DNA of 64,000 bases from Bacteroidota bacterium (lineage in GTDB: Bacteria; Bacteroidota; Bacteroidia; Chitinophagales; LD1): NCBI GenBank assembly GCA_026391075.1, contig JAPLES010000020.1, forward strand, positions 1-64,000, in the 5' to 3' direction. Position numbers and translations under genes: made by a program. Shown in pieces: positions 1 to 64,000 of the stretch. How positions within the stretch are numbered: the stretch's first letter is position 1; every line of letters starts with the position of its first letter. Under the pieces are notes generated by a model. The model was not told the DNA's origin, ran no database searches, and saw only the letters and a list, made by a program, of their open reading frames with translations.

Positions 1-606
1 AAAAGAAAACTCGGCAGCTCGTTTAATATTTAGTTTCTGTTGCAAACCTCCAATGATAGTAGCCGCTGACCGAGATACACCTGGTATCATAGCTATGCAC
101 TGATAACAGCCAATCAAAAATGCTTGCTTCCAATCTATTTTGAATTTCCGTAAAACTCTTCTTGTAAATTCCACACCAAATTCATCGCGCTCTTTCAACA
201 GCATTCGCTCATCATCGTCATGTATATCTTCAATTTGTGCATGAAAAATTTTATCAGTAAAAATTAAAATAATGCCTCCCACCAAAAGTGAAACAGCTAC
301 CGTGGTTACACTCGACAAAAGTGCATCAATGTATTTGTTAAGCAATAAGCCCAGCACTGCAGCAGGAAGAAAAGCTACAGCAAGTTTGAAATAAAAATCA
401 AATGATTGAAAAAATCTGCGCCAGTAAAGAAACAGCACCGATAAAATTGCACCAAATTGAATATTTACAATGTACACATTGGTGAATGCACTTTTCTGCA
501 TTTTCAACACAGCTTCGGTAAGTATCATATGCCCGGTGGAAGAAACCGGCAAAAATTCAGTTATTCCCTCTACAATGGCCAGGATAACTGCTTCGACAGT
601 GGTCAT
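1..606 (-). CDS. uppP: Undecaprenyl-diphosphatase UppP (BacA), 3' end cut by window
   Basis: Integral membrane phosphatase that recycles undecaprenyl diphosphate to the monophosphate for peptidoglycan and surface glycan export. The reading frame starts at ATG 606-604 and runs off the window edge after about 202 residues; the family is usually about 260-270. Both signature regions are visible: [13 protein letters not shown] near the N-terminus and [11 protein letters not shown] near the cut end, with hydrophobic segments between. The start overlaps the stop of the upstream DUF3098 gene by one base (TAATG), which suggests translational coupling in an ftsX-DUF3098-uppP operon. The assignment is secure; only the C-terminus is missing. 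Confidence 0.95.
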
Positions 607-905
607 TATTCTTTAGGTCTTTTAAGTATCGCAAAAATTTCTATCCCAAATCCGAGCATGATAACAATAGGAGCAAGTGTAATTCTTCTGAAACTGTAAA
701 TTTCTTCCTGCGGAAAAACATTGTGGTCTGTAGTTGCCCCGCCAATCATTAGTGCAAAACCAATCAAGATAACTACAACACCGGCAATCATGATGATGTA
801 ATTTGTTTTATCAAAAATAAAAGGGGTGATTGCTGCCGAAGAAGAATTTGCTTTTTGTACTGAAACATTAGGTTGTTTCACTTTAGGTTGTTGTTGCTTT
901 GCCAT
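606..905 (-). CDS. DUF3098 family small membrane protein
   Basis: Protein of 99 residues with a polar, Lys/Gln-rich N-terminus (about residues 1-25) and two hydrophobic segments (about 37-56 and 77-93). The motif around [19 protein letters not shown] and the position between ftsX and uppP match the Bacteroidota DUF3098 family. Function is unknown; a role with FtsX or in envelope growth is inferred only from the conserved neighbourhood. Nine bases separate it from ftsX, and it overlaps uppP by one base. Confidence 0.9.
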
Positions 906-914
906 AATTTCTAT

Positions 915-1766
915 TTAATAAAGGTCCTCTACTTTGAGTCGCAAATAACGAAGAACTGCTGTGAGCGTGCTTAAAAATGAAATCAGAATTCCGAATACCA
1001 ATAGCCCTGTAAACAGGGCGGCAAATGTAACCAAATCACTAAGCAAACCAAGTTCAGGAAGGGCGTAGTTGAAATAGTAAAGCAAGGCTGCCACTAATGA
1101 AGTAGCAGACAGTCCGCTTATAAAACCATTGAGTAAACTTCTTCCTAAAAATGGCTTTATAATGAACCAACGTGTAGCACCAAAAAGCTGTTGTGTCTTA
1201 ATAATAAACCGGTTCGAAAACATGACCAATCGAATGGTATTGAAAATTAACGACACTGAAAAAATGAGGAAAGCTATTGCAACAATCAAAACCACAAACG
1301 TGGCGCTTCTTACATTTTTATCAAGCGCCTCTAATAGATTGCCTTGAATATTTACAAGTTTTACTTCTTCAAATTTTGTCAAATCCTTTTTAATCATTTC
1401 GAAACTATCCTTGTTAGCATAGTCTTCGAGCAAATTAAGATTGAACGAAGCATAGAGCGGATTATAACCGAGTATGTCTAAAAAATTTTCTCCTAAATCT
1501 TTTTGAAGAATTTTTGCTGCTTCCTCTTTCGAAACAAAAAGGGTGTTCTTTACATACCGTTTACCCTGCAATTTTGTTTTAAGCGAAATGATTTCGCTGG
1601 GTTTAATGTTATCATTCAGCACCAGTTCAACGGTAAGGTTTTCTTTAAAATCTTTAGAAACTTTTTTGGCTTCAATACCCAACACTGCCGCTACACCTAA
1701 CACAAACAACACGAGTGTAATACCAAAAATAGAATAGAAGTAAGAGGTACGTTTGCTGTTAGCCAT
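915..1766 (-). CDS. ftsX: FtsX-type permease, cell division ABC transporter subunit
   Basis: Protein of 283 residues with the FtsX plan: one N-terminal membrane helix (about 11-32), a periplasmic domain (about 35-155), then three C-terminal membrane helices. With FtsE it forms an ABC-like complex that controls peptidoglycan hydrolases at the septum. FtsE is not adjacent here, which is common in Bacteroidota. It is the first gene of the ftsX-DUF3098-uppP operon. A perfect 7 bp inverted repeat (1810-1824) lies about 45 bases upstream. Confidence 0.92.
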   Translation of the reverse strand: MANSKRTSYFYSIFGITLVLFVLGVAAVLGIEAKKVSKDFKENLTVELVLNDNIKPSEIISLKTKLQGKRYVKNTLFVSKEEAAKILQKDLGENFLDILGYNPLYASFNLNLLEDYANKDSFEMIKKDLTKFEEVKLVNIQGNLLEALDKNVRSATFVVLIVAIAFLIFSVSLIFNTIRLVMFSNRFIIKTQQLFGATRWFIIKPFLGRSLLNGFISGLSATSLVAALLYYFNYALPELGLLSDLVTFAALFTGLLVFGILISFLSTLTAVLRYLRLKVEDLY

Positions 1767-1809
1767 ACTTAATTTTCGGTGGTAAACTTATCTTAATCGC
1801 TTTGACTTC

Positions 1810-1824
1810 GCAAAACAGTTTTGC
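1810..1824. promoter_or_regulatory. Short perfect inverted repeat upstream of ftsX
   Basis: GCAAAAC-A-GTTTTGC, a 7 bp perfect inverted repeat around one base, sits in the spacer between the divergent ftsX and DUF2795 genes. It could be a dimeric regulator site or chance in AT-rich DNA; nothing in the sequence decides between them. Confidence 0.3.
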
Positions 1825-1939
1825 AGAATTTATATGTTGAAAGCCGTTTCATTAGTCCAATAAATAACAAAAGCAGGTCATCTATTTTTCGAATGAAGTG
1901 TGGCAGGAAAATGCATGGCCAAGAATAAACGCTATTCAG

Positions 1940-1969
1940 TTTGTTGTTTAATGGAAAAATTTACTTTTG
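1940..1969 (+). promoter_or_regulatory. Bacteroidota-type promoter for the DUF2795 gene
   Basis: TTTG at 1940-1943, an 18-base spacer, then TACTTTTG at 1962-1969, an exact match to the -7 consensus TAnnTTTG of the Bacteroidota primary sigma factor. The start codon at 1995 lies 25 bases downstream, so the leader would be short. Confidence 0.6.
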
Positions 1970-1994
1970 CGCGCTGTAAAAAAGGCACACGCTT

Positions 1995-2216
1995 ATGTTT
2001 TGGACTCTAGAATTAGCATCATATCTCGAAGACGCGCCTTGGCCATCTACTAAAGATGAGTTGATTGATTATGGAATTCGTTCCGGTGCGCCTGTGGAAG
2101 TAATTGAAAATTTACAAGAATTAGATGACGATGGCGAAAGCTATGAAGGCATCGAAGACATTTGGCCTGACTATCCTACCAAAGAGGATTTCTTCTTTAA
2201 TGAAGATGAGCATTAA
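1995..2216 (+). CDS. DUF2795 family small acidic protein
   Basis: Very acidic 73-residue protein starting MFWTLELASYLEDAPWP and ending DYPTKEDFFFNEDEH. This matches the highly conserved Bacteroidota DUF2795 family, whose role is unknown. There are no membrane segments or signal peptide, so it is probably cytoplasmic. It has its own consensus promoter and faces rpoB across the rpoB terminator, so it is a single-gene unit. The family call rests on the characteristic N- and C-terminal sequences. Confidence 0.88.
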   Translation: MFWTLELASYLEDAPWPSTKDELIDYGIRSGAPVEVIENLQELDDDGESYEGIEDIWPDYPTKEDFFFNEDEH

Positions 2217-2356
2217 TTTTCTGCATAGTACCAGCGCGTAAAGTTCTGTTCAAGTTTTTCCCAGCCGAATTTCCCCACCGAATATTTTTTGAAACCGTTT
2301 TCAAATACTGTTACTCGTTTGCTAAATGCATAACTTGCTAGTAATGGTCTTTGTAT
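2213..2356 (-). pseudogene. Possible 3' remnant of a decayed coding sequence
   Basis: A 47-codon open stretch with no start codon, bounded upstream by an in-frame TAA and ending at a TAA that overlaps the DUF2795 stop. The translation has coding-like composition: RVTVFENGFKKYSVG, then FGWEKLEQNFTRWYYAEN at the end. The FGWEKLEQNF part loosely resembles the C-terminal helix of GT-B glycosyltransferases (compare FSWEK...), but that is only an impression. It may be the tail of a gene lost in a rearrangement next to the isolated rpoB. Confidence 0.3.
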
Positions 2357-2410
2357 TTATTAAGATCGAAGAATTCGACTTCAGTCTTCCTTCAAACAAT
2401 CTGCACAACC

Positions 2411-2446
2411 AAAAATAAAAAAGCCTCCCGCAATTCTACGGGAGGC
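2411..2446 (-). terminator. Rho-independent terminator of rpoB
   Basis: Inverted repeat GCCTCCCG (2423-2430) / CGGGAGGC (2439-2446) with an 8-base loop. On the minus strand it is followed by a U-rich run (2411-2422). It lies 27 bases past the rpoB stop, so transcription ends after rpoB rather than continuing into rpoC. Confidence 0.9.
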
Positions 2447-2473
2447 TTTATATTTTAATCAACTGTTGTTGAA

Positions 2474-5400
2474 TCAATCAAACTTAAGGTCAAGTGCTAA
2501 ACCTCTCAACTCGTGCATTAACACGTTGAACGATTCAGGGATTCCTGCTTCAGGAATATTATCTCCCTTAACGATAGCTTCGTAAGTTTTTGCACGGCCG
2601 ATGATATCATCAGATTTAACCGTAAGCAATTCCTGAAGAATGTTGGCAGCACCGTATGCTTCGAGTGCCCAAACCTCCATTTCTCCGAAACGCTGACCCC
2701 CGAACTGTGCTTTACCTCCGAGTGGTTGCTGTGTAATGAGAGAGTAAGGTCCGATAGAACGCGCGTGCATTTTATCATCAACCATGTGTATCAGTTTTAT
2801 CATGTAAATGATACCCACTGTGGTTTCCTGGTCAAAACGCTCACCTGTTTCACCATCATATAAGTAAGTAGAACCCAATTCAGGTAAACCTGCTTTCTTA
2901 ATGTAAGATTGAATTTCGTCTAACGATGCACCGTCAAAAATCGGAGTTGCAAAACGAACACCCAACTTCTGTCCTGCCCAAGCCAAAACGGTTTCGTAAA
3001 TCTGTCCAAGGTTCATACGCGAAGGTACTCCAAGTGGATTCAATACGATATCAACCGGTGTTCCGTCTTCGAGGAACGGCATATCTTCTGAACGAACGAT
3101 ACGAGCTACAATACCTTTATTACCGTGACGACCCGCCATCTTATCTCCTACTTTCAACTTACGTTTCTTAGCAATGTAAACCTTCGCAAGTTTCAATACA
3201 CCAGCCGGTAATTCATCACCGATGCTGATGTTGAACTTCTCGCGCTTGTATTTACCTAACTCTTCGTTTGCACGCATGTTGTAGTTGTGCAACATAATTT
3301 TCACCAGCTTGTTGGTGTCCTCGTCCTTAGTCCAGTTATTACCATCGGTAACACTGAAATCTAAATCAGCCAACACGCGCGAAGTGAACTTAGTTCCCTT
3401 GCTAATCAATTCTTCTTTGTAGATAGTCTGAATGCCGGTAGTTACTTTGCCGCTGAGGATACTCATCATTTTGTCAATAAGGAGCGACTTCATATCAGCC
3501 GTTTTCTTTTCGAAATCCTTATCAAGTTTTTCAATCAACGTCTTCTCTTTCAACTTCGAAGTCTTATCCTTCTTAGCACGTTGGAAAAGGCGTTTAGAAA
3601 TAACCATACCTTCAACTGATGGCGGAACCTTCATAGAAGCATCCTTCACATCACCTGCTTTATCACCGAAGATTGCGCGAAGCAATTTCTCTTCAGGTGT
3701 AGGGTCAGTTTCTCCCTTTGGTGTAATTTTACCAATGAGAATATCTCCTTCCTTAACACGTGCACCTACACGAATAATTCCGTTCTCGTCCAAATCTTTA
3801 GTTGCTTCTTCACTAACGTTCGGAATATCCTGCGTTAATTCTTCTTCACCCAATTTGGTATCGCGAACTTCCATTTCAAATTCCTCCACGTGAATGGATG
3901 TGAAAATATCATCGCGCACAACGCGTTCAGAAATTACGATTGCATCCTCAAAGTTGTAACCCTTCCAAGGCATAAACGCCACTTTTAAGTTCGCACCAAG
4001 AGCTAACTCTCCGCCTTGTGTTGCAAATCCTTCGCAAAGTGTATCGCCTTTTCTTACGCGCTGTCCTTTACGAACAACCGGTTTCAGGTTCACACAAGTG
4101 CTCTGATTCGTTTTCATGAACTTTGGTAAGTTGTAAGTTACCTTATCATCTTTGAAAGAAACCAATTTCTCTTCTTCGGTTCTTTCGTACTTAACTATAA
4201 TTTGATTTGCATCTACATATTCTACCACACCTTCTCTTTCGGCATTGATAAGATTACGTGAATCAACAGCCACTTTGCCTTCTAACCCTGTTCCTACAAT
4301 AGGAGCTTGCGGTTTCAACAATGGCACTGCCTGACGCTGCATGTTCGAACCCATCAAGGCACGGTTAGCATCATCATGTTCCAAGAAAGGAATCAATGAA
4401 GCTGAAACTCCTACGATTTGATTCGGAGCCACATCCATATAATTCACTTCGTTAGGAGCAAGAATAGGGAAGTCGCCCTGGTAACGCGATTTAATTTTAT
4501 CTGTCTTGAAGTTTCCTTTCTCATCCATTGCAATGTTCGATTGCGCAATTCTCACGGTATCTTCTTCTTCGGCAGTTAAGAAATCAACTTTGCCTTTCAG
4601 GTTCACTCTTCCTCCATCTACCTTGCGGTAAGGCGTTTCAATGAATCCCATTTTGTTCACCTTAGCATGAACACAAAGGGTAGAAATCAAACCGATGTTT
4701 GGACCTTCCGGTGTTTCGATAGTGCAAAGACGACCGTAGTGCGAGTAATGCACGTCACGAACCTCAAAGCCTGCGCGCTCACGCGAAAGACCACCGGGTC
4801 CTAAAGCTGATACACGTCTCTTATTGGTAATTTCGGCAAGCGGATTGGTTTGATCAAGGAACTGAGAAAGTTGTGATGTTCCGAAGAATGAATTGATAAC
4901 CGAAGAAAGAGTTCTCGCGTTAATCAAATCAACCGGAGTAAACACTTCATTATCGCGCACGTTCATACGCTCACGAATAGTTCTTGCCATACGAGCCAAA
5001 CCAACACCAAACTGAGAATACAACTGCTCACCCACGGTGCGCACACGTCTGTTGCTCAAGTGGTCAATATCATCAATTTCCGCTTTCTGATTAGAAAGGT
5101 TCACGAGATATTTAACGATATGAATAATGTCGGTCTTGGTAAGAACGCGCGTATCCATATCAATATCCAACTCGAGTTTCTTATTGATTTTGTAACGACC
5201 TACTTCTCCTAAATCGTAACGTTTATCGCTAAAGAATAATTTTTCAATAATTCCACGTGCTGTTTCTTCATCAGGTGGTTCAGAACCACGCAATTGTTTG
5301 TAGATATGATTCAACGCCTCAATTTCTGAGTTCGAAGTATCTTTATTAAGGGTGTTGAAGATGATTGAGTAGTCAGCCGTTTGAGAATCTTTGTGAACAA

Positions 5401-6286
5401 AGATGCTCTTAACGCCAGAGTCCAAAATCAAGCTGATGTTTTCTTCGTCAACGATCGTATCACGCTCAAGCAATACTTCGTTACGCTCAATAGAAACCAC
5501 TTCACCGGTATCCTCATCCACAAAATCTTCCATCCATGTTTTAAGAACACGTGCGGCTAATTTTCTGCCCTTTGCTTTTTCGGCACTGCGTTTAGTAACT
5601 TCAATTTCATCGGCCAAATCAAAGAGGGTCAAAATATCTTTATCGGTATCGTAACCTACGGCACGCAACAACATAGTAACCGGGAATTTCTTCTTACGGT
5701 CAATGTAAGCATACATTACGTTATTAATATCGGTTGCAAATTCCATCCACGCTCCTTTGAAAGGAATAACGCGGGCAGAATAAATTTTCGTTCCGTTAGG
5801 GTGAAGCGACTGACCGAAGAACACTCCCGGGCTACGGTGCAATTGCGAAACAATTACGCGCTCAGCGCCATTAATAATGAAGGTTCCTTTAGGAGTCATG
5901 TAAGGAATGTTTCCTAAGAACACATCCTGCACCACAGTATTAAAGTCAATGTGCTCAGGGTCGTTACACGAAAGTTTCAACTTTGCTTTCAAAGGAACGC
6001 AATAAGTTAAACCTCTTTCTACACACTCTTCCATAGAATAGCGTGGGGGATCAACGAAATAATCAATAAACTCTAACTGGAAAATACTGCGCGTGTCCGA
6101 AATTGGAAAGTTTTCCATGAATACACGGTGCAAACCTTCTTTAACGCGGTTTTCAGGAGTGGTTTCTAACTGAACAAATTCTTTGTAAGTTTCTAACTGA
6201 ATGTCGAGCAAATCGGGTTGTTCGTCAGGAAGTTTAATTTTCCCGAAGTTGATTCTCTCAGCGCTTTTTTTCAGAATTTCTGCCAT
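2474..6286 (-). CDS. rpoB: DNA-directed RNA polymerase beta subunit
   Basis: Full-length (1270 residues) beta subunit, typical for Bacteroidota. Core motifs are intact: the rifampicin-pocket region with [18 protein letters not shown] (about 493-510), [19 protein letters not shown], the [14 protein letters not shown] loop and the C-terminal [18 protein letters not shown] region. Two features are odd. The residue aligned with E. coli His526 is Asn (codon 4823-4825, residue 488), and the residue aligned with Pro560 is Thr (codon 4721-4723). The usual partner rpoC is not downstream; a terminator and a convergent DUF2795 gene are there instead. rplJ/rplL are not upstream. The gene has its own promoter and a ~140-base leader. 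It could be the sole rpoB moved away from rpoC, or an extra copy. Confidence 0.98.
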
Positions 6287-6333
6287 GTGTAGCTAGGTTT
6301 GATGTAGTTAACTAATCTCCAAAATATACAATG

Positions 6334-6349
6334 AAAACACAGGTGTTTT
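6334..6349 (-). other. Hairpin in the rpoB leader
   Basis: AAAACAC (6334-6340), two-base centre, GTGTTTT (6343-6349): a perfect 7 bp inverted repeat about 50 bases before the rpoB start, inside the predicted leader RNA. The tight loop makes an RNA hairpin marginal, and a DNA palindrome is equally possible. Confidence 0.3.
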
Positions 6350-6414
6350 GGTTTCTTGAAAAGGAACTAAAACCCTAGTAATTTGAGCATTGTAATCGTA
6401 AAATTTTGGAACCG

Positions 6415-6426
6415 GTTTTGCAAAAC
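6415..6426. promoter_or_regulatory. 12 bp palindrome at the predicted rpoB transcription start
   Basis: GTTTTGCAAAAC is a perfect 12 bp palindrome placed where transcription from the predicted promoter should begin, about 7 bases past the -7 element. This is a good position for an operator, but no regulator can be named. Confidence 0.3.
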
Positions 6427-6432
6427 GGAGTG

Positions 6433-6463
6433 CAAAGATAGTTTTCGAACTTACACTTCCAAA
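6433..6463 (-). promoter_or_regulatory. Consensus promoter of rpoB
   Basis: On the minus strand TTTG (6463-6460), a 19-base spacer, then TATCTTTG (6440-6433): an exact fit to the Bacteroidota -33/-7 consensus. Start of transcription would be near 6426, giving a leader of about 140 bases. This shows rpoB is transcribed on its own and not from a ribosomal-protein operon. Confidence 0.7.
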
Positions 6464-6563
6464 TGTTTGGTGAGGTTTTTGAGAAGGGGGCGAAAGCAAC
6501 CAAGTTTGATGAGGTGTTCTATCCCTAATTTACTTCCTGCTTATCTGACAATCTTTTTTGCAA

Positions 6564-8948
6564 CTACATAGCCGCCATTCGCTTCGCAGCATTTTGTGCT
6601 GCAGTTGCACCGTTAGAGCCGCCAAAATTTACCACCAACTGAACGGTGTACGAACGTGGCTTATCGGGTTTAGCAATACGAATTGCATAGTTGGAGTTCA
6701 TGACATTCTTTACTAAGAAGTTGATGGAAACATTTCTGTTAATGTCGTATCCAGCGCGCAAGTCCCAAACAAAATCGCCTTTGTTTCTATTCTCTCTTCT
6801 AATTTTATTGATATCGGGAATAAAAATGCCGAACACCTTATCAATTTGCCCCATGAAACTATAATATTGAAACGAGGTGCCGAGGTGAATTTTATTGATG
6901 AAAATGAAATCGAAGTCTGCTTTGAAAGTGTGTGGGTTTCTATAGCGCAACATACCTGCTGTAACTGAATCCCAATCGTGGTCGGACTTGGCTGTGGGCA
7001 ATGAGAAGTGAGTGAATGCATCCAAAATAAAGTTGCCAACCTTTGCATTTCTTTTTGCCGCGCCAAACAGCGTATCGTTCAAATCTACCCCGTAAAAATA
7101 GGTGTAACCAAACATGGTGGTAAAATCGACCGGACCAATTTGGCCTTCGCCATAAGCGGAAAGTTCCCAACCAAAAATACGCGCACGCGCCACGTTTTGC
7201 GATTGAAAATAAAGATGTGTATTGTAGTTGGAATCAAGTTCTACATTGAATTTAAATTCAATCATGTTTCTAAACTCTGTCCAGAAAACAACAGCATCTA
7301 AATAGCCCAACCAGTTGCCTATTTTTAAACTTCGTTTGTAACCTAGTTCAGCGGTAAAACCACTCTCCGGATTAATATGTGCGTTCGGTCTAATCTCAAT
7401 TCCTGCTAACTGATACACCACAAATCTTTCACCAATACTCGGCACGCGAAACGACTGACCAAACGATGCGCGGATGTAATTGTATTTTCTGATTTCGAAA
7501 TTAAATCCTGCGCGAAACACGGGAATGGTTGGCGTAATAGCGCTATCGAGTCTCACAAATTCTTCCCGCACACCTGCACTAAACGTTAACCATTTGTAAT
7601 TGACTTCGCCTTGTAAAAAACCACCACCAAAATCGGCTTTGTGATGACCAAGTGTTCCATCTTTCACAATCCAATGCTCATTATTTACTCCGCACAGGAT
7701 GCGCCCAATCTTTCCAAAGTCATGACGAAACTGATACTCGGCCCTATAAATCCAGAAATCAGTTTCACCATCAATACTATTCTGGCGATAAATTCTTCCG
7801 TAAATTTTGTGCTGATTATTTCCTTTATCTACGTAGCGAATTTTCGGGTCAATGTAAGCATGAAAATACCGTTCATTTAAGGTAACTCCCGAAGCGGAGA
7901 TATACGGATGGCCTGCATCTTGCCAGTAAAACTGAAATCCGCTTTTGCGATAAAGAAGATTGGCAGAAATTTCAAGCGTTAAGCGTTTCAACTTGGCAGG
8001 TTGCCAGCGAATTTTAGAACTGAAACGAGCAAAGTGATCATACTCCGATTGCAAATGACTTTGGCTTCCCTGCATCATACCGCTGATAACAAAATCAACC
8101 GAGCCGAATTTTTGCTTGTGCAAAAAGCTAACGCCCATGGTGTTCGGGTTTTCAAAAACCTTTCCATCGCGTTTCCACCAGCGGAACGAATCAACGGGCG
8201 CTTTGTCCATACCTTCGTAAAAGACTGTGAATTTAGTAACGGGCGTATCGCGCGCATAAGCCGTGGTTACATTAATAACTCCGTTCAAAGCCGATGAACC
8301 ATACTGCACCGATGAAGCGCCTTTGTTCACCTCCATCTGCTCAATGTTCTCTACCGGAATAAAAGGCCATTCAATATCGCCACGGTCGGCAGTCATCAAT
8401 GGCATTTCATCAATCACGAGCATAACGCGACTGCCCGAACCATAAGCATAACCGCTTCCTCCGCGAATACTCATTTGCCCGTCAAGCACTGTAACACCCG
8501 GAATTTTTGTAACCGCCTGTTGAAGATTGGTGATGTTATTACTCTCGAGCATACGCGGCTTAATCACATCTACCGACTGCGTTGCTTTTTGCAATTTAAT
8601 ACCCACTTTATTTTCACCTATTACAATGGTTTGCAACTCCACGGGTCCTCCACCCATTGTTTTGTTGATGATTTTCAACTCTCCGTCCTTCACCGTAAAC
8701 TGTTGTGTATCTGCTTTCATGCCGAGGTAACTGATAACAAGAATCACATCACCGGGAGTCACCTTCAATTCGTAGTTTCCCTGTGCATCAGTCACGGTGC
8801 CGTTGCTGGGTAACTGCACCACATTAGCTCCTTCGAGCAGTTCACTGGTTTTGCCGTCTTTTATAGTGCCTCGAACGGTGGCAGTTTGAGCAAATGATAT
8901 AGAGAGTAACGACAGAAATAATATAATGGAAAGAGAAAATTTACGCAT
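6564..8948 (-). CDS. TonB-dependent outer membrane receptor
   Basis: About 794 residues from ATG 8948. A signal peptide (MRKFSLSIILFLSLLSISFAQ) is followed by a CarboxypepD_reg-like domain (about 22-100), a plug domain (about 115-230; VLDGQMSIRGGSGYAYGSG, then SSVQYGSSALNGVINV) and a C-terminal beta-barrel ending in VQLVVNFGG. It should import a ligand across the outer membrane using TonB. There is no adjacent SusD-like gene, so metal-chelate, vitamin or peptide uptake is likelier than glycan uptake. The frame is open up to 9170, but that extension is translated REP-like repeat; the start with the signal peptide is preferred. It is a single-gene unit and does not belong with rpoB. Confidence 0.92.
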   Translation of the reverse strand: MRKFSLSIILFLSLLSISFAQTATVRGTIKDGKTSELLEGANVVQLPSNGTVTDAQGNYELKVTPGDVILVISYLGMKADTQQFTVKDGELKIINKTMGGGPVELQTIVIGENKVGIKLQKATQSVDVIKPRMLESNNITNLQQAVTKIPGVTVLDGQMSIRGGSGYAYGSGSRVMLVIDEMPLMTADRGDIEWPFIPVENIEQMEVNKGASSVQYGSSALNGVINVTTAYARDTPVTKFTVFYEGMDKAPVDSFRWWKRDGKVFENPNTMGVSFLHKQKFGSVDFVISGMMQGSQSHLQSEYDHFARFSSKIRWQPAKLKRLTLEISANLLYRKSGFQFYWQDAGHPYISASGVTLNERYFHAYIDPKIRYVDKGNNQHKIYGRIYRQNSIDGETDFWIYRAEYQFRHDFGKIGRILCGVNNEHWIVKDGTLGHHKADFGGGFLQGEVNYKWLTFSAGVREEFVRLDSAITPTIPVFRAGFNFEIRKYNYIRASFGQSFRVPSIGERFVVYQLAGIEIRPNAHINPESGFTAELGYKRSLKIGNWLGYLDAVVFWTEFRNMIEFKFNVELDSNYNTHLYFQSQNVARARIFGWELSAYGEGQIGPVDFTTMFGYTYFYGVDLNDTLFGAAKRNAKVGNFILDAFTHFSLPTAKSDHDWDSVTAGMLRYRNPHTFKADFDFIFINKIHLGTSFQYYSFMGQIDKVFGIFIPDINKIRRENRNKGDFVWDLRAGYDINRNVSINFLVKNVMNSNYAIRIAKPDKPRSYTVQLVVNFGGSNGATAAQNAAKRMAAM

Positions 8949-9055
8949 GGGTTTCACATTTGGTTCTCCAATGTGGACGCAATGTAAAAAAATATTTTGC
9001 GGACAAAACGAAGTGCTACAGAAGTGAACATTGTTTTGAACAGTAATTATGGATG

Positions 9056-9107
9056 CTTCGACAGGCTCAGCATGACATAGCGCGCTGTCACCCTGAGCCT
9101 GTCGAAG
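9056..9107. repeat. REP-like palindromic repeat, both arms
   Basis: Two arms of 22 bp (9056-9077 and 9086-9107) are reverse complements with 20 of 22 matches around an 8-base centre. The core is CTTCGACAGGCTCAG / CTGAGCCTGTCGAAG. This is the abundant extragenic palindrome type seen in many Bacteroidota genomes. The right arm supplies the last codons of the GIY-YIG gene. Confidence 0.85.
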
Positions 9108-9417
9108 GGTGTGAAGAAGAAGACTGACGGTTTTTTGCCAACTTCTGAATTTCCTTCCAATTGCTTTCAAATAATGCTTCTTTCTTTTTCCTGCTCCAGC
9201 CTTTGATTTGCTTCTCCCAATTTATCGCATCATTAATATTTAAAAAATGGTCATAGTATTTTAAAACAACAGGACGTTTATTGTAAGTATAGCATTTAGG
9301 ATTCTCGCCTGAATTGTGTTCTTCTAATCTTCTGTCTATATCATTTGTAACTCCTGTGTAATAGGATTTATCTGAACATTCAAGAATATAGACATAGTAG
9401 TTATGCCCAATTTTCAT
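9088..9417 (-). CDS. GIY-YIG nuclease domain protein
   Basis: About 109 residues from ATG 9417. It contains the GIY-YIG hallmarks: YYVYILEC, then YYTGVTNDIDRRLEEHNSG with Tyr, Gly and the conserved Arg, and EKQIKGWSRKKKEAL further on. Small single-domain proteins of this type (UPF0213/YhbQ-like) are putative DNA nucleases of unknown cellular role. An upstream ATG (9480) is possible, but the conserved domain begins at 9417. The C-terminal SSSSHPSTGSG is encoded by a REP-like arm. A second REP-like arm (9472-9493) lies 55 bases before the start, so the gene is bracketed by repeats. Confidence 0.85.
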   Translation of the reverse strand: MKIGHNYYVYILECSDKSYYTGVTNDIDRRLEEHNSGENPKCYTYNKRPVVLKYYDHFLNINDAINWEKQIKGWSRKKKEALFESNWKEIQKLAKNRQSSSSHPSTGSG

Positions 9418-9471
9418 TTCGGTAATTTGAAATAAAAATAAAGGTTTTTGATTTGAGTTTAATGGACTGTG

Positions 9472-9493
9472 CTTCGACAAGCTCAGGATGACA
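9472..9493. repeat. REP-like repeat, single arm
   Basis: Core CTTCGACAAGCTCAGGATGA. All 22 bases are identical to the arm at 10269-10290 and closely related to the arms at 9056-9107. It lies between the divergent GIY-YIG and hydroxylase genes. Confidence 0.8.
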
Positions 9494-9536
9494 TATCTCC
9501 AACATGGTGTATTAAATCAATTACTTTCACTCCACC

Positions 9537-10184
9537 ATGCAACAAACACACATTTTTCGCCAGCGGTTTCGCGAGGAGTTTATTACTAAGAACTACTCGG
9601 GCAAACTGCATTTTGTTTTCATTACGCTTTGGTGCGCGGCAGGCATTGGCGTTTGTGTTTTCAATATTCATGTACCCACCTGGAAACAACTGCTCGTTAT
9701 TCCGCTTACTTTTCTTTACACCAATCTGTTTGAATATTTCGGGCATAGGTATCCTATGCACCATCGCTACCAACCGCTCAAGGCGGTTTTCAAACGCCAT
9801 ACCTTACAGCATCATCATTTTTTCACGAACGAAAACATGAACTGCGACAACATCAACGATTTTAAAATCATTCTCTTTCCTCCGGTGCTGCTCATTTTCT
9901 TTTCGTTGTTTTTTGTGGCGCCTGTTTTTGCATTGGTCTATCATTTCTTTTCGCTCAATGCCGCTTTGATTTATGTGGCTACCACACTCGCTTACTATCT
10001 CAATTACGAATGGCTTCACCTCGCTTATCACTTACCCGAAACAAATTTCATTTACAAAATTCCGTTTTTGAAAACGCTGCGAAAGCTGCACCACGAGCAT
10101 CACAACCTGAAAGAAATGGACAAATACAATTTCAATATTTCGTATCCCGTTTTCGATTTTGTGTTTGGCACGTTGAGGAAATAA
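9537..10184 (+). CDS. Fatty acid hydroxylase / sterol desaturase superfamily protein
   Basis: 215-residue membrane protein with the His clusters of the di-iron hydroxylase superfamily: HRYPMHH, HTLQHHHFF, HLAYH and HHEHHN. Several hydrophobic segments lie between them. Such enzymes oxidise lipid chains (sterols, carotenoids, fatty acids, sphingolipids) using oxygen at the membrane; the substrate cannot be told. It is monocistronic. Identical REP-like arms lie 43 bases before and about 85 bases after the gene, so it may have been carried or mobilised with the repeats. Confidence 0.85.
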   Translation: MQQTHIFRQRFREEFITKNYSGKLHFVFITLWCAAGIGVCVFNIHVPTWKQLLVIPLTFLYTNLFEYFGHRYPMHHRYQPLKAVFKRHTLQHHHFFTNENMNCDNINDFKIILFPPVLLIFFSLFFVAPVFALVYHFFSLNAALIYVATTLAYYLNYEWLHLAYHLPETNFIYKIPFLKTLRKLHHEHHNLKEMDKYNFNISYPVFDFVFGTLRK

Positions 10185-10240
10185 AAAACCGCCACCGAAC
10201 ATCTTCAGCAGCGGCTAACTGAACTCAAAAAAACTGGGTT

Positions 10241-10290
10241 TGCCATCCTGACCTTGTCGAACGATGCGCTTCGACAAGCTCAGGATGACA
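10241..10290. repeat. REP-like palindromic repeat, both arms
   Basis: Arms at 10241-10260 and 10269-10290 form an imperfect inverted repeat of the same family as 9056-9107. It lies between the convergent hydroxylase and T9SS protein genes and could act as a bidirectional transcript end. Confidence 0.8.
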
Positions 10291-10294
10291 AACT

Positions 10295-12823
10295 TTAATT
10301 CACTACCACCAGTTTCTTGGTAACCCTGCTTTTTTCATTCACGAGCATGCTACACAAATAAATTCCCGATGAAAGCGAATTTGAATTGGCTGGCAACGAA
10401 TAATTTCCGGCTTCATATTTTTGGTTGCAAACAGTTTGCAGCAGATGCCCGCTTAAATCATACAATTCAATTTTTACGAGCGCAGCTTTTTCGGTTTCAA
10501 AACTCACCGCAATTTCATTTCCCGATTTTATAAGAGGGAAATTGCTGAGAGCAAAATTAGTTTCAACAGCAGTTGCAGTCACAGCCGAAGGATCTTCACC
10601 TGTAATTTCTCTTCGCCAAATTCCTCTACCATAACTCGAAGCTTCTAAAAACATTTTACCGCTAGTGGCACTACTATCCACCACTTCAAGCCCTGAAATA
10701 TCCATACCGCTGGGCCAACCATTAACCCAATGTGTCCAAACATTTGTTCCCACAATAGTTCTAAACACACCAAAGCGATAAGTGCCAACGAAAACTTCAT
10801 TCGGATTGTAAGGATTATTTGCCAAACAATTGATGCGCATACCTCGCGGTAGATTTCCGGTAATGTCAATCCAGTCGGTAACTCCTATATCGTTGTTCAT
10901 ATACACTTTGCCTGCTGAATCACCGGAAACAGTAAACGCGTAAGAAATGTCGTTGTTGAAATAGGCTGTAGCTACACCGTATTGCTCTGTGTTATCAAAA
11001 GGCAGGTTGTGAGATATGTTATACCAAAAAGTATTGGTGCGGTCGCAGATATAAATTTTTTCGGTGCTGGCAGCGGGCATGCTCACCAAAATATTTTGTA
11101 AATCATCAGTTGTGTTTCTATTGCCTAAAGCATAATGCCAAATGTCATTAGTAAATTCATTTCCGGTGTTTACAGCCGACCAATTGTATAAACTATCACG
11201 CTTAAAAAGTTGTTTGAATCCTTTTACATAAGCTCCGTTTTTGGCGGGTGAAGAACCCGAAGTACCTCGTTCATATTTTGGTAAGTACCAACCCGAAGGT
11301 GTAATACCAGGTATACTTGTACCAGTCCACGAATTTCCACCGTTGAACGAATGTTCAAGTAAATCGTTGTAGTGTGTCATTACATCCTGCTCATAAGCAG
11401 GATTAATTCCGCACGAAAATCCATCGCCTCCAATATTCCACATCCAAATCCATTTTCCTCCTGAAAACTTATGCGTAACCGTTCCATTATCCTGCAAAGA
11501 GCCAATGATAGCCTGCGGGTAATAATCGCATAAGTCGTAACTGTAAAACTGCGCAACAGGTAAGTGATTAAGCGAGCTGTTCATGGTGGCTCCGTTATCG
11601 TACGACACAAACAATCCTCCATCGTTAGCATCGAGCAAACTGCCATCGCTTTGCCAGGCAAAACCATGATGGTCATGATGTCCGTCAGCCCCTTGTCCTT
11701 CGTAAAAATCTGTTCCGTTTACGCTGCGCGAAACATCACCGGCACCAATAATAACCATGTTTGCATCGGTTGGATTTATAGTAATACAGTTGTTGTAGTA
11801 GCCTTGATTCCAGTGAATAGAAAATGTATCTACCTTACCTTGAAAATTAGTAATGTGGCAGCGGTTCCAGCTTCCTCCCCAATCAATTGATTTGTAAATC
11901 TGCGTTTCATTTAATCCGGTGATAATACATGTGAAAAGAATATTTGGCGAAGAAGGTGCCACCGCTAAACAAGTATGTCCAAATCCAATTGGTGGAGAGC
12001 TGAGATAATTAAAACTGGTACCTGCATCGGTTGAAAGAAAAAACCCTCCGCCAATTCTGCATGCATAAACTGTATCGGGATGCTGCGGATTAAAAGCAAA
12101 GTCGGTAACATCGCCACTTAGTCTTGAATTCCACGTGTATCCCCCATCGGTTGAGCGAAATAAGCCACTTGATGATGCGGCAAAAACAGTATCAGGATGT
12201 TCGGGGTTGAATAAAACCTTATGATAACATAATGGAACCGGATACGAGGTATTTGTTTGCTCCCAATGAAGTCCGCCATCGTAGGTTATAAATAGCCCAA
12301 CACCGGCATTCGCCCCGGGCTCTCCGGTGCCGGCAATCATAGTATCCAAATATCCGGGATAAATATCGAAAGCAGGAACATCGCCAATAGGTAAATCTCC
12401 TTGCAGCGATTCAGCAATAATTTGTCCGTTTACATTCTTCATATTCCACAAACCACCGGTAGCTGTACTTACACGAATACCCAGGTCTTCCGGATTTTGA
12501 GGGTTGAACGCTTGAACACAACGTGCCCGCCCGCAAAAATTTACATTGCTGGTTACAATCATCGTATCGGGTCCAATAAACTCCCAACTGTTTACAGAGC
12601 GATCATGTTTATCGGTGGGCATTTGTTCCACCTGATGCAAAACAGAATAAAACTGAGGTGCCGAGAATTGAAAGTTTTCGTCAGGAAAACGCGCGTGACT
12701 TTCACCTTGTTCACCTGCTCCTTCATTTTCCGTTTCATCTCTCTCTGTCATTAAACCGTTTTTAAGAAAGTTGCTGCTCGCTACTACTATAAAAAGCAGA
12801 AACAGGAATAGATACTTTTTCAT
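10295..12823 (-). CDS. Secreted beta-propeller protein with T9SS sorting domain
   Basis: About 842 residues from ATG 12823, where MKKYLFLFLLFIVVASS gives a signal peptide; the frame extends to 12874 without good reason. The body is rich in BNR/sortilin-type propeller repeats (for example VFAASSSGLFRSTDGGYTWNS). It ends in a type A T9SS sorting domain (about 760-842: SNFPLIKSGNEIAV, YDLSGHLLQT, SLSSGIYLCSM, TKKLVVVN). It should be exported by Sec, sent across the outer membrane by T9SS and attached or released. Similar propellers occur in adhesins and glycan-acting proteins, but no catalytic residues can be assigned. It is related in plan to the protein at 36135-39269. Confidence 0.88.
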   Translation of the reverse strand: MKKYLFLFLLFIVVASSNFLKNGLMTERDETENEGAGEQGESHARFPDENFQFSAPQFYSVLHQVEQMPTDKHDRSVNSWEFIGPDTMIVTSNVNFCGRARCVQAFNPQNPEDLGIRVSTATGGLWNMKNVNGQIIAESLQGDLPIGDVPAFDIYPGYLDTMIAGTGEPGANAGVGLFITYDGGLHWEQTNTSYPVPLCYHKVLFNPEHPDTVFAASSSGLFRSTDGGYTWNSRLSGDVTDFAFNPQHPDTVYACRIGGGFFLSTDAGTSFNYLSSPPIGFGHTCLAVAPSSPNILFTCIITGLNETQIYKSIDWGGSWNRCHITNFQGKVDTFSIHWNQGYYNNCITINPTDANMVIIGAGDVSRSVNGTDFYEGQGADGHHDHHGFAWQSDGSLLDANDGGLFVSYDNGATMNSSLNHLPVAQFYSYDLCDYYPQAIIGSLQDNGTVTHKFSGGKWIWMWNIGGDGFSCGINPAYEQDVMTHYNDLLEHSFNGGNSWTGTSIPGITPSGWYLPKYERGTSGSSPAKNGAYVKGFKQLFKRDSLYNWSAVNTGNEFTNDIWHYALGNRNTTDDLQNILVSMPAASTEKIYICDRTNTFWYNISHNLPFDNTEQYGVATAYFNNDISYAFTVSGDSAGKVYMNNDIGVTDWIDITGNLPRGMRINCLANNPYNPNEVFVGTYRFGVFRTIVGTNVWTHWVNGWPSGMDISGLEVVDSSATSGKMFLEASSYGRGIWRREITGEDPSAVTATAVETNFALSNFPLIKSGNEIAVSFETEKAALVKIELYDLSGHLLQTVCNQKYEAGNYSLPANSNSLSSGIYLCSMLVNEKSRVTKKLVVVN

Positions 12824-12932
12824 GATTTTGAATTTAGTTGAAACAAATGTGCTCTTGTTGCAAAAGACACACAAGGGAAAAATTTTGAGTTTTTAGTTTT
12901 CGGAATTGGTGCAGCGTTATATCTTGCGAACA

Positions 12933-14432
12933 ATGGACGCTCTACACGAACTCATTAAATCGCTTTCACCTTCCGAAAAGGGCTACTTCAAAAAATCGGC
13001 TTCGCGGTTTGAAGGTGCTGATGGAAATAATTATTTGAAGCTGTTCAATGCCATTGATGCACAAGCTGAATACGATGAAGCTACATTGAAGAAGAGTTTT
13101 AAAGGCGAAAAATTTTTGAAACAGTTTGCTGTAGCTAAAAACTATTTGTATGAAAGCATTTTAAAATCGCTCACTGCTTACCATGCTGAAGAACATATTG
13201 AAGCAAAAGTTTTTGCGCTCATTTTACAAACGCAGATTCTGATTGACAAAGGACTTTACCGGCAGGCGTTTAAAATTCTAACGAAAGGAATTTCTATTGC
13301 CGATGAACATGAGTTATTCGGATTACGCTTTCAACTGCATTTGCTCGAACGCAAGATTTATTTGTTGCAACCTTTCGACAAGGAAGCGCATTATCCTATT
13401 GCTACTTTAATTGAAACCAACAACAACACTTCGAAACTCCTCAGCAACTATTCTAAATTTCTCGAGCTTCATTATCAGCAGCGCGCACTCATTAGCGAAT
13501 CATACATTGTAAAAGACAGTAAGCGCAAAGACGCTCATCAAAAAATTTACGAGGAAAGCGAAAAACAAAACAGCACATCACTGATTGCAAAAATTATTCA
13601 AACTGATATACGCATCAATTATTTTTCATCAAAAGCCGATTATGCAAATTCCTATAAACAGATAGAAGAGTCGTTGCGGCTGGTAAAAAAACATCCTTAC
13701 TTCAATCAATACGAGCAAATTTCTTCTGTTATTCTTTACGACCTTTTACTGACCGATGCATTGCGCACCGGCAATTTGAAAGCATTTGAAAAGCATTTGA
13801 AGGATTTTAAAAAACTTGAAATAAAAACCGAACCGGTAAAAATTTCAGCCCATTTAAGTTATGCGCGTTTTGCTTTAGTGTATTACGATTATAAAAACGA
13901 CAAGCCGCAATTGATGAAGCTGGTCGATGAAACCGAGAGTGCCATAAAAACTTACGGAGCAAAAATCAGAAAGGATTTACACCTCGGTGTTATCATTGCT
14001 TTTACTTCGGGTTTATTAGAGTATGGTGAATACAACCGTGTGCTAGACTGGATTGAACTATATACAAAATATCCCAAAATTGACCGTCATTACGATTTTC
14101 AAGGAGTGCTGCTGCTGTTTCAATTGATGGCGCATTATGAGTTGAATAATTTAGAATTCGTGCACAACATTCTCGAGAACGTTGAATATTTTTTAAAGAA
14201 GAACAAACAGAAATCGAAGTTTGAAGAAATAGTTTTGCGAGCTTTCAAAAACCTTTGTGTGATTACCGAAAAAGAAAAGCTATATAAAAATCTGAAAAGT
14301 TATCTCGAAGAAATCAATCTCTATCTGCAATCAGATTCAGCGGTTCACAACAATGTAGCGTTACCGATTTTTGAAGCGTTCATAAAAAGTAAACTGGAGA
14401 GAAAAGCGTATCATGTTTTTTTGAGGAAATAA
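12933..14432 (+). CDS. Helical-repeat protein of unknown function
   Basis: 499 residues, largely helical by composition (Leu, Lys, Glu rich), with TPR-like helix pairs throughout. It has no signal peptide or membrane segment, so it is probably cytoplasmic. The N-terminal MDALHELIKSLSPSEKGYFKKSA is typical of a Bacteroidota family of uncharacterised proteins. The frame opens at 12906, but ATG 12933 fits the family start. It is convergent with the GH92 gene and shares its terminator. A scaffold or protein-binding role is only an inference from the repeat fold. Confidence 0.75.
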   Translation: MDALHELIKSLSPSEKGYFKKSASRFEGADGNNYLKLFNAIDAQAEYDEATLKKSFKGEKFLKQFAVAKNYLYESILKSLTAYHAEEHIEAKVFALILQTQILIDKGLYRQAFKILTKGISIADEHELFGLRFQLHLLERKIYLLQPFDKEAHYPIATLIETNNNTSKLLSNYSKFLELHYQQRALISESYIVKDSKRKDAHQKIYEESEKQNSTSLIAKIIQTDIRINYFSSKADYANSYKQIEESLRLVKKHPYFNQYEQISSVILYDLLLTDALRTGNLKAFEKHLKDFKKLEIKTEPVKISAHLSYARFALVYYDYKNDKPQLMKLVDETESAIKTYGAKIRKDLHLGVIIAFTSGLLEYGEYNRVLDWIELYTKYPKIDRHYDFQGVLLLFQLMAHYELNNLEFVHNILENVEYFLKKNKQKSKFEEIVLRAFKNLCVITEKEKLYKNLKSYLEEINLYLQSDSAVHNNVALPIFEAFIKSKLERKAYHVFLRK

Positions 14433-14452
14433 ATTCGTCATAACTTTTTCGC

Positions 14453-14491
14453 AATAGAAGTTCCACTTTTTGAAAAAGTGGAACTTCTATT
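14453..14491. terminator. Bidirectional terminator between convergent genes
   Basis: Perfect 18 bp inverted repeat (14453-14470 and 14474-14491) around a 3-base loop. The stem contains GAAGTTCCACTTTT. It lies between the helical-repeat gene and the GH92 gene and overlaps the first base of the GH92 stop codon, so it can end transcripts from both sides. Confidence 0.85.
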
Positions 14492-16683
14492 CAGTTTTTC
14501 TTCGGCTTCCCTCCCATTTCAAACTCCAGCTTTCCTCCGTTTATAATATCGGCATGATGTAGAAACGGCTCCATCAGAACTTTTCCGTTGAGCGAAACAG
14601 ATTGGATGTAAATGTTCTTCTTCGAAACATTGTGCGCTGTTATTTCAAACTTCTTTTCGCCAAAATGAATACTTGCCTTTGGAAATAGTGGAGTGCCGAT
14701 AGCATAAACATCGGTGCCCGGAGTTACCGGATAAAAACCAAGTGCGCTGAAAATATACCAGGCACTCATTTGTCCGCAGTCATCATCACCGGTTAACCCG
14801 TGCGGACGATTGTGATATTTAATGGTGCGGTAATGCGCTACCTTTTTTTGTGTGCGCCACGCGGCATCGGCATAATCATATAAATAGGTGTAGTGATGCC
14901 CGGGTTCGTTCTCGTGCCAGTAACGCAGCCAATGAAAATTTTTGTTCAGCCGCTTCACAAAAATTTCTTTGCTGCCAAGTAGTTTTATCAATCCCGGAAT
15001 ATCCTGCTGCACGGCAAAAAGATAAGTCCATGATCCGCCTTCGGTAAAACCTGTTCGAGTGTTTTTATTCCATGCGCCATCCGAATTTTTAGGAGCCATA
15101 AATCCTGTGGCAGGATTATAAACGTTCACATAATTCTTGCTGCGCTTCAACAGCATTTCATAATCATCATTGTGCCCTGCGGCTTTAGCCACTTGCGCCA
15201 CACAAAAATCATCATAAGCACCTTCAAGTGTATTCGATACTGATTCATTGGTTTTGTCAGCGGGCACATAACCCAGTTTCATGTACCAACTCAAACCTGC
15301 GCGCGCTTCTACAGCAGTCCAAAGCGCGCGGTCGGCCCAACGATTAGTGCTGTCACCTTTGCTAGGTACCATCGCATCTTTCATACAAGCGCGATACGCT
15401 TTTTCTAAATCAAAACCCTTCACTCCTTTCACTACTGCATCAGCCACCATTGCATCGGCATGTGTGCCAATCATAATTCCCGTGTAAGTAGGGTTAGGCC
15501 ACTTGGGCATATAACCACCCTGCTCATACATTTGCACGAGACTCTGCACCATGCCCGCCACATGTTCAGGTGCAACAAGCGTTAGCAATGGATGCTGCGC
15601 TCGATACGTATCCCACAACGAGTAATCATTGTAACTCACTCCGCTGTGAATGGTATCGTCAAACGCGCTGTAGTATTTTCCGTATTCTGAAAACTGGCGC
15701 GGAAACAAAAGCGAATGATACATGGCGGAATAAAAAATGCCTTGCTGTTTTTTGCTCACTCCCTCAACTTCAATGCGACTTAAATATTTGTTCCACTCCT
15801 GTTGCGTTTCATTTTTAATCTGCTCGAAACTTTTGTCTGAAACTTCCTTTTGCATATTCTCTTTCGCCTGCTCTATGCTGATAAAAGAAGTAGCCACTTT
15901 TGCCTGAACAGATTTTGTTCCCACTTTAAAACTAACCCATGCACCGCAAGCGTTAGCGAGTTGTTCTGTACTGTCGAATTTTAATTCATCGCCTTTCCAA
16001 ACTCCATACGTTTCAAAGGCTTCATCAAACTGTATTACAAAATATCCTTTGAAATGCGGAAGCTGTGGACCAAGATGTGCGGATTGTCTATCTGCATTCC
16101 AACCAATGATTTGATTTTTATCGGGAATAATTTTTATCCAGCCATTGCTATCGGGCAATTGGCTCGCCTCCATAAACACCAAAGGATTTTCTTTTCCTTC
16201 AAATTCAAAATGCAAAACCCCGCAACGTGCCGTTGCCGTCATTTCTGTTTTTATTTTTTGAAATTGTTGTGTGCTAAGTTTTACCGAGTAGTAATAGGGC
16301 TTTGAAATTTCATTATGATGAGTGAAGTGCAATTTCTGTTTCAGCAATTTCAAACTCACCTTTCCTACCGATGGCTTCAAGGTCACATAGCCGTAATCAC
16401 CCATCCACATGGCAGGTTTATGCGTTCCGCGAAAACCGGTGATAGTTCTGTCGTAATACTGATAATTAGGAATATGAATAATGCTGTTACGTGTGCAGGC
16501 AGTCCAGTGGGTCATACCGAATGGCGGTGTTACAAAAGGAGTTGTTCTGCCATAAAACCAAACGCCTTTTGTGCCAACAAGCGGATTAGCTAAATCTGAA
16601 ACTGAAGTGGATTGTGCAAAAGAAAAAGGGATAGAAAAAAAACAGAAAATAAAAGTGAAACAGCGAAAGCAAATTCTGTTCAT
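14491..16683 (-). CDS. GH92 family alpha-mannosidase, secreted
   Basis: 730 residues from ATG 16683; an in-frame GTG one codon earlier is less likely. It has a signal peptide (FIFCFFSIPFSFAQ), an N-terminal beta-sandwich region with GTKGVWFYGRTTPFVTPPFGM, and the (alpha/alpha)6 catalytic domain. The family hallmark GLTGDDDCGQMSAWYIFSALGFYPV is near residue 640. GH92 enzymes are calcium-dependent inverting alpha-mannosidases that trim mannose from glycans such as eukaryotic N-glycans. The start overlaps the stop of the CNNM gene (TGATG). No sugar transporter is adjacent, so it may work with other loci. Confidence 0.93.
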   Translation of the reverse strand: MNRICFRCFTFIFCFFSIPFSFAQSTSVSDLANPLVGTKGVWFYGRTTPFVTPPFGMTHWTACTRNSIIHIPNYQYYDRTITGFRGTHKPAMWMGDYGYVTLKPSVGKVSLKLLKQKLHFTHHNEISKPYYYSVKLSTQQFQKIKTEMTATARCGVLHFEFEGKENPLVFMEASQLPDSNGWIKIIPDKNQIIGWNADRQSAHLGPQLPHFKGYFVIQFDEAFETYGVWKGDELKFDSTEQLANACGAWVSFKVGTKSVQAKVATSFISIEQAKENMQKEVSDKSFEQIKNETQQEWNKYLSRIEVEGVSKKQQGIFYSAMYHSLLFPRQFSEYGKYYSAFDDTIHSGVSYNDYSLWDTYRAQHPLLTLVAPEHVAGMVQSLVQMYEQGGYMPKWPNPTYTGIMIGTHADAMVADAVVKGVKGFDLEKAYRACMKDAMVPSKGDSTNRWADRALWTAVEARAGLSWYMKLGYVPADKTNESVSNTLEGAYDDFCVAQVAKAAGHNDDYEMLLKRSKNYVNVYNPATGFMAPKNSDGAWNKNTRTGFTEGGSWTYLFAVQQDIPGLIKLLGSKEIFVKRLNKNFHWLRYWHENEPGHHYTYLYDYADAAWRTQKKVAHYRTIKYHNRPHGLTGDDDCGQMSAWYIFSALGFYPVTPGTDVYAIGTPLFPKASIHFGEKKFEITAHNVSKKNIYIQSVSLNGKVLMEPFLHHADIINGGKLEFEMGGKPKKN

Positions 16684-17948
16684 CACTCTTCTGCTTTCAA
16701 TTGAACGTTTACTAATTCAATACGTTTATCGCTGGCGCGCAGAATTTTTAAATGAAAATGATCTAAATCAATTTTGGTTCCCGGCTCAGGAATATCTTCA
16801 AACACACTGATGATATAACCCGACAGCGTGGTGTATTCTCCTTCAGGAATTCCAAGATCGTATTCGTTGTTCAGATAATCTACTTCTAATCGTCCTGCAA
16901 AAACAAATTCCGTTTCCGAAATTTTTTTCTCGGTCATGTCTTCCTCATCGTGTTCATCGGCTATCTCCCCAAATATTTCTTCCATTAAATCTTCGAGCGT
17001 AATAATGCCCGCAGTGCCACCGTATTCATCTACCACCCAGGCAATATTTTTTCGCTCGCGAATAAACTGCAACATCAAATCGCGTGCTGTCATACTTTCA
17101 GGCACAACCATTAGGGGACGAATAATCTGTTTGACAGAATCAAAACTTTTGAGCAAATCGAAATGATGAATGTAGCCAAGGAGTTTGTCCATAGTTTCAT
17201 CATACACAATCAAGCGCGAGAGTTTCGTTTCAATAAACTTCTTCTTCAAATCTTCTTTACTATCTAAAAAATCAATGCCTACAATTTCTGGACGCGGCAC
17301 CATGCAGCTTCGCACTTTTACATCTTTCAGGTAAAGTGCTTTTTCGAAAATTTCAGAATTTAAATGGTCGGCTTCGTCCTTGCCGCCTTCATCAGTTACG
17401 GCAGTTTCTTTCACCAAGTATTCCAAATCTTCTTTGGTAAATGACTGACGACCTTCCAACAATTCGGTGCGGGTAATTTTTGTAATCAACCAACGCGAAA
17501 TATTGTGAAACAATTTCGACAGTGGTTGAAGCGGGAGATAGAAAAGATATTTAGCAGGGTATGCAAGCAACAATAAAGTTTGGTCAGCGTTTACGCGAAA
17601 CAAAATTTTAGGAAGCAGCTCGCCAAAAATCAAAATAAAAAATGTGGTAAACACTGTTTGCACCAAGAGCAATTTGATTTCACCCGAAGGCAAAAACGGA
17701 AAATGTTCGTGTGTGAAATAGTTGGCGTTTACGCTGCCAAAAAGTACGAGTGAAATATTTAACCCAATCAGCATAGTGCTGATAAACTGCGAAGGATGGT
17801 CATTGAAGTCGGCAATGATACGCGCAGCCGATGAGCCTTTTTCTTTTAGCAATTCAATACGCAGCTTATTGGCAGAAACAAAAGCAATTTCGATTCCTGA
17901 AAAAAAGGCAATAAGAAGAAGCGCAATAAACAGAACGAAGATTTCCAT
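16683..17948 (-). CDS. CNNM/CBS/CorC_HlyC domain membrane protein (hemolysin family)
   Basis: 421 residues: a CNNM transmembrane domain (about 1-185, with FSGIEIAFVSANKLRIELLKEKG and IFGELLPKILF), a pair of CBS domains (about 205-325, MVPRPEIVGID, then VVDEYGGTAGIITLEDLMEEI) and a C-terminal CorC_HlyC domain. The family handles magnesium or cobalt export or regulation. In gliding Bacteroidota the paralogue GldE has this architecture and works with GldD, but no gliding gene lies next to it, so GldE is not claimed. It overlaps the start of the GH92 gene. Confidence 0.9.
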   Translation of the reverse strand: MEIFVLFIALLLIAFFSGIEIAFVSANKLRIELLKEKGSSAARIIADFNDHPSQFISTMLIGLNISLVLFGSVNANYFTHEHFPFLPSGEIKLLLVQTVFTTFFILIFGELLPKILFRVNADQTLLLLAYPAKYLFYLPLQPLSKLFHNISRWLITKITRTELLEGRQSFTKEDLEYLVKETAVTDEGGKDEADHLNSEIFEKALYLKDVKVRSCMVPRPEIVGIDFLDSKEDLKKKFIETKLSRLIVYDETMDKLLGYIHHFDLLKSFDSVKQIIRPLMVVPESMTARDLMLQFIRERKNIAWVVDEYGGTAGIITLEDLMEEIFGEIADEHDEEDMTEKKISETEFVFAGRLEVDYLNNEYDLGIPEGEYTTLSGYIISVFEDIPEPGTKIDLDHFHLKILRASDKRIELVNVQLKAEE

Positions 17949-18020
17949 TGGTTACGGAAAGTATAAAAAGATTGTCATGTGCTTAAATTCTATTGACACA
18001 AACAAGAGTTGTTTGTATTG

Positions 18021-18055
18021 TCTATGGTCTGTTGTCTAATGTCTGCGGTCTGTAT
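18021..18055. repeat. Heptad array (5 x 7 bp) beyond bamA
   Basis: Five consecutive 7-base units of the form TCTnnnn (first units TCTATGG TCTGTTG), between bamA and the CNNM gene. The same units, reverse complemented, occur inside the DUF6089 gene at 22475-22509. Confidence 0.75.
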
Positions 18056-18059
18056 TTCA

Positions 18060-20726
18060 TCAATCCGGCTCTCTACCCAAAATGATTCTGAACTCACCGT
18101 ATTTTGCAAAAATGTTGTTGCCGGCTTTAGGCGATAAACCGAATTTATCGCGGTCTAATCCTAAACCGTAATCGAAACCAAGCAAACCAAACATAGGTAA
18201 GAACACGCGCACACCGGCACCAAATGATTTAGCTAAATCGTAAGGTTTGTATTCGCGAATACCCGTCCAGTAATTTCCTGCATCGGCAAAAAGCAAGGCG
18301 TAAATAGTAGCCGATTGATTCAACGAAATTGGATAACGCAACTCCATCGAGAACTTGTTATAAATTGGTGCACCACCTTGCGGTGTAACCACCGGATAAC
18401 CGCGGAACGAAACAATATCGCGACCTAACTGCGTTCCTGCATTTTGATTACTCAAACCATCGCCACCAAACTCAATACGCTCAAATGGCGAGTAACCTAC
18501 GCGCTTGTTATACACGCCAAGGAAAGCCATGTTAGCCGATGCTTTGAAAACTAAATTTTTCCAGATAGGTGTATACCATTCAAACGCGAGTTTCCATTTG
18601 TGGAACTCCACAAATTTGTAACGCTCTGCCGCGGGTAGTGCAGGGTCTTCGTAATTCAAATCTTTACGCGAGTTAAACATTAAAGAGTAAGGCAGCGTGA
18701 ATTTTCCCTGCACCATAAAATAAATTCCTCGATTGTAAAAAGTAGGTGCAGCTAATTCGCGCGAATCGCGCGAAACCGTCAACTGCAAATTCAGATTGGT
18801 AGAACGTCCATTGCTGAAAACAAAGAAAGTGCTGTAATTGTCGAGGATATAATGTTGAAATTCCAAACCAATTTCTGCGGTGAAAAAATCATCGGGCCAT
18901 TTCAAGCGCGTTCCCAAACCAACATAAAGGCTGGTTGAAAAATATTTGCCAATAATTTTTGTGTAGTCGTATGGATTGAGCGAGTTAGCACGCAAACGAT
19001 TGAACGCAATGCTGAGCGATTGTGGTTTTTTACCACCTAGCCAAGGTTCCGTAAACGAAACACTATACGACTGAAACGCTCTTCCGTTTGAGTTAGCACG
19101 AATACCTAAACGCTGACCATCACCCGATGGAAGGGGAGTCCATGCTTTTTTATCAATAATATTTTTGAGAGAGAAGTTGGTGAAGTTTACACCGAGTGTT
19201 CCGAATAAACCACCCGAGTTAGTAGAAGTAGCAGCACCACCGTAACCGGCAGAAAGTTCCAACTGGTCACTAGGTTTTTCTACTACGCGGTATTCAATAT
19301 CCACTGTTCCTTTTTCGGGATTTGGAATTGGCACCACATCTAATTGTGCAGGGTCAAAATAACCTAGGTTAATGATTTCGCGCTGTGAACGAATCAAATC
19401 TGTACGGCTGAATTTATTTCCAGGAAGCGTGCGCAACTCTCTGCGAATAACTTTCTCATTCGTTTTAGTGTTGCCCAAAATTCGCACTTCATTAATAGTT
19501 GCCTGAGCGCCTTCGTTAATACGCAGCTCAATATCTATTGAATCACCCACTACAGTTACTTCTAAAGGTGTTACACTAAAAAACAAATAACCATCATCCA
19601 TGTAAAGCGAACTCAAATCACCGCCATTCGGATTCATGAAAATTCTTTCATCCAGAATTTTTTGATTGTAAACTTCTCCGCGTTTAATGTTCACGATTTT
19701 TGCCAGAACCGAATCGGCATACTTGGTGTTTCCATTAAAGAAGATGTTTCGGAAATAATATTTCTTGCCCTCGTTTACATAAATATCAATATTCATGTTC
19801 TTAGGATCGGCCATAGTAACGGAATCAATTACTATGTGTGCATCGCGAAAACCTTGACTGTTGTAGAAATCTACAATCTTGCGCTTATCTTCTTCGTAAT
19901 CGTCTTTCTTAAACTTCGATGTTTTGAAAACATTAAGATTGATATGACGCTCGGCATAATCCTTGGCGCGCATAACCGAAAGGTTTCCGATAATCTGATA
20001 CCATTTTACAGTGATAGAATCGCGTGCAAAATTTTTCTTAAACTGAAACAAACCATCTAAATCGAATTTTATTTTTTCGTGCGTTTCCTTCATCTGGCGT
20101 TTCAACTTTGCCTCAGGCACTTCATGACTTCCGTAAATATTGATATGATCAATCTTTACTTTTGAGCCCTTATCTACCGAAATACGAATAAGCACGCTGT
20201 TCACCAAAAGCGAATCCTTAAATTCATTTACATCTACATGCACATCTAAAAATCCTTTGTCGATGTAATAATTTTTTACCGTGTTAATGGTAATAGCGCG
20301 CATGTTGTCTGTAAAAATACTTCCTGCGCGCAGGTCGAGTTTCTTTTTCAATTCATCACCATCGCTGCTCTTCACTCCTCTAATCGAGTAGCGCGAAATA
20401 CGCGGACGCTCTTCTACGTGAATCACTAAATAAATTTTACCCGATTCAATTTTAGAAGCATCAATAGAAATATTGGTGAACAACTTCTGTCTCCAAAGAG
20501 CTTTGATAGCTTTTGGAATCTGCTCTCCCGGAATTTTGATTTTATCGCCTTTCGCTAAACCCGAAAGTGTGGTAAGAATGTGCGCATCCAAAAACTTTGC
20601 GCCTTCAACTTTTACATCAGCAATTTCGTACTCACCACCCTTGCTGTAATCAAAAGGTTGTTTTTCGTCCTGCGAAAACACGAAGAGTTGCAATAACAAT
20701 AAGGGGAGAAGAAATATCTTTTTCAG
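18060..20726 (-). CDS. bamA: Outer membrane assembly factor BamA (Omp85)
   Basis: About 888 residues: a signal peptide (KKIFLLPLLLLQLFVFSQ), POTRA domains (about 35-460; EIADVKVEGAKFLD, then NEVRILGNTKTNEKVIRREL) and a C-terminal Omp85 barrel ending in FRIILG. It inserts beta-barrel proteins into the outer membrane. The start is unusual: between the in-frame TAG that ends uppS (20751-20753) and the mature part there is no ATG or GTG. TTG 20699 would cut off the charged part of the signal peptide. CTG at 20726-20724 gives a complete signal peptide and is taken here as the working start; ATA 20744 is another option. It lies directly after uppS and is likely coupled to it. Confidence 0.92.
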   Translation of the reverse strand: MKKIFLLPLLLLQLFVFSQDEKQPFDYSKGGEYEIADVKVEGAKFLDAHILTTLSGLAKGDKIKIPGEQIPKAIKALWRQKLFTNISIDASKIESGKIYLVIHVEERPRISRYSIRGVKSSDGDELKKKLDLRAGSIFTDNMRAITINTVKNYYIDKGFLDVHVDVNEFKDSLLVNSVLIRISVDKGSKVKIDHINIYGSHEVPEAKLKRQMKETHEKIKFDLDGLFQFKKNFARDSITVKWYQIIGNLSVMRAKDYAERHINLNVFKTSKFKKDDYEEDKRKIVDFYNSQGFRDAHIVIDSVTMADPKNMNIDIYVNEGKKYYFRNIFFNGNTKYADSVLAKIVNIKRGEVYNQKILDERIFMNPNGGDLSSLYMDDGYLFFSVTPLEVTVVGDSIDIELRINEGAQATINEVRILGNTKTNEKVIRRELRTLPGNKFSRTDLIRSQREIINLGYFDPAQLDVVPIPNPEKGTVDIEYRVVEKPSDQLELSAGYGGAATSTNSGGLFGTLGVNFTNFSLKNIIDKKAWTPLPSGDGQRLGIRANSNGRAFQSYSVSFTEPWLGGKKPQSLSIAFNRLRANSLNPYDYTKIIGKYFSTSLYVGLGTRLKWPDDFFTAEIGLEFQHYILDNYSTFFVFSNGRSTNLNLQLTVSRDSRELAAPTFYNRGIYFMVQGKFTLPYSLMFNSRKDLNYEDPALPAAERYKFVEFHKWKLAFEWYTPIWKNLVFKASANMAFLGVYNKRVGYSPFERIEFGGDGLSNQNAGTQLGRDIVSFRGYPVVTPQGGAPIYNKFSMELRYPISLNQSATIYALLFADAGNYWTGIREYKPYDLAKSFGAGVRVFLPMFGLLGFDYGLGLDRDKFGLSPKAGNNIFAKYGEFRIILGREPD

Positions 20727-20750
20727 AGGGTGCTGTTTTTCTATTAATAA

Positions 20751-21500
20751 CTATTTGCCGCTTGCTAACTGCTCACTTGTTTTACCAAATCTGCGTTCGC
20801 GGTTTTGAAATTCTATCACTGCTTTATACAATTCTTCTTTATTGAACTCGGGCCAAAACACATCGGTAAAATAAAACTCAGCATAAGCCAATTGCCACAA
20901 CAAAAAATTACTCACGCGTTTTTCACCACTGGTTCTAATCAGCAATTCAGGGTCTGGTCTTCCCGCTGTATACAAATTCTCGTTGATGAGATTCTCGTTG
21001 ATATCGTGCAAAGATGTTTCTCCGCTTTGCACTTTCAACACAATTTGTTTCACCGCGCGCACCATTTCATTTTTTGCTCCGTAGCTCAACGCCAAAATCA
21101 ATTCCATCCGTTTGCAATGCGAAGTTTTTTCGATTGCCTCGCGTAACTCCTTGGCTACTCCTTTTGGCAACGAATCAATATCGCCAATAGCACCGAGGCG
21201 AATATCATTTTTCAAGAGCGTTTTCAATTCTCCGTTAATCGTTTTTAACAGCAGCGTCATCAGCGCGCTCACTTCTAATTGCGGACGGTTCCAGTTCTCG
21301 GCACTGAAGGCATACATGGTTAAGTATTGAACTCCCAACTCGGCACATGCTTCAGCAGTTTCGCGCACCGCACTTACGCCATTGGTGTGACCGAAAATGC
21401 GGTTCATCCCTTTCTGCTTTGCCCAACGCCCGTTACCATCCATAATCACAGCAATGTGCTTTGGCAGTCGGGTTAAATCTATTTGTTCTTTCAAACTCAC
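20751..21500 (-). CDS. uppS: Isoprenyl (undecaprenyl) diphosphate synthase
   Basis: 249-residue cis-prenyltransferase that condenses isopentenyl diphosphate into undecaprenyl diphosphate, the carrier for peptidoglycan and glycans. The catalytic motif HIAVIMDGNGRWA is near residue 15, with AFSAENWNRP and RTSGEKRVSNFLLWQLAYAE in the expected places. It sits in the order DUF6089-uppS-bamA that is common in Bacteroidota. Its TAG stop is in the same frame as bamA, 24 bases before the proposed CTG start. Confidence 0.96.
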   Translation of the reverse strand: MSLKEQIDLTRLPKHIAVIMDGNGRWAKQKGMNRIFGHTNGVSAVRETAEACAELGVQYLTMYAFSAENWNRPQLEVSALMTLLLKTINGELKTLLKNDIRLGAIGDIDSLPKGVAKELREAIEKTSHCKRMELILALSYGAKNEMVRAVKQIVLKVQSGETSLHDINENLINENLYTAGRPDPELLIRTSGEKRVSNFLLWQLAYAEFYFTDVFWPEFNKEELYKAVIEFQNRERRFGKTSEQLASGK

Positions 21501-21623
21501 GCGAACGATTAAACGTTGTTTACGATTATTATTTTATGCTTCGCAATGATTAACGGATAAAGGCAATTGATTTCACCGATAAAACAGAAAAAATTTTGAA
21601 GCGGGGGCGAAGATATTAAAATA

Positions 21624-21644
21624 GGCGAGTGGTGAGTGGTGTGA
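21624..21644. repeat. Short heptad array (3 x 7 bp)
   Basis: Units GGCGAGT GGTGAGT GGTGTGA, in the uppS-DUF6089 spacer. It is one of several arrays with period 7 in this window. Confidence 0.55.
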
Positions 21645-21656
21645 CTGCAGCCTGTT

Positions 21657-21684
21657 ATTTACTATTGCCTATTCACTATTTACT
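21657..21684. repeat. Heptad array (4 x 7 bp) at the DUF6089 stop
   Basis: Four 7-base units (ATTTACT ATTGCCT and so on) that reach the stop codon of the DUF6089 gene. Read on the other strand the units are AGTAAAT/AGTGAAT, the same as at 36106-36140. Confidence 0.65.
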
Positions 21685-22568
21685 TACCGGTACGTTCCAT
21701 TCGGGCTCGGACACTGCACTTTCATAATGGTATATGAAATAGTAATGCCGCCCATAAGGTAGTCATCGAACTTTCCTGATTGCCCGCGTTGATAGCCGGG
21801 AGTTCCTGCTTTTTCACCGCCATGTTCGGCAGAGCGGTCAGAAAGTGCAGCCGCTAAACCCGTAGAGCCACCGGGCAGCGAAGCGTAGCTCGGATAGTTG
21901 CCGCTAACATCATCTAAGTAATCGGTAAATGTTTTGCGCACGCCTGCTTCAATAGCAATGTTCCAGTTTCGTTTAAACGAAAATTTAAAACCGCCAACAA
22001 TAGGAATGGCGAAACTATAGAGACGATATTTTTTTACGCCTGAATAACTCGGGTCGTTTTGCCCTTCGGTGCCGAGCGGTTGCAGATAATACCACTTGCC
22101 GTTGTATTCTGCTTTAGGATTGAAAAAGAAAAGTGTAACACCTGTGCCTATATAAGGTGTCCACCAGTGTTTTCCCTTTGAATCGGCCTTGTCGTACTTA
22201 AAAAAATTGAACTCAATAATGGAAGTAAGGTCGAAGATGTCGGTCTTGAAAGAGAGATTTCTTTTTTGGTTCCAGGCATCGCTGTTTACTTCATCTTTAA
22301 ACTCGGCAGTCCCCCAACTAAACATAGTACGCCATGCCCCGCGGTATTTAATATTGTAACGATAGAAAACTCCCGCACCCGGTCGCGCAAACTTGAATGA
22401 TAATTTGGTATTGAGGTCTCCAAAATAATTGGTCATGCCGCCCCAAACACCAAATTCATGAATCTGCGAGAAACAGACCATAGAAAATAGACAACAGACA
22501 ACAGACAATACAAGGCGTTGCTTTAGCTTTTGAAACCGTGAAAATATATTTTGTTGAGCTCTTTTCAT
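21684..22568 (-). CDS. DUF6089 family outer-membrane-like protein
   Basis: 294 residues: a signal peptide (core LSVVCCLFSMVCFSQ) followed by a repeating beta pattern (EFGVWGGMTNYFGDLN, then aromatic-rich strands and a C-terminal ISYTIM) that suggests a small outer-membrane barrel. DUF6089 genes are typical neighbours of uppS-bamA in Bacteroidota; function is unknown but envelope related by context. The signal-peptide core is encoded by a 35 bp heptad array (22475-22509), and another array abuts the stop codon. A change of one unit in the array would shift the frame. Confidence 0.82.
   Translation of the reverse strand: MKRAQQNIFSRFQKLKQRLVLSVVCCLFSMVCFSQIHEFGVWGGMTNYFGDLNTKLSFKFARPGAGVFYRYNIKYRGAWRTMFSWGTAEFKDEVNSDAWNQKRNLSFKTDIFDLTSIIEFNFFKYDKADSKGKHWWTPYIGTGVTLFFFNPKAEYNGKWYYLQPLGTEGQNDPSYSGVKKYRLYSFAIPIVGGFKFSFKRNWNIAIEAGVRKTFTDYLDDVSGNYPSYASLPGGSTGLAAALSDRSAEHGGEKAGTPGYQRGQSGKFDDYLMGGITISYTIMKVQCPSPNGTYR
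22475..22509. repeat. Heptad array (5 x 7 bp) inside the DUF6089 signal-peptide codons
   Basis: Units AGACCAT AGAAAAT, then AGACAAC twice and AGACAAT. On the coding strand these become TCTATGG/TCTGTTG-type units and encode the hydrophobic core of the signal peptide. Confidence 0.75.
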
Positions 22569-22657
22569 TTTTTTCGAGGGCGCGAAGAAACTATTAACGG
22601 AGGAAAAAGCAAAATGTTGTTTGGGAAGCTAAGTTACAAGCAAAATAGCTAGGGTTG

Positions 22658-23065
22658 TTATTTCAAGTATGCCAGTATAGCATCAAAACTTTCGTTCATC
22701 CTTTTTCTAAAATCGGTTAATTGGTTAACTGTATAAGCAGGGCTTACATCGCTGGCTGAAGATACATTAGTCAGAGCAACATAACGCAAACTGTCGATTT
22801 CGTTGAAACACATTGAATTACTGTCAATACGGATTGATGAAGCTATTCCTAAACCAATAACATCCAGGTTTGAAAAACAGCTATAGGTATTGCCGCAACC
22901 AGAGTAGTCGTTCAATCTTATATCCAGAATTTGATTGCAAATAATTTTGCAGGAATCAAATTTCACTTTCAGCTGGTCAGTTCCACTACAACTGAGAGTA
23001 GAAGTTTCCGTTTTACAACTATAAAGCAGACAAAGGGCAATTGCCAAAACGATTAAGTTTTTCAT
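22658..23065 (-). CDS. Small Cys-rich lipoprotein, function unknown
   Basis: 135 residues with a lipoprotein signal (MKNLIVLAIALCLLYSC, lipobox Cys at 17). The mature part has several further Cys residues (for example CSGTD, DSCKIICNQ, YSGCGNTYSC, MCFNE) that could form disulfides. It is probably anchored to a membrane facing the periplasm or surface. No family was recognised. It sits between nadK and DUF6089 in the envelope block with about 50 bases to nadK. Confidence 0.65.
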   Translation of the reverse strand: MKNLIVLAIALCLLYSCKTETSTLSCSGTDQLKVKFDSCKIICNQILDIRLNDYSGCGNTYSCFSNLDVIGLGIASSIRIDSNSMCFNEIDSLRYVALTNVSSASDVSPAYTVNQLTDFRKRMNESFDAILAYLK

Positions 23066-23117
23066 ATTTCAAATCTATAATTTTTCCGATTGGCGCAATT
23101 GCACATCTGTAGGAGCA

Positions 23118-23990
23118 CTAATTCCGCTGGTCGCTGCCCCAATTCAGTTTTGTTTTTAGGGCGGTAAGAAAACTTTGGTCGGTGAGGCGAATGATGTTAG
23201 CGCAGAAGGGCGCTTTTTTAACCGCTAACTGAAAAGAAGAATCAATGGCTTTGTAACGCGCATCGAGCGTGCACAGAAAACTGTCGCCTCTTCCGGTAAT
23301 TTCAAATGAAAGAACTGCTTCATCGCTCACTACCATTGGGCGAACATTTAAATTGTGTGGTGCCACAGGAGTAATTACAAAATTGCCACTGGTAGGATAC
23401 AAAATTGGTCCGCCACAACTGAGCGAGTAGCCCGTAGAGCCCGTAGGGGTAGAAACAATTACGCCATCAGCCCAATAAGTATTCAGCAGTTCGCCATTCA
23501 AATAAGCGTTTACGGTAATCATACTGCTTTGATCTCTGCGCTGAATAGTCATATCGTTGAGCGCAATATTGTCGTCAAACAAAGGTTTGTTGCATTGCAG
23601 TTGCAGCAGTGTTCTCTTGTCAATCATATAACTTCCGCTGGCAATAGCATTTACTGCGGCTTGAATTTGTTCTCTTCCTAAACTTGCTAAAAACCCTAAG
23701 CGACCAAAATTAATTCCGAGGATGGGAATCTCCGATTCTTTAATCATGACCACCGCATCCAGAATTGTTCCATCGCCACCCATGCTGAACACCACTTCGG
23801 TATTCGATTTTATATCGTCAAAATTTTCAAAGCTATCGGCACTTACGTTTAGTTTCAATTCTGTTTGCAGCAGTTGAAGAAATTTTTTCTCCACCGTAAA
23901 TTTCATTTTTTTCTTTTCGAGCAAATCGAAAAGTTCCTGCGCGTGTGGTGCGTTGCTTTTGTTGAAGGTTTTTCCGTAAATCGCGATCAT
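23118..23990 (-). CDS. nadK: NAD kinase
   Basis: 290-residue cytoplasmic enzyme that phosphorylates NAD to NADP. Signatures are present: the GGDGT motif (VVFSMGGDGTILDAV, about residue 70), GINFGRLGFLA, the NE/D-type segment ALNDMTIQR, and TPTGSTGYSLSCGGPI. Length and order match the family. A heptad array lies at 24001-24028, 10 bases before the ATG, in the place of the ribosome-binding region. Confidence 0.96.
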   Translation of the reverse strand: MIAIYGKTFNKSNAPHAQELFDLLEKKKMKFTVEKKFLQLLQTELKLNVSADSFENFDDIKSNTEVVFSMGGDGTILDAVVMIKESEIPILGINFGRLGFLASLGREQIQAAVNAIASGSYMIDKRTLLQLQCNKPLFDDNIALNDMTIQRRDQSSMITVNAYLNGELLNTYWADGVIVSTPTGSTGYSLSCGGPILYPTSGNFVITPVAPHNLNVRPMVVSDEAVLSFEITGRGDSFLCTLDARYKAIDSSFQLAVKKAPFCANIIRLTDQSFLTALKTKLNWGSDQRN

Positions 23991-24000
23991 GGGGTGAAGA

Positions 24001-24028
24001 TAATAGTGAATAGTTAATAGTGAATGGT
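24001..24028. repeat. Heptad array (4 x 7 bp) just before nadK
   Basis: Units TAATAGT GAATAGT, then TAATAGT and GAATGGT, ending 10 bases before the nadK start codon on the minus strand. It could shape translation initiation. Confidence 0.7.
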
Positions 24029-24087
24029 AAATTCAAATTTGGTTTTTCCCTTCGTCACCTTGTCGCACCGGCACTGTTGTTCCTCTG

Positions 24088-26619
24088 CTAAAATCCGGGT
24101 TGAAACGCCAGTTTAATTCCCCAGTTCTGTCCACCGCTGTTGCGGTAAGTAGCGCGCCATAAAAAATCTACTCGAAATAAATACGCAATGTTTTCAATAC
24201 CAAAACCCAATTCAATATAAGGTACAGGGCCTGGCGCATGGAGTTCCTGAGGAACCACCAGCACATCGGCATTTCGTTTACTGAAACTTCCAATCAAACT
24301 TTTGAAAATGATAACCTCGCGCAACTTCAATTTATTGAAGCCCGGAATTTTGTTGAAGAGAAAGCCGTTGAAGTGATGCTCCACCCAAAGCTGTGCGTAT
24401 TGATCGCTTATAAATTCAAACTCACGCAAGAGATTGTAGTTGTATTTATCCAGAAGAATTCCAAGGTTTCCCTGCGTAAGATAACAAGAAGTATATGGAG
24501 CTTTGCCAAATATTTTTCCGGCTTTAAAAGAAAAATTAGTGTGACCTATGGGCGAAACAATTCGTTGTTTGAGAATAAAATGAAGCGTTTGATAATTGAA
24601 ATAATCATGATCGAGATTTACCATAGCAAAAGAATAGCGAAGCAAGAGCACCGGATATTTGGTGGTTTGAAAATAACGGTAGAACGCACCTACGAAATAC
24701 AAATCTTTATACGAGTAGCGTGTGTCCAACATAAATTCGGTGACATTGAAATTTGGAACGTGATGCGTTACCTCATTTTGCTTGCGTATAAAATCACTAA
24801 CGGTTGGAATTTCATAGTAAATTTTATCGTTGATGGTAAAGATGGTGGAGAAATCACGCACCCATTCTTTCTCATAAGAAATTTGAGCTTCTCGAACCTT
24901 CATAATTTTATTGAGCGTGCGTCCGCTGATGAGCGTAATGATATTATCGAAGGTGAGCAGGGTTTGATTTCCATCCTGTCCCGGCACTCGCATATCATAC
25001 CTATACATGGCTTCGATCGATTGCCAACGTTCATTTTTACGCGGTAAGGCTATACGTGTAAGCGCCAAATATTTGAAATCGCGGTCCTTTAACCCATACG
25101 CTACGTAGCCTGTGAAATAAAATTTACGCAAAAAATTATTAGCCGGTGTACCACGATGCTGAAAGCGCACATTTGTTTCAAAACCAAAACGCACACGCCA
25201 ACCTTCTACATTATTACGGCTGCCAAAATTCAACACGCGACCAAAACTAATTGGACCTGCATCGGCATAAGCCGCGGTAAAAAATCTTCCGAACCATTCG
25301 TATGTTTTCCATGCTTTTACTTTTTTCATGGTATCCGAAATTTCGAACACACGCTCTTGTGGCTGAGTTAGCTTTTCAAAACGTGCTGTGTCCCAAAACT
25401 CCTTACTCATGTTCCGCGCGCTATCGGCAATAATGGTTTCTTCTAACCCTTTGAATATGGAATCGGGAAATACAACATTGGCTTCAAAGTTTTTTTTCTC
25501 AACTAATTTTTCGACCAACAAACCGATTCTATTTTTCTTTTTAAAAATAGAACCCACACTCTGCATCTGCTCTCGGTTCTTCATCCAAAATTTTCCATCT
25601 ACCAAGGTGTAATCCAAATGTGCATTGTACTCATTGATGAAATTGAGATTTGCTTTTTCATTCGGTTTAAAAAAAATAGTGCGAATAGCCCAAGTAGCAG
25701 AATCAATCCAAGCATAACCCTTGAGAGCTAAATCTTCTTTTGTTTTGCCTACAAAATGAATTTTGTAAGAAACACGACCTTCAATTTTTACAGTATCTGT
25801 AACGTAGTAGTAATAGGTATTTAAAGCACCTGCAGCAAACGGAGCGTTGAAATATGTTTTGGCAAAGTAGTAGAGATTGTCATACGCATCAGTTTCCCGA
25901 AATTCATAATTAGCCAAACTAACAGCCGCAGGATTGTCAATGCCGGTCATGTGTTCGGCTTTTACATAAGTGCGCATTTGTTTTTTCGGATGCAAACGAT
26001 AGTACACATCACTTACCGTTTCTTTTATTATGCCGGGAATAAAAAGGGAGCCTTCACTAGTGGTGTCGGTATTTTCAAAAGCAAAATGAAATGGTTTAAA
26101 CAAAAAGAAATTGATTAGTTTATGTCCGGGGTTTAGCAACGAGATTTCGAGCTTGTCGTAATTCTCATAATGATAACTGTAGTTTGCCCCAACTCTATTT
26201 TGTTCTTTATGTTTTAATACCTGATAAAAAACATAATTAGCGGTGGTATCAATTTCGCGCTTGCGTTTCTTTCCTGCTTTCACAGTTATTTCCACCAGTT
26301 TCAATTCTTCAGAGCCCATCTCAATATTTAACTCTTGCGTGCCACCACGCTTTACACGAATATTTCTGGAGCCATATCCCAAATACGAAAACACAATGGA
26401 GTCAACTTTCTCAATGCTACGCACGTTGAATTCACCTTTAGGATTTGTCATGGTAGCTTTAGGCACGCCACCATACAAACGCACATTCACATAACCCAAT
26501 GGCTCTTTAGTTTTGGAATCGGTTACTCTGCCAAAAATTTCGGTGTTCAAGTTGGTTTGAGCAACAGAAATTTTTGTGACAAAAAGTAGAAGGGGGAAAA
26601 AAAATTTGGAAAACCTCAT
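24088..26619 (-). CDS. DUF5686 / CarboxypepD_reg-like outer membrane protein
   Basis: 843 residues from ATG 26619; the frame opens two codons earlier at TTG. A signal peptide (FFFPLLLFVTKISVAQ) is followed by a CarboxypepD_reg-like beta-sandwich (about 28-115: FGRVTDSKTKEPLGYVNVRLYGG) and a long DUF5686 region predicted as an outer-membrane barrel, ending with WGIKLAFQPGF. The fold is like TonB-dependent receptors without a plug; function is unknown. It is upstream of nadK on the same strand. A long open frame on the opposite strand (24238-25047) is a shadow. Confidence 0.85.
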   Translation of the reverse strand: MRFSKFFFPLLLFVTKISVAQTNLNTEIFGRVTDSKTKEPLGYVNVRLYGGVPKATMTNPKGEFNVRSIEKVDSIVFSYLGYGSRNIRVKRGGTQELNIEMGSEELKLVEITVKAGKKRKREIDTTANYVFYQVLKHKEQNRVGANYSYHYENYDKLEISLLNPGHKLINFFLFKPFHFAFENTDTTSEGSLFIPGIIKETVSDVYYRLHPKKQMRTYVKAEHMTGIDNPAAVSLANYEFRETDAYDNLYYFAKTYFNAPFAAGALNTYYYYVTDTVKIEGRVSYKIHFVGKTKEDLALKGYAWIDSATWAIRTIFFKPNEKANLNFINEYNAHLDYTLVDGKFWMKNREQMQSVGSIFKKKNRIGLLVEKLVEKKNFEANVVFPDSIFKGLEETIIADSARNMSKEFWDTARFEKLTQPQERVFEISDTMKKVKAWKTYEWFGRFFTAAYADAGPISFGRVLNFGSRNNVEGWRVRFGFETNVRFQHRGTPANNFLRKFYFTGYVAYGLKDRDFKYLALTRIALPRKNERWQSIEAMYRYDMRVPGQDGNQTLLTFDNIITLISGRTLNKIMKVREAQISYEKEWVRDFSTIFTINDKIYYEIPTVSDFIRKQNEVTHHVPNFNVTEFMLDTRYSYKDLYFVGAFYRYFQTTKYPVLLLRYSFAMVNLDHDYFNYQTLHFILKQRIVSPIGHTNFSFKAGKIFGKAPYTSCYLTQGNLGILLDKYNYNLLREFEFISDQYAQLWVEHHFNGFLFNKIPGFNKLKLREVIIFKSLIGSFSKRNADVLVVPQELHAPGPVPYIELGFGIENIAYLFRVDFLWRATYRNSGGQNWGIKLAFQPGF

Positions 26620-26735
26620 TGGCAAAGTGAGGGGCTAAAATAGAAGAATTCAACTGTGAAGAAGGGTAGAATAGACAAGGGTTAATCGAATGTCTTAATA
26701 TTGTGTTATTCCTCTCTTAAAAAGTTGCGCCATAA

Positions 26736-28591
26736 ATGAAATTGAAGTATACCTTTTTACAATTGCTGTTTGTTCGCTTAGGTATTGCTTTAGGCGTGTT
26801 TACTTTTTGTCGGTTAGTTTTTCTTGGTGTTAACTACCATTTATTGGGTTCGCCCGCTATGTTGCAAGTGTTGCACAGTTTGTTTGCCGGAATGCGTTTC
26901 GATGTTTCGAGTATTGCTACTTTTAATTCGTTGCTCATATTGTTGCATTTAATTCCGTTGAAAACCCGTAGTAAGTTTTGGTATCAGCAGCTTCTAAAGT
27001 TGGTGTTCTTCGCGGTAAACCTTCCACTACTTTTCATCAATTTAGTCGACACCTTTTCTTTCCCATTTTTTTTGCAACGGCTCACCGTTCAGGAAATCTT
27101 TATTACAGAAACGGGAAAGAGTTTTTCTACCATTTTCTTTGCCATCCTTGAAACACATTGGTATGTTATTCCTCTTCTCCTTTTGGTGGTATGGATGATG
27201 ATGAAAATCTATCGGGTTACAACAAAAGAAAATCTTCACACACCAAAATTGTTTATACAGGCATTCGTACTTTTGCTGGCCGTTCCATGCGTAGTAATTG
27301 CCATTCGGGGCGGACTTCAATATAAACCCATTTCCATAGTTCAGGCTGCAAAATATGAAGGAAGTAAGTTGTCACCGGTTATACTAAACACTCCTTTTTC
27401 GCTGCTCCATTCTGCTCTTGCACCTGCTGTTCCCGATTTTAATTATATGCCTTTGGAAGAAGCAAAAGCAATTTACCCATGCACTTATCTAGGTAACGCG
27501 AACGATAGTTTCAAGAGAATGAACGTGGTGGTAATTTTACTTGAAAGTTTTTCGGCTGAATATACTGGAGCCCTAAACCCCGGTATGCGCTTTACTCCTT
27601 TCCTTGATTCGTTATCCAAACATGGTCTCCTTTTTACGCATTGTTACGCCAATGGCAAATCATCTATTGAAGGCGTTCCATCGGTACTCAGTTCTATGCC
27701 TTCTTACTATTCCTTGCCATTCATTTCTTCGTCTCAATCACTTTATAACAATACCAGTTTTGCTTCTTTACTAAAACCATTGGGGTATCACACTGCTTTT
27801 CTCTATGGAAGTTATAACGGAACAATGGAGTTTGATTCTTACGCAGGTTCGGCCGGGTATGATAAATATTTAGGTCTAAACGAATTTCCTGAACATAAAA
27901 AATATGAAAGCGACTGGGGTATTGATGATATCAATTACTTAAAATATGCGAAGGGTCAGTTGGATTCGTTGCAACAACCTTTTCATGCCACGTTGTTTAC
28001 ACTTTCATCGCACCATCCTTTTAAATTATCTGAACACTACCAAAATATTTTACCGAAAGGGAATCACCCCATCTATTCAACTATTGCATTTACAGATTTG
28101 GCTTTGCGTCAATTTTTCGAAGCTGCTTCAAAGAGCAGTTGGTACAGCAATACCGTATTTCTTCTTTGTGGCGACCATACTGGTCCGTTTCAAAATAAAA
28201 CGTATTGGGCTTCTTCCACATTTTTGCTTTGCTATACACGCCTAACGGAGAGCTAAGTAACCGGTACGACAAAATAGTGCAGCAAACCGATTTTTTACCC
28301 AGCGTTATGCAATATCTTCATTATCCGGGTTCCTTTCATGCCAATGGAGCGAGCATATTTGATTCTACCGCCCAACGAATTTCTGTTCATAAATGCGGAG
28401 GAGCTTTCTCCCTAATTGACTCTACTATTTTGTTGCAATATTCTCCAGGTTGGAAACGTGCTTTCAACTATAAACAAGATTCTCTTTTTGAACACGGGGT
28501 TGAATACTATACTTCAGATGAATTTGTGCAGCGCGAAAAATTACTGAAGGCTGTTTTACGCAATTATTCTGAGGGGCTGAAGTCTAAATAA
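26736..28591 (+). pseudogene. LTA-synthase-like membrane sulfatase, frameshifted
   Basis: Alkaline-phosphatase superfamily enzyme of the LTA synthase / phosphoglycerol or phosphoethanolamine transferase type. Residues 1-190 hold about five membrane segments; the outward-facing domain has VVILLESFSAEYTG (metal and nucleophile region), NGKSSIEGVPSVLSSMPS and LLCGDHTGPF. The frame ends at 28256, but the rest of the domain continues in the -1 frame from about 28205 to 28591 (ALLYTPNGELS, then DFLPSVMQYLHYPG). The switch is explained by one missing T in the T5 run at 28221-28225; six Ts would give a single open frame. It is either a sequencing/assembly error or a real inactivating mutation. No programmed-frameshift signal is convincing. 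Confidence 0.85.
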
Positions 28592-28597
28592 CAAAAA

Positions 28598-29260
28598 CTA
28601 TACGTTCAGATACCGCATGAGCAAATCGTAGCGATCTTTCATATCCTCTGCATATTCGGCATCGTTATAAACAGAAATTACTTCGTACTCGTAACGTTCA
28701 AATGCAGCTATGATTCCCGAAACTTCCGAGGTGTTTAGCTTAATTGTGATTTCAGCTTTCTGCTCGAGTTGATTAATGTTGGTGTATAGACAAAGAATTT
28801 CGGCTTCGTTTTCTTCCACAATTCTAGCTACTTCCGAAAGCGAATAATCTTTCACCGCAACTTGCAACTCTAAAATTCCACCGGCATCTTTTACAGAATT
28901 CAAAACCGCAAAAGCGCGCAGACAACTTTCTGCCGAAATCATTCCGAGGTATTTATGGTCATCATTAATTACAGGAACTACGCGCACATTATATTCCAAT
29001 GCCGATTTCATTACATCAAAAATATGTGCGGTATCTTTGACCGAAGGCTTACGAAATATTTGTGTGAAATTTTTTAGCGGTTGATTCAGATGTTTCATGT
29101 TGATGACATCTTCCATAGTTACCAAACCGATATAACTGTTACCATCAACCACCGGTAACTGGCTAACGTTGTACTCGTGCATAGCAAGCAACACTTGTTC
29201 CCCTGTGTCATCTAAATGAAGCGGAGGAATTGAATGTGATATAAGGTCTGGTGCAATCAT
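28598..29260 (-). CDS. CBS domain pair protein
   Basis: 220 residues: two CBS motifs (about 1-130; SQLPVVDGNSYIGLVTMEDV and VRVVPVINDDHKYLGMIS) followed by an ACT-like region (about 135-210). CBS pairs bind adenosyl ligands and regulate partners. It has no catalytic domain. It is convergent with the sulfatase gene (6 bases apart). In Bacteroidota such a gene is often near nadK; here the sulfatase and DUF5686 genes lie between. Confidence 0.85.
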   Translation of the reverse strand: MIAPDLISHSIPPLHLDDTGEQVLLAMHEYNVSQLPVVDGNSYIGLVTMEDVINMKHLNQPLKNFTQIFRKPSVKDTAHIFDVMKSALEYNVRVVPVINDDHKYLGMISAESCLRAFAVLNSVKDAGGILELQVAVKDYSLSEVARIVEENEAEILCLYTNINQLEQKAEITIKLNTSEVSGIIAAFERYEYEVISVYNDAEYAEDMKDRYDLLMRYLNV

Positions 29261-29370
29261 TTTCTTGTTCTTAAATAGTTAGACGAATAAAACATTTAAA
29301 AGGTTGAAGTAGTGTTCGGTTATTACTTGTTTTTTACAATTCTATGACAATTCATCAAACGCAAAAACCG

Positions 29371-30129
29371 TCATCCATTCTTTTTCAAAAACCTGTCCAA
29401 TATTTTATTGAACTGTTCGGGTTGCTCCATCATGGCAGCATGTCCGCATTGATGAATAATGTGCAACTCTGCATTCGGCAATAATTTCCGAAATTCTTCT
29501 CCCACAAACGCAGGAGTAATGATGTCTTCGTTTCCCCAAATTAAACAAACGGGTAAATCCATTTTCAGGATTTCTTCACGCAGGTTATGGCGAAGAGCTG
29601 ACTTTGCCATAACTACTAAACGAATCGCTTTTGCGCGGTCGTTTACAATTTCGAAAACTTCATCGGTCAATTCTTTAGTTGCCAAACCAGGATTAAAGAA
29701 CGTGCCTTCGGTTTTCTTCTTTACATATTCATAATCGCCTTTGCGCGGATAAGTATCGCCTAATGAATTTTCAAATAAACCCGAACTACCTGTAAGCGTC
29801 ATCGTCTTTACTTTGTCAGGTTTGCGAAGACAATACATTTGTGCAATGTGCCCGCCTAATGAATTTCCAATCAAGTGAACCTTCGAATATTTTTTGTGTT
29901 CGATGAATTCATCAATGTAATCTACCATTCCGGTAACGGTGGTTTGATCTATTTCTAAAGTATAGAGCGGCAGAAGAGGAATGGCAACTTTGTAGTGCGG
30001 AGAAAAATAAGTGATGAGTTCATTGAAATTACTCAGCGCTCCGAACAAACCATGCAACAAAACAATTGCTTCGCCTTTTCCCTCTTCACAGTAATTGAAA
30101 CGTTGTTCGTGCTTTACTTCAAAACTCAT
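29371..30129 (-). CDS. Alpha/beta hydrolase
   Basis: 252-residue cytoplasmic hydrolase. The oxyanion-hole motif VLLHGLFGAL, nucleophile elbow GNSLGG (Ser about 90), acid WGNEDIITP and C-terminal His in QCGHAAMMEQPEQF form a complete catalytic set. Substrate is unknown; the sequence is like meta-cleavage-product hydrolases and lipase-like esterases of the family. It is monocistronic, followed on the same strand by the CBS gene. Confidence 0.88.
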   Translation of the reverse strand: MSFEVKHEQRFNYCEEGKGEAIVLLHGLFGALSNFNELITYFSPHYKVAIPLLPLYTLEIDQTTVTGMVDYIDEFIEHKKYSKVHLIGNSLGGHIAQMYCLRKPDKVKTMTLTGSSGLFENSLGDTYPRKGDYEYVKKKTEGTFFNPGLATKELTDEVFEIVNDRAKAIRLVVMAKSALRHNLREEILKMDLPVCLIWGNEDIITPAFVGEEFRKLLPNAELHIIHQCGHAAMMEQPEQFNKILDRFLKKNG

Positions 30130-30244
30130 TCATAAAATTTCGTTTAAGACGAAAGTAATTTTTTGAAGAGAAAACAAAATTGCGTTTACGTTAAGGAATA
30201 TGAACAGCGGGTTTTGTTTGTAGTGTAAATCGACCATTTATTTC

Positions 30245-30328
30245 TGACCATAGACCACTGACCATCGACCATTGAAATACATAACTTGTCTTTGGAATGG
30301 TCGATGGTCAGTGGTCAATTGTCAATTT
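30245..30328. repeat. Inverted pair of heptad arrays at the pabA 3' end
   Basis: Heptads TGACCAT AGACCAC and so on (30245-30279) face the complementary heptads TCGATGG TCAGTGG (30294-30328). They contain a perfect 21 bp inverted repeat (30253-30273 / 30296-30316) with a 22-base loop. The right half runs into pabA and encodes its last residues (EIDN). The hairpin may end transcription. Confidence 0.8.
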
Positions 30329-30884
30329 CTCGAAACCAATTCTTCATCAACTGCAAACCGTGTGGAGTAAGAATAGATTCAGGGTGAAACTGCATGCCCA
30401 CAATTTTTAAAGTAGGATGTGTAATCGCCATTGCATCACCATCTTTTGTTGTAGCAGTTATCTGCAATTCGGTTTTCTCCAGTTCTTTTAGTATTAACGA
30501 ATGATAACGCATAACATCAAATTCGTCAGGCAGGTTTTTGAAGAAATAGTTTCTGTTGTGTGTGATGTTTGAAGTTTTTCCGTGCATCGGCCTTATTGCT
30601 TTCACCAGTTTAGCGCCAAAAAATTCCCCGATGGCCTGATGACCGAGACAGATTCCTAGAATTGGTTTTGTTTGATGAAAGCTTTCGATGAACTTCATGG
30701 TAATTCCTGCTTCGCTTGGCGTTTTAGGACCGGGAGAAATGATGGCGGAAGAAAAATTGAGCTTTTCAATTTCATCTAAACTCATTTCATCGTTACGGAT
30801 AACGTGGCATTCTTTTCCGCATTGAAGAATGTAATCGCGGAGGTTGTAGGTGAAAGAATCGTAGTTATCCAGAAGCAGAACCAT
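30315..30884 (-). CDS. pabA: Class I glutamine amidotransferase, PabA/TrpG type
   Basis: 189 residues with the complete triad: nucleophile Cys in GICLGHQAIGEFFG (about 79), and His and Glu in FHPESILTPHG (about 169/171). It supplies ammonia to a chorismate-using partner (aminodeoxychorismate synthase PabB or anthranilate synthase TrpE). No partner subunit is in the window, so which pathway cannot be settled. Heptad arrays lie on both sides: one starts 7 bases before the ATG, the other overlaps the stop. Confidence 0.9.
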   Translation of the reverse strand: MVLLLDNYDSFTYNLRDYILQCGKECHVIRNDEMSLDEIEKLNFSSAIISPGPKTPSEAGITMKFIESFHQTKPILGICLGHQAIGEFFGAKLVKAIRPMHGKTSNITHNRNYFFKNLPDEFDVMRYHSLILKELEKTELQITATTKDGDAMAITHPTLKIVGMQFHPESILTPHGLQLMKNWFREIDN

Positions 30885-30890
30885 GGCACG

Positions 30891-30979
30891 AATTACTAAA
30901 TACTAATTACAAATTACTAATTGAATACAGAATGGCGGCTGTTACTTAGTAATTAGTAATTGGTTAAATAGTAATTGGG
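30891..30979. repeat. Inverted pair of heptad arrays between pabA and the CvpA gene
   Basis: AATTACT-type units (30891-30925) face AATTAGT/AATTGGT units (30944-30979) across an 18-base centre that is not repeated. One extra T breaks the phase near 30965. It starts 7 bases before the pabA ATG and ends 2 bases from the CvpA stop. Confidence 0.8.
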
Positions 30980-30980
30980 G

Positions 30981-31502
30981 TTACTTGATGCCAAAGAGTT
31001 CATCAAACTTTCCAAACGTGTCTTTAAACATTGGAACTACTGAGCCCGAAATTTCCATCACTTTTGGAGCGAGGTTGGAAATGTATGGATACACATGCGA
31101 TGTTTCTTTCTGCTTGATAGGCACCACATCTAAACGATTCAAAAACCAAATGAACACACATAACACATACAAACCCACGAGCGAGTGAAGTATGCCGCCA
31201 AAAATCTGGTTGAACAGATTCATGGAAAATGATTTCAGAATTTGTTCCAGCCCCCAGCCTATCAGTTTCATTAAACCAACTACCAAGGCTAGCACTAAAA
31301 CAAAAGCAATAATTGCAAGTGTTTTTGGTTCGAGGTGCGCCAAGCCGTGTAACAGATTCACCATCATGTAGCTGAACTTAAGTGCAGCTACAATACCCAG
31401 AAACCATCCGAGAATGGAAAAAAGGGAATAGATAATTCCGTTTTTATAGCCTTGATAAAAACCAAGGACGATGAAAATGAGAAAGAGAATATCGAAAACC
31501 AT
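30981..31502 (-). CDS. CvpA family membrane protein
   Basis: 173 residues with four hydrophobic segments and the family N-terminus (FDILFLIFIVLGFYQGYKNGIIYSLFSILGW). CvpA proteins are inner-membrane proteins linked to colicin V production and envelope stress in other bacteria; their molecular role is unclear. It lies between pabA and the GatB/YqeY gene on the same strand. A heptad array begins 6 bases before the start codon. Confidence 0.88.
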   Translation of the reverse strand: MVFDILFLIFIVLGFYQGYKNGIIYSLFSILGWFLGIVAALKFSYMMVNLLHGLAHLEPKTLAIIAFVLVLALVVGLMKLIGWGLEQILKSFSMNLFNQIFGGILHSLVGLYVLCVFIWFLNRLDVVPIKQKETSHVYPYISNLAPKVMEISGSVVPMFKDTFGKFDELFGIK

Positions 31503-31507
31503 GTATT

Positions 31508-31542
31508 AAAGTTCAAAGTTCAAAAATCAAAGTTCAAAGAGT
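31508..31542. repeat. Heptad array (5 x 7 bp) before the CvpA gene
   Basis: Units AAAGTTC AAAGTTC, then AAAAATC, AAAGTTC and AAAGAGT. It fills the gap between the CvpA start and the GatB/YqeY stop. Confidence 0.75.
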
Positions 31543-31991
31543 TAAACCAACAAACTCTTAACGGTATCTGCCACTAATTTATTATCTGCTTTGCCGGCTA
31601 ACTGTTTGCTCACCATGCCCATTACCTTACCCATTTCTTTTTGAGTGGTAGCACCGGTACTCGCAATAGCGGCTTTTACAATCTCCACCACTTCGGCCTC
31701 GCTCATCATGGCAGGTAAATATTTTTCAATTACTGCAGCTTCTTCCTTTTCTTTATCAATTAAATCCTGACGGTTTGCTTTTTCAAACTCAGTAATAGAA
31801 TCTCTGCGCTGCTTCACCATTTTCTGCAACATCTGCACTTCTTTTTCGGGGCTTATAATTCCGTTTGCGCCCTTTTCGGTTTTAGCTTTAATTATTTCGC
31901 TTTTAATGGCGCGCACTGCTCTTAGGCGCGCTTCGTCTTTAGCCATCATGGCGGCTTTAATATCGTTGTTGATTGTTTCTTCGAGTGCCAT
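31542..31991 (-). CDS. GatB/YqeY domain protein
   Basis: 149 residues, helical, matching the YqeY family throughout (IKAAMMAKDEARLRAVRAIKSEI, EKYLPAMMSEAEV, KEMGKVMGMVSKQLAGKAD). The domain resembles the tRNA-binding tail of GatB. Free-standing YqeY proteins are widespread and uncharacterised, possibly tRNA related. It is divergent from kmo. Confidence 0.92.
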   Translation of the reverse strand: MALEETINNDIKAAMMAKDEARLRAVRAIKSEIIKAKTEKGANGIISPEKEVQMLQKMVKQRRDSITEFEKANRQDLIDKEKEEAAVIEKYLPAMMSEAEVVEIVKAAIASTGATTQKEMGKVMGMVSKQLAGKADNKLVADTVKSLLV

Positions 31992-32011
31992 AGTTCAAAA
32001 ATTTTATGGTG

Positions 32012-32040
32012 CGAATGTAGGAAAAAACAGAACTGACAAA
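32012..32040 (-). promoter_or_regulatory. Possible promoter of the GatB/YqeY gene
   Basis: On the minus strand TTTG (32040-32037), a 17-base spacer, then TACATTCG (32019-32012), one base off the TAnnTTTG consensus and with a short spacer. It is suggestive only. Confidence 0.3.
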
Positions 32041-32080
32041 TTTCAGTATTGCGAATAAAGATTGTTGATAGTTTAGCCCC

Positions 32081-33430
32081 ATGCAAAAAAACATAACCAT
32101 AGTAGGTGCGGGTTTGGTTGGTTCAATGCTCGCGTGCTATTTGAGCAAACGCGGCCATAAAGTAAATGTGTATGAGCGCAGAGGCGATATGCGCAAGGTA
32201 GGTTATGTGGGTGGTCGCTCCATTAATTTGGCGTTGAGCCATAGAGGATGGAAGGCGTTGAAAAAAATTGGTTTGGCAGAAGCCGTAGAAAAAATTGCCA
32301 TTCACATGCGTGGACGAATGATTCACGATTTGCAGGGCAACACACAATTGATTCCTTACGGCAAAGACGGACAAAGTATTTACTCGGTAAGTCGTGGCGA
32401 TTTAAATCGCATTATGGTAGAAGAAGCCGACAAACTCGATGGCGTAAATTTTTTCTTCGACCATCGCTGTTCAAAAATTGATTTCGATAAAAACAAAATG
32501 GTTTTTGAAAAACCGAATGGAGAAGAAGTGCCTCAAAACGATACAGGAATAATTTTTGGAGCCGATGGTGCGTATAGCGAGGTGCGTTACAAAATGCAAA
32601 TAACTCCCAACTTCAATTTGCATCAGCAACACGAACCGTATGGTTACAAAGAATTGCATATTCCTGCAAGCAAAACAGGCGAACATCAGTTAGAAAAAAA
32701 CGCATTGCACATTTGGCCCCGCGGAAGTTTTATGATGATTGCCCTGCCGAATATGGATGGAAGTTTTACGGTTACGCTTTTCAATGCGTTTGAAGGTCAG
32801 AACTCTTTTAGTGTTTTGACAACCAACGAAGCGGTGAGAAAATTCTTCACCACTTTTTTTGCCAATGCCGTTCCGCTGATGCCTGAGTTGGAAAAAACAT
32901 TTTTCGAAAACCCAACTTGCTCACTCGTTACGATTCGCTCTTATCCTTGGAAATACAAACACGCTTGTTTAATTGGCGATGCGGCTCATGCTATTGTTCC
33001 GTTTTACGGACAGGGAATGAACTGCGGTTTTGAAGATGTAAACGAGCTGGATGAAATTCTATGCGCCAATGAAAATTGGGATGAAGCACTTGATAAATTT
33101 CAACAGCAGCGCAAACCAAATGCAGATGCCATAGCGGCTCTTGCTTTGCACAACTACATTGAGATGCGCGACCTAAGCGGCAGAAAAGTTTTTCAGCTGC
33201 GAACACAAATTGAAAAGAAGATAGCTGAAAAGTTTGGCAACAAATTCATGACGCACTACGCGATGGTAACGTTCAGTGATTTGTCGTATTCAGAAGCGCA
33301 GCAACGCGGAGCAAAACAAAACGAACTGCTAGACAAAATAATGGCGCTGCAAAACATTGAAGAGAATTGGGACAGCGAAGAGGTTTTGCAAATGGCAGAA
33401 GAATGGATTGAAGCCAATTCGAAAATTTGA
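32081..33430 (+). CDS. kmo: Kynurenine 3-monooxygenase
   Basis: 449-residue flavoprotein that hydroxylates L-kynurenine with NADPH and oxygen. It has the Rossmann motif ITIVGAGLVGSMLACYLSKRG at the N-terminus, the family segment GRSINLALSHRGW, and the second FAD motif CLIGDAAHAIVPFYGQGMNCGFEDV near residue 305. The enzyme is part of aerobic tryptophan degradation / quinolinate formation. Other kynurenine genes (kynU, tryptophan dioxygenase) are not in the window. The last codons run into an 8-base-period repeat. Confidence 0.95.
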   Translation: MQKNITIVGAGLVGSMLACYLSKRGHKVNVYERRGDMRKVGYVGGRSINLALSHRGWKALKKIGLAEAVEKIAIHMRGRMIHDLQGNTQLIPYGKDGQSIYSVSRGDLNRIMVEEADKLDGVNFFFDHRCSKIDFDKNKMVFEKPNGEEVPQNDTGIIFGADGAYSEVRYKMQITPNFNLHQQHEPYGYKELHIPASKTGEHQLEKNALHIWPRGSFMMIALPNMDGSFTVTLFNAFEGQNSFSVLTTNEAVRKFFTTFFANAVPLMPELEKTFFENPTCSLVTIRSYPWKYKHACLIGDAAHAIVPFYGQGMNCGFEDVNELDEILCANENWDEALDKFQQQRKPNADAIAALALHNYIEMRDLSGRKVFQLRTQIEKKIAEKFGNKFMTHYAMVTFSDLSYSEAQQRGAKQNELLDKIMALQNIEENWDSEEVLQMAEEWIEANSKI

Positions 33431-33444
33431 AAATTTGAAAATTC
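33421..33444. repeat. Tandem 8 bp repeat at the kmo stop
   Basis: GAAAATTT GAAAATTT GAAAATTC: three 8-base units that overlap the kmo stop codon. It resembles the heptad arrays but has period 8. Confidence 0.6.
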
Positions 33445-33496
33445 GGAAATGAACCCACGACAACCTTTTGCCGTCTTTAAATTAGCTTTGTAACCA

Positions 33497-35623
33497 ATGA
33501 AAAAGATTTTGAAAATCTTTATGACTAATCTAATAGCCCCCTTAAGGGGGTTGGGGGTGCTGTTGTTATCTCCCATGATTTTGTTTGCTCAATTTACAGA
33601 AGAAGACAACCGTGTAATAAACGAATTTATCGTTATGGTAAAACCTGCACATTCGATTGAAGTGTTGTTACAAAGCACGTCATCGCTTAAAGTTAAAGAA
33701 GTGCTTTCTCCGCGCATGAATATTTATTTGCTCGAAAGAAATTCAATAGCATCACCCAATGAATTTCTTCTCTCGCTTCAGCAAAATGAACACGTAAAGC
33801 TTGCGCAGTTCAATCATACCGGCATAAAAGAACGTTCGCTAATTCCCAATGATTCTTATTTCAATCAACAATGGAATATGATGAATACAGGACAAGGTGG
33901 TGGACTACCTGGTGCCGATATTCAGGCAAAAGATGCATGGGCAATTAATCATGATGCAGTGACCTGTGCAGGCGATTCGGTGGTAATTGCCATTGTTGAC
34001 GGAACTATTGATTTGAATCATGAAGACGTAAATTTTTTCAATAACCGAAGTGAAATTCCGGGTAATAGTATTGACGATGATGGCAATGGGTACATTGATG
34101 ATGTGAACGGATGGAACGCTTCTCAAAACAATGGTAATGTGCAAGGCAATAACGACCACAGTATGCATTTGGCGGGAATTGCAGCAGCAAAAGGCAATGA
34201 TAGTGTTGGTGTAGCAGGCGTTTGTTGGGGAGCAAAAATAATTCCAGTGGTATATGGCAGTACCACAGAAAGCAATGTGGTAAAAGCTTATGATTACGTG
34301 CGCGAAATGCGTTTATTATACAATAGCACTTTCGGAACAAAAGGCGCTTACATTGTTGCCACCAATTCTTCTTTTGGAGTTGATTTTGGTGAGCCTTCCT
34401 CCTATCCTATTTGGTGTGCCATGTATGATTCAATGGGCTATGTTGGAATTTTGAGTGCGTCTGCCACTGCTAATTTAAACATTGATGTAGAAACGCAAGG
34501 CGATATTCCAACCACTTGCCCGAGTAATTATTTGATAGCAGTAACGAACACTACGCGAACAGATACGCGCAACTCAGGTGCAGCATATGGCAAAACAAGT
34601 ATTGACCTTGGTGCACCAGGCACTCAGGTTTTTTCAACTTATCACGGCAATCAATACAACGTTATGACCGGCACTTCTATGTCAACTCCACATGTAGCGG
34701 GAACGATTGGAGCCATGTATTCGGCTGCATGTTGTGCATTGATTGATTATTCTTACGAGCATCCTGACCAAGCAGCACTATTAATTCGCGATTATATTTT
34801 GGAAGGTGCAGAATGGATTTCTTCGATGAATAATATTACTACAACAAACGGAAGATTGAATTTGTATCGAGCTATAGTGAACCTCAATAAATACAATTGT
34901 GACTCCTGCGATTTCAGTATTGGCATCAACAAAACTGCAATTACTTGCAAAAATAGCAATGACGGTATGTTGAGTTTGGCTATTGATTCGGGAAGTTCAT
35001 CGGTTTATACTATTCTTTGGTCCGATACTTCTTCCAATGCAAATCTTTCAAACCGAGGCGAAGGTTTTTACACCGTAACAGTAACTGACAGCAGCGGTTG
35101 TTCGCGTTTTGCATCTGTCGAATTGCATCATCCCGATTCTGTAATTATTAGCAATGTAACTTTCGTTCCGGCCGACTCTGCAAATGCAGGAGCCATTCAC
35201 ATTGGAGCATTTGCCGTTAATGAACCGCTCTTGTATTCCATTGACGGAATAAATTATCAGCAAACCGCAACGTTCAGTATTCCGAGTAATGGAAATTATA
35301 CTGTGTATGTGCGAAACTCTTCGGGCTGTGTGGTGCAGCAAAATGTTTTGGTGAGTTCCGTTGATGAGTTAGATGTTGCGGGTTATGAGTTGAAGGTTTA
35401 TCCAAATCCGGTGAGTGATGAGTTAACGGTTTACATTTTACAGTTTACAGTAGAGAGAACTACACTTCAAATCTTTGATGCAATGGGAAGAAAAATTGTT
35501 GAAGCAATTCCCACAACTACAAACTTCAAACTTCAAACTTCAAACTTGTCGAACGGAATTTATTTTCTCTCGACAGAATCAGCACACCAAAAACTCACCC
35601 ACAGGTTTGTGGTGAATAAATAG
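33497..35623 (+). CDS. S8 family subtilisin-like protease with T9SS sorting domain
   Basis: 708-residue secreted serine protease. The catalytic set is complete: Asp168 (VVIAIVDGTID), His221 (DHSMHLAGI, in place of the usual HGTHVAG), oxyanion Asn290 (ATNSSFG) and Ser394 (TGTSMSTPHVAG). A beta-sandwich region with SprB-like character (about 475-610) and a type A T9SS sorting domain (about 630-708, ELKVYPNPVSDELTVY) follow. The signal peptide (about 1-31) is odd: its middle is encoded by a GC-rich palindromic repeat (33537-33550). Heptad repeats encode part of the sorting domain (35430-35450 and 35514-35548). Confidence 0.92.
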   Translation: MKKILKIFMTNLIAPLRGLGVLLLSPMILFAQFTEEDNRVINEFIVMVKPAHSIEVLLQSTSSLKVKEVLSPRMNIYLLERNSIASPNEFLLSLQQNEHVKLAQFNHTGIKERSLIPNDSYFNQQWNMMNTGQGGGLPGADIQAKDAWAINHDAVTCAGDSVVIAIVDGTIDLNHEDVNFFNNRSEIPGNSIDDDGNGYIDDVNGWNASQNNGNVQGNNDHSMHLAGIAAAKGNDSVGVAGVCWGAKIIPVVYGSTTESNVVKAYDYVREMRLLYNSTFGTKGAYIVATNSSFGVDFGEPSSYPIWCAMYDSMGYVGILSASATANLNIDVETQGDIPTTCPSNYLIAVTNTTRTDTRNSGAAYGKTSIDLGAPGTQVFSTYHGNQYNVMTGTSMSTPHVAGTIGAMYSAACCALIDYSYEHPDQAALLIRDYILEGAEWISSMNNITTTNGRLNLYRAIVNLNKYNCDSCDFSIGINKTAITCKNSNDGMLSLAIDSGSSSVYTILWSDTSSNANLSNRGEGFYTVTVTDSSGCSRFASVELHHPDSVIISNVTFVPADSANAGAIHIGAFAVNEPLLYSIDGINYQQTATFSIPSNGNYTVYVRNSSGCVVQQNVLVSSVDELDVAGYELKVYPNPVSDELTVYILQFTVERTTLQIFDAMGRKIVEAIPTTTNFKLQTSNLSNGIYFLSTESAHQKLTHRFVVNK
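33537..33560. repeat. GC-rich palindromic repeat inside a signal-peptide coding region
   Basis: Perfect 14 bp palindrome CCCCCTTAAGGGGG followed by TTGGGGGTGC. This matches an intergenic repeat type common in Bacteroidota. Here it is translated as APLRGLGVL in the subtilase signal peptide. Confidence 0.7.
35430..35450. repeat. Heptad repeat (3 x 7 bp) in the subtilase gene
   Basis: TTTACAT, then TTTACAG twice, in frame within the T9SS sorting domain (encodes YILQFTV). Confidence 0.6.
35514..35548. repeat. Heptad array (5 x 7 bp) in the T9SS sorting domain of the subtilase
   Basis: CAACTAC, then AAACTTC three times and AAACTTG. It encodes NFKLQTSNL. A matching array is at the same domain position in the next T9SS protein (39161-39195). 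Confidence 0.75.
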
Positions 35624-35645
35624 ATTCGCCATCTCAATTACTTTC

Positions 35646-36110
35646 ATGATTCTTCGAAAAATAATTCTTGTTTTTGTTTTTATGCTGACCGCATTCACTG
35701 CGTTTCCACAAGCGAAAAATCATTTCTCTAAAAAGGAAATGAAGAAAAGTCCTGTTTGGATAGCGATGATAAAGGACGAACACGTCAACTATTTCGAAGC
35801 GCTAAAAGCGTTTGAATTGTATTTCACCACGCACAAATTTCCGGTAATGGAAGAGGAAGAAATGGCGCGTAACGAAAAACTGAAAGAGCGCATTTTAAAA
35901 AGCGAAGCGAAATACAAAAAGAAAAAACGCAAAGAAATGATTGAACCTAATGCTTTGGAGAAAGACAAACACGAACAAACAAAACTCGCCTTTGAAGTAA
36001 AACGGTTTAATCATTGGGAAATGCAAACTCGCCCTTTTGTAAAAGAAGATGGAACGGTAATGAGTGCCGAAGAACAAATGAAAGTTTGGAAAGAATCAAA
36101 AGGTGAGTGA
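35646..36110 (+). CDS. Small secreted Lys/Glu-rich protein, function unknown
   Basis: 154 residues with a signal peptide (ILRKIILVFVFMLTAFTAFPQA) and a highly charged helical body (EEEEMARNEKLKERILKSEAKYKKKKRKE). No family was recognised. It lies 22 bases after the subtilase and 24 bases before the large T9SS protein, so the three may be co-transcribed. Its stop codon falls inside a heptad array that also supplies the next start codon. Confidence 0.65.
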   Translation: MILRKIILVFVFMLTAFTAFPQAKNHFSKKEMKKSPVWIAMIKDEHVNYFEALKAFELYFTTHKFPVMEEEEMARNEKLKERILKSEAKYKKKKRKEMIEPNALEKDKHEQTKLAFEVKRFNHWEMQTRPFVKEDGTVMSAEEQMKVWKESKGE

Positions 36111-36140
36111 AAAGTAAATAGTGAATAGCCAATAGTGAAA
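36106..36140. repeat. Heptad array (5 x 7 bp) spanning a stop and the next start codon
   Basis: Units AGTGAAA AGTAAAT, then AGTGAAT, AGCCAAT and AGTGAAA. The first unit covers the upstream TGA; the last supplies the GTG start (36135) of the following gene. Confidence 0.75.
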
Positions 36141-39100
36141 TACAAATCTTGTTTCCGCTTTGCAATAATCTTGTTGCTGTTTTTAAATAGCAGTTATTTT
36201 TCGTGTGCACAAATTCTTGGCAATTGGTCATTGACAGGTCCTTCAAAATTTCCAACCAATATCACCGGACAAGTGAATGGAATGGGACGAGTTTCTCAAA
36301 TTAAATTTCATCCTACCAACCCAAATAAAGTTTATGCAGTAAGCGGCACAGGAGGATTATGGATAAGCAACAACAGCGGCACTTCTTGGAATTTTACCGG
36401 CACGGATAATTTATCGCAACATTCTTTTGCAAGCGTGTGTGTTGATTATACCAACGATTCAATTCTCTACTTAGGAGGAGGCGATGCAAATTATTATAAC
36501 CGAAGTTTATATGCTGTTTGGAAAAGTACAGATGCAGGAACAACATGGATTCCGGCTAACACAGGCATTGGAAATCGTTTGGTGATTGAAATGCTAATGT
36601 CGCCACTCGATCATAACGTAATTGTTGCGGCTACAGATGATGGAATTTTTAAAACCTACGATGGTGGTGCAAACTGGGTGGAGAAATATGCAACTGAAAA
36701 TTTCACGAACATGGTTTATAAACCTGTGGCGAACTCTTCAATAATTTATGCTGTCAGTTACAAATTGATTTTTCGTTCCACAGATTTAGGTGAAACATGG
36801 GACACACTCACCAATGGAATCTCTATTCCAAATGGTGATGGGGAAGGAATGCGCCTGGCAGTAACAATGGCTGATACCAATAGAGTTTACGTAGGTATGA
36901 TTGCAAACCGTGGAAATATTCTGCGCTCAAATGATGGTGGTGATTCATGGCTTACGGTGAAAAACGATTACGATACAAGTTTGGTGGGCTATGCCATTGA
37001 TGAAGATGGACAAGGGAATTATGATTTTACATTGATTGCGCATCCACAACATCCAGATTGGTTATTTCTTTCTGCGCATTGTCACTGGCGTTCATTAGAT
37101 GGCGGTTACAGCTGGAAGAAACTAACGAATTGGTGGACTAACTGTCATACGGATATGCACGACTATGAATTTAATCCGGCAAATCCGGATGAATTATTGA
37201 GTGCAAATGATGGTGGCGTTTGGACGAGCAGCGATACTGCGCAAACATGGAATGCGAAATGCGATTTTTTAAACAATACCGAATTTTATCACGCAGGGCA
37301 AAGCAATTTAAATCGCGGATTGATGGACGCTGGCACGCAGGATAACGGGGAATTGTTCATGAGTAATTACAATTGGTTCACCAATCGCGGTGGCGACTGG
37401 ACAACCAAAATTGCTTTTGATTTTCTTTCTTCCGATTACTGTTACGAAATAGCAGATGGGAATAGAAGAGGTTTGACAGGTGGCGAAACAAATTTGAATT
37501 TCCCTTTTACTTCTGACAACACCGTTGAATTAGAATTTACTCCCGATGCTCCGCAAGCTGCTTTCGTTTCGTTCGATGATGTATGGCGAATCGACACACT
37601 CGCCTCAAATAATTTTGTGTGGCAGAAAATTTCGAACATCGGTATTCAACTATTTGATATAGCTTCTGTCCCTGGCAATCCGAATATTCTTTATGGCGTA
37701 ACCAATAACAAACGTTTATACAGAACCGATAACGCGCTCCATGCAAATCCAACATGGGCAGGACCGTTTACTCTTTTGACAGGCACAAATGTTTATGCCA
37801 GCATTGCAACAGTTAGTAGTGATACGAACGTTGTTTACGTTTCGTGCAACAACAGAATTTATCGCTCTGTTACAAAAGGAAGTACCTGGTCAAACGTTAC
37901 GCTCAACCTGCCAAACACCAACATCAAAAAAATTGTGCACGATGTTTACAGTACCGATGAATCTATCTATGCACTTGTAGGTAATGCAGTTTGGTATAAG
38001 AACAATACGATGAGCAATTGGGTGAATTATACTTTCGGTTTGCCAACAATAGCACAGTCACGCGACTTGATGATTTTCAATAACGGAACTTCGAATGCTG
38101 TGCTTCGCGTTTCCTTTTTTGGAAGAGGAATTTGGGAAACGCCTCTTTATTCAACACCTATTTGCTCTCCATCCGATTCAAGTTTTACAACCAACATTAC
38201 CATGAATTCCGCATCGTTAAATTGGACGGCTTCAGGGAATGGGAATTATGTTCTTGTTTACAAAGCACTCAACGCACTTAAATGGGATAGTGTCAATGTT
38301 TCTTCAAATTCTTTTTCGCTGAGTGCACTCTCACCCGATACAAAATATGTTTTTAGAGTGCAGTCACACTGCAACGGAAATTATTACAGCGGATTTTCGT
38401 TGCCTTGTATTTTCACTACTGCATGTGAGCCGATACCAACACAATGGAGCCATGAGGATATCGGAACTGTTGGTGTACCGGGTGATGTATGTTACGATTC
38501 ACCAACGCAAACCTATCGCTTGATTGGTTCAGGAAAAGATATTTGGGATTACGAAGACCATTTTCATTACATGTATCAGCGTGTGCATGGCGATGTAACG
38601 CTCACTGCATACTGCGAAAGCATAGAAGATATTTATGCCTGGTCAAAAGCAGGACCAATGATTCGCGAAGTGTTGGACAGTAATTCGCGCCATGCCATGA
38701 TGGCCATTACACCAGGTAATGGTGCTGCATTTCATCGCAGAAATAACAACACCAGCTATACCGCAAACTATAACGATACCATTTTTCATGCACCGCTTTG
38801 GTTGCGCATTGCAAGAATTGGAAATTCATTTACGGGTTCTGTTTCACCAGATAGTATTACATGGACAGATATTCATACTTCTACTATTACCATGAGCGAT
38901 ACTGTTTTTATTGGACTTGCGCATACCAGTCATATTGATGCACTGTTGAGCAATAGTCTGTTTCGGTTTATTGAAATTACTCCCACCTCTGCTGTTCTTA
39001 GTGGAATAGAAAATCCGCAACAAGCAGATTTTGATTTTGAAATTTTCCCAAATCCGGCTAATGAAGAATTGAATATTTCAAGTTCGAAATTTTTGACAGA

Positions 39101-39269
39101 AAGAACTTTGCTTGAAGTTTTTGATTTAGCTGGAAGGAAAATTTATTCGGCAACGCCAACAACTTCAATCTTTAAACTTCGAACTGCAAACTTCTCTAAT
39201 GGAATTTATTTTATGGAGGTAAAAACAGGAAATATTTCTGCTACGAAAAAATTTGTGGTGGCGCATTAA
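36135..39269 (+). CDS. Large secreted beta-propeller protein with T9SS sorting domain
   Basis: 1044 residues from GTG 36135, which gives a good signal peptide (FAIILLLFLNSSYFSCAQ). Order: BNR/sortilin-like propeller repeats (about 30-670; WKSTDAGTTWIP, FKTYDGGANWVE, FRSTDLGETWDT), a fibronectin type III-like domain (about 675-755), a DUF1349-type concanavalin-like domain (about 765-930; DIWDYEDHFHYMYQRVHGDVTLTA, WSKAGPMIRE) and a type A T9SS sorting domain (about 970-1044). Export by Sec then T9SS to the surface is expected. The combination suggests glycan binding; no active site is claimed. A heptad array encodes part of the sorting domain. Confidence 0.88.
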   Translation: MKYKSCFRFAIILLLFLNSSYFSCAQILGNWSLTGPSKFPTNITGQVNGMGRVSQIKFHPTNPNKVYAVSGTGGLWISNNSGTSWNFTGTDNLSQHSFASVCVDYTNDSILYLGGGDANYYNRSLYAVWKSTDAGTTWIPANTGIGNRLVIEMLMSPLDHNVIVAATDDGIFKTYDGGANWVEKYATENFTNMVYKPVANSSIIYAVSYKLIFRSTDLGETWDTLTNGISIPNGDGEGMRLAVTMADTNRVYVGMIANRGNILRSNDGGDSWLTVKNDYDTSLVGYAIDEDGQGNYDFTLIAHPQHPDWLFLSAHCHWRSLDGGYSWKKLTNWWTNCHTDMHDYEFNPANPDELLSANDGGVWTSSDTAQTWNAKCDFLNNTEFYHAGQSNLNRGLMDAGTQDNGELFMSNYNWFTNRGGDWTTKIAFDFLSSDYCYEIADGNRRGLTGGETNLNFPFTSDNTVELEFTPDAPQAAFVSFDDVWRIDTLASNNFVWQKISNIGIQLFDIASVPGNPNILYGVTNNKRLYRTDNALHANPTWAGPFTLLTGTNVYASIATVSSDTNVVYVSCNNRIYRSVTKGSTWSNVTLNLPNTNIKKIVHDVYSTDESIYALVGNAVWYKNNTMSNWVNYTFGLPTIAQSRDLMIFNNGTSNAVLRVSFFGRGIWETPLYSTPICSPSDSSFTTNITMNSASLNWTASGNGNYVLVYKALNALKWDSVNVSSNSFSLSALSPDTKYVFRVQSHCNGNYYSGFSLPCIFTTACEPIPTQWSHEDIGTVGVPGDVCYDSPTQTYRLIGSGKDIWDYEDHFHYMYQRVHGDVTLTAYCESIEDIYAWSKAGPMIREVLDSNSRHAMMAITPGNGAAFHRRNNNTSYTANYNDTIFHAPLWLRIARIGNSFTGSVSPDSITWTDIHTSTITMSDTVFIGLAHTSHIDALLSNSLFRFIEITPTSAVLSGIENPQQADFDFEIFPNPANEELNISSSKFLTERTLLEVFDLAGRKIYSATPTTSIFKLRTANFSNGIYFMEVKTGNISATKKFVVAH
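39161..39195. repeat. Heptad array (5 x 7 bp) in the T9SS sorting domain of the propeller protein
   Basis: AACTTCA ATCTTTA, then AACTTCG, AACTGCA and AACTTCT. It encodes TSIFKLRTANFS, the same position as the array in the subtilase sorting domain. Confidence 0.65.
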
Positions 39270-39311
39270 ACTTTCTATCAATTCAAAACTTCTCTCCTTT
39301 ATATTCGCGCC

Positions 39312-41006
39312 ATGCAAAAGCGATGGGCAATCAAAAAAACCGATGAACAAAAAGTAAATACACTTCAACAGGAGTTGAAAGTGCATCGGGTACTTTGCAA
39401 TATATTAGTTCAAAGAGGAGTTGAAACCTATGAACAAGCCAAGAAATTTTTTCGTCCCGAACTAAGTGATTTACACGACCCGTTTTTGATGAAGGATATG
39501 GACGAAGCCATTAATCGAATCAATGAAGCAATTGCGGCCAACGAAAAAATTCTGATTTACGGTGATTACGATGTGGATGGAACCACAGCTGTAGCCACAG
39601 TATTTTCTTTCCTCAAAGAATTTCACCCCAACATAGATTACTACGTGCCGAATCGTTATACCGAAGGTTATGGTATTTCACTAAAAGGAATTGACTACGC
39701 AGCAGAAAATAATTTCTCACTCATGATTGCGCTTGATTGCGGAATAAAAGCCAATGATAAAATTGATTACGCTCTCCTTAAGAATATAGACTTCATCATC
39801 TGCGACCACCATAATCCGGGTGAAGAGATTCCAAAGGCTATTGCCGTTCTCGACCCAAAGAGAAGCGATTGCAATTATCCTTTCAAAGAATTAAGTGGAT
39901 GTGGAATCGGCTTCAAATTGATTCAGGCTTTTAGTTTACAAAATGGAATTCCCTTGGAGAAATGCTATCAATCACTTGACTTGGTTTGTGTAAGCATTGG
40001 AAGTGATATTGTTTCTATGAGTGGCGAAAACAGAACACTCGCATGGTTTGGTTTGCAAAAACTGAATTCAGAAAATGCAAGCAGTGGTTTAAAAAGGCTG
40101 AAAGAAATTGCAGGCGTTCAAAAGCAAATGAGCATTGATGATGTGGTTTTTATTCTTGGTCCGCGCATCAACGCTGCGGGAAGAATGGACGATGCGATGC
40201 ACGCAGTAAAGCTTTTAATTAGCGATGAAATAGATTTAGAAGGAGAAGAAAAAGCTTTTCAACTTAACCGTTTCAACAACGACCGCAAAGATTTAGATAG
40301 AAACATTACTGCTCATGCTTTAGAAATAATTGCGCGCGATGAAAATTTGATGAAGCGCAAAACAACTGTGCTTCAACATCCCGATTGGAACAAAGGAGTA
40401 ATCGGTATTGTCGCTTCGCGTTTGACTGACACTTACTATCGCCCAACAATTATTCTAACAGAAAGCGATGGCAAACTCGCAGGCAGTGCGCGGTCGGTTA
40501 AAGGTTTCGATTTATACGAAGCCATTTACGATTGCCGCGAACATCTCATTCAATTTGGCGGACATAAATTTGCTGCAGGCATGACCATGCACAAAGAAAA
40601 CTTTGAAGCGTTCTCTACTCAATTTGAAAAGGTAGTGAGCGAAAGAATAACCCCCGAGCAATTAATTCCCGAATTAGAAATTGATGCGGAGTTAGAACTG
40701 GAAGACATCACTCCAAAATTCCATAGCATCCTGGAACAAATGGCTCCCTTCGGTCCTGATAATATGAAACCCGTTTTTGTAACAAAGGGAGTGCTCGATA
40801 GCGGCTGGAGTAAAATTGTAAAGGAAGAGCACATCAAATTTTCTTTAAAGAAAAAAGACAACACTAACTTTGACGGTATCGGTTTTGGAATGGCGGATAA
40901 ATTCTCCTTGGTAAAAAGCGGAGCGTTTGATATTGCTTATCAAATCAGCGAAAATGTTTGGAACGATAAAGTTAGTTTGCAGATGATGGTGAAAGATGTG
41001 ATGTAG
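39312..41006 (+). CDS. recJ: Single-stranded-DNA-specific exonuclease RecJ
   Basis: 564 residues, the usual RecJ length. DHH-family metal motifs are present: ILIYGDYDVDGTTAVA (about 76-91), ALDCGIKA, the DHH-containing IICDHHNPGEE (about 158-168) and the DHHA1-type GGHKFAAGMTM (about 416-426). It degrades single-stranded DNA 5' to 3' in recombination and mismatch repair. It precedes the methyltransferase gene by 30 bases, but the two are unlikely to be functionally linked. Confidence 0.96.
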   Translation: MQKRWAIKKTDEQKVNTLQQELKVHRVLCNILVQRGVETYEQAKKFFRPELSDLHDPFLMKDMDEAINRINEAIAANEKILIYGDYDVDGTTAVATVFSFLKEFHPNIDYYVPNRYTEGYGISLKGIDYAAENNFSLMIALDCGIKANDKIDYALLKNIDFIICDHHNPGEEIPKAIAVLDPKRSDCNYPFKELSGCGIGFKLIQAFSLQNGIPLEKCYQSLDLVCVSIGSDIVSMSGENRTLAWFGLQKLNSENASSGLKRLKEIAGVQKQMSIDDVVFILGPRINAAGRMDDAMHAVKLLISDEIDLEGEEKAFQLNRFNNDRKDLDRNITAHALEIIARDENLMKRKTTVLQHPDWNKGVIGIVASRLTDTYYRPTIILTESDGKLAGSARSVKGFDLYEAIYDCREHLIQFGGHKFAAGMTMHKENFEAFSTQFEKVVSERITPEQLIPELEIDAELELEDITPKFHSILEQMAPFGPDNMKPVFVTKGVLDSGWSKIVKEEHIKFSLKKKDNTNFDGIGFGMADKFSLVKSGAFDIAYQISENVWNDKVSLQMMVKDVM

Positions 41007-41036
41007 TGGGCTTTGATTTACTAAATTGAAAAAGAC

Positions 41037-41948
41037 ATGGCGCAGCAGAACGAAAATATTTTTACTCGAATGAAAAATTTACTCAGCCCGAATACACACC
41101 AGGTTGTTTCCTCACACAGTAGCAATGTTGGCGCTTTTTATGATTCCACTACCACAAAATTTATGGAAGTGTATGGCGAAGTGATTCAGGCATTTCGCAC
41201 TACCGATGTAAAAATTTATCTCGATTACACCATAGAAAATGCGGAACTGAAGGACGGGCAGAAAATTTTGGACGCAGGTTGTGGTGTGGGCGGACCCGCT
41301 TCGTATTTCGCTGAAAAATTAAATGTGCAGGTGGAAGGCATTACTGTTTCCGAATTTCAAGTGCAAATATCGAAAGAGATTATCGCTTCAAAAAAAATGA
41401 AAGGCACCGTGCATATTCAGCAAGGCGATTATCACCGAATAGATGAAATTTTTGGTACTGAAATTTTTGACCGTGTAATTTTTCTTGAATCGTTTGGGCA
41501 CTCTGACAACAAACCGCTGCTAATTGAAAAAGCATTTAAGGTTTTAAAACCCGGTGGCATTCTCTACATCAAAGATTTGTTCAAACGCGAACATCCGAAC
41601 GAAGAAGATGGGAAAAAAATTGACCGCATTGTCAACGAAATAAACAAGGCATACTGCTATCACGTAGCCGACTTGCACGAAGTATTGGCTGCTATGCGAA
41701 GATTAAATTTCATTCTGCTATTTGTAAAAACTCCTGAGGTAAAAGTTGGTGAATTCGAACACCTTACCATCTCCAACGATTTTCAAAACCTATTCGACAT
41801 TGCCAAAATTATTTCATGGGAAGACTACATTTTCCCAATAGATTTTTATGAAATAAAAGTGATGAAACCGCCTTTCGACATGAGCAAAGAGAAGCACTTG
41901 TATTTCTTAAACCGCCCAGAAGCCGTTAGTCAAGTAAAAACCGAATAA
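41037..41948 (+). CDS. SAM-dependent methyltransferase
   Basis: 303-residue class I methyltransferase. The SAM-binding motif ILDAGCGVGGPASYFAEKL is near residue 82; QQGDYHRI and IFLESFGHSDNKPLLIEKAFKVLKPGG mark the later strands. It resembles the cyclopropane-fatty-acid-synthase / sterol or sarcosine methyltransferase groups in layout. The substrate is not evident. It begins a plus-strand run of seven genes (methyltransferase, UbiA, AsnB, two glycosyltransferases, radical SAM) with spacings from -13 to 32 bases, so it is probably part of the accessory locus. Confidence 0.85.
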   Translation: MAQQNENIFTRMKNLLSPNTHQVVSSHSSNVGAFYDSTTTKFMEVYGEVIQAFRTTDVKIYLDYTIENAELKDGQKILDAGCGVGGPASYFAEKLNVQVEGITVSEFQVQISKEIIASKKMKGTVHIQQGDYHRIDEIFGTEIFDRVIFLESFGHSDNKPLLIEKAFKVLKPGGILYIKDLFKREHPNEEDGKKIDRIVNEINKAYCYHVADLHEVLAAMRRLNFILLFVKTPEVKVGEFEHLTISNDFQNLFDIAKIISWEDYIFPIDFYEIKVMKPPFDMSKEKHLYFLNRPEAVSQVKTE

Positions 41949-41980
41949 CGTTTTTAGATTGAAGAACGCAGCCCAACAAA

Positions 41981-43126
41981 ATGGAAAACAGCAAAGGATT
42001 TTTTCGAATTAATGATTGGTGGAAAAGCAAAGCTGCCATGCTCATGGGCATTGTTTATCTATTTACCGCATGGTTTGCTATTTCGTTTGAACATTTTGTT
42101 TCACTTGCCTTGCTTTCTATTACCACCATTTCAGGTTTTGCTTCTATGGGTTATTTGCTCAACGATTTTTTTGATAGAGAAAAAGATTTGAAAGCCGGCA
42201 AGGAAAATTTTTTATTGAACAAATCTGCCTTAGTTATTTTTTTATTGTTTCTTCTCTCTTCCATTTTTTTATTTCTCCCTTGGTTCAAACTTCCTTTCAA
42301 TCACATTTCGGTGTTGCTGATTTTTGTAGAAATCTTTTTGTTGCTTATTTATTCTTTACCACCCGTTAGCTTAAAAGAAAAAGGGCTGAGTGGTGTTTTT
42401 ACAGATGCCATGTATGCACATAGTATTCCAGTAATTCTTGCCGGATATACTTTTTCATTAGCTGCGCATCGTGACTTTGCTATGGTTCTGGTCTTGCTTC
42501 TTTTTTTGTGGCAACTGGCAATGGGGATAAGAAATATTTTACTTCATCAGCATAACGACAGTTTTCTAGATTCAAAAGTCGGAAACAAAACCTGGGTGCT
42601 TCGGTCGAATGAAGCAACTTTTCATACACAAATAAAAACTGCACTCTTTATCGAAATTTCTTTAAGCCTTATTTTTTTTCTGCTCCTATCCTTTTATGTT
42701 TTTCTGTTTTTGCCGGTAGCTTTTGTAATTATCTTCTTATCCTTTATGACGCTCATTCGTTTTAGAGAGAACGGAATACAGCAAATGCTTCTTAGCAAAT
42801 CAAGATATTTTCCCAATAATATTTATGAAAAATGGATGCCAGCAGTAATTTTGATTTCACTTGGGTTCACCAATTCCTATTTTTGGATTATTCTTCTTTT
42901 ACATACCGCCCTCTTTAATTTCGAAGCCTACATTGAAACCTTTGCCTTGCTAAATACTTATGGCATTCGGTTGTATTGGCGGGGCAAGCGCATACCGCTT
43001 CGTGCTGTGCTTTCATTTCTCATCAATCATTTCATCTACTACGTTTTCCGCATCTTCGGAGTTAATCTTAAAAAAGAAAATCTCTCTGCCCTTGAATACA
43101 TCAACCGAAAACAGAACGATAAATAG
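41981..43126 (+). CDS. UbiA-family prenyltransferase-like membrane protein
   Basis: 381 residues with eight or nine hydrophobic segments. Asp-rich motif 1 is NDFFDREKDLKAGK (about 61-74), followed by the YSLPPVSLKEKGLSG segment (about 123-138) and the DAMYAHSIPVILAG segment as a degenerate second motif. UbiA enzymes join polyprenyl chains to aromatic or sugar-phosphate acceptors; here, beside a methyltransferase and glycosyltransferases, a lipid-carrier or lipid-tail step is possible. The C-terminal ~60 residues after the membrane part are unusual. It is followed 6 bases later by asnB. Confidence 0.75.
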   Translation: MENSKGFFRINDWWKSKAAMLMGIVYLFTAWFAISFEHFVSLALLSITTISGFASMGYLLNDFFDREKDLKAGKENFLLNKSALVIFLLFLLSSIFLFLPWFKLPFNHISVLLIFVEIFLLLIYSLPPVSLKEKGLSGVFTDAMYAHSIPVILAGYTFSLAAHRDFAMVLVLLLFLWQLAMGIRNILLHQHNDSFLDSKVGNKTWVLRSNEATFHTQIKTALFIEISLSLIFFLLLSFYVFLFLPVAFVIIFLSFMTLIRFRENGIQQMLLSKSRYFPNNIYEKWMPAVILISLGFTNSYFWIILLLHTALFNFEAYIETFALLNTYGIRLYWRGKRIPLRAVLSFLINHFIYYVFRIFGVNLKKENLSALEYINRKQNDK

Positions 43127-43132
43127 ATAGCC

Positions 43133-44917
43133 ATGTGCGGAATTGTGGGTCAACTAAATTTAAAAAATGCAATTGAGCGAAGTGCATTCATTGCTATGCG
43201 AGATACGCTTACTCATCGCGGACCCGATGATGCCGGTGCTAATTTTTTTGAAAATGATTCTATTGCCTTAGGTCACCGCAGACTTTCATTTCTCGATTTA
43301 AGCGAAGCGGGCAGGCAGCCCATAAGCAATGAAGATGAAACCATTTGGATAACATTCAATGGCGAAATCTATAACTACATAGAACTGCGCAACGAGTTAC
43401 TAAAGCTGAATTATCGTTTCAAAACTGAAACAGATACAGAAGTTATTATTCATGGATATGAAGAATGGGGCACTGAAATTATTTCGAGGCTGAAAGGAAT
43501 GTTCGCTTTCGGGTTGCTCGATTTGAAGAAAAATCAACTTCTTCTTGCGCGCGATACCTTTGGCATAAAACCTCTTTACTACTATCAGCATAATGAACAA
43601 TTCATTTTTGCTTCAGAGCTAAAAGCGATTTTAAAATGCAGCGATGTAAAACGCGAAATTGATTTCACTTCGTTTGCTGATTATTTCATTTATCGCTACG
43701 TACCTTCTCCAAAAAGCATCTGGAAAAATATTTCAAAACTTCCTCCCGCACACTTTTTGATTTTCGATTACAAAACAAACACCACTCAACTTACTGAATA
43801 TCGTCAGCTAAAATTCGGTTCAGAAAAAATCAACGAGCAGGATTTAATTTCAGAAGTTGGTAAAATGCTTGAGCAATCCGTTAGCATTCACGCGAGAAGC
43901 GATGTGCCTATCGGCTCCTTTTTAAGTGGTGGTTATGATAGTTCAGCCATTGTTTACTATTTAACCAAACTCGGATACAAACCCGAAACATTTTCAATTG
44001 GTTTTAAAGATTGGCAAAACAGCGAACATCAGTTTGCGCAACTGGTTGCAGACCATTTAAACGTTCCTCATAACGTAACACTTGCTACTGACGAAACACT
44101 AGAACTGTTGGATATTATGCCTGATGTTTATGATGAACCCATTGCAGACATTTCAATTTTGCCAACATGGTTGGTCAGCCGTTCAGCTGTACAAAAAGTA
44201 AAAGCAGTAATGAGTGGTGAAGGTGCCGATGAATTGTTTGGCGGTTATACTTGGCACAAAGAATTTTATAAAAAGAATGCAGAATTGCCTTTTTGGAAAA
44301 AGTGGAGCAATAAACTTTCAGGAGAAAAAGGTTTCGATACAGTTGCGTTTTATTCTAATGCCATGGCTATGGGAAAATTCGATGGTAATGAATTGAAGCA
44401 AATGCTTCACCCAGATTTTCATTCTTCAATTCCCGAAGACAGTAATTGGTTTTACAGGAAAAACTTCAATTCAAATTTATCTCCAGTCAAATCGCTTCAG
44501 AAATTAGATATAAAATGTTTTATGGGTGAACTGGTACTTACGAAGATTGACCGCGCTACAATGGCCAATTCTTTAGAAGCGCGTGTGCCTTTTCTTGATT
44601 ACAAATTATTTGAAAAGATATTAGAGGTGAATGAGGATGTCTACTTCAAACCCGATACCACAAAATTCGTTTTGTACGAAAATATTTCAGAACATCTACC
44701 TACTGCCATTCTAGAAAGGAAGAAACAAGGTTTCGTTGGTCCCGATAAATTTTACATGAACATTGAGCGATACAAAAATATTTTGGGTAATGCTGATCTC
44801 GTTCGTGATGGAATAGTTAGAGCAGAATATTATGAGCGTTTACTTAACAACAAAGACCATTGGCGGCTGTGGAAATTAGCAGTAATGGAAAAGTGGTATA
44901 AACGATGGGCTACTTAA
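43133..44917 (+). CDS. asnB: Asparagine synthetase (glutamine-hydrolysing)
   Basis: 594 residues: N-terminal glutaminase domain with the catalytic Cys2 (MCGIVGQLN) and HRGPDDAG, and a C-terminal synthetase domain with the ATP pyrophosphatase loop SFLSGGYDSS (about 263-272) and GEGADELFGGYTW. It amidates a carboxylate using glutamine and ATP. In surface-glycan loci such paralogues amidate uronic acids or other acids rather than aspartate; which applies here is unknown. Tight spacing on both sides places it in the locus. Confidence 0.92.
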   Translation: MCGIVGQLNLKNAIERSAFIAMRDTLTHRGPDDAGANFFENDSIALGHRRLSFLDLSEAGRQPISNEDETIWITFNGEIYNYIELRNELLKLNYRFKTETDTEVIIHGYEEWGTEIISRLKGMFAFGLLDLKKNQLLLARDTFGIKPLYYYQHNEQFIFASELKAILKCSDVKREIDFTSFADYFIYRYVPSPKSIWKNISKLPPAHFLIFDYKTNTTQLTEYRQLKFGSEKINEQDLISEVGKMLEQSVSIHARSDVPIGSFLSGGYDSSAIVYYLTKLGYKPETFSIGFKDWQNSEHQFAQLVADHLNVPHNVTLATDETLELLDIMPDVYDEPIADISILPTWLVSRSAVQKVKAVMSGEGADELFGGYTWHKEFYKKNAELPFWKKWSNKLSGEKGFDTVAFYSNAMAMGKFDGNELKQMLHPDFHSSIPEDSNWFYRKNFNSNLSPVKSLQKLDIKCFMGELVLTKIDRATMANSLEARVPFLDYKLFEKILEVNEDVYFKPDTTKFVLYENISEHLPTAILERKKQGFVGPDKFYMNIERYKNILGNADLVRDGIVRAEYYERLLNNKDHWRLWKLAVMEKWYKRWAT

Positions 44918-44928
44918 ACGGAAGCGAA

Positions 44929-46137
44929 ATGACAAACACAAACCAAAAAATATTTGTTTTCGTGGTGTGTGGTGCGCGTGCTCATATTGAAACATTACAC
45001 CTCTCGCTACAAGCACTTGGTAAATATTCAAGAAACGAAATTTGGATACTTACCGATACAAGTCGGAACGAAATTTCAATACACCATGCCAATATTATTG
45101 ATGCAAAAACTCCTACTGAGTTCAACCATCATCAGGCGAGCATTTATTTAAAAACCGGCATTCATAAATTTTTGCCCGCTGGTAATTCCTACTGCTATCT
45201 CGACACTGATGTAATTGCACTTAATAGCGGTATAGATGAAATTTTTGAATATTACCTATTGCCCGTTACTTTTTGCACCGATGTTACGAAGCTGAATAAG
45301 TTTAGTCCCTTTGCGGTAAATTGTAATTGCCTCGCTAATTTTGAGCGTGATAAAACGCTTCCGGCATTTTATGACAAAGAATTTACAGAAACCGTTTTAC
45401 CTCAAATTGAATTTATTGACCGTTGCGTTCATGAAATTGAACGAAGAGTGGCGGCAACTAAAAAATCGAAATGGGTTTACAACCTGCATAAACTCAAGTA
45501 TTGGTTGGGCGGAAATTTTTATGCTTTGGATAGCGATTATAAACTGGAAAAAGAAACGGGCTTATGGTTCACCTCAAAAGGAAAGAGGTTAAAATATGAA
45601 GCTGCTGAAAAAGATGTGGTCGCATACATTCAAAACAAAACCGCATTCCGTTTCAATCCATCTACCAATCAATGGTACCGCAGAGACGGCTCTTCGGTTT
45701 CGCAGTTGTATTGCAATCACTTGCAAGAAAAAATTCAAAACAAATTTGGCATTGCTATTTCACCTGATGACTGGCAACATTGGAACGGAGGTGTTTTTTT
45801 ATTTGATGATGCCTCCCATGATTTTTTAAACTGCTGGCATGAAATGACGATGCAGGTTTTTCAGGATAAAAACTGGCGCACGCGCGACCAGGGTACGCTG
45901 GCTGCCACCGCTTGGAAATTTGACCTGCAGAATCATTTCACCTTGCCGCTATCGTTTAACTTTATTGCTGACTACGAATTGCCATTAGCGCATTACCCGG
46001 GTAATTTGAAATTTAAAACCGCAACCAGTGAAAAAATAATAGCACCTAAGTTTGTACACGTGTATAAAAACTGGGGTGATATGAATTGGCAAGTTTGGAA
46101 AGATATTTTCAACCATATTTCGCAAGATGGCAAGTGA
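44929..46137 (+). CDS. Putative GT-A glycosyltransferase
   Basis: 402 residues from ATG 44929, which has GGAAG six bases upstream; an ATG at 44905 overlapping asnB is an alternative. A GT-A type DxD motif is visible in SYCYLDTDVIALN (about residue 85), and the C-terminal half has DQGTLAATAWKFD, both typical of retaining GT8-like enzymes. The family assignment is by motif only. It would transfer a sugar in the cytoplasm. The gene overlaps the following GT32-like gene by 11 bases. Confidence 0.6.
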   Translation: MTNTNQKIFVFVVCGARAHIETLHLSLQALGKYSRNEIWILTDTSRNEISIHHANIIDAKTPTEFNHHQASIYLKTGIHKFLPAGNSYCYLDTDVIALNSGIDEIFEYYLLPVTFCTDVTKLNKFSPFAVNCNCLANFERDKTLPAFYDKEFTETVLPQIEFIDRCVHEIERRVAATKKSKWVYNLHKLKYWLGGNFYALDSDYKLEKETGLWFTSKGKRLKYEAAEKDVVAYIQNKTAFRFNPSTNQWYRRDGSSVSQLYCNHLQEKIQNKFGIAISPDDWQHWNGGVFLFDDASHDFLNCWHEMTMQVFQDKNWRTRDQGTLAATAWKFDLQNHFTLPLSFNFIADYELPLAHYPGNLKFKTATSEKIIAPKFVHVYKNWGDMNWQVWKDIFNHISQDGK

Positions 46138-46930
46138 AGAAAATAAAGTAAACGCCCTTTGGATAGGTAAGCAATTAAGCAAACTTGAATTGCTTACACT
46201 TCATTCGTTTATTGCACACGGTCATTCGTTTAAATTGTGGTTATATGACGAACTGGAAAATGATTTGCCGGAAAGCATAGAGATAGGTGATGCATCGGCC
46301 ATCATTCCCCGTGAAAAGATTTTTTCCTATCGCAACCAAAATTCTTTTGGGCACGGCAAAGGAAGCTATGCGGGTTTCTCCGATATTTTCAGATACAAAC
46401 TTTTGCATGAACACGGTGGCTGGTGGGTAGATATGGATATCACCTGTTTAAAAAAATTTGATTTCGATGCTCCGTATGTTTTTAGAAATCACCATGAATT
46501 AAAAGTAGTGGGCAATGTGATGAGGTGCCCCAAAAATTCGGAGTTGATGAAAGCTTGCTATGAAGAAGCGATGGACCAGGTAACCGAACATAATACCGAT
46601 TGGCACAAGCCCATTGATATACTCAATCATAACATTACCCGGCTGGGTCTAGAAAATTATATAACGCATAACATCAGCAACCCCGACCACTGGGACGAAA
46701 CACGAAAATATTATTCAGAGAAAAATGATTTACCTGCCGATTGGTTTTTTGTTCACTGGCAAAACGAAGAGTTGCGCTCACGCGATATTTCTAAAAACGA
46801 TTTTTATTGTCGCTCGGCTGTTGCCCGTTTAGCAGCGCATTATAATCTGTTTCAAATGCCCGATAGCTTTTGGCAGAAAACAATTAATACCATTCAACAT
46901 TCAGAGTTTATACGGATACTTGTGCCATGA
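46127..46930 (+). CDS. GT32-like glycosyltransferase (capsular sugar transferase type)
   Basis: 267 residues with the DXD-sugar-binding signature SDIFRYKLLHEHGGWWVDMD (about 86-105), the hallmark of the Gly_transf_sug / GT32 group that includes Och1-like mannosyltransferases and capsule enzymes. Donor and acceptor are not evident. The start lies inside the preceding gene (11-base overlap), and the stop overlaps the next gene by 4 bases (ATGA), so translation is coupled on both sides. Confidence 0.85.
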   Translation: MASEENKVNALWIGKQLSKLELLTLHSFIAHGHSFKLWLYDELENDLPESIEIGDASAIIPREKIFSYRNQNSFGHGKGSYAGFSDIFRYKLLHEHGGWWVDMDITCLKKFDFDAPYVFRNHHELKVVGNVMRCPKNSELMKACYEEAMDQVTEHNTDWHKPIDILNHNITRLGLENYITHNISNPDHWDETRKYYSEKNDLPADWFFVHWQNEELRSRDISKNDFYCRSAVARLAAHYNLFQMPDSFWQKTINTIQHSEFIRILVP

Positions 46931-48480
46931 TATTAAGTGCCGATTTATTAAAAGCTTACAACCAAACACGTTCAGCCAACAGCAAATCGCTGGCTTGCCA
47001 TGCTCCTTTTGTCAATTTAAACTTTGAGCAAAACGGCAATGTGCGCGCCTGCTGTTATAACACTACGCATATCTTGGGCAAGTGGCCCGAAAATTCTATT
47101 GCCGAAATTTGGCAGGGCGAAAAAGCGAATGAATTGCGCCAGTATATTCAGCAAAATAATTTTGGTGGTGGTTGTACCGAGTGCGGCAAAATGATTGAAG
47201 TAGGAAATTACCAAGGAGTTCGCGCTAAATATTACGATGAGTTTTCGAGCAGTTTTTTTTCTTCTCCACTCGAAAAAATAAAAACTGCACTTACCGGCAA
47301 ATTGGGTTTTCCTAAGGTGATGGAGTTTGAATTGAGCAACGAATGCAATCTGGAATGTGTGATGTGCAACGGTTATTTTTCTTCTAGTATTCGCAAGAAC
47401 CGCGAAAAGCTGCCGCCTATTCCTTCGCCTTACAACGACAAATTTGTAGATGAACTCGAACCGTTTATTCCGCATTTAACCGATGCCAAATTTTTAGGAG
47501 GCGAGCCTTTTATGATTGAAATTTATTTGAGAATATGGGAGCGCATTCGCAAAATCAATCCAAACATTCGCATTCACATTACCACCAATGGAACGTTTTT
47601 AAATAACCGGGTAAAAGAATTGCTCGAAGGTTTGCGGGCAGGAATTATTCTTTCGATTGATTCGGTGAACCGAGAGACTTATCCTAAAATAAGAGTGAAC
47701 GGCAACTTTGATAAGGTGATGGAGAACCTCGAATATTTTCGCAATTACACCCAGCGCAAAAAAACTTTTCTATCCATTGCCGCTTGCCCTATTACGCTCA
47801 ACTGGCTGGAGCTTCCGCAACTGCTTTCTTTTTGTTTAGAAAAAAATGTGGCTTTGTATTTCAATGCCGTGTTTTCGCCACAGGCTTTGTCGCTACGCGA
47901 GCAAACGCCTGAGTATTTGCAAAACGTAATTTCATTTTTAGAAAAAAATCCTGCGCCAGCTTCTACCAAACATGCCCAGTCGCCCGAGCAATTGAGCATC
48001 AATGCTTATAACGATTTTATTCATTTGCTCAAAGGCTGGTTACAGGAAAAACAAAGCTGGAACGAAATGGAACAGCGCACCGCTAGTGCGGTGAAAGAAA
48101 ATACTGCCTCTGCTTATTCGTTCAATTTTACGGGTGAGCCGCTAACCGATATTCGCTACCTGATTGGTGAAATAAAAAATTCGCAAAACACCGAAGACCG
48201 CGAAAAGCTGATACAACTGCAACAGCAGTTGCAAAATAAATTTACAGCCCTGCCTGCCGAAAAATTGTGGGAAGGCTTACTCTGCTATTTTACCGAAAAG
48301 GAGACGAACGAAGACCTGCAACAAAAAATTCAAAAGATTGCCGACATGATAAACAGCCACGAGCAAAAAAACAAAGTGCTGGTGCAATTGGTCATCTTTC
48401 CTCCCCAAAGCCTTTCGCTGTTTTTAAAAGAAATGCCTTTTGAAAGCCTTGCCGAAAATCTGATGCGGTATTTTAGCTGA
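46927..48480 (+). CDS. Radical SAM enzyme with N-terminal SPASM/twitch-like region (1)
   Basis: 517 residues. An auxiliary-cluster-type region comes first: Cys24 (CHAPFVNLNFEQNG), Cys42/43, NSIAEIWQG and Cys83/86. The radical SAM core follows, with CNLECVMC (Cys140, 144, 147), GGEPF and TTNGT. In classical SPASM proteins this region is C-terminal, so the order is reversed. It shares a long conserved segment (SSSIRKNREKLP) with the proteins at 49052 and 50518, so these three are paralogues. The reaction is unknown; epimerisation, oxidation or carbon transfer on a glycan or peptide is possible. It is the last gene of the left unit, followed by the 42 bp repeat array. Confidence 0.85.
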   Translation: MILSADLLKAYNQTRSANSKSLACHAPFVNLNFEQNGNVRACCYNTTHILGKWPENSIAEIWQGEKANELRQYIQQNNFGGGCTECGKMIEVGNYQGVRAKYYDEFSSSFFSSPLEKIKTALTGKLGFPKVMEFELSNECNLECVMCNGYFSSSIRKNREKLPPIPSPYNDKFVDELEPFIPHLTDAKFLGGEPFMIEIYLRIWERIRKINPNIRIHITTNGTFLNNRVKELLEGLRAGIILSIDSVNRETYPKIRVNGNFDKVMENLEYFRNYTQRKKTFLSIAACPITLNWLELPQLLSFCLEKNVALYFNAVFSPQALSLREQTPEYLQNVISFLEKNPAPASTKHAQSPEQLSINAYNDFIHLLKGWLQEKQSWNEMEQRTASAVKENTASAYSFNFTGEPLTDIRYLIGEIKNSQNTEDREKLIQLQQQLQNKFTALPAEKLWEGLLCYFTEKETNEDLQQKIQKIADMINSHEQKNKVLVQLVIFPPQSLSLFLKEMPFESLAENLMRYFS

Positions 48481-48482
48481 TT

Positions 48483-48960
48483 CTATTACTTAGAAAGTTC
48501 AATTCTCTTTACCTAACTCAATCTTCTAAACTTAGAAGGTGCAATATTCTTTAGCAAACCCATTCTTCTAAGCTTAAAAGGTGCAAAATTCTTTAGCAAA
48601 CCCATTCTTCTAAGCTTAAAAAGTGCAAATTTATTTTCCAAACGCTATATTCTAAACTGCGGAGATGCGATTTTCTTTATCCGATTGATACTCCGCAACT
48701 ATGGAGATACGATTTGCTAAGGAAAATCCACTCTCCATTGTAATGGAACTACAGTTTGCTAGAGAAAATCGGCTCTCACATACGTGTGAACTACGGTTTG
48801 CTAGAGAAAATTGGCTCTCACACACGTGTGAACTACGTGTTGCTGAAGAAAACTGCTTCTCACACATATGTGAACTACGATTTGCTAAAGAAAATTGATG
48901 CTCACATACCTGTGAACACCAATTTGCTAAAGAAAATCGCCTCTCACAGGTATAGCAAAC
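48483..48960. repeat. Array of 42 bp units with differing hairpins and a shared spacer
   Basis: The 571-base gap between convergent radical SAM genes is mostly filled by about 11 units, seven of them exactly 42 bp. Each unit has a short inverted repeat plus a shared spacer around TTTGCTAAAGAAAATTG. The inverted repeats differ but keep pairing: CTTCTAA-AC-TTAGAAG (48523-48538), TCCAT-TGTA-ATGGA (48733-48746), TCACA-TACG-TGTGA (48775-48788), TCACA-CATA-TGTGA (48859-48872). Units left of about 48670 are in reverse orientation to those on the right, so the whole is a head-to-head array. Open frames on both strands (14-residue repeats) arise because 42 is a multiple of three. The remaining ~90 bases (48961-49051) show nothing clear. 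Confidence 0.85.
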
Positions 48961-49051
48961 AAGCAGTTTTTAGCCAAAACATCGGCTTTTGTCAAAAAAA
49001 TGAAATTTTTTGAAGGAATAGAAGGGTGTGAATGTTGTGGTGAAAAAAATT

Positions 49052-50518
49052 TCAACTCACCTTACTCAACATTCTGTTTTCAAATTCTTCTACCAGGCTG
49101 TTGGTGCTTCGCCCAATCATTTGCTGGTAAAAAATACTGGCGGGTACTTCGGCTATGGCTTTGTAAAACTCTACCGATGGGTTGCGTTCTGTAATCGTTG
49201 CGCCCAGCAGGTTGGCTTTATCAAACAGGTTTTGCAGTTTGTATTGTTTTTGGTCTTCGCCTTCGTTGAAGGTGGCATACACATACTCGTGCATCTTTTT
49301 TTCAAACAGCTTTTTAGCATCGGCTTCGGTAAGGGTTTCGTTCACCTGAATTTCGCTTTCGGTGCGCTCGCGCGCTTCAGTTACCCAGTTTTTAATTTGT
49401 ACGCCTACCAGGTTTTTGTAGATGCCAATGTTGTAAGCCGACAACGAACCGCCTTTATCTTCTTTCGAAAACTGAACGGCATTCAGTTGTTCATATAGTT
49501 TCGAAAGTTCTTCATAAGGCAAAGCCCAAATGCTCCACTCCACCGGGCGGTGAATGGTATTGAACCAGATATTGATGTTGTGTTTGTTCACAAAGCGAAT
49601 GAACTCGGGCATCTCGTGCCAGTTGTTGCGCATGGGGTTTACCATTAGGCACATGGTGCGGTTGTTCTCTTTGGTATATGCCCGATAGAAAAGAAAGTTT
49701 TCCATCACTCTATCGAAGTGCGCGTTCACGCGAATGGTTTCATAAATGTGGGGCGTGAGCGAGTCGAGCGAAAAGTTGATGTGAATATTGAGCTTATTCA
49801 ACCACTCTTTCACTTTATAGTTCATCACCGTGCCGTTGGTGGCTATGGTAATTTTCAATTTCGGATTCAGTTTTTCTACCTGCTCAAAAATTTTGAAAAC
49901 AGCATTGATTAAAAAGGGCTCACCACCATTAAAGCGCAACTCTTTTAAGTGCGGAATAAATTCACCCAACTGCTCCACAAAATTATCGTCATACGCATTT
50001 TTCATGGCGGGCAGCCGCTCTCTGTTTTTGCGAATGCTCGAAGAGAGTTCACCTATGCACATCACACATTCGAGGTTGCAGGTGTTGCTCAATTCCAATT
50101 CCATCATGCTTGGGTATTCTGCCGGCTCGTTTACATCATATGCCTTTGCCAACACCGAAGTGTAATTGCCGCCCTGCAAATTTTTCAAACACACATTGCA
50201 TTTGTTGGTTAAATCATACTGCAATAAGTGCTTGCGCAACGATTGATACTTTTCGCCAAACCAAATTTCGCGAATAGATTTTTGCGGATACGAATCGGGG
50301 TCAATAAACGTGAGCCAGCAAGGGGCACAATCGCCATGCACATTAAAATACATATTGGTGAAAGGCGCGTGGCAAATATGGTTAGTTACCGGTTTGCCAC
50401 GGCTTACATTATACTCGGCAATAACCGAAGAACTTAAACCCGGTCCTTCGGGTTTTGCTTTCAGCACATGAACTTTACTAAGCAGTTGGTAAACAAAATT
50501 TTTCATCGGGCTTTGCAT
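49052..50518 (-). CDS. Radical SAM enzyme with N-terminal SPASM/twitch-like region (2)
   Basis: 488 residues. N-terminal Cys region: Cys49 (CHAPFTNMYFNVHG), Cys64, Cys67, SIREIWFGEK, Cys107 and Cys110. The radical SAM core has CNLECVMC (Cys147, 151, 154), NGGEPF and ATNGT. It is paralogous to the proteins at 46927 and 50518 (shared SSSIRKNRERLP). The start overlaps the stop of the upstream radical SAM gene by one base. It is the last gene of the minus-strand SGNH/radical SAM operon. The substrate is unknown. Confidence 0.85.
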   Translation of the reverse strand: MQSPMKNFVYQLLSKVHVLKAKPEGPGLSSSVIAEYNVSRGKPVTNHICHAPFTNMYFNVHGDCAPCWLTFIDPDSYPQKSIREIWFGEKYQSLRKHLLQYDLTNKCNVCLKNLQGGNYTSVLAKAYDVNEPAEYPSMMELELSNTCNLECVMCIGELSSSIRKNRERLPAMKNAYDDNFVEQLGEFIPHLKELRFNGGEPFLINAVFKIFEQVEKLNPKLKITIATNGTVMNYKVKEWLNKLNIHINFSLDSLTPHIYETIRVNAHFDRVMENFLFYRAYTKENNRTMCLMVNPMRNNWHEMPEFIRFVNKHNINIWFNTIHRPVEWSIWALPYEELSKLYEQLNAVQFSKEDKGGSLSAYNIGIYKNLVGVQIKNWVTEARERTESEIQVNETLTEADAKKLFEKKMHEYVYATFNEGEDQKQYKLQNLFDKANLLGATITERNPSVEFYKAIAEVPASIFYQQMIGRSTNSLVEEFENRMLSKVS

Positions 50519-52011
50519 TAAACGCTTCTCGAAATCATGCCAATCATTAAACGAACTTCTTCTACCGATTTATCTTTTAGTGTGCCTATCACCTGCTGAA
50601 AACCAGCGCGAGTAATATGGAAGTACACATTTTTTTTCGAGTCTTCGGTATGCGTATCTAAAATGGCATTGAGCTTTTCTACCAAATTGTTTTTAGGAAA
50701 CGTAGTTTCAAAATCAGGATTAGCGGCATACATTTCATTGAGCCATTGATGAAAATCAATTTCAGAAACCGATTGCACATGCGCTTCGTTGGTTTCCACC
50801 TTCACCGGAATGTTTTCTGATTTGTTGCCTACAAATTCATACTCGTGATATTTTTTGGTTTCCGAATGCAGAATATACTCATCTAAAAAACTCTTGTAGT
50901 CTTCAAAACATTTAGCGTTGTGCCGTTCTTTCTGGCTTAGCTTCGGAAAACTAAACTGGTCCATATACGCCCGCACTTTTTGCAGTTCTTCCTTGGTGCA
51001 ATCGGTGAGCGCAAAGCGAATGGGGCGTTCTAAATAGCTCACATAAATGTAGGCGTTCATTTCGTTGCAAAGGTTAAGTATCAACGGAAACTGTTCCCAA
51101 TTATCTTTCTGCACCGTAAAACTTAACGAGAGATGTTTGCCTTTGCGTGTGCATATTTCGCTAAAGCGTTTAATGTTCTCCATCAGCTTTGCGTGTATGG
51201 TGTTTTTGCGAATGCGCTCTAATTTTTCTTTATCCACCGCATCAATTGACACGGCCATATCAAAGTTCAGGTCTTCGAGCAGGCGTTCTATTTTATTGTT
51301 CCAGTGGCTTCCGTTGGTAATTACAAACAGGTCGAGTTTCGGATTCAACTCTTTTACCTTTTCCCATATTTTGTAATACACCGGAATAAGAAAAGGCTCA
51401 CCACCATAAAACTTCGCTTCTTTTAAATGCGGAATATATTTTTCCAACTGCGATACAAATGCATCGTCATAAGGCGTGGGAATAGGCGGCAGTTTATCTC
51501 TGTTTTTGCGAATGCTACTGCTTACTTCACCGGCACACATCTGGCATTCTAAATTACACTCGTTGCTAATTTCAAATTCAAACACCTGCGGGTAAACAGC
51601 ATCGGTGTTCGCATAATATTTATCGAACACCAAAGGGCGAAGATTGGTGAACTTGCCTTTATCAAAAAAATATTTGCAGTGGCGGCAACCGTAATCGAGG
51701 TCGTTGTTAAACATGTGTGCACGCAGTTTTTGGGCTTCAGCACCATTCCAAATTTCGTCAATGGAATTTTGAGGATAGTTACCCAACTGCACATCGCGAT
51801 TATAGCCACACACAAACACCTGCCCGCGAAACGAAAAAGTTAAACTGGTAAAAGGCAGGTAACAAAAAACAGGTTTTGCCCCGTTAGGTCTAAACTTATT
51901 GTATTGGTTATACTGCTTCCGGTCAAGCGGATTATAGCCATCCTCAATAGCGGTGCTGAATTTTTTATCTAACTGAAAAGAAGTTTTTATGGACTCCAGA
52001 AAATTAATCAT
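50518..52011 (-). CDS. Radical SAM enzyme with N-terminal SPASM/twitch-like region (3)
   Basis: 497 residues. N-terminal Cys residues are Cys50 (CYLPFTSLTFSFRG), Cys68 (where the others have two Cys close together), Cys109 and Cys112, with NSIDEIWNGAEAQKLR. The core has CNLECQMC (Cys152, 156, 159), GGEPF and ITNGS. The first auxiliary Cys pair is reduced to one Cys, so cluster ligation may differ from its paralogues. It overlaps the SGNH gene by 4 bases at its start and the next radical SAM gene by 1 base at its stop. Confidence 0.85.
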   Translation of the reverse strand: MINFLESIKTSFQLDKKFSTAIEDGYNPLDRKQYNQYNKFRPNGAKPVFCYLPFTSLTFSFRGQVFVCGYNRDVQLGNYPQNSIDEIWNGAEAQKLRAHMFNNDLDYGCRHCKYFFDKGKFTNLRPLVFDKYYANTDAVYPQVFEFEISNECNLECQMCAGEVSSSIRKNRDKLPPIPTPYDDAFVSQLEKYIPHLKEAKFYGGEPFLIPVYYKIWEKVKELNPKLDLFVITNGSHWNNKIERLLEDLNFDMAVSIDAVDKEKLERIRKNTIHAKLMENIKRFSEICTRKGKHLSLSFTVQKDNWEQFPLILNLCNEMNAYIYVSYLERPIRFALTDCTKEELQKVRAYMDQFSFPKLSQKERHNAKCFEDYKSFLDEYILHSETKKYHEYEFVGNKSENIPVKVETNEAHVQSVSEIDFHQWLNEMYAANPDFETTFPKNNLVEKLNAILDTHTEDSKKNVYFHITRAGFQQVIGTLKDKSVEEVRLMIGMISRSV

Positions 52012-53300
52012 TCGTGCATCATTTTAGCGGTGTCCAAAGTAGTGAATATTTCGGGATAGGATTTTTGCAAACCGCAATAAACTCCTTTTGCCATTACCCG
52101 ATAACCCGTAGAATTATGATGCCCGTCTTTTGGCCAGTAATAATTTTCTGTATTGTTTTTATCCATGTGAACAGAGTCGCGATAGTAAGGCAACAAATCA
52201 AATCGTTTGAAACCTGAAATAGTATCTACCATTTGTTCGAAGAAAGAAAAATTGCACAGGTAAGTATTGTTGACCACTTCACTGCGTTCAGGTTTTTTCA
52301 GTAGGAGAATTTTGAGATGATTCTGCTTTGCTAATAAAGCTATGCGCTGAAAAACTTCATTCCATTTTGGTTTTAAAATGTTGAGTCGCGTTTCTTTCTC
52401 TTTTTCGGTTAAAAAAAAGTTGGTGTGTGTTACTCCAAAAACTGAATTAGCTACCAAGCGAAAAATATAACTGGCGGCATAGAGCCACTCCCAGGATGGA
52501 CCTTGCAGCGCTTGCCAATAGCCATCTTTAAAACGCTCCAGCCCTCCTCGAGTTAAAAAATCGGCAGTGAAATCAAACGAAGTGTAGGTAATAACGGCTA
52601 CGTTAGGTTGCATTATAAAACCAATGTCTTCCAATTGCTTGCAAGTAAAGCCAGGGTCGCTACCGCACACACCAAAGTTTTGAATTGAAATATTTTGCGC
52701 ACCCGCATCGTTCTTCAAAATTTGACGAAGCAACGAAGGATAACTGGAATCTTGCGGAGCACCATCACCTTCGGTAAACGAATCGCCATAGGTTTGAATC
52801 AACATTTTGGCACTGTCTTTCTTCACTTCAAAGTCGGCATCGCGAAAACCAAAGTTGTTGCGCAGTCGAGGAAATTTATACTCAGGCGTTTGCAAAAATG
52901 GAACGAAGTACGGTTGAATGGTAAAGTCCACATCAGCGTTTTTATGCGGGTAAACAGAAACATATTTACTGCTTCTGCCCTCCATGTATGAACCGCCTAC
53001 ACCTTTTACGCGCAAAAATATTTCGGCTGATACTACACACAAATAGAAACTACCAAATAGCAAGCCGACATTTATGCAGGTTTCTTTTTCCCAATTAAAA
53101 ATTGCACTTATCAACCCAATGCTTCCTGCTAAAAACAAGCCCAATGAAAAATAAAACACAAAACTATGTAGCGCACCAAAGGCGGCTAATGGCATTTGAA
53201 AGCGCAGGTATAATAATGACAATCCTAATGCTCCGGTCAGGAGAATGAACAGAGATTTTTTTTTTGGATGAGAACGGAGTAAAGAAATTAAGGAGTGCAT
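52008..53300 (-). CDS. Membrane-anchored SGNH/GDSL hydrolase (1)
   Basis: 430 residues: three N-terminal membrane segments (about 15-33, 40-67, 77-95) followed by an SGNH domain. Block I is QTYGDSFTEGDGAP (Ser about 174), block II FGVCGSDPGF, block III YTSFDF and the C-terminal acid/His block WPKDGHHNSTGY. All catalytic blocks are present. Such domains remove or transfer O-acyl groups on glycans or lipids; the active site would face the periplasm. It is the fourth gene of the operon that starts at 57389 and overlaps the radical SAM gene that follows. Confidence 0.85.
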   Translation of the reverse strand: MHSLISLLRSHPKKKSLFILLTGALGLSLLYLRFQMPLAAFGALHSFVFYFSLGLFLAGSIGLISAIFNWEKETCINVGLLFGSFYLCVVSAEIFLRVKGVGGSYMEGRSSKYVSVYPHKNADVDFTIQPYFVPFLQTPEYKFPRLRNNFGFRDADFEVKKDSAKMLIQTYGDSFTEGDGAPQDSSYPSLLRQILKNDAGAQNISIQNFGVCGSDPGFTCKQLEDIGFIMQPNVAVITYTSFDFTADFLTRGGLERFKDGYWQALQGPSWEWLYAASYIFRLVANSVFGVTHTNFFLTEKEKETRLNILKPKWNEVFQRIALLAKQNHLKILLLKKPERSEVVNNTYLCNFSFFEQMVDTISGFKRFDLLPYYRDSVHMDKNNTENYYWPKDGHHNSTGYRVMAKGVYCGLQKSYPEIFTTLDTAKMMHE

Positions 53301-53344
53301 AGAATTAAAATCAGCAGTAATTTTCGTCTAAAAAAATCTGTTTA

Positions 53345-54787
53345 TCATTCACTGGTGCTGGTTTTCGCTTTTGCTTGCATCGTTGCATCCAGGAACTTTG
53401 CAAACTTCATTTGACCGCCATCATTAAAATGGTAATCAATGGCTGAAGAGCAGTCTTGTTCAGTAATTAATCCCTTGGGTGGAAAATGAACATAGCTCCA
53501 AAGGTCTTTAAATACCCATCGGTAATTCTGTTCATATTCTTTCGTTCCGAAATTTTTCATTTCCGGAGTTGAAATAAATACAATTGAAAAATTTGTACCT
53601 GCTGAGTCGGCAAGGGCTTTAATTTTTTGAAGACTGTGATAAGTGGCTAGTGAATCTTGTGTAGGAGTAGTTGTATAATTTACAGCCGGGCAAGCATTAA
53701 AATACAACTGGGTGGTAACACAACTTTGTTGAGCAAGCTTTGCCCACACATCACTTTTTTCAAAAAGCGAATAATGTTTTCGGTAGATGCGGTACGTTTT
53801 TTCAGGAGGAAAGGCTAGGTTAGGTTTACCGGTTAGTGCAGCAGGCAAGTAGTTATTGATTACACCTACACCAGGTATATCTGTGTACTGCGGAATATAG
53901 GGCAATGGTTCTCTGTCTTCATTCATAATATCGTTCCAGCCACAAAACAAAACACATACTTCATCGGGTTTTAACTCTGGAATAAATTTTTGCGCAAATT
54001 GACGGTATTGAACCGGGTCTGACCCGTGAATGCCTGCGGCACAAACCACTTGATTTGGATTTTCTTTTCGATAAATTTCAATAAAGCATTTGCTAAATCT
54101 GGAAGCTCCTAGTCCTTCTAAAAAAGAATCTCCTACGAATAGTATCTTTTTTTTCCGGCTAGTGTCGATTCCACTTAAAGAATCAACAGTTCTCGTGTCA
54201 AAATTAAATGCGTTTGGAAATCCTAGTTTGTTTACCATGAACTCAATAGGAAACTTAGCATTGGGAAAGGAGTCGTAGTCATAGAAAGTCATCCCTGTTT
54301 CATCTGCAATTAATTCGTGCGTTATTACAGGGTCGGTTTTTGCAAAGTCAACTCCTTTAAAATAGCTCCCGGGGAAATAACCCTGTTTAGTAAACTGATT
54401 CTCTTTAATCAAAAGCACGCCTACTATAACAAGCACAAAACAGATAAAGAACAAAAGTTTTGTAAACAGATTTTTCTCTTTAGCAATAAGAGGTTGCGCT
54501 TTAATCCACAAGGGTTTTAAAGAACAGATACTTACACGAAAAACGCATACCATACCCAAAGCAGCGAACAGATAAAACAAAACTGCATGAACAATATACG
54601 TGTGGTGAAAAATATTTTTCGTATCCCTCAGCCAAAAAAGAAACAGACTCTGTTCGCCAGCAATAATTTGTTGAAGATGCAATGAAATTTGAATTTTTGC
54701 CAACGGCAAAAACAGCATGAGTGCCACGGTCAAAATGAGCACCGTAAATAAAACGGGGTATATCACATTGTTGAGTATCCGTTTCAT
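53345..54787 (-). CDS. Membrane-anchored SGNH/GDSL hydrolase (2), divergent
   Basis: 480 residues with three membrane segments (about 10-30, 64-85, 108-127), then an SGNH domain: VGDSFLEGLGA (Ser221), GIHGSDPVQY, CGWNDIMNE (Asn of block III retained) and IDYHFNDGGQMKFAKFL as the acid/His block. It differs from the other three SGNH proteins, which carry DGHHN. It overlaps the upstream SGNH gene by 4 bases. The block III GWND is closer to classical SGNH esterases, so this may be the true esterase of the set. Confidence 0.8.
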   Translation of the reverse strand: MKRILNNVIYPVLFTVLILTVALMLFLPLAKIQISLHLQQIIAGEQSLFLFWLRDTKNIFHHTYIVHAVLFYLFAALGMVCVFRVSICSLKPLWIKAQPLIAKEKNLFTKLLFFICFVLVIVGVLLIKENQFTKQGYFPGSYFKGVDFAKTDPVITHELIADETGMTFYDYDSFPNAKFPIEFMVNKLGFPNAFNFDTRTVDSLSGIDTSRKKKILFVGDSFLEGLGASRFSKCFIEIYRKENPNQVVCAAGIHGSDPVQYRQFAQKFIPELKPDEVCVLFCGWNDIMNEDREPLPYIPQYTDIPGVGVINNYLPAALTGKPNLAFPPEKTYRIYRKHYSLFEKSDVWAKLAQQSCVTTQLYFNACPAVNYTTTPTQDSLATYHSLQKIKALADSAGTNFSIVFISTPEMKNFGTKEYEQNYRWVFKDLWSYVHFPPKGLITEQDCSSAIDYHFNDGGQMKFAKFLDATMQAKAKTSTSE

Positions 54788-56088
54788 TTTTGCTGCTTTG
54801 CTTTTAATTCGCTTCTTAAACCAAAAGAATCTAATGCCTGTTCAACTCCTTTTGCCATTAGAAAATAGCCCGCGCTATTATGATGACCATCTTGCTTCCA
54901 ATAGTATTTACTGATGTCGTTTTTATTGTTTGCAAATTGCGTTACATAGTAAGGTAGCAAATCGAAAACATAAACATGGTCAAGGGAACGAATGCTTACC
55001 AGAATCTTACTCAAATCGTAATCATAATGTTCTTGTATCACTTCGCCTTGATTGGGCTGTAGCAACACGAAAAATTTTGTTTCGTTCTGTTTGGCTGCTT
55101 CGGCATAAGTCGAAAAAATCGCAATGGCTTTTTGGTCGAGTTTATTTTTCACTTCTTCGGCAAATGGAGTTTTAATCAATAGTTCATTGTAACCTATTAC
55201 TGTAAAAAAAGTTCTCGATACATAACTCAAGGCGTAAATGGGTTCCCACCATGGCGGTGATGGAAATTTGATGGTACCGTTTTTTTGAAAACGTTCCAAT
55301 CCTCCTTTCACTGCTATGTCTGTATTTATATCGTTAGAAGAAAGTGTCTGTAGAATAATATCAGGATGGTAAACTGCTAGGCGGTCTCGATAGTTCACAA
55401 AATTCACATCAGGGTCATCGCCCGAAATTCCGCTATTCAGCACATAGTAGTTGCTGTCTTTGGCGGCCAATAAATTCCGCAGCAAACTCGGGTAGCAAGA
55501 ATCGAAAGGAGCTCCTACTCCTTCGGTAAAAGAATCGCCAGCAATTAAAATACGCTTTTCATTTTTATTTTTTGCGAGCAACCATTCTATATCAGAAAAA
55601 CCGAGTGAGTTGCATTGCCTTACATAATTAAACTCTGGTCGGGTGATATAAAATTTTTCATTTGGCTCATGCGTGCGGTAATAGGTTTCATACGTAGCAT
55701 TGTAGCGCGAAGCATAACCCGCTTTTATATGCTCCATATAAGTATCTCCCACACCTGTTGTATAGAGTACCAGTTCCAGTACAAGCAGTGTAAAGGCTAC
55801 CGAGGCAAGTAGCGTTTGAAATTTTGCATACTGCTTAAATGCAAACCATTGGTTTGAAATTTTTAGAATAAAAGCTAACCCTATCCAAACAAAAAAATAC
55901 AAGGCCAAATGCGTGTGCCATTTAATAAATGCGTAACCCACTTCTTGTGCCCAGTAAATTTCCCAAAGCAAGTAAAACAAAGAGGCAGTGAGCAGCATAC
56001 TGCTTAAAGATATAGTGAAATCAAAACGGAGATGTGTTTTATCCTGAAAAAAAATAAATTTTGAACGTTCTGTTTTTTCCTTTCTCAT
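54784..56088 (-). CDS. Membrane-anchored SGNH/GDSL hydrolase (3)
   Basis: 434 residues: three membrane segments (about 25-47, 58-77, 90-112), then SGNH blocks IAGDSFTEGVGAP (Ser186), GISGDDPDVNF, LSSNDINTD and WKQDGHHNSAGY. The membrane part shares YLLWEIYWA and IKWHT with the protein at 56091, and Ser186 has the same position, so the two are tandem duplicates. It overlaps the downstream SGNH gene by 4 bases. Confidence 0.85.
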   Translation of the reverse strand: MRKEKTERSKFIFFQDKTHLRFDFTISLSSMLLTASLFYLLWEIYWAQEVGYAFIKWHTHLALYFFVWIGLAFILKISNQWFAFKQYAKFQTLLASVAFTLLVLELVLYTTGVGDTYMEHIKAGYASRYNATYETYYRTHEPNEKFYITRPEFNYVRQCNSLGFSDIEWLLAKNKNEKRILIAGDSFTEGVGAPFDSCYPSLLRNLLAAKDSNYYVLNSGISGDDPDVNFVNYRDRLAVYHPDIILQTLSSNDINTDIAVKGGLERFQKNGTIKFPSPPWWEPIYALSYVSRTFFTVIGYNELLIKTPFAEEVKNKLDQKAIAIFSTYAEAAKQNETKFFVLLQPNQGEVIQEHYDYDLSKILVSIRSLDHVYVFDLLPYYVTQFANNKNDISKYYWKQDGHHNSAGYFLMAKGVEQALDSFGLRSELKAKQQK

Positions 56089-56090
56089 AT

Positions 56091-57389
56091 TTATTGAGAA
56101 TTGTTCGGGTTGTTCGCAAATAAACTATCTGTAACTAAGGCGGCATATATTCCATCAGCCATCATTGCATATCCCTTCCCGTTATGATGTCCATCAAGTG
56201 GCCAATAAAAACTTTCAGGAGAGGTATTCCTGTTTGTTATTTGGGTTTTATAAAATGGAAGAAGGTCTACTACTTTCAAATTGTCAATGCGGTTGAGGGC
56301 TTTCATTATTTTCGAAAAATCATAACTGTATTGATTTGATTTTACTTCGCCAAGAAAAGGTTGCAACACGACTACCAATCGGCAATTATTTTTTTTAGCC
56401 AGCGCGGCATAGCTTTTAAAAAGTTCAATTGTTTGTGTATCCAATTCATTTTTTCTTGCATTAATATCTGCATCGCGCAATAAAAGTTGGTTGTAACCAA
56501 GTGCGTTGAAATAAAAACGAGATAGAAAACTTAAAGCATAAATGGGTTCCCACCAAGGACCTTTTTTAAACTGGACTTTACCACCGGGCAAAAATCTTTC
56601 CATGCCTCCACGCACTATTAAGTCCACGTTTATATCACCCGAAGAAAGCGTTTGCAAAATCACATCCGGTTGATAACCCGTCAACCTGTCGCGATAGTTT
56701 ACAAAATTGATAAACGGGTCGCTACCACAAACGCCCGCGTTCATTAAATAAACTAATGAATCTGCTTTTGTTCTGTTGCGAAGTTGCGAAACATACGAAG
56801 AATCATATGGCGCACCATCGCCTTCGGTAAATGAATCACCTAAAGCCAGAACTCTTTTTTCTCCGTTCTTTTTGTCCATCGCCCACTCTGGGTCAGAATA
56901 CCCTCGCGAGTTTGCAATGCGCTCATAATTATATTCTCTTTTAGTTATCCAACGGCTTTGGTTTGGTGGATAAGTATGATACCACGATTCTCCTTCTGCA
57001 TGATACCAGGAGTTATATCCGTTTCCGATGCGTTCAAGGGCGGTTTCGTTAATCCTGAAGCAAGAGAGAAAAAACTCGACCAGCATCAGCACTACGATAA
57101 CAGAAGAAAAGGCAGTGATAAGTTTTTCATAAACCAATTTATTGATAGTATAGAAGAGGTAATATAATACCAAATATATCGCTATCCAGAAATATACATA
57201 CAGCATTAACCGCGTATGCCATTTAATACAGTTGTAACCCACTTTATCTGCCCAATAAATTTCCCAAAGCAGGTAAGGCAATGCAAGTAGTATTAAGAAC
57301 CAGTGATAGTGAATCCTAAAACTGATATGTAACCCTGGCTCTTTGTACGCAGTTATAAGTCTAATAAATGAGCGGGTTTCTCTTTGCAT
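56091..57389 (-). CDS. Membrane-anchored SGNH/GDSL hydrolase (4)
   Basis: 432 residues, tandem duplicate of the protein at 54784: membrane segments about 28-45, 60-80 and 92-111; SGNH blocks LALGDSFTEGDGAP (Ser186), GVCGSDPFINF, LSSGDINVD (Gly-Asp in place of Asn-Asp) and WPLDGHHNGKGY. It is the first gene of the minus-strand operon, two bases before the next gene. A 15 bp palindrome lies 27 bases upstream in the divergent promoter region shared with the radical SAM/FkbH operon. Confidence 0.85.
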   Translation of the reverse strand: MQRETRSFIRLITAYKEPGLHISFRIHYHWFLILLALPYLLWEIYWADKVGYNCIKWHTRLMLYVYFWIAIYLVLYYLFYTINKLVYEKLITAFSSVIVVLMLVEFFLSCFRINETALERIGNGYNSWYHAEGESWYHTYPPNQSRWITKREYNYERIANSRGYSDPEWAMDKKNGEKRVLALGDSFTEGDGAPYDSSYVSQLRNRTKADSLVYLMNAGVCGSDPFINFVNYRDRLTGYQPDVILQTLSSGDINVDLIVRGGMERFLPGGKVQFKKGPWWEPIYALSFLSRFYFNALGYNQLLLRDADINARKNELDTQTIELFKSYAALAKKNNCRLVVVLQPFLGEVKSNQYSYDFSKIMKALNRIDNLKVVDLLPFYKTQITNRNTSPESFYWPLDGHHNGKGYAMMADGIYAALVTDSLFANNPNNSQ

Positions 57390-57415
57390 TATTATTACTT
57401 AATAAAGGAAGGTTG

Positions 57416-57430
57416 TCAAATTAAATTTGA
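57416..57430. promoter_or_regulatory. Palindrome in the divergent promoter region of the SGNH and FkbH operons
   Basis: TCAAATT-A-AATTTGA, a perfect 7 bp inverted repeat around one base, in the 115 bp between the divergent operons. The position suits an operator controlling both sides, but AT-rich palindromes also arise by chance. Confidence 0.4.
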
Positions 57431-57504
57431 TGTGGTTTTTTTATTTTGCTTCGCAACTGTATATTCAAACAAACTTAGAATCCTTCACAGAGTAAATAAA
57501 CCAA

Positions 57505-58785
57505 ATGAATTTGATTCAACGGGTAAAATCGAAGATAGCCCAATATAAATTTAGTACCGATACGCACCTGTCAAAATCAGAAGTTTTTTGCATGGCTCCC
57601 TGGATACAATTGCATGCACAAACCAATGGTAAGGCGGCTCCTTGTTGCATGTCGGCAGTGTATGACGGCAACGAAATTGGTGATTTAATGAGCAACCCCA
57701 ATTTAGAAGCCGCTTGGAATTCGACCAACATGAAACAGTTGCGCCTAAACATGTTGAGCGGTAAAGAAAGTACCATCTGTAATAATTGTTATGCCCATGA
57801 GCGGATTGGCAAAACAAGCGAGCGCGGAAATTACAACCGCGATTTTGTGCGCTACTACGAGCGTGTAAAACAAACACTGCCCGATGGCACTTTAACTGAA
57901 CGCAATGTGCCGGTAATTGATTTGCGTTTTTCAAATAAGTGCAATTACAAATGCCGGATATGCAGCAGCGAATACAGCACGCTATGGTACGAGGAAGAAG
58001 TAAAACTGGGATTGAACCCTCCGCAAAAAGAATTGAAACCGGTAACCGATGAGAAAGCTTTTTGGGAATCGTTTAAAAGTATGTTGCCCGGTGTGGAGCG
58101 ATTGCATTTTGCAGGAGGCGAGCCGCTGTTTATGGATGAACACTATGAAGTGCTTGAACATCTAATTGCCATAGGCAAAACCGATGTCAACCTTACTTAC
58201 AACACAAATTTCTCAACGCTCCGCTACAAAAAACACAACATAGCTGAACTATGGAACAAGTTTCGCCAGGTAGACGTGTGGGCTAGTTTAGATGGCATGG
58301 GCGTGCAGGGTGATTATCACCGCAAGGGGCAACGGTGGTCTAAAATAGAAGAGAACATCCGCGAAATTCAGAAAGAGTGCAACACTGTTTTTTTTGGGGT
58401 GAATGTAACGGTGAGCATTTTTAATGTGTTACACATTCCCGCGTTTTATAAGCATTTGGTAGAAAATAAATTTGTGGCACCAGAACGGGTGAACCTATAT
58501 CCTCTTTATTCTCCTTTTGCATTTTGTGTTACCAACCTTATTCCAAAACTGAAACAACAGGTGGTAAGTGATTACGCAAATTTTGAAAACACTTATCTTA
58601 AATCATTTCCCGACAACACTCCTGTAAAAAATCATTTAAAAGCTGTGGTTACTTTAATGGAGAGCAAAGACGATAATCTGAAAAAAGAATTTCAACAAAA
58701 AATAAATGCGGTTGATGAAATAAGGGGCGAAAAATTTGCAGAGGTTTTTCCGGAACTGATGGACATGATGGTAGCAATTGATTAA
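57505..58785 (+). CDS. Radical SAM enzyme with N-terminal SPASM/twitch-like region (4)
   Basis: 426 residues. The N-terminal region has Cys29 (CMAPWIQLHAQTNG), Cys47/48 (PCC), NLEAAWNSTNMKQLR and Cys92/95 (CNNC). The core has CNYKCRIC (Cys146, 150, 153), AGGEPL and TYNTN. It is more distant from the other three and lacks the SSSIRKNR segment, so it probably acts on another substrate or step. It is the first gene of the right-hand operon, 27 bases before the FkbH gene. Confidence 0.87.
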   Translation: MNLIQRVKSKIAQYKFSTDTHLSKSEVFCMAPWIQLHAQTNGKAAPCCMSAVYDGNEIGDLMSNPNLEAAWNSTNMKQLRLNMLSGKESTICNNCYAHERIGKTSERGNYNRDFVRYYERVKQTLPDGTLTERNVPVIDLRFSNKCNYKCRICSSEYSTLWYEEEVKLGLNPPQKELKPVTDEKAFWESFKSMLPGVERLHFAGGEPLFMDEHYEVLEHLIAIGKTDVNLTYNTNFSTLRYKKHNIAELWNKFRQVDVWASLDGMGVQGDYHRKGQRWSKIEENIREIQKECNTVFFGVNVTVSIFNVLHIPAFYKHLVENKFVAPERVNLYPLYSPFAFCVTNLIPKLKQQVVSDYANFENTYLKSFPDNTPVKNHLKAVVTLMESKDDNLKKEFQQKINAVDEIRGEKFAEVFPELMDMMVAID

Positions 58786-58812
58786 CTGGGAATTTAAGTT
58801 AACGTATAGGTG

Positions 58813-60540
58813 ATGCTATCATTCAATGAACTAAAAATTTTTTACGGCAAAAAAACAAAAAGCAATTCTGTTCCTGTAAAGATTGCCTTACTCACCGATT
58901 CCTCCACTCAATTATTAGCTCAGGCTATTACAGGCTTTGGAGTTTTTAATGATTGCGACTATGAACTTTGGCAAGCTGATTATAATCAAATTGACTTGCA
59001 GATTTATGACAACAACTCTGCACTATATAAATTTAAGCCCGATTATATTATTGTATTGAGAAGCTCAGAACATTTATTAAACACTTTTTATAAAACTGGT
59101 GTTAATGTAAGGGAAAATTTTGCTGCCGTTGAAATAAATCGTTTTGAAAATCTGATACAAACTATTTCAGCAAATACTACCTGCAAAATAATTACCAATA
59201 CTTATCCTGAAATAAATGATGCCGTTTTTGGAAATTATGCAGCTAAGGTTGTAGCTTCTTTTATTTATCAAATCAGAAAACTCAATTTGAGTATTATGGA
59301 TTTGGCACAGCAACACGAAAATCTTTTGCTCCTCGATATGGCAAGCCTCGTTGCTGAAAAAGGATATTGCCATTCGTTTGATTCCAAATTATATGTAACA
59401 GCCGATATGGTTTACAACTTGGAGATTTTACCTGTCATTGCTCAAAACATTCATTCCATTATACAGGCAGCAGAGAGTCGTTTTAAAAAATGTTTGATTG
59501 TTGATTTGGACAATACGTTGTGGGGTGGTGTAATTGGCGATGATGGTTTGGAAGGGATTCAAATTGGTAACTTGGGAATAGGTAAGGCGTTTTCTGAGTT
59601 TCAGCTTTGGATAAAAGAATTAAAACAACGGGGGATTATAATAGCCGTGTGTAGCAAAAATACCGAAGCTGTTGCCAAAGAGCCATTTGAAAAACACCCC
59701 GATATGGAATTGCGTTTGGATGATATTGCACTATTTGTTGCCAATTGGGAAAGCAAAGCCGATAACATAAAACACATTCAACAGATTCTTCAAATTGGTT
59801 TTGATAGTATGGTATTCTTAGACGACAACATTTTTGAACGAGAGATGGTTCGTAAAGCCATTCCTGAAGTTACTATTCCTGACTTGCCCGAAGACCCGGT
59901 TGATTATTTAATGTACTTACGTACGCTTAATCTATTTGAAACAGCATCGTTTATAAACGAAGATGAAGGCAGAACAAAACAATACCAGGAGGAAGCAAAG
60001 CGAGTTGTTTTTCAAAAAACATTTGAAGCTGAGTCAGATTTTTTGAAAAACTTAGAAATGGTTTCAGAAATTTCTTCGTTCAATTCTTTTAGTATTCCAC
60101 GCATAGCACAGCTTTGTCAACGTTCCAATCAATTTAATTTAAGAACCCAACGATACACCGAAACAGAACTAAAACAGCTTACAGAGAACAACGATTATTT
60201 TACCCTTTCGTTTTCATTAGCCGATAAATTTGGTAATCATGGATTGATAGCCGCAATAATTTTGAAAAAAGAAAATAAGAACACTTTGTTTATAGAGAAC
60301 TGGATTATGAGTTGTCGGGTTTTAACCAGAGGAATGGAACAATTTTCATTACATGCTATAACACAGTTAGCATGTAAAAACAAATTTTCCATGTTGAAAG
60401 GAGAATATTTACCAACTACAAAAAACGGGCTAGTTAAAGACCATTATTTAAAACTAGGGTTCAACTATATCGAAGGTTTTTGGCAAATGAACTTGAACGA
60501 AAGCAACTTCATCAACCAGACATACATACAACCCAAATAA
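58813..60540 (+). CDS. FkbH-like HAD-IIIC enzyme (acyl-carrier-protein loading)
   Basis: 575 residues from ATG 58813; a GTG one codon earlier is possible. An N-terminal SGNH-like region (about 20-215) is followed by a HAD phosphatase domain with LIVDLDNTLWGGVIGDDG (Asp nucleophiles about 231/233) and a C-terminal GNAT-like domain (IENWIMSCRVLTRGMEQF). FkbH proteins take 1,3-bisphosphoglycerate, release phosphate and load a glyceryl group on an acyl carrier protein. The next gene encodes such a carrier, 2 bases away, which supports this role. Other 3-carbon hydroxyacyl donors cannot be excluded. Confidence 0.9.
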   Translation: MLSFNELKIFYGKKTKSNSVPVKIALLTDSSTQLLAQAITGFGVFNDCDYELWQADYNQIDLQIYDNNSALYKFKPDYIIVLRSSEHLLNTFYKTGVNVRENFAAVEINRFENLIQTISANTTCKIITNTYPEINDAVFGNYAAKVVASFIYQIRKLNLSIMDLAQQHENLLLLDMASLVAEKGYCHSFDSKLYVTADMVYNLEILPVIAQNIHSIIQAAESRFKKCLIVDLDNTLWGGVIGDDGLEGIQIGNLGIGKAFSEFQLWIKELKQRGIIIAVCSKNTEAVAKEPFEKHPDMELRLDDIALFVANWESKADNIKHIQQILQIGFDSMVFLDDNIFEREMVRKAIPEVTIPDLPEDPVDYLMYLRTLNLFETASFINEDEGRTKQYQEEAKRVVFQKTFEAESDFLKNLEMVSEISSFNSFSIPRIAQLCQRSNQFNLRTQRYTETELKQLTENNDYFTLSFSLADKFGNHGLIAAIILKKENKNTLFIENWIMSCRVLTRGMEQFSLHAITQLACKNKFSMLKGEYLPTTKNGLVKDHYLKLGFNYIEGFWQMNLNESNFINQTYIQPK

Positions 60541-60542
60541 TA

Positions 60543-60788
60543 ATGGAACAAAAGGAAATATTGTTGCAGCTGAATCAAATTTTTAGCGATATTCTTGACA
60601 ACACCTCAATAGTAATAACAGAAATTTCAAGAGCTAAGGATATAGAGGAATGGGATTCATTAAATAATATCCAGTTGGTCGTAGCTATCGAAAAACATTT
60701 CAAAATTAAATTCACTACCCTCGAAATTCAGAATTGGAAAAATGTAGGCGAGATGTGTCACTCTATTCAAAAAAGGCTTCAAAAATAG
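60543..60788 (+). CDS. Acyl carrier protein
   Basis: 81 residues from ATG 60543, directly after the FkbH stop; an upstream in-frame codon at 60480 lies inside the FkbH gene and is rejected. The phosphopantetheine site is Ser in EWDSLNNIQLVVAIEKHF (about residue 38), and helices flank it as in the family. It is the likely carrier of the acyl group made by the FkbH enzyme and used by the MBOAT protein downstream. A 4'-phosphopantetheinyl transferase is not in the window. Confidence 0.9.
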   Translation: MEQKEILLQLNQIFSDILDNTSIVITEISRAKDIEEWDSLNNIQLVVAIEKHFKIKFTTLEIQNWKNVGEMCHSIQKRLQK

Positions 60789-60800
60789 TTAATAGTGGTC

Positions 60801-61202
60801 ATGAATAACACCAAACTACGAGCACACCATATCGGCTGTCTTACAAGCGATATGCAAAGTTCTATTGCTGCCTACCGCAAACTTGGATTTCAAAATATAT
60901 CTGAAGTTACTTTCGTAAGCTCTCAAAAAGTAAAAGTTTGTTTTGTTGAAATTAAGCAAGGTTTTTATTTAGAATTAGTAGAGATTTCAGAAACAAATCA
61001 CGCGCTTCAAAAAATATTTAAAAGCAATAATCCTTATTACCATGTTGGCTATTTGGTTGATGGTATAGATGTTTGTATAGCAGACTTGGAACTTGAAGGC
61101 TATCATATAGTTAGCCAATTTGACTCTGAAGCATTCGATGGCAAGCGATGTGCATTTATGTATTCTCCCGAGATGCACCTAATAGAATTGATAGAAGAAT
61201 AA
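60801..61202 (+). CDS. VOC (glyoxalase/epimerase fold) protein
   Basis: 133 residues from ATG 60801; the frame opens two codons earlier at GTG. Two beta-alpha-beta-beta-beta modules: RAHHIGCLTSDMQSSIAAYRKLGF and YHVGYLVDGIDVCIADLELEG, ending in MHLIELIEE. His and Glu at the metal positions are kept. The layout is like methylmalonyl-CoA epimerases. In FkbH-ACP-MBOAT clusters it could adjust the acyl group (for example its stereochemistry), but that is inference. Confidence 0.85.
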   Translation: MNNTKLRAHHIGCLTSDMQSSIAAYRKLGFQNISEVTFVSSQKVKVCFVEIKQGFYLELVEISETNHALQKIFKSNNPYYHVGYLVDGIDVCIADLELEGYHIVSQFDSEAFDGKRCAFMYSPEMHLIELIEE

Positions 61203-61209
61203 ACATCCT

Positions 61210-62643
61210 ATGCTTTTTAACTCTTTCGATTTTCTGATTTTCTTTCCGCTGGTTACACTCGTTTATTATTTACTTCCTCATCGCTACAGGTGGGCGCATC
61301 TGCTGCTGGCAAGTTGCATTTTCTATTGTGCGTTTATTCCCATTTATATTTTCATTCTATTCTTTACCATAACCATTGACTATATTGCCGGAAGGCTTAT
61401 CGAAAAATCGGCAGATAAAAAACGAAAGCATTTTCTCATCCTAAGTGTATTGGCAAACATTAGTGTGCTAGTTGTTTTTAAATACTTGAATTTTTTGACC
61501 GAAAACATGAATGTTTTGTTGAGTGCCTTGCGTATAACTACCCATCCTCTACCATTCTTAAATATTATTCTTCCTATCGGTTTATCGTTTCATACTTTTC
61601 AAGCCATGAGCTATACTATTGAAGTGTATAGGGGAAATCAAAAAGCTGAAAAACATTTTGGCATCTATGCGCTCTATGTGATGTTCTATCCTCAGTTGGT
61701 TGCCGGTCCTATTGAACGTCCCCAAAATTTGCTCCATCAATTTTATGAAAAACACGAATTGCGTTATGAAAATCTACTTCATGGTTTAAGGCAAATGCTA
61801 TGGGGATTGTTCAAAAAAGCAGTAATAGCCGACCGTCTGGCTTTGTTTGTAAATCCTGTTTTTCAGTCACCTAATGATTACAATGCCATCAATTTGCTCA
61901 TTGCCATTTTCTTTTTTGCTTACCAGGTTTACTTTGATTTTTCAGGTTACTCAGATATTGCTTTAGGGTCGGCAAAACTTTTAGGATTTAATCTTACGCG
62001 AAACTTCAATCATCCATTTCAAAGTAAAAGCGTTACTGAATTTTGGAGGCGTTGGCATATTTCCTTATCCAGTTGGTTAAGCGATTATATTTTTAATCCA
62101 ATTATCATTAACTATCGAAATGGTGGCAAAGCCGCCATTTTATTTGGACTGTTAATCACCTTTTTTATTAGTGGCTTATGGCACGGTGCAGGATGGACAT
62201 TTGCAATATTCGGATTGTTGCACGGGGCAGCAGTTATTTATGAATTTCTTACCCAAAAACTCAGAAAAAAATTATCAAAACAAATTCCTTCGTTTCTTTA
62301 TAACGTAGGCAGTCAATTCCTGACGTTCAGTTTTTTACTATTCACCTGGATATTTTTCAGAGCAACCAATTTGGAACAAGCATCTCTATTTATATCGAAA
62401 ATAAGTTCCTATAGCGCCCTTTATTTTCAATACATCCCATCTCAAATTTTTGGAAAGTTGAGTTTTATAGTGGCTATACTTGGTTGCATATATGTGCTTA
62501 TTCTCGAACGATATTTAGACCCGGAATTGGATATGCTTAACCATAAACCATTTTTGGATTTTGCTTTTTGCACTTTAGCTTTATTTCTTGTATTAAGTTT
62601 CGGAGTGTTTGAGCATCTATCATTTATTTACTTTCAGTTTTAA
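61210..62643 (+). CDS. MBOAT family O-acyltransferase
   Basis: 477 residues, about ten membrane segments. Family hallmarks: LPIGLSFHTFQAMSYTIEVYRG, PQLVAGPIERPQNLL, FDFSGYSDIALGSAKLLGF, the EFWRRWHISLSSW segment (His283) and the catalytic His325 in SGLWHGAGWT. This is the AlgI/DltB/PatA group, which passes acyl groups across the membrane for glycan O-acylation. It lies after FkbH, ACP and VOC genes, which suggests the carrier-bound acyl group is its donor. Its stop overlaps the start of the SGNH gene by one base (TAATG), as in AlgI/AlgX-like pairs. Confidence 0.93.
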   Translation: MLFNSFDFLIFFPLVTLVYYLLPHRYRWAHLLLASCIFYCAFIPIYIFILFFTITIDYIAGRLIEKSADKKRKHFLILSVLANISVLVVFKYLNFLTENMNVLLSALRITTHPLPFLNIILPIGLSFHTFQAMSYTIEVYRGNQKAEKHFGIYALYVMFYPQLVAGPIERPQNLLHQFYEKHELRYENLLHGLRQMLWGLFKKAVIADRLALFVNPVFQSPNDYNAINLLIAIFFFAYQVYFDFSGYSDIALGSAKLLGFNLTRNFNHPFQSKSVTEFWRRWHISLSSWLSDYIFNPIIINYRNGGKAAILFGLLITFFISGLWHGAGWTFAIFGLLHGAAVIYEFLTQKLRKKLSKQIPSFLYNVGSQFLTFSFLLFTWIFFRATNLEQASLFISKISSYSALYFQYIPSQIFGKLSFIVAILGCIYVLILERYLDPELDMLNHKPFLDFAFCTLALFLVLSFGVFEHLSFIYFQF

Positions 62644-63581
62644 TGAAACAAAGGTTTTATTCGCAATTTATTTTTACAATAACAGCGGCTACCGTGTTGG
62701 CTACCTTCGCTTTTTTTTGCTTTTGTAAAGGGCTTGCAATGGTCAAACACGAAGAACTGGGAAAGATGAACTATGTAATGCACGACACTACACAGTACGA
62801 TTGTCTGTTTTTAGGTTCATCAACAACCCTTGTAAATGTTAATCCTGTACTTTTTGATTCATTAACCGGTGCATATTCTTTCAACGCAGGTATAGTTATG
62901 ATGCAAGTGTCAGAAATGAATATGCTGGTACCCAAATATGTAAATGCACACGGTGCGCCAAAACAAATTTTCATTGACTGCGATGAAGCGACTCTTAGTA
63001 GAGATATGGGAGTTTGGAATTTCCCGAAATACTATCCTATGATAAATGATAAAGCTATCGAAGAATTGGTGATGCTTGAGCCTAAACTTCTGTGGGGAAA
63101 ATATTTGCCTGCAATAGCATCCATATATTTTGGTGAAGAATTAAAAAATTTAGCCTTTACAGGGCTCTTTTACGATTCACAAAAATCTGATTACAACATT
63201 CCATTTCGTGGATTTGCTGGTGCAAAAAAAACTCCCACTAAAGAGCTACCCGTAATAGAAACATATTTTAAAGGAAGTGAGCGCGGATGGCAATTATTAG
63301 AAGAAACAATTAAGTATTGTAAGCTAAAAAACATCACTGTAAACTTAGTTGTTACTCCTCGATACCACTATTCATTACCTAAATCTTCTGTTCATTTTTT
63401 GAAACGACTAAAACAATTTGAAGTCAATTATGGTGTTCGTTTTTTTGATTATTCGATTGATAAAAGATTTCAATCCCGTAATTTGTTTTTAGATAGAGTG
63501 CACTTAACCCTATCAGGTGCAGATTATTTTACCGAAGTTTTGGCGAAGGAAACTTTCGTCGAAAAAAGTGTTGAAGAATAA
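62643..63581 (+). CDS. SGNH-like partner of the MBOAT acyltransferase
   Basis: 312 residues: one N-terminal membrane anchor (about 8-30) and an outward SGNH-like domain with LFLGSSTTLVNVNP (Ser nucleophile about 58) and the C-terminal acid/His block LDRVHLTLSGADYF. It belongs to the DltD/AlgX-like group by position and layout rather than strong sequence match. Such proteins accept the acyl group from the MBOAT and transfer it to the glycan. It is coupled to the MBOAT gene and is the last gene of the operon. Confidence 0.8.
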   Translation: MKQRFYSQFIFTITAATVLATFAFFCFCKGLAMVKHEELGKMNYVMHDTTQYDCLFLGSSTTLVNVNPVLFDSLTGAYSFNAGIVMMQVSEMNMLVPKYVNAHGAPKQIFIDCDEATLSRDMGVWNFPKYYPMINDKAIEELVMLEPKLLWGKYLPAIASIYFGEELKNLAFTGLFYDSQKSDYNIPFRGFAGAKKTPTKELPVIETYFKGSERGWQLLEETIKYCKLKNITVNLVVTPRYHYSLPKSSVHFLKRLKQFEVNYGVRFFDYSIDKRFQSRNLFLDRVHLTLSGADYFTEVLAKETFVEKSVEE

Positions 63582-63617
63582 TGTGTGACTCCTAAATTGA
63601 GTTAAACTATTTCATAG

Positions 63618-63968
63618 CTATTTTAGCGGGAGCTTCTTTTTCATTGCTTTTACATTTTCCATTTTTATTTGCTCTATAATTCTGCCCGAAAGCTCTTCGG
63701 CAGAACATGAATCCAATTCGGCAAGCATACCAGCTAAAGAGCCTCTTAAAGCCATAGCATAAACTATATCTCCTGTTACTGTTGGCGAAGTAAGTGTGGC
63801 AATCTCCTCCACTTTAATAATGTAAGTTTGCGCTAATTGCTCCTGCTCTTCTACACTTCTACCATTCGCCTTTTGTAAATGATTTTTTATTTTTTCGAGA
63901 AGTTTTTCTCGCAATTCATCTGCAGTACCTGTAATTTCTAACTCTAACGTGTCGTTATGGTGTACCAT
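63618..63968 (-). CDS. Hypothetical cytoplasmic protein
   Basis: 116 residues, helical, without signal peptide or membrane segment (LELEITGTADELREKLLEKIKNHL and C-terminal KMENVKAMKKKLPLK). No family was recognised. It converges on the SGNH gene with 36 bases between; its upstream region is cut by the window edge, so operon membership cannot be judged. Confidence 0.6.
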   Translation of the reverse strand: MVHHNDTLELEITGTADELREKLLEKIKNHLQKANGRSVEEQEQLAQTYIIKVEEIATLTSPTVTGDIVYAMALRGSLAGMLAELDSCSAEELSGRIIEQIKMENVKAMKKKLPLK

Positions 63969-64000
63969 ACTTTTATACTTTGAGTAGCGTGTGTTTTTCT

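Follow-up and report, generated by a model that had tools for sequence, protein, structure and literature searches.

A 42-bp Dyad Array Between Two Radical SAM Genes and Its Probable Kinship with Arrays Upstream of a Rare Gene Family

Organization of the array locus

The window analyzed in this study is a 64,000-nucleotide stretch of a Bacteroidota contig (JAPLES010000020.1), in which a tandem array occupies the gap between two convergent genes. The original prediction described these genes as paralogous radical SAM genes, and both were confirmed as radical SAM/SPASM genes. The features of the locus are as follows.

46927-48480, plus strand: radical SAM/SPASM gene A, flanking the array
48481-49054, no strand: insert of approximately 574 bp, missing in the closest relative (G015)
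48481-48690, minus strand: left half, made up of five 42-bp units whose asymmetric parts fit the right half better as the reverse complement
48691-48958, plus strand: right half, with six complete 42-bp units ending at 48942 and a degenerate partial unit (48943-48958)
48691-48706, no strand: variable dyad CTCCGCAACTATGGAG, one of 11 variable dyads found every 42 bp; the orientation of the units switches here
48711-48728, no strand: one instance of the conserved second dyad, GATTTGCTA/AGGAAAATC, repeated every 42 bp with its center 21 bp from the neighboring variable dyads
49052-50518, minus strand: radical SAM/SPASM gene B, flanking the array and convergent with gene A

The array comprises 11 units at exact 42-bp spacing without indels (48481-48942), followed by a degenerate 16-base partial dyad that extends to 48958. 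An earlier count of approximately 11 units, seven of them of exactly 42 bp, was correct in its total; the exact spacing applies to all 11 units rather than to seven. The period corresponds, as originally noted, to four helical turns.

The paired palindrome changes reported between the units are real. In the 11-unit alignment, 74% of the palindrome cells paired, compared with 58.6% after shuffling (0 of 500 shuffles as high), and pairing was at most 48% in controls slid by one to three columns. Changes had occurred on both sides in six of the seven palindrome pairs. An inversion between the left and right units was also predicted. The left half scored 48 against the right half as the reverse complement and 28 in the direct orientation; the switch is real but moderate, and it lies at the dyad at 48691-48706 rather than near 48670. 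The shared spacer described between the inverted repeats is conserved, but this sequence (TTTGCTA/AAGAAAA) is itself a weaker second dyad, 21 bp from the variable palindrome, which had been overlooked. In the right half, the best dyad centers were 21.0 bp apart (scores 0.74 and 0.69, p 0.02); in the left half, the p value was 0.025, but the second-best dyad center fell elsewhere. The window array was scored as having two dyads per unit with centers 21 bp apart.

In G015, the proteins encoded by genes A and B are 95% and 98% identical to those in the window, respectively, and the stop codons of the two genes are directly apposed, with one base in place of the approximately 574 bp. In 12 further syntenic relatives, approximately 5-77 bp separate A and B. 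Because G015 and these 12 relatives lack the segment, the array segment was probably gained in the window lineage, and loss in every relative would be much less likely.

The window also contains many short 7-bp tandem repeats between 22472 and 36140 (e.g., at 22472, 24002, 30244, 30296, 30891, 31508, and 35515). The heptamer differs at each site (AACAGAC, AATAGTG, TGACCAT, AATTACT, AAAGTTC, and AACTTCA), and the repeats at 30244 and 30296 are mutually inverted. Period 7 was also the commonest period in the sampled part of the window genome.

Sequence-blind detection of sibling arrays

BLAST searches of the genome and its relatives with the spacer motif and the full array returned only the array itself, because its siblings share no sequence with it. 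A unit covariance model (R1) recovered all 11 units; it found only the window array in the window genome (G000), with no dispersal of the same palindrome through that genome, and nothing further in 18 genomes of the genus. No Rfam model matched within the window at the gathering score. Phage and plasmid collections searched by DNA yielded nothing.

We then analyzed approximately 0.86 Mb of the window genome (about a quarter) by using Tandem Repeats Finder. This revealed another intergenic period-42 array on contig C44, whose unit is unrelated to that of the window array, and BLAST with the C44 array led to several arrays in the species G001. A sequence-blind lag scan (18-129 bp) covered approximately 1.3 Mb. 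The period was 42 in eight of 11 noncoding arrays, a count that shows period rather than density because some of the G001 stretches had been chosen for BLAST hits to the C44 array; single arrays had periods of 41, 45, and 57, and coding arrays had varied multiples of 3. One of the eight period-42 arrays (L147) was excluded because it probably encodes a 14-residue repeat. The results revealed that noncoding 42-bp arrays with unrelated units recur within the genus, and a sample of approximately 360 kb drawn from other genera in the same family and order contained none. A test for other occurrences based on sequence would wrongly reject the original prediction, because the siblings share period, dyad geometry, and gene adjacency rather than sequence; the sequence-blind period scan did find them. 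No description of 42-bp bacterial arrays was found in the literature.

Several related repeats were observed in passing. The arrays at L182 (9500-9683) and L250 (752-1043) show a 21-bp period as well as 42/63-bp periods, and may represent simpler or earlier versions of these arrays. A noncoding repeat of period 126 (3 x 42) at L173 (16849-17059) contains long AT-rich palindromes such as GAGTAATAAATTTTATTACTC, and another of period 106 at L183 (4370-4577) contains GC-rich inverted repeats.

Linkage of the arrays to the M gene family

Just downstream of the C44 array lies a gene encoding 398 amino acids, here named M, and most of the noncoding 42-bp arrays recovered in the genus likewise immediately precede an M gene. 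M homologs in other species are also preceded directly by an array. When 84,980 species genomes were scanned, M was found at 44 loci, distributed over Bacteroidota, Ignavibacteria, and Verrucomicrobiota. An array preceded M in 31 of the approximately 37 loci with enough upstream sequence, and further such loci occur within the genus. The period of the M-linked arrays is mostly 42 (43 or 41 in a few), and the array often ends approximately 26-40 bp before the M start codon. The window array, a noncoding tandem repeat of period 42, falls within the 41-43 range of this family.

The M gene is rare, patchy, and chromosomal. It was present in nine of the 18 genomes of the genus and in no genome of the other genera sampled; among 392 Bacteroidota genomes it was present in six, which added five new loci, one with an array and four without. 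Searches with the M protein yielded no match in plasmid, phage, or viral collections, viral contigs included. M genes without an array (L262, L270, L278, L279, L290, L318, and L320-L322) count against a module of array and gene. Four of these (L279, L320, L321, and L322) form an M clade without a beta-sandwich, in Marinilabilia and relatives, and have ordinary gene contexts. No conserved neighbor gene of M was found. Upstream of the array at L280 (2214-2552) and at L272 (2449-3201), ORFs appeared by eye to be LytTR-type and response-regulator-like, respectively.

The M core of approximately 225 residues had no convincing family in Pfam, NCBIfam, PHROG, or PADLOC, and a Pfam search of 25 M cores returned neither a Nop model nor a Rep family. 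AlphaFold predicted, with high confidence, that the core is a bundle of helices, two of them very long (pLDDT 94.8), and a CarboxypepD_reg-like beta-sandwich is added in many M proteins. Foldseek revealed no clear relative (best E 0.06 in PDB and 0.08 in viral structures), and the best match in VIA (LemA, Z 9.1) was within the noise range of the tool for helical bundles. Nop proteins were not in the match lists of either tool, which need not mean that M is unrelated to them.

Two dyads per unit and symmetry of the duplex DNA type

Dyad symmetry was measured at every unit phase in 40 arrays, and column shuffles within the same arrays served as the control. Across this set, which represents fewer than 40 independent events because some arrays are mutually related, the best dyad center scored 0.732, compared with 0.584 ± 0.008 for the column shuffles. 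A second dyad at exactly +21 bp scored 0.475, compared with 0.255 ± 0.015 for the shuffles and approximately 0.25 at other offsets. The unit therefore contains two dyads, and neighboring dyads are separated by two helical turns. Dyad strength varied, with 27 of 43 arrays individually significant at 0.05.

The dyad center lay between bases in 36 of the 40 arrays. The innermost pair was at chance, pairs 2-8 were complementary, and a weak common half-site was discernible, with T at position 1, A at 2, mostly purine at 4-6, and A at 7 (0.77). Selection for sense-strand RNA hairpins should leave more G·U pairs than A·C mismatches. In the M-sense orientation, 54 G·T and 74 A·C combinations were counted, in a list that includes one duplicated locus (L240 = L256); this is no G·U excess (p 0.09, in the opposite direction). 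The lack of such an excess, together with the two-base center, favors duplex DNA read by a symmetric protein. The dyads are thus probably duplex DNA sites rather than folded RNA, which is compatible with transcription of the array. Of the causes originally offered for the paired changes (a fold, dimeric protein binding, or a copying process that preserves symmetry), dimeric protein binding is the best supported, and folded RNA is disfavored.

The window array as a probable orphan member of the family

In the window array, the right half shares homology with the array linked to M in G015 (L281 406-798; Z 20.8-23.8), and the left half resembles another M-linked array (L288; Z 11.7-14.9); both arrays come from one M clade. 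The window array very probably belongs to the array-M family. No M gene was found downstream of or near it, and the sole M found in the window genome is the one on C44, which belongs to a different clade. Because no M gene lies directly downstream, we classify the window array as a probable orphan array rather than a module. Two further features lie beyond its last unit.

48959-49003, plus strand: leader-like stretch AGTTTTTAGCCAAAACATCGGCTTTTGTCAAAAAAATG, closest to the leader that runs from the array to the M start codon at L281 (G015), but not followed by an M gene
49000-49194, plus strand: small ORF from the ATG of the leader, overlapping radical SAM gene B on the opposite strand

The leader-like stretch scored 33 against the L281 leader (next best, 26), and the resemblance runs up to an ATG. 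The small ORF is probably not a gene, because it has no similarity to M and overlaps gene B. No M remnant was found beside the window array or other lone arrays. Other lone arrays follow the same pattern: one in G001 (L142) is nearly identical to the array of that species' own M (Z 73).

Pairs of arrays were significantly alike in 76% of cases when the M identity exceeded 0.6 and in approximately 10% or less when it was below 0.5. Shared ancestry of array and gene would give the same correlation, so this result supports co-transmission firmly and binding weakly. The agreement of arrays across many independent assemblies, of which nearly all nameable records are metagenome-assembled, argues against an assembly artifact.

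Alternative explanations and known systems

The main alternative is that a separately encoded regulator, of the XRE/HTH type or another, uses the array as a multi-site operator and that M is only the regulated gene. The 7-bp half-sites in a 16-bp dyad fit a dimeric HTH repressor, and at five non-redundant loci a small XRE-type HTH gene lies next to the array or at the corresponding position upstream of M.

L254, 3104-3373: XRE-type HTH gene upstream of M, beyond the array
L282, 3226-3504: XRE-type HTH gene upstream of M, beyond the array
L286, 1568-1846: XRE-type HTH gene upstream of M, beyond the array
L252, 2705-2959: XRE-type HTH gene upstream of M, beyond the array
L270, 3178-3495: XRE-type HTH gene upstream of M, at a locus without an array

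Most loci, however, have no such gene, and M is the sole partner found there. In the genome G010, moreover, each of many M genes has an array of different sequence, and one regulator acting in trans could not read these by sequence because each differs. We consider a separate regulator rather unlikely. Another reading, that the units copy themselves by slippage as a neutral minisatellite while template switching at hairpins keeps their symmetry, agrees with the absence of the array from G015 and with the inversion of the units at a dyad; quasipalindrome correction is among the known mutational processes. Such a repeat would give no reason to expect a single period with a dyad offset of exactly 21 bp, a place before the same gene family in three phyla, or co-divergence with M, and we regard it as very improbable. 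A translated 14-residue repeat (42 bp being 14 codons) is scarcely credible: several arrays are open in some frame, but open frames are expected in short repeats, arrays of 43 and 41 bp exist, the orientation flips inside the window array, and the variation follows dyad symmetry rather than codons.

The array may also be compared with described arrays. CRISPR arrays consist of a conserved repeat and unrelated spacers and are accompanied by cas genes. The present arrays are likewise regular and lie next to a protein gene, but they have no spacers of a foreign type. In the window, the variable part is palindromic and related between units and the neighbors are radical SAM and glycosyltransferase-like genes, which agrees with the initial exclusion of CRISPR. 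REP/BIME elements are also intergenic palindromes, often clustered, but one REP sequence is common across a genome (PMC3733652), whereas the arrays described here share geometry and not sequence. A further alternative is that the array is transcribed and acts as a row of RNA hairpins, perhaps processed to guide RNAs as in TIGR arrays. TIGR-Tas stem-loop arrays are variable yet palindromic (PMC12045711), and as in our loci, tandem palindromic units lie beside one protein gene and differ in sequence between loci. The array lies within the probable 5' leader of M, and the predicted folding is strong on both strands (z -6.5 and -5.6). This low folding energy, however, follows from palindromes on either strand. 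The absence of a sense-strand G·U excess and complementarity that reaches to 2 nt around the center are not of the RNA type; the period is fixed at 42 bp, whole units repeat within an array without variable 8-12-nt spacers, Rfam gave no match, and M matched no Nop family in Pfam. An RNA hairpin array is therefore improbable.

Discussion

The preferred explanation is an array of duplex DNA dyad sites bound by M, of which the window copy would be an orphan. The array would be a row of sites of approximately 16 bp with 7-bp half-sites, centered every 21 bp (two turns of B-DNA), and alternating pairs of dyads would make up the 42-bp unit. A protein acting as a dimer or oligomer could then bind all the sites from the same side of the helix, giving an ordered nucleoprotein array. 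In this proposal, dimers or filaments of M would occupy the dyads of its own array, and this cognate module of gene and site array would control M, nucleate its assembly, or both. We favor this explanation overall, although the case for it falls a little short of even. M is the simplest binder because the array sequence tracks the M clade and M is the sole partner at most loci. M contains no recognizable DNA-binding fold, and its cores range in pI from 4.6 to 9.7, with many acidic; both points count against it, and its role as the binder is a tentative proposal.

Such a module would work like iteron or centromere arrays. Iterons of plasmid replication origins are similar sites approximately two helical turns apart beside the gene of their binder, and the sites diverge with the protein; they are direct repeats bound by winged-helix Rep proteins. 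The row of sites beside M, the putative binder's gene, has the same spacing, but its sites are dyads, M is a helical bundle without a Rep family match, the loci are chromosomal, and M is absent from plasmid records. The plasmid centromeres parC and tubC are tandem, helically phased sites upstream of the binder's gene, an arrangement that the M-linked arrays share; in contrast, no partner similar to ParR, TubR, ParM, or TubZ was recognized, and M stands alone without a conserved neighbor.

Arrays of this kind appear to have had no name so far, and we found no description of them in the libraries and papers searched. More speculatively, we suggest a new, patchily inherited system, in which the helical-bundle protein M would assemble on its own array, read chiefly by its geometry of mirror-symmetric sites two helical turns apart and not by a fixed sequence, and solitary arrays such as that in the window could be further chromosomal landing sites. 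Period, dyad spacing, and gene neighborhood are kept over three phyla while the letters change almost freely, so ordinary sequence searches are blind to these arrays. If M binds the array, the system would represent a new way of assembling protein and DNA into an ordered array, and M would be a new fold family to study. The array also offers a direct test of how a protein recognizes the symmetry and spacing of DNA sites instead of a set motif.
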